Origin: Saprospiraceae bacterium
GTDB taxonomy: Bacteria; Bacteroidota; Bacteroidia; Chitinophagales; Saprospiraceae
Direction of reading: 5' to 3'
Assembly: GCA_030148525.1 (NCBI GenBank)
Contig: JASBTH010000351.1
Span: 1-32,470 of the forward strand
Length of the DNA: 32,470 nucleotides
Below are positions 1 through 32,470 of the stretch, piece by piece. The translations under genes were made by a program, and so were the position numbers. The notes beneath the pieces were generated by a model that was not told the DNA's origin, did no database searches, and was given only the letters and a program-made list of their open reading frames with translations. The stretch's first letter is position 1; every line of letters starts with the position of its first letter.

Positions 1-71
1 CTCAGCACCGGGCTCATTACTATCAGGAGATTATGAAATGGTTTAACGAGTACGTCAAGCCAAAGCCTTAA
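1..71 (+). CDS. C-terminal tail of an unidentified protein (partial)
   Basis: The window opens inside a plus-strand reading frame that ends at the TAA at 69-71; the first full codon is at 3. The visible residues end in HYYQEIMKWFNEYVKPKP. An aromatic and basic amphipathic helix at the extreme C terminus is typical of alpha/beta-hydrolases of the prolyl oligopeptidase (S9) type, but 22 residues are too few to assign a family. The gene converges on the minus-strand NfeD-like gene, whose stop codon overlaps this stop. Confidence 0.5.
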   Translation, partial: QHRAHYYQEIMKWFNEYVKPKP

Positions 72-679
72 TACCCATTGCTGGGGGGAGGCGCGTGGGG
101 TGGTGCGCCACTGGTGGCATCCAGGGGTTCAACGACCAATAATCGTCCTTCGACAATCTCTACAACGCGGACCGGGGAGCCGACGGGTAAATCGTGGCCG
201 TTGCTAACTGCATCAATCTGGTAGGGAGCCGATCGTAAATTCAGGTGCACCTTTCCGGTACCGCCGCGTCCTGAAGGAATGAAGGCGAGTACTTCACCGG
301 TACTTTTCAGGGCCTCATTCAGTTCAAATGTATCGTGTAGGATCTCGCGGTTCTTTTTGCTCAGTACCGAAAGTGCTCTGGGCAGTAGGGCGGTGAATAG
401 GCCGGCGGGTATGCCGATGAGAAATACAGAGGGTAACTCGGAAATCCAGAGGTGAGCCAGGATACTGGTCCAGCCAAAAAAGACAAAGAACAGCAGTACG
501 GTGCGGGCATCCGCGTGGCGTGATCTGTTAGGGCGTTTATCATTGTCCAGGTCGAGCCCCAAAAAACTCATTACCTCCAGTATGATCAAAAGGAGAGTAG
601 CCACAATGGCAACACTCCACAGCATCTTTTCGATGACGTTAAGTTGATCAATTTGGCTTATGAGCAGATAAAAGGTCAT
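68..679 (-). CDS. NfeD-like membrane protein with C-terminal OB domain
   Basis: Encodes 203 residues. After a short N-terminal segment there are two or three hydrophobic segments: about residues 16-40 (WSVAIVATLLLIILEVMSFLGL), then two around residues 60-110 (LLFFVFFGWTSILAHLWI and FLIGIPAGLFTALLP). A C-terminal beta-rich region (GEVLAFIPSGRGGTGKV to PVRVVEIVEGRLLVVEPL) has the pattern of the NfeD/YuaF OB fold, which in known systems partners with flotillin-like scaffold proteins at the inner membrane. The frame is open upstream to 844, but the ATG at 679 puts the first membrane segment near the N terminus as the family expects, so I chose it. No flotillin gene lies beside it here. The Pro/Ala-rich last residues look disordered. 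Confidence 0.7.
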   Translation of the reverse strand: MTFYLLISQIDQLNVIEKMLWSVAIVATLLLIILEVMSFLGLDLDNDKRPNRSRHADARTVLLFFVFFGWTSILAHLWISELPSVFLIGIPAGLFTALLPRALSVLSKKNREILHDTFELNEALKSTGEVLAFIPSGRGGTGKVHLNLRSAPYQIDAVSNGHDLPVGSPVRVVEIVEGRLLVVEPLDATSGAPPHAPPPSNGY

Positions 680-845
680 ACACTTGGGATATTTCCAGAC
701 TAAGGTATACTTAATCAAAATTAAAAGTACTAAAGCCGGCCTCCACTCTGAAAATGGTTCGACTAAATATGGCCAATTATCGCTTAACGGCAACCTGGTT
801 CCGAGCTGTCCTTGGATTAAACTTGACAATTGGGAGGGATTCATA

Positions 846-878
846 TTTGATAGACCGTATAAAATTGTCGTACCTTTG
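846..878 (+). promoter_or_regulatory. Bacteroidota-type promoter for prs
   Basis: TTTG at 846-849 is followed after 21 bases by TACCTTTG at 871-878. This is an exact match to the -33 TTTG / -7 TAnnTTTG consensus of Bacteroidota primary sigma promoters. Transcription would start near 885, giving prs a leader of about 124 bases. Confidence 0.65.
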
Positions 879-928
879 AGGCGACTTTAGAAGGCATTCA
901 CTACACGGGATTTTGAGGTTGATTGACG

Positions 929-979
929 CCCGCAATCGGGTGCACTTGCCGTGCTTTCGTGAAAAAACGATCTTTTTTC
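929..979 (+). promoter_or_regulatory. Three small hairpins in the prs leader
   Basis: CCCG-caat-CGGG lies at 929-940, GCAC-ttgcc-GTGC at 942-954, and a perfect 7-base inverted repeat with arms GAAAAAA (961-967) and TTTTTTC (973-979) around a 5-base loop. All lie between the predicted transcription start and the prs ATG. They could form an attenuator-like leader, but each stem is short and chance occurrence is possible. Confidence 0.3.
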
Positions 980-1008
980 GCTCAACATATTTTACAGATC
1001 CAGCATCC

Positions 1009-1941
1009 ATGGTAGAAGTAAAGCTCTTTTCCGGAAAATCATCAGAATACCTGGCCAAGACGATCGCCGATTATTACGGTGATGATTTGGGTAAAATCCA
1101 GATTCATCGGTTCAGTGACGGCGAAATGCAGCCGGTTATCAACGAATCAGTGCGCGGGGCTTATGTGTTCTTTATCCAGTCTACATTCCCTCCTTCTGAA
1201 AATCTGATGGAATTGTTATTGATGGTGGATGCTGCCAAAAGGGCTTCTGCCGGATATATCACGGCGGTGATCCCTTATTTTGGGTATGCCCGCCAGGACC
1301 GTAAAGATAAGCCCCGGGTTCCCATCTCTGCTAAATTAATCGCTAACCTGCTGCAGGCAGCCGGTGCTGATCGGGTAATGACTATGGACTTCCACGCCGA
1401 CCAGATACAGGGGTTTTTTGACATTCCGGTGGATCACCTTAAAAGTGAAGCCATTTACATTCCCTATCTGCAGGAACAGGACCTGTCGAACGTTACATTC
1501 GCTTCCCCCGATGTCGGGGGGGTGAAGCGGGCACGGGTTTACGCCAAGCACTTCGGAAGGGATTTGGTCATCTGTGATAAATACCGCAAGCGTGCCAATG
1601 AGGTAGCTGGGATGACGGTGATCGGTAATGTGGAAGGTGCTGATGTGATACTGGTTGACGACCTGGTAGATACGGCCGGAACCCTCTGCCGGGCAGCAGA
1701 TATTATTCTCAAGAAGGGCGCCAAGAGCGTTCGTGCTCTGTGTACCCACCCGGTTTTATCCGGTAAGGCCTACGATAATATCAATCAATCCAAATTGGAT
1801 GAGCTAATCGTTTGTGATACCATCCCATTGCGTGGTAAATCAGACCGAATAAAGGTTTTATCGACCTCGAAATTGTTCGCCCGGGCGATCCGTAATACCC
1901 ACGAACACCGCTCTATTTCTGCCCTCTTTGTCGAAGGGTAA
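1009..1941 (+). CDS. prs: Ribose-phosphate pyrophosphokinase
   Basis: Makes PRPP from ribose 5-phosphate and ATP in the cytoplasm, feeding purine, pyrimidine, NAD, His and Trp synthesis. The 310 residues match the usual family length. Visible signatures are the N-terminal FSGKSSEYLA, the flexible ATP-loop region YARQDRKDKPRVPISAKL, MDFHADQIQGFFDIPVDHL, and the PRPP-binding loop VILVDDLVDTAGTL. The frame is open upstream to 913, but the added 32 residues are not family-like and the ATG at 1009 gives the conserved MVEVKLFSG start. A strong promoter lies at 846-878. The next gene, rplY, follows in the same direction 130 bases on. Confidence 0.97.
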   Translation: MVEVKLFSGKSSEYLAKTIADYYGDDLGKIQIHRFSDGEMQPVINESVRGAYVFFIQSTFPPSENLMELLLMVDAAKRASAGYITAVIPYFGYARQDRKDKPRVPISAKLIANLLQAAGADRVMTMDFHADQIQGFFDIPVDHLKSEAIYIPYLQEQDLSNVTFASPDVGGVKRARVYAKHFGRDLVICDKYRKRANEVAGMTVIGNVEGADVILVDDLVDTAGTLCRAADIILKKGAKSVRALCTHPVLSGKAYDNINQSKLDELIVCDTIPLRGKSDRIKVLSTSKLFARAIRNTHEHRSISALFVEG

Positions 1942-2005
1942 ATGCAAAGCTGGATTTTTTTCCGGAACATGGCCGTCAGGGTGGGCATGTTTGTGATAAA
2001 TTACT

Positions 2006-2013
2006 TATCTTTG
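2006..2013 (+). promoter_or_regulatory. -7 promoter element upstream of rplY
   Basis: TATCTTTG is an exact match to the Bacteroidota -7 consensus TAnnTTTG, 58 bases before the rplY ATG. A TTTG at 1990-1993 is too close (12-base spacer) to be a good -33 element, so the assignment rests on the -7 box alone. Confidence 0.45.
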
Positions 2014-2071
2014 CGCGTCCAAAAAGGGATCTAATTTGATCCTTGTCACTAATGAGCATAAAGCATTCGCT

Positions 2072-2704
2072 ATGGAAATAGTTGCCATAAATGGAAAAGA
2101 GCGTAAGGACATGGGCAAGAAAGGTGCCCGTCAGGTGCGCGAGCAAGGCCAAATTCCCGCTGTTCTTTACGGTGGGAAAGAGGTAACCCACTTCAGTGTG
2201 GATCCCAATGATGTCAAAAGCTTGATTTACACGCCAGACTTCAAATTGGCGGAAATCACTGTTGATGGAACGTCACACAAAGCCATCCTGAAAGATTATC
2301 AGATGCATCCCGTAACCGATGCTGTTACGCATATCGACTTTTTGCGTTTGATCGATGGTGTACCGGTAAAGGTAGATGTCCCCGTGAAATTCAAGGGTAC
2401 TTCTCCGGGTGTGAAAAACGGTGGCAAACTGCAGAAGAACGTGCGTCGTATTCGCATTAAAACCACCCCCGAGCATTTGGTCGGTGAATTGATGGTCGAT
2501 ATCTCAAGCCTGAAAATGGGTGACTCAATTCGTGTCCGCGATATTGATGCTTCCGAGGGTATTGAGATCATGACATCACCCGGTGTTCCGGTAGGTACGG
2601 TGGTTGTACCACGTGCCATGCGTTCTGCGGCTACGGCTGCTGCCAAAACGGTTGGTGCTGTTCCTGGTGAAGAGCCCGCTGCGGAAGAAGCAACCGAAGA
2701 ATAA
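2072..2704 (+). CDS. rplY: 50S ribosomal protein L25, CTC (long) form
   Basis: Binds 5S rRNA in the large ribosomal subunit. The 210 residues show the N-terminal L25 domain (GKKGARQVREQGQIPAVLYGG) and then the TL5/CTC beta domain (HIDFLRLIDGVPVKVDVPVKFKG, GGKLQKNVRRIRIK, SSLKMGDSIRVRDI). The tail is Ala/Glu-rich. I chose the ATG at 2072 (MEIVAINGKERKD) rather than the in-frame start at 2036, because family members start this way and the -7 box is at 2006-2013. prs-rplY order is common in bacteria. An intrinsic terminator follows. Confidence 0.96.
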   Translation: MEIVAINGKERKDMGKKGARQVREQGQIPAVLYGGKEVTHFSVDPNDVKSLIYTPDFKLAEITVDGTSHKAILKDYQMHPVTDAVTHIDFLRLIDGVPVKVDVPVKFKGTSPGVKNGGKLQKNVRRIRIKTTPEHLVGELMVDISSLKMGDSIRVRDIDASEGIEIMTSPGVPVGTVVVPRAMRSAATAAAKTVGAVPGEEPAAEEATEE

Positions 2705-2743
2705 CCGGGTAGTATACCAAAGCGAATAACGGCAATAGAAAGA

Positions 2744-2773
2744 GGCGCAGGGACGAGGTTCCTGGGCCTTTTT
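2744..2773 (+). terminator. Rho-independent terminator after rplY
   Basis: The left arm GGC-g-CAGGGAC (2744-2754) pairs with the right arm GTTCCTG-g-GCC (2758-2768) around a GAG loop. There is one G-G mismatch and one G-U pair. TTTTT follows directly at 2769-2773. It starts 39 bases past the rplY stop and separates rplY from the nitrilase gene. Confidence 0.85.
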
Positions 2774-2792
2774 CTGCTTCGGACCGTTCGAT

Positions 2793-2825
2793 TTTGTATT
2801 ATGGGTATTCACGTATCTACTTTTC
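2793..2825 (+). promoter_or_regulatory. Bacteroidota-type promoter for the nitrilase gene
   Basis: TTTG at 2793-2796, a 21-base spacer, then TACTTTTC at 2818-2825 (one mismatch to TAnnTTTG). The box lies 22 bases before the ATG at 2848 and argues against the upstream in-frame start at 2794. Confidence 0.55.
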
Positions 2826-2847
2826 GCTAACCTCCAAAACCTATTCT

Positions 2848-3633
2848 ATGGCCTCTGCACTTCGAGTTAGTCTTATTCAGGCGCATCTCGTCTGGGAAGA
2901 TGCGCAGGCAAACCGAACCCACTTCGACGAGCTCCTGGCTCCGCTCAAAGGGAAAACCGACCTCATAGTATTGCCCGAGATGTTCACCACGGGGTTCAGC
3001 ATGAATGCCAAACCACTGGCGGAACAACCGGGAGGTCCTACGCAGCAGTGGATGCAGTTGCATGCCGACCGGTCGGGAGCTGCCGTTACGGGCAGCTATA
3101 TTTGTGGCGAAAACGGGAAGTACTTCAACCGTCTTTTGTTTGTGGAACCAGGTGGCAAAGTACATACGTACGATAAACGACATCTCTTCACCCTGGCCGG
3201 TGAACACAAGTCTTATCATCCCGGACTGACATCCCTGACCGTAACCTGGAAGGGCTGGCGGATACGCCCCCTGATCTGCTACGATTTGCGGTTCCCGGTA
3301 TGGAGTCGGAATACCGATGATTACGACTTGCTATTTTACGTAGCAAATTGGCCCGACAAGCGTCGTCAGGCATGGATGGCCCTGCTGGCCGCCCGCGCTA
3401 TCGAGAACCAGTCCTACTGCCTGGGAATCAATCGGGTGGGTACCGATGAAATGGGGCATTATTATTCGGGCGATTCGTCCATGTACGATTATAGCGGACG
3501 GCTTTTGACGCAACTTACCGATCAGGAAGCCGTAGTAACCCTGAGGTTAGATCATGCCGATCAGCAAGCCTTTCGGCAAAAGCTCAATTTCCTGGCGGAT
3601 CGTGACCATTTCCTAATTCAACCGTCTAATTAA
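2848..3633 (+). CDS. Omega-amidase-like nitrilase-family C-N hydrolase
   Basis: Encodes 261 residues of the carbon-nitrogen hydrolase fold. The catalytic triad is visible as Glu44 (VLPEMFTTGFSM), Lys110 (YDKRHLF) and Cys144 (ICYDLRFPVW). The motifs and length resemble YafV/NIT2 omega-amidases, which deaminate alpha-ketoglutaramate or alpha-ketosuccinamate in the cytoplasm. That activity is known for the family and inferred here. No signal peptide is seen. The gene has its own promoter (2793-2825) and is followed by two small adjacent hairpins and the NlpC/P60 lipoprotein gene. Confidence 0.88.
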   Translation: MASALRVSLIQAHLVWEDAQANRTHFDELLAPLKGKTDLIVLPEMFTTGFSMNAKPLAEQPGGPTQQWMQLHADRSGAAVTGSYICGENGKYFNRLLFVEPGGKVHTYDKRHLFTLAGEHKSYHPGLTSLTVTWKGWRIRPLICYDLRFPVWSRNTDDYDLLFYVANWPDKRRQAWMALLAARAIENQSYCLGINRVGTDEMGHYYSGDSSMYDYSGRLLTQLTDQEAVVTLRLDHADQQAFRQKLNFLADRDHFLIQPSN

Positions 3634-3656
3634 CGGTTGACAAACCACAGGTTTGT
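3618..3656 (+). terminator. Two adjacent hairpins at the end of the nitrilase gene
   Basis: TCAACCGT (3618-3625) and ACGGTTGA (3633-3640) form an 8-base stem over the stop codon. ACAAACC (3640-3646) and GGTTTGT (3650-3656) form a 7-base stem with an ACA loop, followed by ATTTTAC. They may act as a weak terminator or 3' end stabiliser; no strong U tract is present. Confidence 0.4.
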
Positions 3657-3681
3657 ATTTTACACTGGTAATGTTGATACT

Positions 3682-4209
3682 ATGAAAATGCGTATTACCC
3701 CCGTACGATTACTTCTGCTGGGGCTGGGTATGATCGCCCTGAGTCAGTGTTCGATCCCCCGCCCAACTTCTGAAACCGGATCGGACAGGCCCTATTCTCG
3801 TCCCAGTAATAGCGAGATGAGATTGCGCCAGGATATTGTGGCTTACGCCAAAAAGTTTGAAGGAACCAAATACAAATACGCGGGTAAGATACCCAAGACG
3901 GGTTTCGACTGCTCGGGCTTTACCTCTTACGTGATGGACCGTTACGATATCGATTTGTCGGCAAGCTCTTCGCTACAGGAAAATCAAGGACGCAAAATCG
4001 ATCCCGGCAGTGTCAAGACCGGTGACCTCATCTTTTATCGCCGCAGTCCCGGCGGACGGGTTTTTCACGTTTCCCTGGTGGTCGATAACGATCGGGAGGG
4101 AATAAAAGTGATCCACGCTACCTCCCGCGGGGTTGTTATCGATAATATTTCCACCTCCAGCTACTGGAAACCGAAGATTTCTACCGCCCGGGATGTAATT
4201 TCAGGTTGA
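3682..4209 (+). CDS. NlpC/P60-family lipoprotein, probable peptidoglycan endopeptidase
   Basis: Encodes 175 residues. A lipoprotein signal (RLLLLGLGMIALSQC) puts the lipidated cysteine at 23, so the enzyme should be membrane-anchored and periplasmic. The NlpC/P60 domain follows, with the catalytic Cys77 in FDCSGFTSYVM, His129 in FHVSLVV and a third polar position near His145 (VIHATSRG). Relatives cleave D-Glu-meso-DAP bonds in peptidoglycan stem peptides. The in-frame start at 3637 would put 15 extra residues before the signal peptide and overlaps the hairpin, so 3682 is preferred. Confidence 0.9.
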   Translation: MKMRITPVRLLLLGLGMIALSQCSIPRPTSETGSDRPYSRPSNSEMRLRQDIVAYAKKFEGTKYKYAGKIPKTGFDCSGFTSYVMDRYDIDLSASSSLQENQGRKIDPGSVKTGDLIFYRRSPGGRVFHVSLVVDNDREGIKVIHATSRGVVIDNISTSSYWKPKISTARDVISG

Positions 4210-4348
4210 TTATTGGTATTTTTACTTGCCGTGACACGGCCTACTCACCTCAGCCTTAGCCAAAATTGCACGTTTGAACAATTTGTTCTTCGGTTCATTC
4301 CATGGTATCCTGACATTCTGAAGGGAGCAGAGAATGGAGGGCCTTGTT

Positions 4349-4356
4349 TACGTTTG
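4349..4356 (+). promoter_or_regulatory. -7 promoter element for adk
   Basis: TACGTTTG matches TAnnTTTG exactly and lies 19 bases before the ATG at 4376. It falls inside the longer in-frame reading from 4334, which makes that upstream start unlikely. No clear -33 TTTG at the right distance. Confidence 0.45.
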
Positions 4357-4375
4357 GAAAACACGAAATTCAGAT

Positions 4376-4957
4376 ATGGTAAATATTATACTCTTCGGCC
4401 CTCCGGGCTCAGGTAAGGGCACTCAAGCCAAGAAATTAGTTGAGAAATACAACCTACTTCATATCTCCACGGGAGATCTGTTTCGCTACGAAATGGGAAA
4501 CAACACCCCGCTGGGTAAGGAAGCCAAAAGCTATATTGATAAGGGCGAACTCGTTCCGGATAGTGTGACCGTCGGTATGCTTCGCAATAAGGTGGAGGCT
4601 AATCCCGACGTAGCTGGTTATATATTCGATGGTTTTCCCCGCACTATTCCCCAATCCGAAGCGCTGGACGAATTGCTGGCAGAAAAGGACCAGGAGGTCC
4701 ACCGCCTGTTGATGCTTGATGTTCCTGATGACGAGATCGTGCAGCGAATCCTCGAACGGGGTAAGACTTCCGGTCGCAAGGATGATCTTAATGAAACCAT
4801 CATTCGCAACCGCATCGAAGTGTACAAAAACGAAACAACCCCGGTCTACGACTTTTACCAGGAACAAGGTAAGTCAGTTACCATAAACGGGGTTGGCTCC
4901 ATTGAAGAGATCTTCGACCGTCTTTGCCAGGAAATCGGACAGTTGGCTCAGACCTGA
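4376..4957 (+). CDS. adk: Adenylate kinase, short-LID form
   Basis: Interconverts ATP + AMP and 2 ADP in the cytoplasm. The 193 residues begin [17 protein letters not shown] with the P-loop near residues 9-16. The AMP-binding region STGDLFR is followed by FDGFPRT. The LID is short ([11 protein letters not shown]), lacking the long Zn-binding or disordered LID of 215-residue enzymes; this form is common in Bacteroidota. It is followed by obgE after 77 bases, with obgE having its own promoter box. Confidence 0.96.
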
Positions 4958-5000
4958 TCGATAGATACACTAATTCCTTTACAGGCTGGTTAGATAGACG

Positions 5001-5008
5001 TACCTTTG
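5001..5008 (+). promoter_or_regulatory. -7 promoter element for obgE
   Basis: TACCTTTG is an exact TAnnTTTG match, 26 bases before the obgE ATG at 5035. A TTTA at 4978-4981, 19 bases upstream, may be a degenerate -33 element. Confidence 0.5.
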
Positions 5009-5034
5009 CTGATTCAGCAAAAAACAATACCGGT

Positions 5035-6096
5035 ATGGCCGAGCAAAATTTTGTGGATTACGTCAAGATCAATTGCCGTTCGGGCAAAGGCGGGGCGGGG
5101 TCTGCACACCTGCGCCGTGAAAAGTACAATCCTAAAGGTGGACCCGACGGCGGCGATGGTGGCCGCGGTGGCCATATCATCCTGCGCGGTAACCGGAACG
5201 TATGGACTTTGCTTACCCTGAAATACCGTAAGCACGTCAAGGCCGGACACGGCGAACCGGGGCGCAGCAATAACCGCTTCGGAGCGAACGGGGAAGACGT
5301 GATCCTCGATGTGCCACTGGGAACGGTTGCCAAAGACGCCGAAACGGAAAAAGTGGAGTTCGAGATCACCGAACACGGGGAGGAAAAGGTCCTGCTCGCC
5401 GGCGGCCGTGGTGGATTGGGCAACTCTAACTTCAAATCATCCACGAATCAAACGCCCCGCTACGCTCAGCCCGGCGAACCCGGTCAGGAATCCTGGAAAA
5501 TACTGGAATTAAAGGTACTGGCCGATGTGGGCCTGGTCGGCTTTCCCAACGCCGGTAAATCGACCCTGCTGTCGGTCGTTTCTGCCGCCAAACCCAAAGT
5601 GGCTAACTACGAGTTTACCACCCTGGTTCCCAACCTGGGCGTGGTGAATTACCGCGACGGACGCTCCTTCGTTATGGCGGATATCCCCGGGATCATCGAG
5701 AATGCCCACCAGGGAAAAGGATTGGGACTACGCTTCCTGCGCCACATCGAGCGCAACGCTACCTTGCTCTTCATGGTACCGGCCGATGCCGATAGCATCA
5801 AAGAGCAATACCAGATACTGCTCAGGGAGTTGCTCCTCTACAACCCCGAATTACTGGACAAACCCCGCATCCTGGCCATCACCAAATCCGACCTGCTCGA
5901 CGAGGAACTCAAACAAATGCTCCGACCCGATATTCCCGACGAGCTGCCCCATCTGTTCATCTCCTCCGTCGCCCAACAGGGCCTCACCGAATTGAAAGAT
6001 ATGCTCTGGGAAACCATTAATGCCCACCGTAAGGCCCAGGCCGAAAAGGAAGAACACCGCGCCTGGCGACAGGGGTGGTATGAGGAGGAGGAGTAA
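5035..6096 (+). CDS. obgE: Obg-family GTPase
   Basis: Ribosome-associated GTPase involved in 50S assembly and stress control. The 353 residues have the glycine-rich Obg fold first ([31 protein letters not shown]), then a G domain with G1 [10 protein letters not shown]2 TTLVPNLG, G3 DIPGIIE, G4 TKSD and G5 SSVA. The C-terminal extension is short and acidic/basic, without the long OCT domain. The ATG at 5035 is chosen because it follows the -7 box and gives the family N terminus ([11 protein letters not shown]). GAGGTTT heptads begin 7 bases after the stop. Confidence 0.96.
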
Positions 6097-6102
6097 CAGG
6101 TA

Positions 6103-6121
6103 TGAGGTTTGGGGTTTGAGG
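6103..6121 (+). repeat. GAGGTTT heptad repeat, short copy
   Basis: The 19-base TGAGGTTTGGGGTTTGAGG is identical to the reverse complement of 12112-12130. It starts just after the obgE stop. In both places the G-rich strand reads in the sense direction of the gene that has just ended. Confidence 0.75.
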
Positions 6122-6124
6122 TAA

Positions 6125-6179
6125 GGTTCACGGCTCACGGTCTACAGTCCACGGTTCACAGGCTCGGACCACACTTCAC
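6125..6179 (+). repeat. YYYACGG heptad array, first copy
   Basis: Degenerate 7-base units run head to tail, for example GTTCACG, GCTCACG, GTCTACA, GTCCACG, GTTCACA, then GGCTCGG and CCACACTTCACG. The period of seven is clear and the ACG core is conserved while the first three bases vary among pyrimidines. Confidence 0.75.
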
Positions 6180-6206
6180 GTAATTGGCGGTTGAGCGGAT
6201 ATCAGC

Positions 6207-6268
6207 CCACAGCTTCAGCTGTGGTGATTATGCGGAATTCTTCCAACATCACCTACCACTTTAGTGGT
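6207..6268 (+). repeat. Hairpin pair, first copy
   Basis: Hairpin A is CCACAGCT-TC-AGCTGTGG (6207-6224), a perfect 8-base stem. Hairpin B is ACCACT-TT-AGTGGT (6255-6268), a perfect 6-base stem. The same two hairpins recur in the same order and orientation at 6371-6445, after near-identical GAGCGGATATCAG text. Confidence 0.75.
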
Positions 6269-6345
6269 CCACGCTCCACGGCTCACGCTCCACGATTCAC
6301 GGTCTACGGCTTACGGTTCATAGGCTCGAGCCACGCTTCACGTGA
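6266..6345 (+). repeat. YYYACGG heptad array, second copy
   Basis: Units such as TCCACGC, TCCACGG, CTCACGC, TCCACGA, TTCACGG, TCTACGG, CTTACGG follow in period seven. They end in GGCTCGAGCCACGCTTCACG, parallel to the end of the first array. Confidence 0.75.
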
Positions 6346-6370
6346 TTGGGGGGGTGAGCGGATATCAGCT

Positions 6371-6445
6371 CACAGCTTCAGCTGTGGGAAGTGGGAAGTG
6401 AGAATGAATGAGGAAAACCACCTCTCCCCCCACCACTTTAGTGGT
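6371..6445 (+). repeat. Hairpin pair, second copy
   Basis: CACAGCT-TC-AGCTGTG (6371-6386) and ACCACT-TT-AGTGGT (6432-6445) repeat the pair at 6207-6268. The spacer between the two hairpins differs in sequence and length, so the hairpins rather than the spacer are conserved. Confidence 0.75.
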
Positions 6446-6495
6446 AACCGAATTACCTCTAGCGGCCACCCTCCACGGGCATGAAGCACGCATAA

Positions 6496-6549
6496 TGTTT
6501 AAGTAGAATACTCTCTGAGCGAAAGCGAATGACTAATTCTATTTAAACA
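6496..6549. repeat. Imperfect inverted repeat with 26-base loop
   Basis: TGTTTAAGTAGAAT (6496-6509) and ATTCTATTTAAACA (6536-6549) are inverted copies with one difference, which would be a G-U pair in plus-strand RNA. This gives a 14-base stem. The role is unknown; it may be a terminator-like element or the ends of a tiny remnant. Confidence 0.5.
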
Positions 6550-6670
6550 TTAATAACTAAAAATTAAAAATTTTGCTCCCCGGCCCCTGAAGCCTGTAAT
6601 TGCCGAAGTAATGGGGGTAAGCGCTGGCCTGTTACCTACCGCTAAAGCGGATCGGCTGAAGGTTATCGAT

Positions 6671-7600
6671 TTAGCTAAACCTTTCCCGAAACCCGGCCAG
6701 TCCCTGCAATCCGCCCGTGTGGACCATCACCACCGAACTGCCACGGGGGAAGTATCCGCGTTCCATATCCGCCAGGACACCGAATACGAGCTTGCCGGTA
6801 TAGATGGGATCGAGCAGGATGCCGGTGCTGCGGCGGAAGCGATCCATATGTTCGAGCAAGTTTTCCGACCATTTGGCGTAGCCACCGAAGTGGTAATCGG
6901 TGACCAGGTGCCAGGGAACGGTCGACTCGGGTAACCAACGCTGAATCTCCTGGCGAAGGAAGTCTCCTTTGAGAGCGGGATATACGTGCACCTGGGTAGG
7001 CGGTTCCGAGCCCAGTATGAGTCCGGCTGCCGTACCTCCCGTGCCGGCTGAGACACAGAGGTGATCGGGTGCAAAACCCAGTTGATCATGAATCTCTTCC
7101 GATAACTCCCGGCAGCCCCGGATGGCCGCCGCATTGGTGCCGCCATCGGGCAGGATATAGGCCGTATCGCCGTCGGGAAATGATTGGGCCAGGGCGACAG
7201 GGTCCTTTTGCCGAAAGGCAGACCGGGAAATATACTCCAGTCGCATGCCCGATTTTTTGGCGAAAGCCAGGGTAGGATTAAGTGGCTCGTGGGCTTCACC
7301 CCGAATAATGCCGGTGGTACGGAATTTGAAGAGGGAACCCGCAGCGGCCACGGCGGCAATGTGGTTGGAATAGGCCCCGCCGAAGGTGAGCAGGTGATTC
7401 TTCTGCTTTTCTCGGGCTTCCTCCAGATTATAGCGAAGCTTGCGCCATTTATTACCACAAAAGGCGGGGAAGACGGCGTCTTTGGGTAAAAGCAATTGAT
7501 CGTCCCGCTTGATCCATAGGTTTACCCCGGCCGCATCGGCCGAAGGGTGGCGAAGTGGCTGGAGCGGGCTAACCTGATTGAGTCGCGGGAAGTAGGACAA
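6671..7600 (-). CDS. PLP-dependent ACC-deaminase/D-cysteine desulfhydrase-like enzyme
   Basis: Encodes 309 residues of the fold-type II PLP family. The Schiff-base lysine is Lys51 in GNKWRKLRYNL; GGAYSNH, the phosphate-binding loop SAGTGGTAAG and C-terminal HTGG are also present. Family members degrade D-cysteine or 1-aminocyclopropane-1-carboxylate; sequence alone does not decide between them. The start at 7600 is a TTG: an in-frame TAA lies five codons upstream, no ATG lies before the conserved domain, and the N terminus (PRLNQVSPLQPLRH) aligns with what relatives have. It is divergent from truA with only 53 bases between starts. Confidence 0.85.
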   Translation of the reverse strand: MSYFPRLNQVSPLQPLRHPSADAAGVNLWIKRDDQLLLPKDAVFPAFCGNKWRKLRYNLEEAREKQKNHLLTFGGAYSNHIAAVAAAGSLFKFRTTGIIRGEAHEPLNPTLAFAKKSGMRLEYISRSAFRQKDPVALAQSFPDGDTAYILPDGGTNAAAIRGCRELSEEIHDQLGFAPDHLCVSAGTGGTAAGLILGSEPPTQVHVYPALKGDFLRQEIQRWLPESTVPWHLVTDYHFGGYAKWSENLLEHMDRFRRSTGILLDPIYTGKLVFGVLADMERGYFPRGSSVVMVHTGGLQGLAGFRERFS

Positions 7601-7653
7601 ACCTTTGTATTTTTAGCGTGTTTTCGGAGTACTTTGAAGATACAAACTATTCA

Positions 7654-8481
7654 ATGGAGCGGAATCAACGGTATTTCCTGGAATGTAGTTACCACGGGGG
7701 CGACTATTTTGGCTGGCAAAAGCAACCCCGGCAGATTTCCGTTCAGGAAACTATAGAAGATGCTTTTACCACCATCCTCGGCCGGCAGATCGAAATTACG
7801 GGTTGTGGACGCACCGACACAGGCGTGCACGCCCGGGGGTACGTAGCTCACTTCAATTACGATGGCGATTTTCCGCCCAATTTCTTGCGACGCTTTAATA
7901 AATTTTTGCCCAAAGATATTGCCGTGCACCATCTGTATCCGGTGCACTGGGATGCCCATGCTCGCTTCGATGCCTACCACCGGGCGTATGAATACCACCT
8001 CATTTTTGCTAAAGATCCTTTTAAACAGGGACTGGCCACTTATTACTCCTACGCCAACAAGCCGGATTTGCAGCGAATGCAGGAAGCTGCTGCCCTACTG
8101 CTCCAGTATGAGGAATTCTTTCCTTTTTGCAAAAGCAATCACCAGGCAAAATCCCTGATCTGTGATCTGAAGCGAAGCGAATGGGTACAGGGTGATCACT
8201 CCGACCATTGGGTGTACCATATTGCCTCCAACCGCTTCCTGCGGGGTATGGTACGCCTCATAGTAGGCATGTGCATCAACGTGGGTACCGGCAAGGTTAC
8301 CCCCGACGAGGTGCGGGAAGCCCTTGAGCAACAGAAAAGGCTAAAGAAAAGCACCAGTGCGCCTCCTGAGGGACTCTACCTGACGGATATCCGGTATCCG
8401 TACCGGGAGAAACAGGGCGAATACGAGAGTCCTAAAGAAGCCTTTACTCCCAATCCCAAGCTGGACGAGGACTCAAAATAA
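7654..8481 (+). CDS. truA: tRNA pseudouridine synthase A
   Basis: Makes pseudouridine at positions 38-40 of the tRNA anticodon arm. The 275 residues show the catalytic Asp55 in GCGRTDTGVHARG, the N-terminal GGDYFGWQKQP, and ASNRFLRGMVRLIVG near the C terminus. The ATG at 7654 (MERNQRYFLECSYHG) gives the usual short N terminus; the upstream in-frame start at 7618 overlaps the divergent promoter region. Its last 9 bases overlap the end of the convergent acyltransferase-like gene. Confidence 0.95.
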   Translation: MERNQRYFLECSYHGGDYFGWQKQPRQISVQETIEDAFTTILGRQIEITGCGRTDTGVHARGYVAHFNYDGDFPPNFLRRFNKFLPKDIAVHHLYPVHWDAHARFDAYHRAYEYHLIFAKDPFKQGLATYYSYANKPDLQRMQEAAALLLQYEEFFPFCKSNHQAKSLICDLKRSEWVQGDHSDHWVYHIASNRFLRGMVRLIVGMCINVGTGKVTPDEVREALEQQKRLKKSTSAPPEGLYLTDIRYPYREKQGEYESPKEAFTPNPKLDEDSK

Positions 8482-9369
8482 CCCCAGTACCCGCTTATCC
8501 CGCTTTATCTGGTAGTAGGCATTGGGCTGAGCTCCGAAATCGCGGGCAAAGGGCGCCTCCGCTTCGGTGTTGAAGTCCAGCAAAAGCGGGCGGTTTTCGT
8601 TGCTGCGCAAGGCCAGGTCGGTCATCAATTCCAACGCACCGTGCTCTCGGCCGTAGGGTGAAGCCACCGGCAGCAGACTGAGCATTTTGCTGTGGCTGAA
8701 GATGTAGAAATTAACGGCACACAGGTCTCCATCCTTTTTCTTGATGGCCGTGGCAAATCCCTGGCCGCGGTGCAGCACATTATACATGACCCGCTGGACA
8801 GCGTGGAAGGTGCGTTCCACCTCCCGCGTTTGTTGGGTATGTTCTTTGAAGAAGGCGGCAATGGCCTCCGGCTTAATATTGGTGACAGGTAGTAATCCAG
8901 CGTCTGAGGCACGCTCGAGTCGTGCCTGCAAGCTATCGGAATATCGCCTGGAAAGCACTTCGTAGGGCTCGTTGAGCATCAGCTGAAAGTTGGTGCGCTC
9001 CGATACCTCAAAATCCATGTCCTCAGGGGGGCGGTTGCGCTCGTTCAGCGTGATATCAATATAGCGATATTCCTCGGGGATGGCTTCCAAAAAAGCGCGA
9101 ATGCGTGCTTCGGAAAGAGCACGTACACTATAAATGCCCAGTTCTCGCATTAGCAGTGGTTGGTGTAGCTCTTTTCCGATCAGTCGACCGGGACGGTAGA
9201 CCAGCGGGAAAACCGATTGATAATTATCTTCAACCAGCGCTTCCCAATCTTTGGCAATAAAGTCGAGGTACCACATATACCCGAAAACATTACCGTTGGG
9301 GGCGTAGTGTACACATCCGTCGAAGCGTGGTTTTTCAATCTCGTCGCGGGAAAGTCGGCGTATCTCCAT
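8473..9369 (-). CDS. Uncharacterised FemAB/GNAT-like acyltransferase-type protein
   Basis: Encodes 298 residues without a signal peptide or membrane segment. The order of segments (FGYMWYLDFIAKDWEALVEDNYQSVFPLVYR early; a central helical region; GFATAIKKKDGDLCAVNFYIFSHSKMLSLLPVASP; LLLDFNTEAEAPFARDFGA late) resembles FemAB/GNAT-fold proteins found in Bacteroidota, but I cannot name a substrate. Its ATG follows directly on the stop codon of the TonB receptor gene (9370-9372) with no gap, which suggests one mRNA and translational coupling. It overlaps the truA end by 9 bases. Confidence 0.65.
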   Translation of the reverse strand: MEIRRLSRDEIEKPRFDGCVHYAPNGNVFGYMWYLDFIAKDWEALVEDNYQSVFPLVYRPGRLIGKELHQPLLMRELGIYSVRALSEARIRAFLEAIPEEYRYIDITLNERNRPPEDMDFEVSERTNFQLMLNEPYEVLSRRYSDSLQARLERASDAGLLPVTNIKPEAIAAFFKEHTQQTREVERTFHAVQRVMYNVLHRGQGFATAIKKKDGDLCAVNFYIFSHSKMLSLLPVASPYGREHGALELMTDLALRSNENRPLLLDFNTEAEAPFARDFGAQPNAYYQIKRDKRVLGLF

Positions 9370-11673
9370 TTACTTGATTTGATATTCCAACCGGATTCCG
9401 GCGTAAAAGTTTCTCGGTAGTCCGGGATAGTAAAAACGCGGCTGGCTTCCGCCAAAACCCTGAGCGTTGACCTGTACCATGGAGGCGTAGTCTTCGTCAA
9501 AAATATTTTGAATGCCCAGGTAGGGGTGGATTTGCCAGTGCGGTCCGAAGCCTTTCTGCCAGCCGATCCGCAGATCGGTGACCTGATAGGCTTCGTTGTA
9601 TATACGGTTGTCATCCACGATCGGAAACGCGTCGGTATAACGCCAGCGACCGTGGATGTAGAGATCCCAACCCGGTGTCCACTGGGCTTCGACCCCGACC
9701 TGATGGGGTGGCTGGCCGGTAAGGGCATTGCCGCTGTAGTCGTTCTCCCCGTCGAGGAAGGTATCAAAATAGTAATCGCTGTAGGCATACGATACCCTGG
9801 CGTAGGTGCCGGTTACATCAGGTAGCCGGTAGGTCAGTCGGGCTTCCAGGCCCTGGTGAATACTGCTGCCGGCATTGATGCCGATGAACTGGTCGAGGGC
9901 CGTACGGCGGGCTACCAAGAGGTCGGTGATCCACATGCGGTAGAGTGAGACCTCGTAGCTAAACCGCCCGAACAAAAAACTGCCCCGGCTACCGGTTTCC
10001 AGGTTGAGTCCCCGCTCGGGTTGGATATCCGGATTACGACTGCCGTCGGGTTGCAGGGTTTCCTCCAGGGTAGGGGCCGCAAAACCGTGACTAACCGTAG
10101 CGTACCAGTTCATCCGCGGTGCGAAGGTGTAGGAAATACTCAGGCGGGGCGACCAGATAGGGCGGAAGGCATAATCACCACTCTGATCGTCCTGATCTTG
10201 TGGGAATTGATCGGTCAGGGTGTATTGGGTTTCATTCAGGTTTATGCCGGCGGTTACCTGCCAATCGGGATCGGGTTGCCAGTGCATCTCGGCAAAGAGG
10301 TTGTAATAGCGCCGGTTTTCCAGTTGGTCGCTGAGGAGTTCACCGAGTGCTCCTTCGGCCAGGGTGGCATTGGTGGTCCAGTCGTAGCGTTCGTCGTAGT
10401 ATTCGATACCGGTGGTAATGCGGGGAGTGAAACTTTCGGAGCCCGGTGTCCAGTCGAGAGTGGTGCGAAAGCCCAGGGCCCGGTTGTTTTCCCGCAGGAT
10501 ATTGAAGGGGCGGACCTCGTAGTTATTGCGGCTGGTGGCAAACAGGCTGATGCCCGAGCGCAGGGATTGGTCCGCTTTTGGCGAAAGCCACTGCCGCCGG
10601 TGCGAAAAGCCGACGAGCAGGCGATCGTAATCTTCTCCCCCCGACACACCTGCCCAATTAGCCGCGGCCATTTCCGGATTGTTGCGAAAATCGGTTTCGT
10701 TTAACGATGAGGAAATCCCCGCTTCCACCTGATTGTAGTTGAGAAAGAGGGTGGCTCCCTGGCGGTCGTCGGGTGCCGACCAGCGCGCGAGGGCGGTCAG
10801 GGCGTTGCGGTCGTAGGTGTTGTTCGCGCGGTAGCCATCGCTGTGGGTACGTGTACCATTGAGCGTCAGTTGAAAGGGGCTGTCACTACCGGCCACATCG
10901 GCCTGCAGAACGGTGCGGGATAAGCCGAAGCTGCCGCTCGATTGGGAGGCCGAATAGCTGGCGGGGCGCTCCGAAGAGGTGGTTTGGTACTGGATCAGGC
11001 CGCCCAAACCAGCCCCATAGCTGCTGGCGGTGGGCCCCTTGCGAATGATGATCTGATCGACCAGGCTGAGATCAATATCTTCCAGCACCGTTTCACCCAC
11101 GCCATTGGTCAGGGGAATATCGTCGAGGTAGGCGCGGATCTTAGCCGTGCCGAAGGGGATGCGGTTACCGATACCGCGGATGGTGATGCGGTTAGTGTTC
11201 AGGGCTCCACTTTGCATAAATAAACCGGGGATCTGATTGAGTACCGGTGCCGGATTTAGTTGGTCGGTGCGGTTGATCTGTTGCCGGGAAATACGCTGGA
11301 CCGAGGCGGCCGTCCGCAGAGATACATCGGGTGGATCGGCCTGAATAATGACCGTGGACAGGGTGGTGTTGGGATCGAGCCGCACCGTCAGAAAATCCTG
11401 ATCCGGGATAGGGGCAATGGTCACCCGCTCGTAGCCGGTGTAGGAGACGACGAGACTGTCGCCCGCCGCCGTGAGGTTAAATTGTCCACGGCCGTCGGTG
11501 GTGGTACCGGTTCCCGATCGGATATCCTGGACGGTGGCGCCGACCACTGGCTCATTGCTTGTCAGCGTGACCACCTGTCCGCGAACAAGTTGTTGGGCTG
11601 CCAGAAAAAAAGGGGCGAGGGAAAACCCTAAAAGGAGCACATACTGTTTAAAGAAGACGATTGTTTTTCGCAT
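9370..11673 (-). CDS. TonB-dependent outer membrane receptor
   Basis: Encodes 767 residues. An N-terminal signal peptide (MRKTIVFFKQYVLLLGFSLAPFFLAA) is followed by a CarboxypepD_reg-like domain (VRGQVVTLTSNEPVVGATV to YTGYERVTI, about 30-105), a plug domain (about 125-240, with ITIRGIGNR and GPTASSYGAGLGGLIQYQ), and a 22-strand-type barrel ending in aromatic GIRLEYQIK. Such receptors import metal chelates, vitamins or glycans using TonB energy. The ligand is unknown. The divergent start of an HMA metallochaperone 18 bases away hints at metal import, which is inference. The downstream acyltransferase-like gene abuts its stop. Confidence 0.9.
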   Translation of the reverse strand: MRKTIVFFKQYVLLLGFSLAPFFLAAQQLVRGQVVTLTSNEPVVGATVQDIRSGTGTTTDGRGQFNLTAAGDSLVVSYTGYERVTIAPIPDQDFLTVRLDPNTTLSTVIIQADPPDVSLRTAASVQRISRQQINRTDQLNPAPVLNQIPGLFMQSGALNTNRITIRGIGNRIPFGTAKIRAYLDDIPLTNGVGETVLEDIDLSLVDQIIIRKGPTASSYGAGLGGLIQYQTTSSERPASYSASQSSGSFGLSRTVLQADVAGSDSPFQLTLNGTRTHSDGYRANNTYDRNALTALARWSAPDDRQGATLFLNYNQVEAGISSSLNETDFRNNPEMAAANWAGVSGGEDYDRLLVGFSHRRQWLSPKADQSLRSGISLFATSRNNYEVRPFNILRENNRALGFRTTLDWTPGSESFTPRITTGIEYYDERYDWTTNATLAEGALGELLSDQLENRRYYNLFAEMHWQPDPDWQVTAGINLNETQYTLTDQFPQDQDDQSGDYAFRPIWSPRLSISYTFAPRMNWYATVSHGFAAPTLEETLQPDGSRNPDIQPERGLNLETGSRGSFLFGRFSYEVSLYRMWITDLLVARRTALDQFIGINAGSSIHQGLEARLTYRLPDVTGTYARVSYAYSDYYFDTFLDGENDYSGNALTGQPPHQVGVEAQWTPGWDLYIHGRWRYTDAFPIVDDNRIYNEAYQVTDLRIGWQKGFGPHWQIHPYLGIQNIFDEDYASMVQVNAQGFGGSQPRFYYPGLPRNFYAGIRLEYQIK

Positions 11674-11691
11674 ACTATTAACTCAAACACC

Positions 11692-11907
11692 ATGAAAGAA
11701 TACACGTTCAAAACTAATATCAATTGCGGAAGTTGCATTCGCTCCGTAACCGGATTTATTGAAGACGTGCCGGGGCTCAAAGAATGGACCGTAGATACGG
11801 AGAATCCCGAAAAGATCCTTACGGTAAAAGGAGACAATCTGAATGAGCAGGCTATTGTCGAAGCGGTTGAGGATGCCGGCTTCGATATTGAGCCGTTGGT
11901 ACGGTGA
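11692..11907 (+). CDS. Free-standing HMA-domain metallochaperone
   Basis: Encodes 71 residues with a single heavy-metal-associated domain: the beta-alpha-beta-beta-alpha-beta pattern and a Cys12-Gly-Ser-Cys15 metal site (TNINCGSCIRSV). Relatives such as CopZ/Atx1 carry Cu(I) or a similar ion in the cytoplasm. The ATG is 18 bases from the divergent TonB receptor ATG, so the promoter of each gene must overlap the other gene's 5' end. It lies 6.6 kb upstream of the metal efflux locus. Confidence 0.85.
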   Translation: MKEYTFKTNINCGSCIRSVTGFIEDVPGLKEWTVDTENPEKILTVKGDNLNEQAIVEAVEDAGFDIEPLVR

Positions 11908-11914
11908 CGGGACC

Positions 11915-12028
11915 ATGGCGCGAAATGCCCTGTTCGATTACGGTGAGCTAGTCTACGAGGCGCTTTGCGACAAAACTGGTCAGATCACTGAGCGCAAGGG
12001 TGATGTTCCGGAGAAGTACCGTTCCTAA
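11915..12028 (+). CDS. Possible 37-residue ORF after the HMA gene
   Basis: ATG at 11915 to TAA at 12026-12028 encodes MARNALFDYGELVYEALCDK and 17 further residues ending VPEKYRS. It starts 7 bases past the HMA stop, and its composition looks like that of a real protein rather than repeat translation. I recognise no family. It may be a small gene or the degraded end of a lost one. Confidence 0.25.
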   Translation: MARNALFDYGELVYEALCDKTGQITERKGDVPEKYRS

Positions 12029-12034
12029 AAGACT

Positions 12035-12093
12035 GCCCAAAATAGTGTAGGCCCTGTCTGACAAAGTCAGACAGGGCCTACACTATTTTGGGC
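12035..12093. terminator. 59-base perfect inverted repeat between convergent genes
   Basis: Arms at 12035-12062 and 12066-12093 are perfect 28-base inverted copies around an AAA loop. It lies between the convergent HMA-side and BNR-propeller genes and could end transcription from both sides. The stem is far longer than a usual intrinsic terminator and lacks a U tract outside the arms; the outer part of each arm contains a run of A or T (CAAAATAG / CTATTTTG). Confidence 0.7.
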
Positions 12094-12111
12094 GAGGTCA
12101 GAGGAGCTCCA

Positions 12112-12149
12112 CCTCAAACCCCAAACCTCAAACCTCAAACCTCAAACCT
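12112..12149 (-). repeat. GAGGTTT heptad repeat, 5.4 copies
   Basis: Five 7-base units plus three bases of CCTCAAA (second unit CCCCAAA) on the plus strand. Read on the minus strand this is GAGGTTT-type text directly after the stop codon of the BNR/VPS10 gene. The first 19 bases equal the reverse complement of 6103-6121. Confidence 0.85.
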
Positions 12150-12151
12150 GA

Positions 12152-15100
12152 TTAGTCGTTCATCCGTACCGGTTCGTATTCCTTGAACAACGGTACTGAA
12201 ACACCCTCGACCTTCTCCTGATACTCCTTGAAGTCGTTCATGAAAAAGTCGTTAATGGCATCCAGGGCTTCGGATACATAATCCCGGGCAACCTCCATGG
12301 TGCGTTGAGCAGCCTGATTAGGGGCGCCCATGGAGGAACCAATGTATCCACGGGCATTGTACATTTTCCCCATGACGTTGTCACTGGTACGTTGAATCCC
12401 CTTCAGACCTTCGGGCTGCATATATAGCTCTTCCAACTGGGCGAGGCTATCGAGCATGGCTTTACCCATCTTTTTGATGTCGGCCTGTACCGTATCCGGA
12501 GCCATCTCCATGGCTTTATTGATCCGGTCGATGGTCTTGCGGGCATCCTTGAGTCGATTGAAGCCTTCCGTAGCCTTTTCGGCCAGGTCTTCCCATTCGC
12601 GATAGGCAGCATCAAGGGCGCGCATTTGGGCCATGGACATATCGATCCGAGGGTCCATGTTAACCGCTACTTCGGTCGAGTCCTTCACGTCACCCATGGC
12701 GATCACAACCTTATAGGTACCCGGCAAAACGCTGGGACCCGATGGCGGATCGGCATCCGGACGACGGTCGCGACGGGATGGTGTTTCTACTCCATTGCGG
12801 TTCATGGGCCAGTAAACGCGGTTCATACCGGTATCCAGTTCGGTACTGTAGGTGCGGATGGTATCACCGGCTGCATTGAATACGTGGACCTTTGCTTTGC
12901 CTTTGCTCTTTTTCTTTTTACCATCTTCATCCATGCCCGGAGGCTTCCGCCAAACGGTCATCATGGCTCCGCCGCGCCGGTTCTGTCCCCGGAACATACC
13001 ATCGGCGGCGAAGCGGACCCCGGTGAATGACTTGTATTCAGCCAGGTAGGCATCGGGCGTTTCAAAAACAGCCAGGTCCTTATCCAGAACCTCACCATTG
13101 GTTGCCGCGATTTTGCGCAGCGGACGAATGTCGTCCATGATCCAGGCCGCACGACCGAAGGTGCCAATGATCAGGTCGTGTTCACGCGGGTGGATGGCCA
13201 GGTCAGCCGTCGATACACTGGGGAAATGTGTCCATTTCGTCCAGTTTTTTCCGTAATCAACACTGACGTACAAACCAAAATCGGTACCCAGGAAAAGCAA
13301 GTTGGGTTCCTCGAGGTCCTGGATCAGGGAGAGGGCGTGGCCATTAGCCTGTTCCTCGTCGACAATTTTGGTCCAGCTTTGACCGTAGTCGTCGGTGTGA
13401 TAGGCCATGGGGCGGTAGTCATTACGGCGATAATCGTTTACGACTACAAAGGCTTCACCATCGTTGATAGATGATAAATGGATAAACGGTATCCAGGCAC
13501 CTTCATTAAAATCGGGCAGGCGATCCGACAGGTTGGTCCAGGTCTCGCCGCCATCGCGTGTGAGTTGCAGGTTTCCGTCGTCAGTACCTACCCAGATGGT
13601 ATTTTTATCGTCGTGATCAGGAGCAATAGCCAGGATAGTAGTGTGGTTTTCAGCCTGTGTATCATCGATGGTCAGTCCACCACTCAGGTGCTGTTTCTGT
13701 TTGCTGGTATCATTGGTGGTGAGGTCCGGAGAGATCACTTCCCAGCTATCTCCGCAATCCGTGCTGTAATGCACATATTGGCTTCCGTAGTAGACCCCAC
13801 AATCATTAAAAGGATCCAGTGCGATGGCAGCATTCCAATTGAAACGCAGCTCGACATCAGCATCCGGGTGGGTGGGTTTGATGCGCTTGGTCTGACCGGT
13901 TTCGGTATCGACCAGCCCGACGTTACCACCCTGAGACATGGCGTACACGTACCGGTTGTCGTCGGGTTTGAATTGTACGTCAAAGCCGTCACCGAAATAC
14001 ACTTCTTGCCAGCGGGCATTGGTAATACCTCCGGCCTGCCAGACCTGGCTGGGGCCAACCCAGGATCCATTGTCCTGCATACCACCTGCTACGTTGTATG
14101 GTATGTCCATATCGTAACTGATGTGGTAGAACTGGGCCAGGGGCAGGTTGGGAATAAAGCGCCAGCTTTCCCCCCGATCGCGCGAGATGTTCAGGCCTCC
14201 GTCATTACCTTCGATCAGATAATTGGGATCATCGGGATGCACCCAAAACGCGTGATGGTCGGGGTGAACACCTGAATAGGGGAGCAGTGTACGCCAGTTT
14301 CGACCGCCATCTTCCGATATGGTGACCAGCGAATGCAGGCTGTAAATGCGGTTTTCGTTAACGGGGTCGACAAAGATATCAGAGTAATAGAACGGGCGAT
14401 TGCCGTAATTTCCATTAGCCTTCACCTTAGACCAGTTGCGTCCGCCGTCAGTAGATTTATAGAAACCATTCTCTTTGGCTTCGACCAAAGCGTATACAAT
14501 ATTGGGGGAGGAAGGTGCCATGGCCAGTCCGATACGTCCCAGTTCGCCTTTCGGCAAACCATCTGTGTCGGTTCGCTCCTGCCAGGTTTCACCCCCGTCG
14601 AGGGTTACAAAAAGACCGGAACCGGGGCCTCCCGAGTTAAAGGTCCAGGGCTTACGACCCATTTCCCACATGGCCACCAGTATCTTATTCGGGTTGGTGG
14701 GATCCATGATCATATCGGCCACACCGGTCTCTTCGTTGGCGTACAGGATTTTGTTCCAGGTCTTACCGCCGTCGGTGGTTTTGTACACGCCCCGTTCTTC
14801 ATTTGGTCCCCATACCGAACCCAGTGCGCCGGCGTAGACTGTCTGAGGGTCGTCGGGGTGGATGAGGATACGGTGGATGGTCTTGGTGGCTTTAAGGCCC
14901 ATACAAGTCCACGTCTCTCCGCCGTCCAGGCTTTTGTAGATGCCTTCACCACTATTCATGGAGTTGCGGGGGTTCCCTTCACCGGTACCAACCCAGATCA
15001 CATCCGGGTTTTTCTGGCTGACCGCCAGGGCACCAATGCTCTGGACCGGCTGGTCGTCAAAGATAGGCTTCCAGCTAATGCCACCGTTCATAGATTTCCA

Positions 15101-15307
15101 GGCACCACCGGAAGCGGTACCTACGTAAATGATGTCGGAATCGGTCAGGTCCACATCAATGGCCGTAACCCGGCCACTCATGCCTGCGGGGCCAATATTT
15201 CGAATGGTAAGGTCTTCCATCAGGTCGACCGGAATATCTGATTGTCCGATCAGTGGGAAGAAACTCCATAGCAGCAAACTACAGAGTATGGATACACGTG
15301 TGCTCAT
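12152..15307 (-). CDS. Large secreted BNR/VPS10-type beta-propeller protein
   Basis: Encodes 1051 residues. A signal peptide (MSTRVSILCSLLLWSFFPLIGQS) is followed by many BNR/Asp-box units, such as YKSLDGGETW, YKTTDGGKTW, FVTLDGGETW, YKSTDGGRNW, LTRDGGETW and YVSVDYGKNW, over about residues 40-740. After this come a Lys-rich linker (DEDGKKKKSKGKAKV), a beta domain, and a helical C-terminal region (about 900-1045). Such proteins are often called glycosyl hydrolase, sortilin or WD40/YVTN/BNR-like; no catalytic residue can be pointed to, so the role in the envelope or outside the cell is open. The ATG at 15307 is preferred to 15346 because it starts the signal peptide. Confidence 0.85.
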   Translation of the reverse strand: MSTRVSILCSLLLWSFFPLIGQSDIPVDLMEDLTIRNIGPAGMSGRVTAIDVDLTDSDIIYVGTASGGAWKSMNGGISWKPIFDDQPVQSIGALAVSQKNPDVIWVGTGEGNPRNSMNSGEGIYKSLDGGETWTCMGLKATKTIHRILIHPDDPQTVYAGALGSVWGPNEERGVYKTTDGGKTWNKILYANEETGVADMIMDPTNPNKILVAMWEMGRKPWTFNSGGPGSGLFVTLDGGETWQERTDTDGLPKGELGRIGLAMAPSSPNIVYALVEAKENGFYKSTDGGRNWSKVKANGNYGNRPFYYSDIFVDPVNENRIYSLHSLVTISEDGGRNWRTLLPYSGVHPDHHAFWVHPDDPNYLIEGNDGGLNISRDRGESWRFIPNLPLAQFYHISYDMDIPYNVAGGMQDNGSWVGPSQVWQAGGITNARWQEVYFGDGFDVQFKPDDNRYVYAMSQGGNVGLVDTETGQTKRIKPTHPDADVELRFNWNAAIALDPFNDCGVYYGSQYVHYSTDCGDSWEVISPDLTTNDTSKQKQHLSGGLTIDDTQAENHTTILAIAPDHDDKNTIWVGTDDGNLQLTRDGGETWTNLSDRLPDFNEGAWIPFIHLSSINDGEAFVVVNDYRRNDYRPMAYHTDDYGQSWTKIVDEEQANGHALSLIQDLEEPNLLFLGTDFGLYVSVDYGKNWTKWTHFPSVSTADLAIHPREHDLIIGTFGRAAWIMDDIRPLRKIAATNGEVLDKDLAVFETPDAYLAEYKSFTGVRFAADGMFRGQNRRGGAMMTVWRKPPGMDEDGKKKKSKGKAKVHVFNAAGDTIRTYSTELDTGMNRVYWPMNRNGVETPSRRDRRPDADPPSGPSVLPGTYKVVIAMGDVKDSTEVAVNMDPRIDMSMAQMRALDAAYREWEDLAEKATEGFNRLKDARKTIDRINKAMEMAPDTVQADIKKMGKAMLDSLAQLEELYMQPEGLKGIQRTSDNVMGKMYNARGYIGSSMGAPNQAAQRTMEVARDYVSEALDAINDFFMNDFKEYQEKVEGVSVPLFKEYEPVRMND

Positions 15308-15756
15308 ACATTTTTGTTTTGTGAGGGTTAAAAATAGCCAAGCCATTCTGAATTAAAAAGTCGTCGTCCGGGTTTAGCAAGTCATCTCGGGGCAGGAACT
15401 ATCCTGTATCCGTAAAGATATGGCTGTGATGCTTGCGCAAAAAAGGGATGGAAAGGTGAAAAAATGCCAAAACTCAACCGATTTCTGAAAACCACCAACA
15501 CGGCACACCATTCTCAGCTACTTTTGTACGGTATACTAAAACCTGTCCTCCCGCCAATCACAGCGTTCACATGTTACTGTCCAACTACAATCCAGAGGCA
15601 TCCTCTCGGAGGAAGGAATCAATACAGATATCTGCCAGGAAATGTCTTGCCTTGCAGGCCATTACCAACCCGGGAGCTTACTTACCTGATTTATTCGGAT
15701 GGTCGCCAGCTTATACACACTCGTTTAAGGTCGTTTTTTTTCAAGAATAATTGTGG
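15308..15756. other. Divergent intergenic region before the hybrid kinase
   Basis: About 450 bases between divergent genes. A TACTTTTG box at 15519-15526 matches TAnnTTTG for plus-strand transcription and would give the kinase mRNA a leader of more than 200 bases. On the minus strand TATTTTTA (around 15329-15336) is a near match for the propeller gene. An open frame from 15464 runs into the kinase gene in another frame and resembles nothing I know, so I do not call it. Confidence 0.45.
15519..15526 (+). promoter_or_regulatory. -7 promoter element, candidate for the hybrid kinase
   Basis: TACTTTTG matches TAnnTTTG exactly but has no TTTG at the expected -33 distance and lies about 230 bases before the kinase start. 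Confidence 0.3.
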
Positions 15757-18273
15757 ATGGAAACGGTTTATCATCTTTTACAAAAAAGACCGTTGTCGGC
15801 TCAATTTATGCAGAACTCATCGAACCCTAATGACAGCATCATTGAGGATGTCTCTTTGCGCTACGAATTGGCTCTTTCGTTGGGCCAAACCCTTAATACC
15901 GAAGAGAATGTCCGCAATTTTTTGAATGTGCTCTGGTCGCGCAAACCATTGACCTTTGCTTCCGTATGGCTTCGGGAAGAAAAGAGCTTTCAATTGCATT
16001 ACGCCAAGCCTCATTTTTTGGTAAAGCAGACTGAGGTTTCCGACCAGCATCCGCTTTGGAAGCGACTCCTGGCCGCACCTAATGGATATTTATCAATAGG
16101 CTTAGAAATGGCCGGAGAATTGAATATCCACAAATTGGAGGGTGCCGGTAATGTAATATGTTACCGACTTAAGGATATAGGTTTCGTTTGCTTGTACGAC
16201 CGTACGCAAGATAACTCTTGTGCTGCGTCGGAGATGGATCAGTTGTTCGAAGTCATGGACAAGTTCGCAAATACTCTGGCAGGATGCCGGGCACATCAGC
16301 GTTTACAACGTATTCAACACCAGATCAAGGAAAGTGAGCACCGTTTCCGACAGGTTATAAACTCATCCCGGGATGCGGTGGTCATTACGGATTCCGGGGG
16401 GCTGGTACAAGAATGGAATCAGGAAGCGGAGGAATTATTTGGCTATCCCAGGTCTTTCGTGATCGGGAAATCAATTACCTGGTTACTACTACCGAAAAAG
16501 CAGCATAAACGGTTTTCGAAAGCACCAGGAAAACTGCTTTCCTATATGGAACGTGCCGCAAACCAGCATCGCCGGTATGTTATGGAAGGTCAGCACCAGA
16601 ATGGATCTCATTTCCCGATAGAGGTTAGTATATCGTCGTTTGAAACAAATCACAACGCTTTATTTAGCTTGTTTTTGCGGGATATAACGGAGCGGCAGGA
16701 ATCGGAGTCATCATTGCTGCACGCTATTCAGGAGGCCGAAAATGCCCGTATGGCTGAACAGCAGTTTCTGGCTAATATGAGTCACGAAATTCGCACTCCA
16801 ATGAATTCGGTAATCGGTATGACTCACTTACTCGCCAAGACTGATCTCAATGAGGAGCAAAAAGACCTTTTAGGTACACTGAGATTCTCGTCCGACAGCC
16901 TCCTGGAGGTACTCAACAATATCCTGGATTTGTCCAAGATCGAGGCTGGTGAATTAGAACCAGAAGAAAAGCCCTTTAATCTGAATGCATTGCTGCAATC
17001 CCAGTATAAAAGCACTAAGCTGAAATGCCACAACAGCGGTGTGGACGTTCATTTAGTGATTGATCCGCAAATCAGAGATTATCTGAAAGGTGACCGGACT
17101 CTGCTTAATCAAGTCCTTACCAATCTATTGAGCAATGCCGTGAAATTCACACGCGAGGGGAGTATTACCCTGCGGGCTGATTGTGTGGAAAGAACAAAAC
17201 GAAATCACACGATACAATTTAGTGTAACCGACACCGGCCCTGGGATACCGCAGGAAAAACAAGAACTGATCTTTAAGGATTTTGAGCAGATTGACGATGT
17301 CGAGAAGGGAAAAAATGTTGGTACCGGACTGGGATTAGCCATTGTAAAGCGCCTGCTGAGTCTGATAGGTGGTTTGATCACGCTGGAAAGCGAACCCGGA
17401 AAGGGTAGCACGTTTTATTTTACCCTGACCTTTCCCACTTTTCATACTGACTTCTTATTAACTGGTGAGCCAACTGCGCAACCGAAAAAGATGGATTCCG
17501 TATCTCTAAAAGGATTACGGGCCCTGGTGGCTGAGGATAATCCGTTAAATCAAAAGTTGATTGCCAGGATATTGTCGGGGTGGGGGGTGCAGTTCCACCT
17601 TGCTGAAAACGGTAAGCAGGCCCTGCACTTAGCCCATCAGCACCGCTATGATTTCGTGCTGATGGACCTGCACATGCCCGAAATGAATGGGGTTGACGCC
17701 ACCGCCGCCATTCGGAATAGCACGGGTAATCCCAACCACAATATTCCTATTATTGCACTTACTGCCGCTGCCATGCTGGATGAAAAGCGGGCAGCTATGA
17801 AAGCGGGAATGAGCGACTTTATGACCAAACCATTCTCGCCGGCCCTATTGAAACACATGCTTAGGAAAAGGATCTCCGCGGGTCCTGCTTCCGATGAAAA
17901 GATAGAACCTATGGATGCAAATCCTTCTGAGAAAATTGATTTATCCTACCTCGTCGAGTTGAGCGGCGGTGACAAAGTATTTATCGGAGAAATGCTACAG
18001 ACTTTTCTTGGCGAAACGTCCGAAATACTGGATAATCTGAAAGAAGTGGAAAATGGTGACGATCACGAACGAACCTACCAAATAGCTCACAAGCTAAAGT
18101 CGTCCCTGAAAATGATCGGCATGGAACGGGCTGCTGAACTTTGCCTGCAAATCGAAGAAAAAGCCCGCGCTGAAAAAGCCGACGAGATTCAGCGATCCAA
18201 TATTAAAGAGCTGATGGCCTGTGTCGAGCAGACTATTCCCGCCCTGGAAGAGGAGTTGGCATCATTGGATTAG
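15757..18273 (+). CDS. Hybrid sensor histidine kinase: GAF-like, PAS, HisKA, HATPase, REC, Hpt
   Basis: Encodes 838 residues with no membrane segment, so probably cytoplasmic. Order: a GAF-like sensory region (about 25-170), a PAS domain (about 190-300, DAVVITDSGGLVQEWNQEAEELFGY), HisKA with phospho-acceptor His343 (MSHEIRTPMN), HATPase (NLLSNAVKF, DTGPGIP, GTGLGLAIVKRL), a receiver with Asp637 (VLMDLHMPEMNG) and an Hpt domain with His778 (AHKLKSSLKMIG). The chain allows a full His-Asp-His relay to an unlinked regulator. No DNA-binding regulator lies beside it. An in-frame TAA ends at 15750; the start may be TTG 15751, ATG 15757 or ATG 15808. Confidence 0.92.
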   Translation: METVYHLLQKRPLSAQFMQNSSNPNDSIIEDVSLRYELALSLGQTLNTEENVRNFLNVLWSRKPLTFASVWLREEKSFQLHYAKPHFLVKQTEVSDQHPLWKRLLAAPNGYLSIGLEMAGELNIHKLEGAGNVICYRLKDIGFVCLYDRTQDNSCAASEMDQLFEVMDKFANTLAGCRAHQRLQRIQHQIKESEHRFRQVINSSRDAVVITDSGGLVQEWNQEAEELFGYPRSFVIGKSITWLLLPKKQHKRFSKAPGKLLSYMERAANQHRRYVMEGQHQNGSHFPIEVSISSFETNHNALFSLFLRDITERQESESSLLHAIQEAENARMAEQQFLANMSHEIRTPMNSVIGMTHLLAKTDLNEEQKDLLGTLRFSSDSLLEVLNNILDLSKIEAGELEPEEKPFNLNALLQSQYKSTKLKCHNSGVDVHLVIDPQIRDYLKGDRTLLNQVLTNLLSNAVKFTREGSITLRADCVERTKRNHTIQFSVTDTGPGIPQEKQELIFKDFEQIDDVEKGKNVGTGLGLAIVKRLLSLIGGLITLESEPGKGSTFYFTLTFPTFHTDFLLTGEPTAQPKKMDSVSLKGLRALVAEDNPLNQKLIARILSGWGVQFHLAENGKQALHLAHQHRYDFVLMDLHMPEMNGVDATAAIRNSTGNPNHNIPIIALTAAAMLDEKRAAMKAGMSDFMTKPFSPALLKHMLRKRISAGPASDEKIEPMDANPSEKIDLSYLVELSGGDKVFIGEMLQTFLGETSEILDNLKEVENGDDHERTYQIAHKLKSSLKMIGMERAAELCLQIEEKARAEKADEIQRSNIKELMACVEQTIPALEEELASLD

Positions 18274-18290
18274 ACAATCGGGCCGACAGG

Positions 18291-18367
18291 GTCCAGGGTC
18301 CACGGTCCACGATGCACGGTTTACGGCATACGAGCCTCGACGCTCTACGCCCGACGCACTACGCAGA
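18291..18367 (+). repeat. YYYACGG heptad array, third copy
   Basis: Units GTCCAGG, GTCCACG, GTCCACG, ATGCACG, GTTTACG, GCATACG, AGCCTCG follow in period seven, 18 bases after the kinase stop, and decay into ACGCTCTACGCCCGACGCAC. The sense-strand orientation relative to the preceding gene is the same as for the arrays after obgE. The rest of the 18274-18537 gap holds only the promoter at 18486-18517. Confidence 0.7.
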
Positions 18368-18485
18368 CAAGAGCAAGGCTCAAATCAAAAGCATTGGAAA
18401 CGCAAGGATCAGCAAGGCCCACGGTCCCGGCCCGAATGAACATGGCCTAAATCTCAACTTCAGCCTTCACCATGTACAGCTACGA

Positions 18486-18517
18486 TTTGGGCCTCAGCCT
18501 AAAACTATGTACTTTTA
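18486..18517 (+). promoter_or_regulatory. Bacteroidota-type promoter of the metal efflux locus
   Basis: TTTG at 18486-18489, a 20-base spacer, and TACTTTTA at 18510-18517 (one mismatch to TAnnTTTG). It lies 20 bases before the ATG of the first gene of the locus. No operator-like palindrome was noticed around it. Confidence 0.55.
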
Positions 18518-18537
18518 CAGCCTGTTATTAAGTAACT

Positions 18538-18957
18538 ATGCGTAACCGCTGGCTTCATATTTCTCTGGCTTATCTACTGATCCTCAGCCAAACCGGGCTG
18601 TTGATCAACACCCACCTTTGCCAGGGTGAACGCAAGCAATCCTCCGTTTTTACGCAAGCGCCTACTTGTCACAGTAAGTCAGCAAAAGCAGAAATGCCCG
18701 CCTCTTGTCCCATGCATGCGCAAATGATGGATGAGAAGTCCTGCTGCGACGATGAGTCTTCCTATCATAAATCCGATATCGATCAGTGGGTAACTGCTAC
18801 GGTCATGCCGGGTACACCAGCAGCTGTGGTCTTGCCAAACCCCTGGACACCGCGCTTGATAATATCATCTCTGCAAGGCGTTTTTCCGCCTGTGTATGAA
18901 TCACCACCCAAAATTTTTTCAGACCTGGGAATCCTCTTTCAGGTCTTTCGGTTGTAG
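18538..18957 (+). CDS. Small Cys/His/Met-rich protein, HYC_CC_PP-like
   Basis: Encodes 139 residues. A hydrophobic N-terminal segment (LHISLAYLLILSQTGLLI) should export or anchor it. Then come NTHLCQGE, TCHSKS, SCPMHAQMMDEKSCCDDES and, near the end, FPPVYESPP. This order (H-x-C, CC, PP) fits the small Bacteroidota HYC_CC_PP family, known from NCBI naming and without an assigned function. Five Cys plus several His and Met suggest periplasmic metal binding (inference). It is the first gene of the efflux locus and has its own promoter. Confidence 0.7.
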   Translation: MRNRWLHISLAYLLILSQTGLLINTHLCQGERKQSSVFTQAPTCHSKSAKAEMPASCPMHAQMMDEKSCCDDESSYHKSDIDQWVTATVMPGTPAAVVLPNPWTPRLIISSLQGVFPPVYESPPKIFSDLGILFQVFRL

Positions 18958-18972
18958 CCACATCTGTATCTG

Positions 18973-19086
18973 ATTGGTTCGCGCCAGGCGAATCAATGTA
19001 CTTGCTATGCCTCTTCCTCAGGAAGCGGGCCATTGCTTTACGGGTGTTCCGGCGAAAACTTACCGACCAAATGTAAAAAGTCGGTA
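18973..19086 (+). promoter_or_regulatory. Structured leader before the CusA-type gene
   Basis: Three stems lie in the 202-base gap between the first small gene and the pump gene: ATTGGTTCGC/GCGAATCAAT (18973-18982 / 18988-18997, one G-U pair), CTTCC-TCA-GGAAG (19013-19025) and TACCGAC/GTCGGTA (19061-19067 / 19080-19086). They could form a regulatory or processing leader. This is pattern only; no known riboswitch consensus was recognised. Confidence 0.35.
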
Positions 19087-19159
19087 TCTACGGACTCGAA
19101 GATGCTTTACATCCTCGCCGTCTGTACAGATTCTGGAATACCTTCAGACAGGTGTTCTT

Positions 19160-22100
19160 ATGATCAAGCAAATCATCCATTTTTTTCTGGCGAATAAGCT
19201 GGTGGCTTTCTTGCTGCTTTTGCTGTTCGCAGGTTGGGGGCTGACCACAGCGCCCATTCAAATTATGCCTTCCTGGTGGCCACAGGATCCGGTAGCCGTT
19301 GATGCTATTCCCAACCTCGGAGAAAATCAGCAAATTGTTTTTACCCGGTGGCCGGGACGCTCTCCCCAAGACGTAGAAGACCAGGTGACCTACCCGCTGA
19401 CCAGTGCCCTTCTGGGCGTTCCGGGGGTGAAATCTGTACGGTCCAACTCTATGTTTGGTTTTTCCAGCATCTACCTCATCTTCGAAGAGGACGTGGAGTT
19501 TTACTGGAGTCGTTCGCGAATCCTGGAGAAACTAAATGCCCTCCCTCCGGGAACCTTACCGGAGGAAGTTCAACCCAGCCTGGGTCCCGATGCTACGGCG
19601 CTCGGGCAGATATATTGGTATACACTGGAAGGACGCGATCCGGATGGTCATCCTACCGGAGGGTGGGATCCCCAGGAGTTGCGATCCGTTCAGGATTTCT
19701 ACGTCAAATATGGTCTGGCAACTGCCGCAGGTGTCTCGGAGGTAGCATCCGTGGGAGGCTACGTACGCGAATACCAGATCGATGTGAATCCCGATGCCAT
19801 GAAGCGTTTTGGCGTAAGCCTGCCTCAGGTCATGCAGGCGGTACGCAATGCTAACCTGGATGTCGGTGCCCAAACTATGGAGATAAACCTGGCCGAATAC
19901 TTTGTACGGGGACTCGGTTACATCGAAGACCTGGAAGATATCGAGCAAACGGTAGTCACCACCCGGAATAACGTTCCGATTACTATCGGCGATCTGGCCT
20001 TCGTTAACGAGGGTCCCGCTACGCGACGCGGGGCGCTCGATAAGTCCGGCGCAGAGGCAGTCGGTGGTGTGGTCGTGGCCCGCTACGGGGCCAATCCAAT
20101 GGCTGTGATCGATAACGTTAAAGACAAAATCGAGGAGATTAGTCCGGGCCTTCCGGCAAAGACACTGGAAGACGGAACACGGTCGCAAGTTACAATCGTA
20201 CCCTTTTACGACCGGACCGACTTGATCAATGAGACCATTGGTACCCTTGACGAAGCCCTGCGCCTGGAGATCCTGATCACGGTCATTGTGGTCATTCTGA
20301 TGCTGATGAATCTGCGCTCCTCCTTACTGGTCTCGGGCTTGTTACCCGCAGCGGTATTGATGTGCTTTATTGCTATGCGGTATTTCGGGGTCGATGCTAA
20401 CATCGTTGCCTTGTCCGGGATTGCGATTGCCATTGGCACCATGGTCGATATGGGCATTGTACTGACCGAGAGTATTGTATTAAGGTTGGAGGATCCTCCC
20501 GAAGGGGAGAGTCTTTTCCAATCGGTACTCTCGGCCAGTAGTGAGGTAGCATCTGCCGTAGTTACGGCGGTAGCTACGACCATTATCAGTTTTCTACCGG
20601 TATTTACCATGGAAGCTGCGGAGGGAAAGTTGTTCCGGCCTTTGGCTTTTACCAAAACCTTTGCTCTGCTGGCCACCATTATCCTGGCCATTACCATTCT
20701 GCCACCTCTGGCCCAACTGCTGTTTTCGGTAGCCCGGGGTGCTAAATGGCGCCGCTACCTGACCAATGGGTTGCTTATGGGAGCGGGGTTTGTGTTGCTT
20801 GGATTTGGATTACAGATTGCTGGCGGGCTTTTTGCACTGGTTGGTCTGGCCGGAGTGGGGACGCTATTTTTAGAGGGCCGTTGGTCCCCAAGCCGGATGC
20901 TGTGGTTCAACCGCGTGAAGAATGGCGTATTTGCCGCCATTGTAACGTTTTTGTTGGCCCGGCTTTGGATGCCGCTGGGAGTAGCGGAATCGGTGGTGGT
21001 CAATGCCCTTTTCGTAGGGGCGCTTATTGCGGTTTTGCTACTGTTTTTCCAGGGTATGATCCGCTTCTATGAGCCTATACTTAGGTGGTGCCTGCGCTTC
21101 AAGTGGGCTTTTCTGATCCTGCCGGTGGTACTGATTGTTTTCGGCCTCCGGGTATGGCGCAATACGGGGGAAGAATTTATGCCCAGCCTCGATGAGGGGG
21201 CCTTTTTGCTCATGCCTACCTCCATGCCTCATTCGGGGATGCAGGAGAATATGAAGAACTTACGCCTGCTCGATATGGCCGTGACCTCCATCCCCGAGGT
21301 AGAGCAAGTGGTTGGCAAACTGGGCCGGGCCGAAACAGCTCTCGATCCCGCACCTATTTCCATGTACGAGAATGTCATTCTCTATAAATCAGAATATAAG
21401 ACCGACGAGCGGGGCCGACGCCTTCGCTTTAAGGTGAATGAATACGGCAACTTCATGCGGGACGAAGCCGGCGAATTAATGCCCGATAAAGATGGTCGTT
21501 ATTTCCGGCAGTGGCGTGATCACATTCAAACGCCCGATGATATTTGGGATGAGATCGTCAAGGTAACCCGTTTGCCGGGAGTGACCTCGGCGCCGAAATT
21601 GCAGCCTATCGAAACCCGCCTCGTCATGCTGCAAACAGGTATGCGTGCCCCGATGGGTATCAAGGTCAGAGGGCGGGACCTTGCCGAGATCGAGGCCTTC
21701 GGGCTGGCACTGGAGCCCTTGCTCAAGGATGTGGAAGGCGTAAAAGATCCGGCCGTTTTTGCCGAACGGATCATCGGTAAGCCCTATCTGGAATTCGATA
21801 TCGATCGCGGGGCTATTGCCCGACACGGACTCACTATTGTCGATGTGCAACAGCATATCCAGGCGGCCATAGGTGGTATGACTATGACCCAAACGGTCGA
21901 AGGTCGGGAGCGGTATGCGGTTCGCGTGCGGTATCCCAGGGAGTTGCGTAATGATCCGGCTGTCGCCAAAAATATCTTGCTGCCCAGCAGTAGCGGCGGG
22001 CAAATCCCGCTGGGTGAGTTAGTTGATATTACCTATTCCCAAGGCCCGCAATCGATCAAAAGCGAGGATGGGTTCCTCGTGGGCTATGTGCTGTTCGATA

Positions 22101-22864
22101 AAGAAGATGGCTACGCCGAAGTGGAGGTCGTCGAAGCTGCTAAACGGTATTTGCAGGAACAGATCGAGGCGGGTGTCCTGGAGGTTCCTGCCGGTATCAA
22201 CTACGATTTTGCGGGGAACTACGAGCAACAACAGCGCGCCAGCAAACGACTCGCGATCGTGATGCCCATTGCCCTTATGCTCATTTTCCTGATCCTGTAC
22301 TTTCAGTTCCGGTCGGTCGCCATTTCGCTCATGGTGTTTTCGGGGGTCTTTGTGGCCTTTGCCGGCGGGTTTATTCTGATCGGCTGGTACAGTTGGGAGG
22401 GATTTCTGGATGTGACGTTATTGGGCACCAATTTGCGCGACTTATTTCAGGTGCAACCCATTAACCTCAGCGTAGCCGTTTGGGTAGGATTTTTGGCGCT
22501 GTTTGGCATTGCGACCGATGATGGGGTCTTGGTGGCCACCTTCCTCAAGGATAGTTTCCAGGCCAATGAGCCCCAATCGATCCCCGAGATTCGCGATGCG
22601 GTGGTGGAGGGTGGTCTGCGACGGGTACGGCCGGCTATGATGACGACGGCCACCACCATTTTGGCTCTGTTGCCTATCCTGACCTCTACGGGGCGCGGTG
22701 CCGATATTATGGTACCCATGGCTATCCCCTCCTTTGGGGGTATGCTGTTCCAGTCGATCACCATGTTTACAGTGCCGGTCTTATTCGCTCTGTGGAAAGA
22801 GGGACAATTCCATGTGCACCGGCGATTTTCAAAACCTCAAAACGGAACCGATGAAACGCATTAG
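19160..22864 (+). CDS. cusA: CusA/CzcA-family heavy-metal efflux RND pump
   Basis: Inner membrane proton-driven pump of 1234 residues, taking metal ions from the periplasm (and perhaps cytoplasm) to an outer membrane channel. Signs: N-terminal MIKQIIHFFLANKLVAFLLL, WPGRSPQDVEDQVTYPLTSALLGVPGVKSVRS, the proton-relay Asp430 in GTMVDMGIVLTES, and GMTMTQTVEGRERYAVRVRYP. It is about 190 residues longer than E. coli CusA. There is an insertion with about four predicted helices between TM6 and TM7 (about 526-633), and an extra periplasmic segment (about 747-794). Of the E. coli Met triad only Met823 seems kept, so the ion is uncertain. The ATG at 19160 starts the first TM helix. Its end overlaps the next gene by 14 bases. 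Confidence 0.93.
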   Translation: MIKQIIHFFLANKLVAFLLLLLFAGWGLTTAPIQIMPSWWPQDPVAVDAIPNLGENQQIVFTRWPGRSPQDVEDQVTYPLTSALLGVPGVKSVRSNSMFGFSSIYLIFEEDVEFYWSRSRILEKLNALPPGTLPEEVQPSLGPDATALGQIYWYTLEGRDPDGHPTGGWDPQELRSVQDFYVKYGLATAAGVSEVASVGGYVREYQIDVNPDAMKRFGVSLPQVMQAVRNANLDVGAQTMEINLAEYFVRGLGYIEDLEDIEQTVVTTRNNVPITIGDLAFVNEGPATRRGALDKSGAEAVGGVVVARYGANPMAVIDNVKDKIEEISPGLPAKTLEDGTRSQVTIVPFYDRTDLINETIGTLDEALRLEILITVIVVILMLMNLRSSLLVSGLLPAAVLMCFIAMRYFGVDANIVALSGIAIAIGTMVDMGIVLTESIVLRLEDPPEGESLFQSVLSASSEVASAVVTAVATTIISFLPVFTMEAAEGKLFRPLAFTKTFALLATIILAITILPPLAQLLFSVARGAKWRRYLTNGLLMGAGFVLLGFGLQIAGGLFALVGLAGVGTLFLEGRWSPSRMLWFNRVKNGVFAAIVTFLLARLWMPLGVAESVVVNALFVGALIAVLLLFFQGMIRFYEPILRWCLRFKWAFLILPVVLIVFGLRVWRNTGEEFMPSLDEGAFLLMPTSMPHSGMQENMKNLRLLDMAVTSIPEVEQVVGKLGRAETALDPAPISMYENVILYKSEYKTDERGRRLRFKVNEYGNFMRDEAGELMPDKDGRYFRQWRDHIQTPDDIWDEIVKVTRLPGVTSAPKLQPIETRLVMLQTGMRAPMGIKVRGRDLAEIEAFGLALEPLLKDVEGVKDPAVFAERIIGKPYLEFDIDRGAIARHGLTIVDVQQHIQAAIGGMTMTQTVEGRERYAVRVRYPRELRNDPAVAKNILLPSSSGGQIPLGELVDITYSQGPQSIKSEDGFLVGYVLFDKEDGYAEVEVVEAAKRYLQEQIEAGVLEVPAGINYDFAGNYEQQQRASKRLAIVMPIALMLIFLILYFQFRSVAISLMVFSGVFVAFAGGFILIGWYSWEGFLDVTLLGTNLRDLFQVQPINLSVAVWVGFLALFGIATDDGVLVATFLKDSFQANEPQSIPEIRDAVVEGGLRRVRPAMMTTATTILALLPILTSTGRGADIMVPMAIPSFGGMLFQSITMFTVPVLFALWKEGQFHVHRRFSKPQNGTDETH

Positions 22865-24056
22865 CACCCTACTGCTCTTCTTGTCGTTTGCCCTGCTCGC
22901 AAATACCCAGCCATTGGATACCTTACTGGATCAATTGCGTAGTGAAAATCCGGAACTACGGGCTTTGGACAGAATGTACCGTGCGGACCAACTGGTGCCC
23001 CCGCAGGTCGACGATTGGGCGGATACCGAATTTGGTGTCGGGTTCGGTCTGTTACCCACGGAGACGCGATTGGGCCCCCAGCAAGTCAGGTTGAGTGTCA
23101 CCCAAATGCTGCCCTGGCCGGGCCGTCTGGATGCGAAGCGGAATTTGGCGGAAGCCAAAGCGGGGGTCAGTCAGTGGGATGCCCCCACCCGGACACTGCA
23201 GATGGAACGCCGGTTTACGGAAGCTTACTACCGACTGTATGAACTGCGTAAGACCGATGGAATTATTTCCCGCCAACTGGCCATCATTGACCAATTACGC
23301 CGATTGCTGCTGCAGCGGGTAGCGGCCGGGCAGGCCCGAACCACCGCCCTGCTACGGCTGGATCTGCGGGAAGAGGAATTACAAGAGCAGCGACAATTGC
23401 TGGGGTTGCGGCAACAGATACCCCTCTCGATAATGCAGGAATTATTGGGTACGGACCGGCCCGTTTCTACACCCGACACCCTGGTGGTAGCTTTTTTCCC
23501 GGAAGGGGTAGAGGTTGATTCCTCGCATCCGGAGATCGTCCGGCTTGACCAACAGCTCCGGGTGGCTGAATCTGAGATAGCCATCGCTGGTCTGCAAAGT
23601 AAACCCTCGCTGGGGGTTGGATTGGATTATTTTCTGGTAGGTAAGCGTTCCGATGCTGTGCCCAGTGGTAATGGCCGCGACATTGTGCTGCCGCGGGTAA
23701 TGCTTTCGGTGCCATTGGGTGGTGATCGCTACGAGAAGCGACAGCAGGAGCAGCGGGTTCGAATGGGCGCGATTGCGGATAGGGAAGAAGCATTAATTCT
23801 GGCCTTACGGCAAAAGCAGACCGAAGCACGGGCCCGGTACCAGGAAGCCCTGCTGGCGCTGAATAGCTACGCCCGGCAGCAGGAAGTACTTCGCGAGACC
23901 ATTGAACTGGAAATACGGGCATTGAGTACGGGCGAAACCCGGCTGGATGACGTCCTGGACCTCTACAACCGGGAAATAGATTATCAGATTAAAGAATTAC
24001 GAGCGATCGTTGCCACCCATCTGGCCCTGGCCGATTTGGTGAGCACGTTGCCCTAA
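22851..24056 (+). CDS. CusC/TolC-type outer membrane efflux factor
   Basis: Encodes 401 residues. A signal peptide (MKRISTLLLFLSFALLANTQ) is followed by two long coiled-coil repeats of the OEP family: LDTLLDQLRSENPELRALDRMY and LRLDLREEELQEQRQLLGLRQQ in the first, SEIAIAGLQSKPSLGVGLDYFL and ETIELEIRALSTGETRLDDVLDLYNREIDYQIKELRAIVA in the second. It should trimerise as the outer membrane exit duct of the pump. The ATG overlaps the end of the pump gene by 14 bases, showing translational coupling, and the adaptor gene follows after 12 bases. Confidence 0.9.
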   Translation: MKRISTLLLFLSFALLANTQPLDTLLDQLRSENPELRALDRMYRADQLVPPQVDDWADTEFGVGFGLLPTETRLGPQQVRLSVTQMLPWPGRLDAKRNLAEAKAGVSQWDAPTRTLQMERRFTEAYYRLYELRKTDGIISRQLAIIDQLRRLLLQRVAAGQARTTALLRLDLREEELQEQRQLLGLRQQIPLSIMQELLGTDRPVSTPDTLVVAFFPEGVEVDSSHPEIVRLDQQLRVAESEIAIAGLQSKPSLGVGLDYFLVGKRSDAVPSGNGRDIVLPRVMLSVPLGGDRYEKRQQEQRVRMGAIADREEALILALRQKQTEARARYQEALLALNSYARQQEVLRETIELEIRALSTGETRLDDVLDLYNREIDYQIKELRAIVATHLALADLVSTLP

Positions 24057-24068
24057 ATACTATTGTAT

Positions 24069-25814
24069 ATGAAACCGATCTATCAAATACTCATTTTGGT
24101 GCTGGCGCTGGCCCTTGGGCTGGGTGGAGGCTACCTGCTGTTTGGCGGAGGAGGGGAATCTTCTCAGCACGATCATTCCGAAATGACGGATACGGCAGAA
24201 GGGGAAGCAGAAACCATATACACCTGTTCCATGCACCCCCAGATCCGACAGCCGGAACCCGGTTTGTGTCCGATCTGCGAAATGGACCTCATTCCGGTGG
24301 GCTCGAATGAATCGAGTGATCCGCTGGTGTTTACGATGACCAAAGAGGCCGCTGGTCTGGCAAATATTCAAACCACGAAAATCGGAAGTCAGTCGGGGCA
24401 ACGGGTGGAAGTTTCGGTTAGTGGCCGTATCGCTGCCGATGAACGGCGCCTGGCCGCTCAGACTACCCACGTTGGAGGACGTATCGAAAAGCTCTACGTC
24501 AGCTTTACCGGTGAACAAGTGCGGGCCGGGCAACGCCTGGCAACAGTGTATTCGCCAGAGTTGATCACCGCTCAGCAGGAGCTGATACAGGCGATTGAAT
24601 TCCGCGGCGCAGAAAGTGATTTGGCGGAAGCCGCACGAAAAAAATTGGCGTATTGGAAACTATCGGAGGACTTTATCCAGGAGGTAATAAATACCCGGGA
24701 GGTCCAGGAAACAATCGATGTACTGGCTGATCAGGGAGGTACGGTCGCCGATCGCAGGATTGCCGTGGGCGATTATGTGCAGCGTGGCGACGTGCTGTTC
24801 AATCTGGTTGACCTGTCTCGTCTTTGGGTATTGCTCGATGTATACGAAGCCGATCTGGCTAAGGTAAGTGTAGGTGACCAGGTTCGGTTTACCACCACCG
24901 CAATACCCGAACGGATATTTGACGCACGCATCCGGTTTATTGATCCGCTCATTGATCCTCAGACCCGAACCGCCAGGGCTCGCGCCGAAATATCGAACCG
25001 TTCCGGCAAGCTGAAACCGGACATGCTGGTAAAGGGCACTATTATCGGGAGTAGTGCTATGGCTGCAGATCAGGTAGTGGTGCCGGCTTCTGCCGTACTG
25101 TGGACCGGTAAACGATCAGTGGTGTACCTGGTGGAACCCGGCAGCAGTGTGCCCTCCTTCCGGTTTCGGGAGATCGTACTGGGCGAACGGGTAGGCAATG
25201 GGTACCCGGTTAAGTCAGGACTGCGGGGTGGCGAAGAAGTGGTGACCAACGGGGCTTTTGTAATCGATGCCGCCGCTCAATTGAACAATCAAGCCAGTAT
25301 GATGAATCGCGATGTACTCCTGGAAGGCAGTGAGGGTAAACCCTCGGTGCCGGATTACCGGGATGAGGCGGACGCTGGTTTTCAAAATGACTTCACGGCA
25401 ATGACCGAGGCCTACATTGCGTTAAAAGATGCTTTCGTCGCTACGGATGCTACTGCGGCAAGAGAAGCAGCTACTACCATGGATCAGCGATTACGGCAAA
25501 TAGATGCCGATCTGCTCACCGGTGCGGTATATTCCTTTTGGCAACAGCAAAAAGGGGCGCTGGAAACGCATCTTGATAACCTGATTACAAGCAATAATGT
25601 GGCGGAACAACGACAGCAATTTGAATTTATCTCTGCTTTGATGATCGATCTTGTTCGAGCCTTTGGTGCCGAAGATACATTGTACGTGCAGCATTGCCCC
25701 ATGGCTTTCAATAATAAGGGAGCCGATTGGCTGGCTTACGAGGACCAGATCCTGAATCCCTATTTCGGTGACAAAATGCTACGGTGCGGGGTCGTTCAGG
25801 ATAGTATTCAATAA
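24069..25814 (+). CDS. cusB: CusB-type membrane fusion adaptor with metal-binding N terminus and DUF3347
   Basis: Encodes 581 residues. An N-terminal membrane anchor (about 5-25) and a His/acidic stretch lead to a heavy-metal-binding motif (YTCSMHPQIRQPEPGLCPIC, Cys53, Met55, His56, Cys67, Cys70). HlyD/CusB barrel and hairpin domains follow (about 110-425). A C-terminal DUF3347 (about 440-575, LYVQHCPMAFNNKGADW and PYFGDKMLRCG) adds another Cys/Met/His site. The adaptor links pump to outer membrane factor and passes metal to the pump in the E. coli system. A TTG at 24063 is also in frame; ATG 24069 is preferred. Confidence 0.93.
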   Translation: MKPIYQILILVLALALGLGGGYLLFGGGGESSQHDHSEMTDTAEGEAETIYTCSMHPQIRQPEPGLCPICEMDLIPVGSNESSDPLVFTMTKEAAGLANIQTTKIGSQSGQRVEVSVSGRIAADERRLAAQTTHVGGRIEKLYVSFTGEQVRAGQRLATVYSPELITAQQELIQAIEFRGAESDLAEAARKKLAYWKLSEDFIQEVINTREVQETIDVLADQGGTVADRRIAVGDYVQRGDVLFNLVDLSRLWVLLDVYEADLAKVSVGDQVRFTTTAIPERIFDARIRFIDPLIDPQTRTARARAEISNRSGKLKPDMLVKGTIIGSSAMAADQVVVPASAVLWTGKRSVVYLVEPGSSVPSFRFREIVLGERVGNGYPVKSGLRGGEEVVTNGAFVIDAAAQLNNQASMMNRDVLLEGSEGKPSVPDYRDEADAGFQNDFTAMTEAYIALKDAFVATDATAAREAATTMDQRLRQIDADLLTGAVYSFWQQQKGALETHLDNLITSNNVAEQRQQFEFISALMIDLVRAFGAEDTLYVQHCPMAFNNKGADWLAYEDQILNPYFGDKMLRCGVVQDSIQ

Positions 25815-25830
25815 CACGTAAATCAAAACA

Positions 25831-26454
25831 ATGACTGAAAAATCAATATCGCCATCTCGAAGAACACTGCTTTGGTTGGTACTCATAACGGCTGGGTTCA
25901 TGACGGGTTGTTTGCCCGGATCGGAACCGGAAAACAGTAATTCGACGGAGACAACTGTATCGTCGTCTGGAAAGGAAACAGGTGATGATACTGCCGGTAA
26001 ACCCCTGAGTCCGCGCAAGGAGGCCATGGGAACTATTGCTGGTAACACCATAACGATCGACTACAGTGCCCCCAGCAAACGGGGCCGGCTTATTTTTGGA
26101 GGTCTCGTCGGATTTGACAGGGTATGGGTTACCGGGGCCCACAAAGCCACGTCTATTACTTTTTCTGAAAAAGTGACCATAGCAGGAAAAGAATTAGAGG
26201 CCGGAACCTATGGTCTATTCACTATTCCCGGGGAAGAGCAATGGACCGTCATTCTCAACGAGAATTACCAGATGCACCTGGCCGATGATTACGATGCTAA
26301 TCAGGATATAGTACGTATACCGGTACAACCACAACGACTTTCGAAAGTGGTCGAACGGCTAACATTTTCAATAGAAGAAACGGGGCCCGAAGAAGGTACG
26401 GTACGAATCGCCTGGGATGATACAGCAGTCTCTTTCTCTGTAAAGAATGTATGA
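25831..26454 (+). CDS. DUF2911 lipoprotein
   Basis: Encodes 207 residues. The lipoprotein signal (LLWLVLITAGFMTGC) puts the lipidated cysteine at 27. After a Ser/Thr/Asp-rich linker comes a DUF2911 domain (TITIDYSAPSKRGRLIFGGLV, WVTGAHKATSITFSEKVTIAGKELEAGTYGLFTIPGEEQWTVILN), a beta-sandwich family common in Bacteroidota with no assigned activity. It starts 16 bases after the adaptor stop and so is part of the efflux operon. How it helps the pump, if at all, is unknown. Confidence 0.85.
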   Translation: MTEKSISPSRRTLLWLVLITAGFMTGCLPGSEPENSNSTETTVSSSGKETGDDTAGKPLSPRKEAMGTIAGNTITIDYSAPSKRGRLIFGGLVGFDRVWVTGAHKATSITFSEKVTIAGKELEAGTYGLFTIPGEEQWTVILNENYQMHLADDYDANQDIVRIPVQPQRLSKVVERLTFSIEETGPEEGTVRIAWDDTAVSFSVKNV

Positions 26455-26550
26455 GTGTCTGTATGGTCTTTGTGTATGGCTCGTGGCATCTCGTAAGAGA
26501 GACATCAGATGATCCGCGAACCACTGCTGTAAATAACAAAAAAGAATAAC

Positions 26551-27765
26551 ATGGATAATTTGATAAAAAATGTAGGTGTTTGGCTGGTCTGTGTGCTAGT
26601 CTTGTCGGGCTGCCAGTCCATCGGAACCGAAGAAGTCTCCTGGAATCGGTCAGCCTTACCAACTATTTCCGAATACGGTGGCGAAAGCCGCCTTACGGTG
26701 CTACACGACGGTGATGTAGCTATGAGCTGGGTAGAATACCTCAACGATACGACCGATCAATTACGGTGGACGCGTTGGGAGGGAACGGAATGGTCAGAGC
26801 CGATTGCCATTGCTACGGGCAGCGACTGGTTTGTGAACTGGGCTGATTTTCCGTCTTTGACGGCATTTGGTGATGGAAAAAGTATGGCGGCCCATTGGCT
26901 GCAAAAAAGCGCTGGCGGAACCTACGATTATGAGGTACGTGTATCGATCTCAAATGATGGGGGGCAGTCCTGGGGCCCTTCCTTTGTGCTGCACCAGGAC
27001 AGTGTGCCCGCCGAACATGGTTTTGTTACTTTGAAACCGTACGGTCGTGATAAGCTCATGGCGGTTTGGCTAGACGGGAGATTTACCAAAGTGGATGATG
27101 GAGCCATGACCCTGCGGACCGCCACCTTTGATACTGCCGGGAATATCACCGATCAGGTTGAATTAGATCACCGTATTTGTGACTGTTGCCAGACCGACCT
27201 GGTCGTCGATGGGGAAGAGGCGATGGTTGTATATCGCGATCGGTCGCAAGAGGAGGTCCGGGATATATCTTTTGTGCGTAAAACGGCTGATGGGTGGACA
27301 GAGCCCCGGCCCGTACATCCCGACAAGTGGTTGATCGCCGGCTGTCCGGTTAATGGTCCGGCGGTTACTAAAAACAGTTCGGGGTACTGGTCTGCCTGGT
27401 TTACCGGCGCTGAAAATACACCCAAAGTGTTTGCTGCTCGCATGGCTCCCGGTGCCCAGGGCTTCGCGGATACCGTAAGGCTGGACTTCGGGAACCCCCT
27501 GGGTCGGGTGGACATGGTAACATCGGGAGATCAGGTATATATTTCCTGGATGGAAAACGGAGAGGATGGCCGGGCGCAGATCTGTTTGGCCTCCATTGAT
27601 ACCGAAGGACTCATCCACCGCCAAAAAATAGCAAAGGTGAGTGGGGCCCGCTCTTCTGGCTTTCCGGTTTTGGTGAAAGCCAGTGAACAATCGCTATTCT
27701 TATCTTATACAAAAGTGACCGAAAACGGACAAAGAGTGGCGGTAGAAAGAATTGATATTCAGTAA
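26551..27765 (+). CDS. Sialidase-like beta-propeller lipoprotein with CDCC motif
   Basis: Encodes 404 residues. The lipoprotein signal (WLVCVLVLSGC) puts the lipidated cysteine at 21. The body is a BNR/sialidase-like propeller (VSISNDGGQSWGPSF, repeated W-x-x-W strands). An unusual Cys cluster, HRICDCCQTDLVV (Cys210, Cys212, Cys213), and Cys265 in IAGCPVNGPA may lie close in the fold and bind metal (inference). No sialidase Arg triad could be shown. It follows DUF2911 after 96 bases and precedes the Cys-rich microprotein by 3 bases. Confidence 0.8.
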   Translation: MDNLIKNVGVWLVCVLVLSGCQSIGTEEVSWNRSALPTISEYGGESRLTVLHDGDVAMSWVEYLNDTTDQLRWTRWEGTEWSEPIAIATGSDWFVNWADFPSLTAFGDGKSMAAHWLQKSAGGTYDYEVRVSISNDGGQSWGPSFVLHQDSVPAEHGFVTLKPYGRDKLMAVWLDGRFTKVDDGAMTLRTATFDTAGNITDQVELDHRICDCCQTDLVVDGEEAMVVYRDRSQEEVRDISFVRKTADGWTEPRPVHPDKWLIAGCPVNGPAVTKNSSGYWSAWFTGAENTPKVFAARMAPGAQGFADTVRLDFGNPLGRVDMVTSGDQVYISWMENGEDGRAQICLASIDTEGLIHRQKIAKVSGARSSGFPVLVKASEQSLFLSYTKVTENGQRVAVERIDIQ

Positions 27766-27768
27766 GCT

Positions 27769-27900
27769 ATGAAAAAATGCTGCGGAGATCATTGTGATTG
27801 CGCCAAGCGCAGTCCGGTTCAGCGATGGCTTAACCGGATCGGACTCCTGCTGTTTTTGTTGGTACTCGGAACGGTTGTAATAGCGCTAATGCTATCCTGA
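27769..27900 (+). CDS. 43-residue Cys-rich membrane microprotein
   Basis: ATG at 27769 to TGA at 27898-27900 encodes MKKCCGDHCDCAKRSPVQRW followed by LNRIGLLLFLLVLGTVVIALMLS. The N-terminal CCGDHCDC cluster has four Cys and one His within eight residues, then a basic stretch and one membrane helix. By the positive-inside rule the Cys cluster should face the cytoplasm. The start is 3 bases after the propeller stop, so the two are very likely cotranscribed. I recognise no named family. Confidence 0.7.
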   Translation: MKKCCGDHCDCAKRSPVQRWLNRIGLLLFLLVLGTVVIALMLS

Positions 27901-28104
27901 CATGTAGTTGGAGGAGGCCAGGCCCTGAGATCCATATTCCGGCCACAGCAGGTAGTGTTTCCTTATGAAGAATATCGGTGGACGGCAGGAACCTGTTGGT
28001 CGACAGACCGGGCCTGATGCTCTTCCTCATGCCTAAAAATGGCATGTGCCGGGCGTGCAAAAAATAATTGTAGATCAATTTCATAACCTTTTTAATCGAA
28101 TACT
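27901..28104 (+). other. Gap before the His-rich lipoprotein gene, with a hairpin
   Basis: The 204-base gap holds no supported gene. A perfect 6-base hairpin CATGCC-taaaaat-GGCATG (28028-28046) lies about 60 bases before the next ATG. It could be a weak terminator or a processing site dividing the operon. Confidence 0.3.
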
Positions 28105-28410
28105 ATGCGTATCAACCTGCGTTTAATGACTTCCCTGCTATTGGTAGCAGGCCTGATGACTTTTGTTGCTTGTTCCGGTGGTGGTAATGACCAAGCCGGT
28201 GATTCCGAAACCGTGGAAATGGACGGAGAACACATGGGACCTGAATATACGTCAGCCTACGTATGCCCTATGCACTGCGAGGGTAGCGGCAGCGACGAGC
28301 CGGGTAAGTGTCCCGTCTGTGGAATGGAGTACGTCGCTAAGGACGAGTTGCAAGAGCAGGAAGGCCATCAGGACCACGGCCATGATGACCACGAAGGACA
28401 CAACCACTAA
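28105..28410 (+). CDS. Lipoprotein with heavy-metal-binding motif and His-rich tail
   Basis: Encodes 101 residues. The lipoprotein signal (LLLVAGLMTFVAC) puts the lipidated cysteine at 23. A heavy-metal-binding motif follows (YVCPMHCEGSGSDEPGKCPV, with Cys54, Met56, His57, Cys58, Cys69 and Cys72), the same type as in the CusB-type adaptor. The last 14 residues carry six His alternating with acidic residues. It should bind metal in the periplasm or on the cell surface and probably works with the efflux pump (inference). It closes the locus, and a 10-base perfect hairpin follows. Confidence 0.85.
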   Translation: MRINLRLMTSLLLVAGLMTFVACSGGGNDQAGDSETVEMDGEHMGPEYTSAYVCPMHCEGSGSDEPGKCPVCGMEYVAKDELQEQEGHQDHGHDDHEGHNH

Positions 28411-28418
28411 TGTACGTT

Positions 28419-28445
28419 CGCCGGGATCGATTGGAGATCCCGGCG
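28419..28445 (+). terminator. Hairpin ending the metal efflux locus
   Basis: CGCCGGGATC (28419-28428) and GATCCCGGCG (28436-28445) form a perfect, GC-rich 10-base stem with a 7-base loop, starting 9 bases past the last stop. No U tract follows, so termination would need other factors or a different signal. Confidence 0.6.
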
Positions 28446-28956
28446 ACTATACCGCCAGGGGCGATGAATAACCCTCCTAATACCCTGGTTCAGGTGTATT
28501 TACCGGTCTGATTTTACGGTATCCAGAAATTTTATGGATATCGGCTGGTCCCTGCTGCATCCTATCTGAATTATTCGTATATTGATGATTCAATAGGTGG
28601 CTCCAAGTCCCACCTTCCCTTCACATACCTTTCACTTTACACGCTATGTACGAATCGTAATCGATTCCTGTCATCCCCCCTGTAGACAGACCGATTCGCT
28701 ATTGCTTCGGACGAGAAACCTTTTACATCGACACACCTGATGCGGCTCCGGTCGCCTTTAAGAACATCCATGTTTTAGTGGATGGGGTATTATGATTCGG
28801 GTGCTAAGTCATTTTTAGCGGCCATACTCACTGAGGGATTGGCAGGCTTTCGCCAAAAATTACCCGGAATAGGGTAGTTTATTAGGTGGTATTCCAAGTA
28901 ATTAGTATGTAATTTTCATAAGAAGGATTTTCTACATTTTTTAACAAATTAGAACC
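28446..28956. other. Non-coding stretch before the giant secreted protein gene
   Basis: About 510 bases with no supported gene on either strand. Small stems are present, for example CATCCA-tgttttag-TGGATG (around 28767-28786) and GCTAA-gtcattt-TTAGC (around 28803-28819). TAATTTTC and TACATTTT just before 28957 resemble weak -7 boxes. It may be a long leader of the next gene. Confidence 0.35.
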
Positions 28957-31900
28957 ATGAATCTTTTTACCAGTCTGTGCCAGCGCACGGGCCTGGTTAT
29001 GGCGTTCTTTCTAACCTTTGCCATTACCAGTACAACAGCGTTCAACACCAGTTACGACAATAACTCAATTGAAGACGAACGCGTTGCCATCCGTGATCTG
29101 GACATCCCAAAAATGACGGCAGATAATGCTACCAACCCATTGACTCAAGCTACTGGCTCCGATTGCGGATGCCAGGATCAGGTCAATGTTCGTATGAACG
29201 GAAATTGCACGTACACCCTTACTCTTAACCAGGTAGGTGCCGGTGCGTGTACCGAAGCTCGCCGTTTGATAGTTAACGATGCCAATCCCGGGAACGGGGG
29301 CATTATTGATTGCCCGGGCACCTATACCTACGGTATTTTCGACGGTAACGATGACCTGATATGTTGGGGAGAAGTGCTCGCCGAAGACAAAACCGGTCCC
29401 CGGGTTGATGAGGTTGAAACAGTATACGAGACTATTCCCTGTATCTTTGCCGCTGACTTCGTCAACAATGTGGAAACTGCTAATCCTAACTCACCCTACT
29501 ACATTGGCCGGGTTTTATTCGAGGATAATTGTGGCGACTGCGGTTGCAGTATCGAAACTAAGTTTTTCGACCAGATAGAATACTTTACCAATTGCGAGAA
29601 TCGTGGTATTCAGTTTGGTGATGAGTTCCTGTATGCCCGGATATCCCGTAAATACACCTCGACCGACTGTGAAGGCAATAGTACTGATTATACGGTCACG
29701 TACGACTTCGTGCGTCCCGCTCTGGATGACCTGGTCCTGCTCGACGACGTAACGGAACAGACCTGCAACGCAGCGGGCGTAACACCACCTGCCGCGTACC
29801 CCTATTGGGAAGTGCCTTTCCCTACGGCCGATGGCGACTACAAATTAGGCCTCGATGAGGTCGACTGCAATTACTCCATCTCTATCGACGAAACCGAATT
29901 CCCCGTGTGTAACGGAACCGGCCGGAAAATTCAGCGCTACATCAGCGTGTTTGACTGGTGTGCCGGCACGTCCGATTACGTGGATACCGTCGTCATTAAA
30001 ATAGGTGACTTTGCACCCCCCACCTTCAGAGGAAAAGCCAAAGCCATGGGGACGGGCCTGCAAAAAGACCTCAACTACAACCAGTCGATTACCAGTAATG
30101 AGGTGATCGTTGATCTTGATTCTCTGCAGACCCTGAAAAGCATGGGGATGGTTACGACCATTTCCACCCGCCCTCAGGACTGCACGGGAGCTTTTTCCAT
30201 TGACCTGAATTCCCTGCGTTCGACCTTTGGTTTTGATATTGAAGATTGCAGTATTCGCGAGCCTTCCGTATCCATCATGACCTTTGGTCCCAAGGTTATT
30301 GGCGGGTTCCCCACGGGCGATTCCATTTGGCGCGAAGGAAACTACCCAATGATTAATGGTTTTGCCGCCGGTATTCCCGTCGGTATTCACGCCCTGATCC
30401 TGGAGGTAGCCGATGAGTGCTATAATTCCGCCAAAGGCGTTATTTTCTTCCAGGTAAAAGACCAGATAGCTCCCGTGATGTCATGCGATGATCAATTGAA
30501 TATCACGCTGTCAACGGGTGGTTACGGTCGGGTATTTGCCAGTGATGTCGACGAAGGCAGTTCTGATAATTGCGCGCTGGCGAGCCTGAAAATCAGGCGT
30601 TCAGTAAACGAAGCCTGTATCAATGCCGGAACCTTCGACATGGACGATCTGGTCCAGGAGGATGGTGTTTTCTACACCATCTGGAACGATTACGTAGAAT
30701 TCTTCTGTTGCGATGCCGGTCAGAATGTGGTGATCGAACTACAGGGTACAGACAATGCGGTTGACCCTATCATGAAGATGGATATGCCCAACCGCAACAT
30801 CTGCTGGCTGGAGTTATTGATCGAAGATAAAGTGGACCCCCAGTGTACCAATCTGCCTCCGGCAATTACGACCTGCGACGACGAGGTCCTCAACAACCTC
30901 GATGACCTTTCCTTCTTTGGTACTCCGCAGGAGCCATTCAGCAACTGTCAGTCTTTTGGCATTGAGGAATTGGATCCCATTGTCGACCTCGACCGCTGCA
31001 ATGTGGGTACGATCACCCGCCAGTGGGTCGCGGTAGGTAACGGCGAACAATCCGATATATGTGAGCAACTGATTACCGTAGTGGCACGCCACGACTATTG
31101 GGTGCGCTTCCCGGCTGACGCAGAAACCACTTGCGGTGATACACCTTCTACGGAAGGGGTAACCTTTGTAGAGGATGCTTGTGATCTGATGGCCGTAAGT
31201 TCGGAGGATGAGACCTTCACCGCTACGCAGGATCCTAATGCATGTTATAAGATCTTCCGGACCTACCGGGTGATCAACTGGTGCGAATACGATGGTGAGG
31301 CACAGCCAACTATCGTTTCCCGCGACTGGGACGGCTACAATGGTACCAATCCGCAAAGCCCGGATGGTGATGATAACCCCGGTGACGAAGCTATTTACGT
31401 TCATGTAAAGCGCGACTTCTCCGACGATCAGCCCGATACGGTCTACTATGATAATACCGACAATCCGTACGACAACAGCGTATCCTTCGGTGGTTCTACC
31501 TACGGCTACTGGTGGCGGGTTATTTCGGGTAGCGATGATCCGACCGAAGAGGCTTACTACGAAGGAAATGGCTCCGTATGGTCCGATGATGGAAACCAAA
31601 ACGATAGCGATATTTCCGGAAACACCCAAAGCGATGACAACGATTACCGCTACGGTAGCTTTGGATTCTTCCAGTATACCCAGCATATCGTGGTCTACGA
31701 TGATGTAGATCCGGAGATCACCGTTGAAGGGGAAGACACCTTTGCTTCACTCGATGGCGAGAACTGTACGGGAGACGTAACCTTCCTGGTGGCTGCTACT
31801 GATCTTTGTACCGACGATACCCTCGACGTAAGTATCACCGTCCTGCTCGACGTAGGAAACGATGGTGTCACCGATGCTGATGTAACGTCTAATCTGGTAA

Positions 31901-32470
31901 ATGGTACCTTTAGTGCCGAGTATCCACAAGGACAACACCGCCTGGTCTTCACAGCTAATGATGGCTGTGGCAATGCAGTGACTGTGAGCCGGGTGTTCGA
32001 CATAGTGGACCGCAAAGCACCAGCTCCGATCTGTATCAATGGCATCTCCATTGAATTGATGCCAAGTGAAGATGATACAACCGGCGGCTTTATGGAAGTT
32101 TGGGCCAGTGACTTTATAGCATCGGCAGTCTTTGACTGTACCGGTCAGGGTGAGCCGGGTGGTGATTTCAACTTGCCGATGATCACGGAAGAGAACTACT
32201 TCATTGTTCGCGATGAAATCGAGGGCGTCAGCGAGTTCGATCCCGATAATCCGCAGACGGGCGTGGCCTTCAATTGTAATGATGCCGGCCAGTTGATCCC
32301 CGTAGAGGTTCATACGGTCGATCTGGAAGGAAATAACGACTACTGCCTGACCTATGTCCAGGTTGATGACAATATGGATATCTGTCCGGACGGGGAAGGT
32401 GAAGGTCTGGTCTCCGGTTCGGTGAAAACTGCACGTAATACCCAGGTGGACGGTGTGGAAGTATCGCTGT
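28957..32470 (+). CDS. Giant Cys-rich secreted HYR-like/adhesin-type protein (3' end outside window)
   Basis: The frame from the ATG at 28957 stays open to the right edge, at least 1171 codons. A signal peptide (MNLFTSLCQRTGLVMAFFLT, cleavage likely after TTA at residue 28) is followed by Asp/Thr/Cys-rich beta modules with paired Cys, such as DCGCQDQVNVRMNGNCTYTL, NCGDCGCSIETKF and APVMSCDDQLNITLSTGGYG, and HYR-like text late on (TFASLDGENCTGDVTFLVAA, FTANDGCGNAVTVSRVFDIV). The last visible residues (GLVSGSVKTARNTQVDGVEV) look like the start of a carboxypeptidase-regulatory-like repeat. Proteins of this build in Saprospiria usually end in a type IX secretion sorting domain; that end is not visible. 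Role probably surface adhesion or matrix (inference). Confidence 0.88.
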   Translation, partial: MNLFTSLCQRTGLVMAFFLTFAITSTTAFNTSYDNNSIEDERVAIRDLDIPKMTADNATNPLTQATGSDCGCQDQVNVRMNGNCTYTLTLNQVGAGACTEARRLIVNDANPGNGGIIDCPGTYTYGIFDGNDDLICWGEVLAEDKTGPRVDEVETVYETIPCIFAADFVNNVETANPNSPYYIGRVLFEDNCGDCGCSIETKFFDQIEYFTNCENRGIQFGDEFLYARISRKYTSTDCEGNSTDYTVTYDFVRPALDDLVLLDDVTEQTCNAAGVTPPAAYPYWEVPFPTADGDYKLGLDEVDCNYSISIDETEFPVCNGTGRKIQRYISVFDWCAGTSDYVDTVVIKIGDFAPPTFRGKAKAMGTGLQKDLNYNQSITSNEVIVDLDSLQTLKSMGMVTTISTRPQDCTGAFSIDLNSLRSTFGFDIEDCSIREPSVSIMTFGPKVIGGFPTGDSIWREGNYPMINGFAAGIPVGIHALILEVADECYNSAKGVIFFQVKDQIAPVMSCDDQLNITLSTGGYGRVFASDVDEGSSDNCALASLKIRRSVNEACINAGTFDMDDLVQEDGVFYTIWNDYVEFFCCDAGQNVVIELQGTDNAVDPIMKMDMPNRNICWLELLIEDKVDPQCTNLPPAITTCDDEVLNNLDDLSFFGTPQEPFSNCQSFGIEELDPIVDLDRCNVGTITRQWVAVGNGEQSDICEQLITVVARHDYWVRFPADAETTCGDTPSTEGVTFVEDACDLMAVSSEDETFTATQDPNACYKIFRTYRVINWCEYDGEAQPTIVSRDWDGYNGTNPQSPDGDDNPGDEAIYVHVKRDFSDDQPDTVYYDNTDNPYDNSVSFGGSTYGYWWRVISGSDDPTEEAYYEGNGSVWSDDGNQNDSDISGNTQSDDNDYRYGSFGFFQYTQHIVVYDDVDPEITVEGEDTFASLDGENCTGDVTFLVAATDLCTDDTLDVSITVLLDVGNDGVTDADVTSNLVNGTFSAEYPQGQHRLVFTANDGCGNAVTVSRVFDIVDRKAPAPICINGISIELMPSEDDTTGGFMEVWASDFIASAVFDCTGQGEPGGDFNLPMITEENYFIVRDEIEGVSEFDPDNPQTGVAFNCNDAGQLIPVEVHTVDLEGNNDYCLTYVQVDDNMDICPDGEGEGLVSGSVKTARNTQVDGVEVSL

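Follow-up and report, generated by a model that had tools for sequence, protein, structure and literature searches.

Organization of the locus

The window, by which we mean the whole 32,470-nucleotide stretch of DNA that was analysed, comes from a Bacteroidota (Saprospirales-like) genome of 5.0 Mb in 622 contigs. An ORF check of the window places eight open reading frames (ORFs) at positions 18538–28410, all on the + strand and co-directional, in the order HYC_CC_PP, CusA, CusC, CusB, DUF2911, propeller lipoprotein, 43-aa microprotein and HMBD lipoprotein. An earlier note on this DNA had described an efflux locus with a CusA/CusC/CusB core and five co-directional accessory genes, and all eight ORFs and their families are confirmed as follows:

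18538..18957, + strand: HYC_CC_PP family protein (NF047658, 41.9 bits against a cut-off of 28)
19160..22864, + strand: CusA-type HME-RND permease, 1234 aa (TIGR00914, 777.6 against 701.45 bits)
22851..24056, + strand: CusC-type outer-membrane factor, TolC-like (PF02321 OEP, 54.4 bits against 22)
24069..25814, + strand: CusB-type adaptor (PF16576 (HlyD_D23), PF19335 and PF11827, all above cut-off)
25831..26454, + strand: DUF2911 lipoprotein (PF11138, 169 bits against a gathering cut-off of 27)
26551..27765, + strand: four-cysteine beta-propeller lipoprotein of predicted sialidase fold (AlphaFold2 model, fold comparison, invariant Cys)
27178..27189, + strand: propeller C-D-C-C codons (C210–C213); the C265 codon lies at 27343–27345
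27769..27900, + strand: 43-aa M-K-x-C-C single-helix microprotein (MKKCCGDHCDC...), predicted N-in
28105..28410, + strand: stand-alone HMBD lipoprotein with CPMHC...CPVCGM and a His-rich tail (PF19335, 36.3 against 23.6 bits)

Most of the eight genes are separated by short gaps or overlap; the start of CusC overlaps the end of CusA, and fewer than 20 bases lie between CusC and CusB, between CusB and DUF2911, and between the propeller and the microprotein. Start codons were placed at 19160 for CusA, 22851 for CusC, and 24069 or a TTG at 24063 for CusB. A promoter scan returned hits at chance level (11 against 10.3 expected), four of the locus proteins gave no defence-system match in PADLOC, and no TlpA, multicopper oxidase or CopA gene stands beside these genes in the window.

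The closest CusA relatives come from Lewinellaceae, Saprospiraceae and Phaeodactylibacter. Alignment to 3t51/3k07 equates M685/M735/M823 of the window CusA with M573/M623/M672 of the Escherichia coli protein, a three-methionine site that we take to be the mark of Cu/Ag-type CusA pumps and that is kept in 81/81 sequences compared. The permease carries an insert of ~110 aa between residues 517 and 633, and its adjacent ORFs supply the adaptor (PF16576) and the outer-membrane factor (PF02321). The adaptor possesses an N-terminal HMBD (residues 51–77; PF19335, 44.9 against 23.6 bits) and a C-terminal DUF3347 domain (residues 447–536; PF11827), both of which the earlier note had missed. Among the eight locus proteins, Pfam and NCBIfam scans at E<=0.1 gave no CusF-family match; CusF is not obligatory in every Cus system. 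At the CusA loci of relatives, neighbouring genes encode multicopper oxidases, CopA-type ATPases and DUF3347 proteins, with the oxidases and ATPases recognised from their sequences by reading. Because the methionine triad is kept and copper genes adjoin the pump in relatives, copper/silver is the most likely substrate. The pump itself is ordinary.

Companion genes at CusA loci

The accessory genes were sought at 19 CusA loci from the same order and 80 named loci. Within 10 kb of the CusA orthologues, HYC occurs at 61/80 loci, HMBD-like proteins at 35/80, the propeller at 14/80 (two calls, L122 and L130, are weak), DUF2911 at 8/80 and the microprotein at 7/80, counts that are not independent because some of the 80 loci are near-duplicates (L117/L178, L151/L153). 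The microprotein figure comprises true MKxCC members; the raw tally was 15, and the remainder were spurious, not starting with MKxCC. The accessory set varies from locus to locus, from none of the genes up to all five.

Observed and expected numbers were compared in 48 of the genomes that hold these loci. The propeller is found in 24/48, in 25 copies (single in each genome save one that has two), and 12 of the 25 copies lie <=10 kb from CusA against 0.09 expected, relatedness being uncorrected. DUF2911 is a multi-copy family with 197 copies in the same genomes; 6 lie at CusA where 0.75 would be expected, likewise uncorrected for relatedness, and its link to Cus is the weaker one. The accessory genes are thus present at CusA loci more often than chance would place them. 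All these families come together in a 19-kb block, L276, in a genome of the same class but a different order. The block encodes HYC, CusA, CusC, CusB, the microprotein, DUF3347 proteins, TlpA, the propeller, DUF2911, a multicopper oxidase and an HMBD-bearing CopA-type ATPase; here the HMBD motif sits on the ATPase and on CusB, and there is no separate HMBD lipoprotein. Copper islands of this kind are patchy across genomes. The earlier note had expected its five families to be conserved next to CusA-type pumps elsewhere; because they recur at CusA loci and assemble in the L276 block, they are, and in other bacteria the five accessory genes repeatedly accompany genes for copper handling.

Most of the accessory proteins also possess invariant Cys/His/Met sites. 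In HYC_CC_PP, whose gene lies directly 5' of CusA in most relatives, H26, C28, C44, C57, C69 and C70 are near-invariant (60–68 of 68 sequences). The DUF2911 protein of the window lacks a ligand-rich motif; only two histidines are conserved (H104 in 11/13, H149 in 12/13), and a fold search returned no match at E<=0.001. Its gene directly follows cusC in the Roseivirga loci L151 and L153 and lies between CusC and CusB in L110. A literature search on the name HYC_CC_PP found no paper, and DUF2911 and DUF3347 yielded one passing mention each.

The propeller lipoprotein and the microprotein

An AlphaFold2 model of the propeller lipoprotein, built on a 29-row alignment (pLDDT 92.5), predicts a sialidase-like beta-propeller (Foldseek E 1.6e-11; VIA-align Z up to 32.8), with lyases, lectins and sialidases as the top structural matches. 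The BNR_2 family (PF13088) scored below threshold (24.4 against 31.4 bits), and a comparison with PDB sequences gave no credible match. Across 36 sequences, three of them from Alphaproteobacteria, C210, C212, C213 and C265 are invariant, together with R229, R237, D238, W260, P266 and G269; four further propellers keep the CxCC and CPxxGP motifs, bringing the CxCC...CP cysteine site to 40/40. Judging from the loop positions in the model, the four cysteines probably lie near each other in the fold. Most copper-linked members conserve H148, H156 and M186. A His-rich loop, absent from the window copy, is present in many homologues.

The gene contexts of the propeller extend well past CusA. Near Cus genes, it occurs in independent gene orders in Saprospiria and in Roseivirga/Cyclobacteriaceae. 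It is also present in 63 plasmid records, where it is mostly annotated as 'sialidase family protein'; two of the three Roseobacteraceae plasmid loci read (L281, L282) are plain copper operons in which its neighbours are TolC, a copper oxidase, a copper-binding protein, azurin and cytochrome c, and at the L283 propeller locus putative multicopper oxidases lie a few kb off. A class-wide sample that was not selected for CusA contained nine copies in eight genomes, of which six are in copper contexts: four in Cus/copper islands and two ending nos operons. The remaining three are one TlpA-propeller pair and two copies with no copper gene nearby. A family scan of one nos operon (L293) identified NosZ (TIGR04246, E 6e-282), NosL, NosD (TIGR04247), ABC genes and a CopD-like gene; the other (L294) shows an identical gene order. 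In eight loci (L043, L044, L046, L151, L153, L276, L295, L296), the gene immediately 5' of the propeller encodes a TlpA-like thioredoxin and overlaps the propeller gene or ends <=4 nt from it. No copper gene was seen near the propeller in L039, L040, L041, L045, L047, L048 and L049. A literature search, with most subscription journals outside its scope, did not find a copper role for the propeller.

The 43-aa microprotein matched nothing in Pfam or NCBIfam scans, and a single-sequence search returned only itself and noise. Relatives were found by a motif and hydrophobicity scan of Cus loci, followed by a genome-wide scan and an HMM. They define a family that we name the M(A)KxCC one-helix microproteins, comprising 39–46 aa with an N-terminal M(A)KxCC and one hydrophobic helix, to which the window protein conforms. 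M1, K2, C4 and C5 are present in 12/12 aligned members; the L274 and L276 proteins begin MAKPCC, and the L275 protein (MKECY) has lost the second cysteine. Seven genomes chosen for carrying a microprotein (43.3 Mb) contain 55 ATGAARNNNTGYTGY sites, of which only eight encode 39–44 aa with a hydrophobic helix; all eight are in copper islands, the Cus loci accounting for seven and a different island for one. Searching 395 genomes of the phylum with the HMM gave four new clear matches (E<1e-7), again all in copper islands. Those matches at E>1e-5 that were inspected are unrelated, and a plasmid search with a microprotein relative found none.

The microprotein adjoins the CopA P-type ATPase more often than it adjoins CusA, directly in L113 and L139 and by a 4-nt overlap in L101; other frequent neighbours are multicopper oxidase, HMA and HMBD genes. 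Positive charge (K/R) is greater before the helix than after it in 16/16 microproteins and, because of this N-terminal excess, the positive-inside rule predicts that the cysteine head is cytoplasmic.

Functional interpretation and known systems

Taken together, a model emerges in which the locus is a copper(I)/silver(I) detoxification operon whose accessory genes belong to a shared Bacteroidota copper-handling kit, and are not parts of the pump; we assign this reading a probability of roughly 0.55. What the computation shows is the gene set and how it recurs, the invariant residues, the predicted fold of the propeller and the copper contexts; functions are inferred here from sequence, predicted fold and neighbourhood. 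CusCBA would export periplasmic Cu(I) across the outer membrane, as its families and methionine triad suggest, and the kit genes would be shuffled among copper loci. HYC_CC_PP, the HMBD lipoprotein and the HMBD/DUF3347 domains of CusB may bind or buffer periplasmic Cu(I), replacing CusF. The invariant CxCC...C site of the propeller may hold Cu(I), kept reduced by the TlpA-like thioredoxin where the two genes pair, and the propeller could hand this copper to whichever partner its own operon encodes, be it the efflux adaptor, a multicopper oxidase or nitrous oxide reductase. The microprotein would be an inner-membrane peptide whose cytoplasmic CC head supplies Cu(I) to the CopA ATPase or the pump, or regulates either of them.

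The more specific proposal is offered tentatively, at less than even odds: that the propeller is a TlpA-reduced Cu(I) carrier for efflux pumps, multicopper oxidases and N2O reductase in two phyla, that the M(A)KxCC microprotein is a donor to or regulator of CopA-type ATPases, and that both are undescribed.

Among the alternatives, the foremost reads the propeller CxCC...C as a thiol-redox site that exchanges disulfides with TlpA and guards periplasmic thiols under copper stress, with no copper carried. The eight immediately adjacent TlpA genes are consistent with it, as are two plasmid loci, one with a DsbA-family gene within a few kb and the other with a gene for a protein-disulfide isomerase; the His-rich loop of many homologues, along with H148, H156 and M186 in the copper-linked subset, instead suggests metal ligands, and we regard this alternative as unlikely.

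The earlier note had proposed a metal relay, in which the accessory proteins pass the ion from one to the next across compartments, ending at CusB/CusA. One co-directional cluster does encode ligand-rich proteins of several predicted locations, and every one of the five families is found again at CusA loci. The propeller and the microprotein, however, are also found in copper loci that showed no Cus gene next to them (nos and plasmid operons), or beside CopA instead of CusA; the accessory set ranges from none to all five between loci, the microprotein cysteines are predicted to be cytoplasmic, and DUF2911 lacks a clear ligand set. The relay is not supported by these contexts and we consider it improbable. 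The shared copper-handling kit fits better, and a relay into CusA is not required, because the modules occur without Cus and the set varies by locus.

Hitch-hiking, in which unrelated envelope proteins are co-inherited within a mobile copper-resistance island and do not act on copper, would account for the patchiness of the islands and for the DUF2911 and propeller copies outside copper loci. It is rendered less probable still by the propeller: most carrier genomes have one copy of it, its four-cysteine site is invariant, and it recurs in independent Cus gene orders, alphaproteobacterial copper operons and nos operons. A further reading, suggested by the top structural matches and public annotation, makes the propeller a glycan-active enzyme or lectin; it is very improbable given the sub-threshold BNR_2 score, the invariant residues listed above, four of them cysteines, and the copper contexts, rather than glycan loci, of the examined examples.

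The pump, HYC, HMBD and DUF2911 are known families, brought together here in a variant of the copper island. Two parts look new, the M(A)KxCC microprotein family and the four-cysteine propeller. The value of the locus lies in these two testable gene families. Should the propeller prove to carry copper, copper homeostasis would gain a new component, and NosZ maturation perhaps likewise; the microprotein, shorter than the proteins that annotation usually retains, could act on copper ATPases as a small regulator or donor.

The window proteins assigned to HYC_CC_PP (NF047658) and HMBD (PF19335) score above the curated cut-offs of families that are themselves defined by sequence only. A copper-delivery role for the propeller would, from its nos-operon position, be analogous to that of NosL/NosD in supplying nitrous oxide reductase (PMC6530538); the role of NosL is a demonstrated one, whereas that of the propeller, which has no sequence match to NosL/NosD, is a proposal. 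The cop/cup/cus/gig determinants of Cupriavidus metallidurans (PMC10304878) resemble the locus in that a pump and other resistance components act jointly in one organism; the accessory families are probably different ones. A further related system is E. coli CusCBA(F), with which the window shares an RND permease with an identical methionine triad, an adaptor and an outer-membrane factor, and from which it differs in having no CusF match, an adaptor that bears HMBD and DUF3347, a permease insert of ~110 aa, and five extra genes.

CusA-CusC fusions in relatives

The permease CusA and the TolC-like outer-membrane factor CusC are joined in a single ORF of 1633-1646 aa in several loci of other genomes:

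L113:10001-14920, CusA-CusC fusion ORF
L116:9980-14920, CusA-CusC fusion ORF
L122:1494-6407, CusA-CusC fusion ORF
L131:10001-14914, CusA-CusC fusion ORF
L133:10001-14902, CusA-CusC fusion ORF

Three junctions were read, and the signal-peptide-like stretch lying in these between the RND and TolC parts suggests a polyprotein that would be cleaved by signal peptidase I.

Neighbors of Cus and propeller genes

Downstream of CusB, several loci encode small AraC-type regulators (~190 aa, HTH_18) with an N-terminal MVCxRC or MICxRC motif; none was seen within the window.

L088:13221-13793, small AraC-type regulator
L091:10257-10817, small AraC-type regulator
L092:10380-10952, small AraC-type regulator
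L110:22765-23346, small AraC-type regulator

Two copper islands encode a Cys-rich, 109-aa protein resembling copper-storage (Csp) proteins:

L123:18607-18936, Csp-like protein
L139:19753-20082, Csp-like protein

Elsewhere, distant propeller relatives adjoin a TonB receptor and a small CxGKC-motif protein, possibly with a role in copper uptake:

L050:13023-13397, in a propeller relative/TonB receptor/CxGKC grouping
L051:2251-2625, in such a grouping
L052:13151-13516, in such a grouping
L055:10273-10662, in such a grouping

Contig end and CusA insert

A large secreted-looking protein (at least 1171 aa) is encoded at 28957-32469 of the window, its ORF running off the contig end. Aligned to E. coli CusA, the window CusA carries ~110 extra, mostly hydrophobic residues separating the first and second aligned blocks:

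20711-21058, CusA insert, residues 518-633
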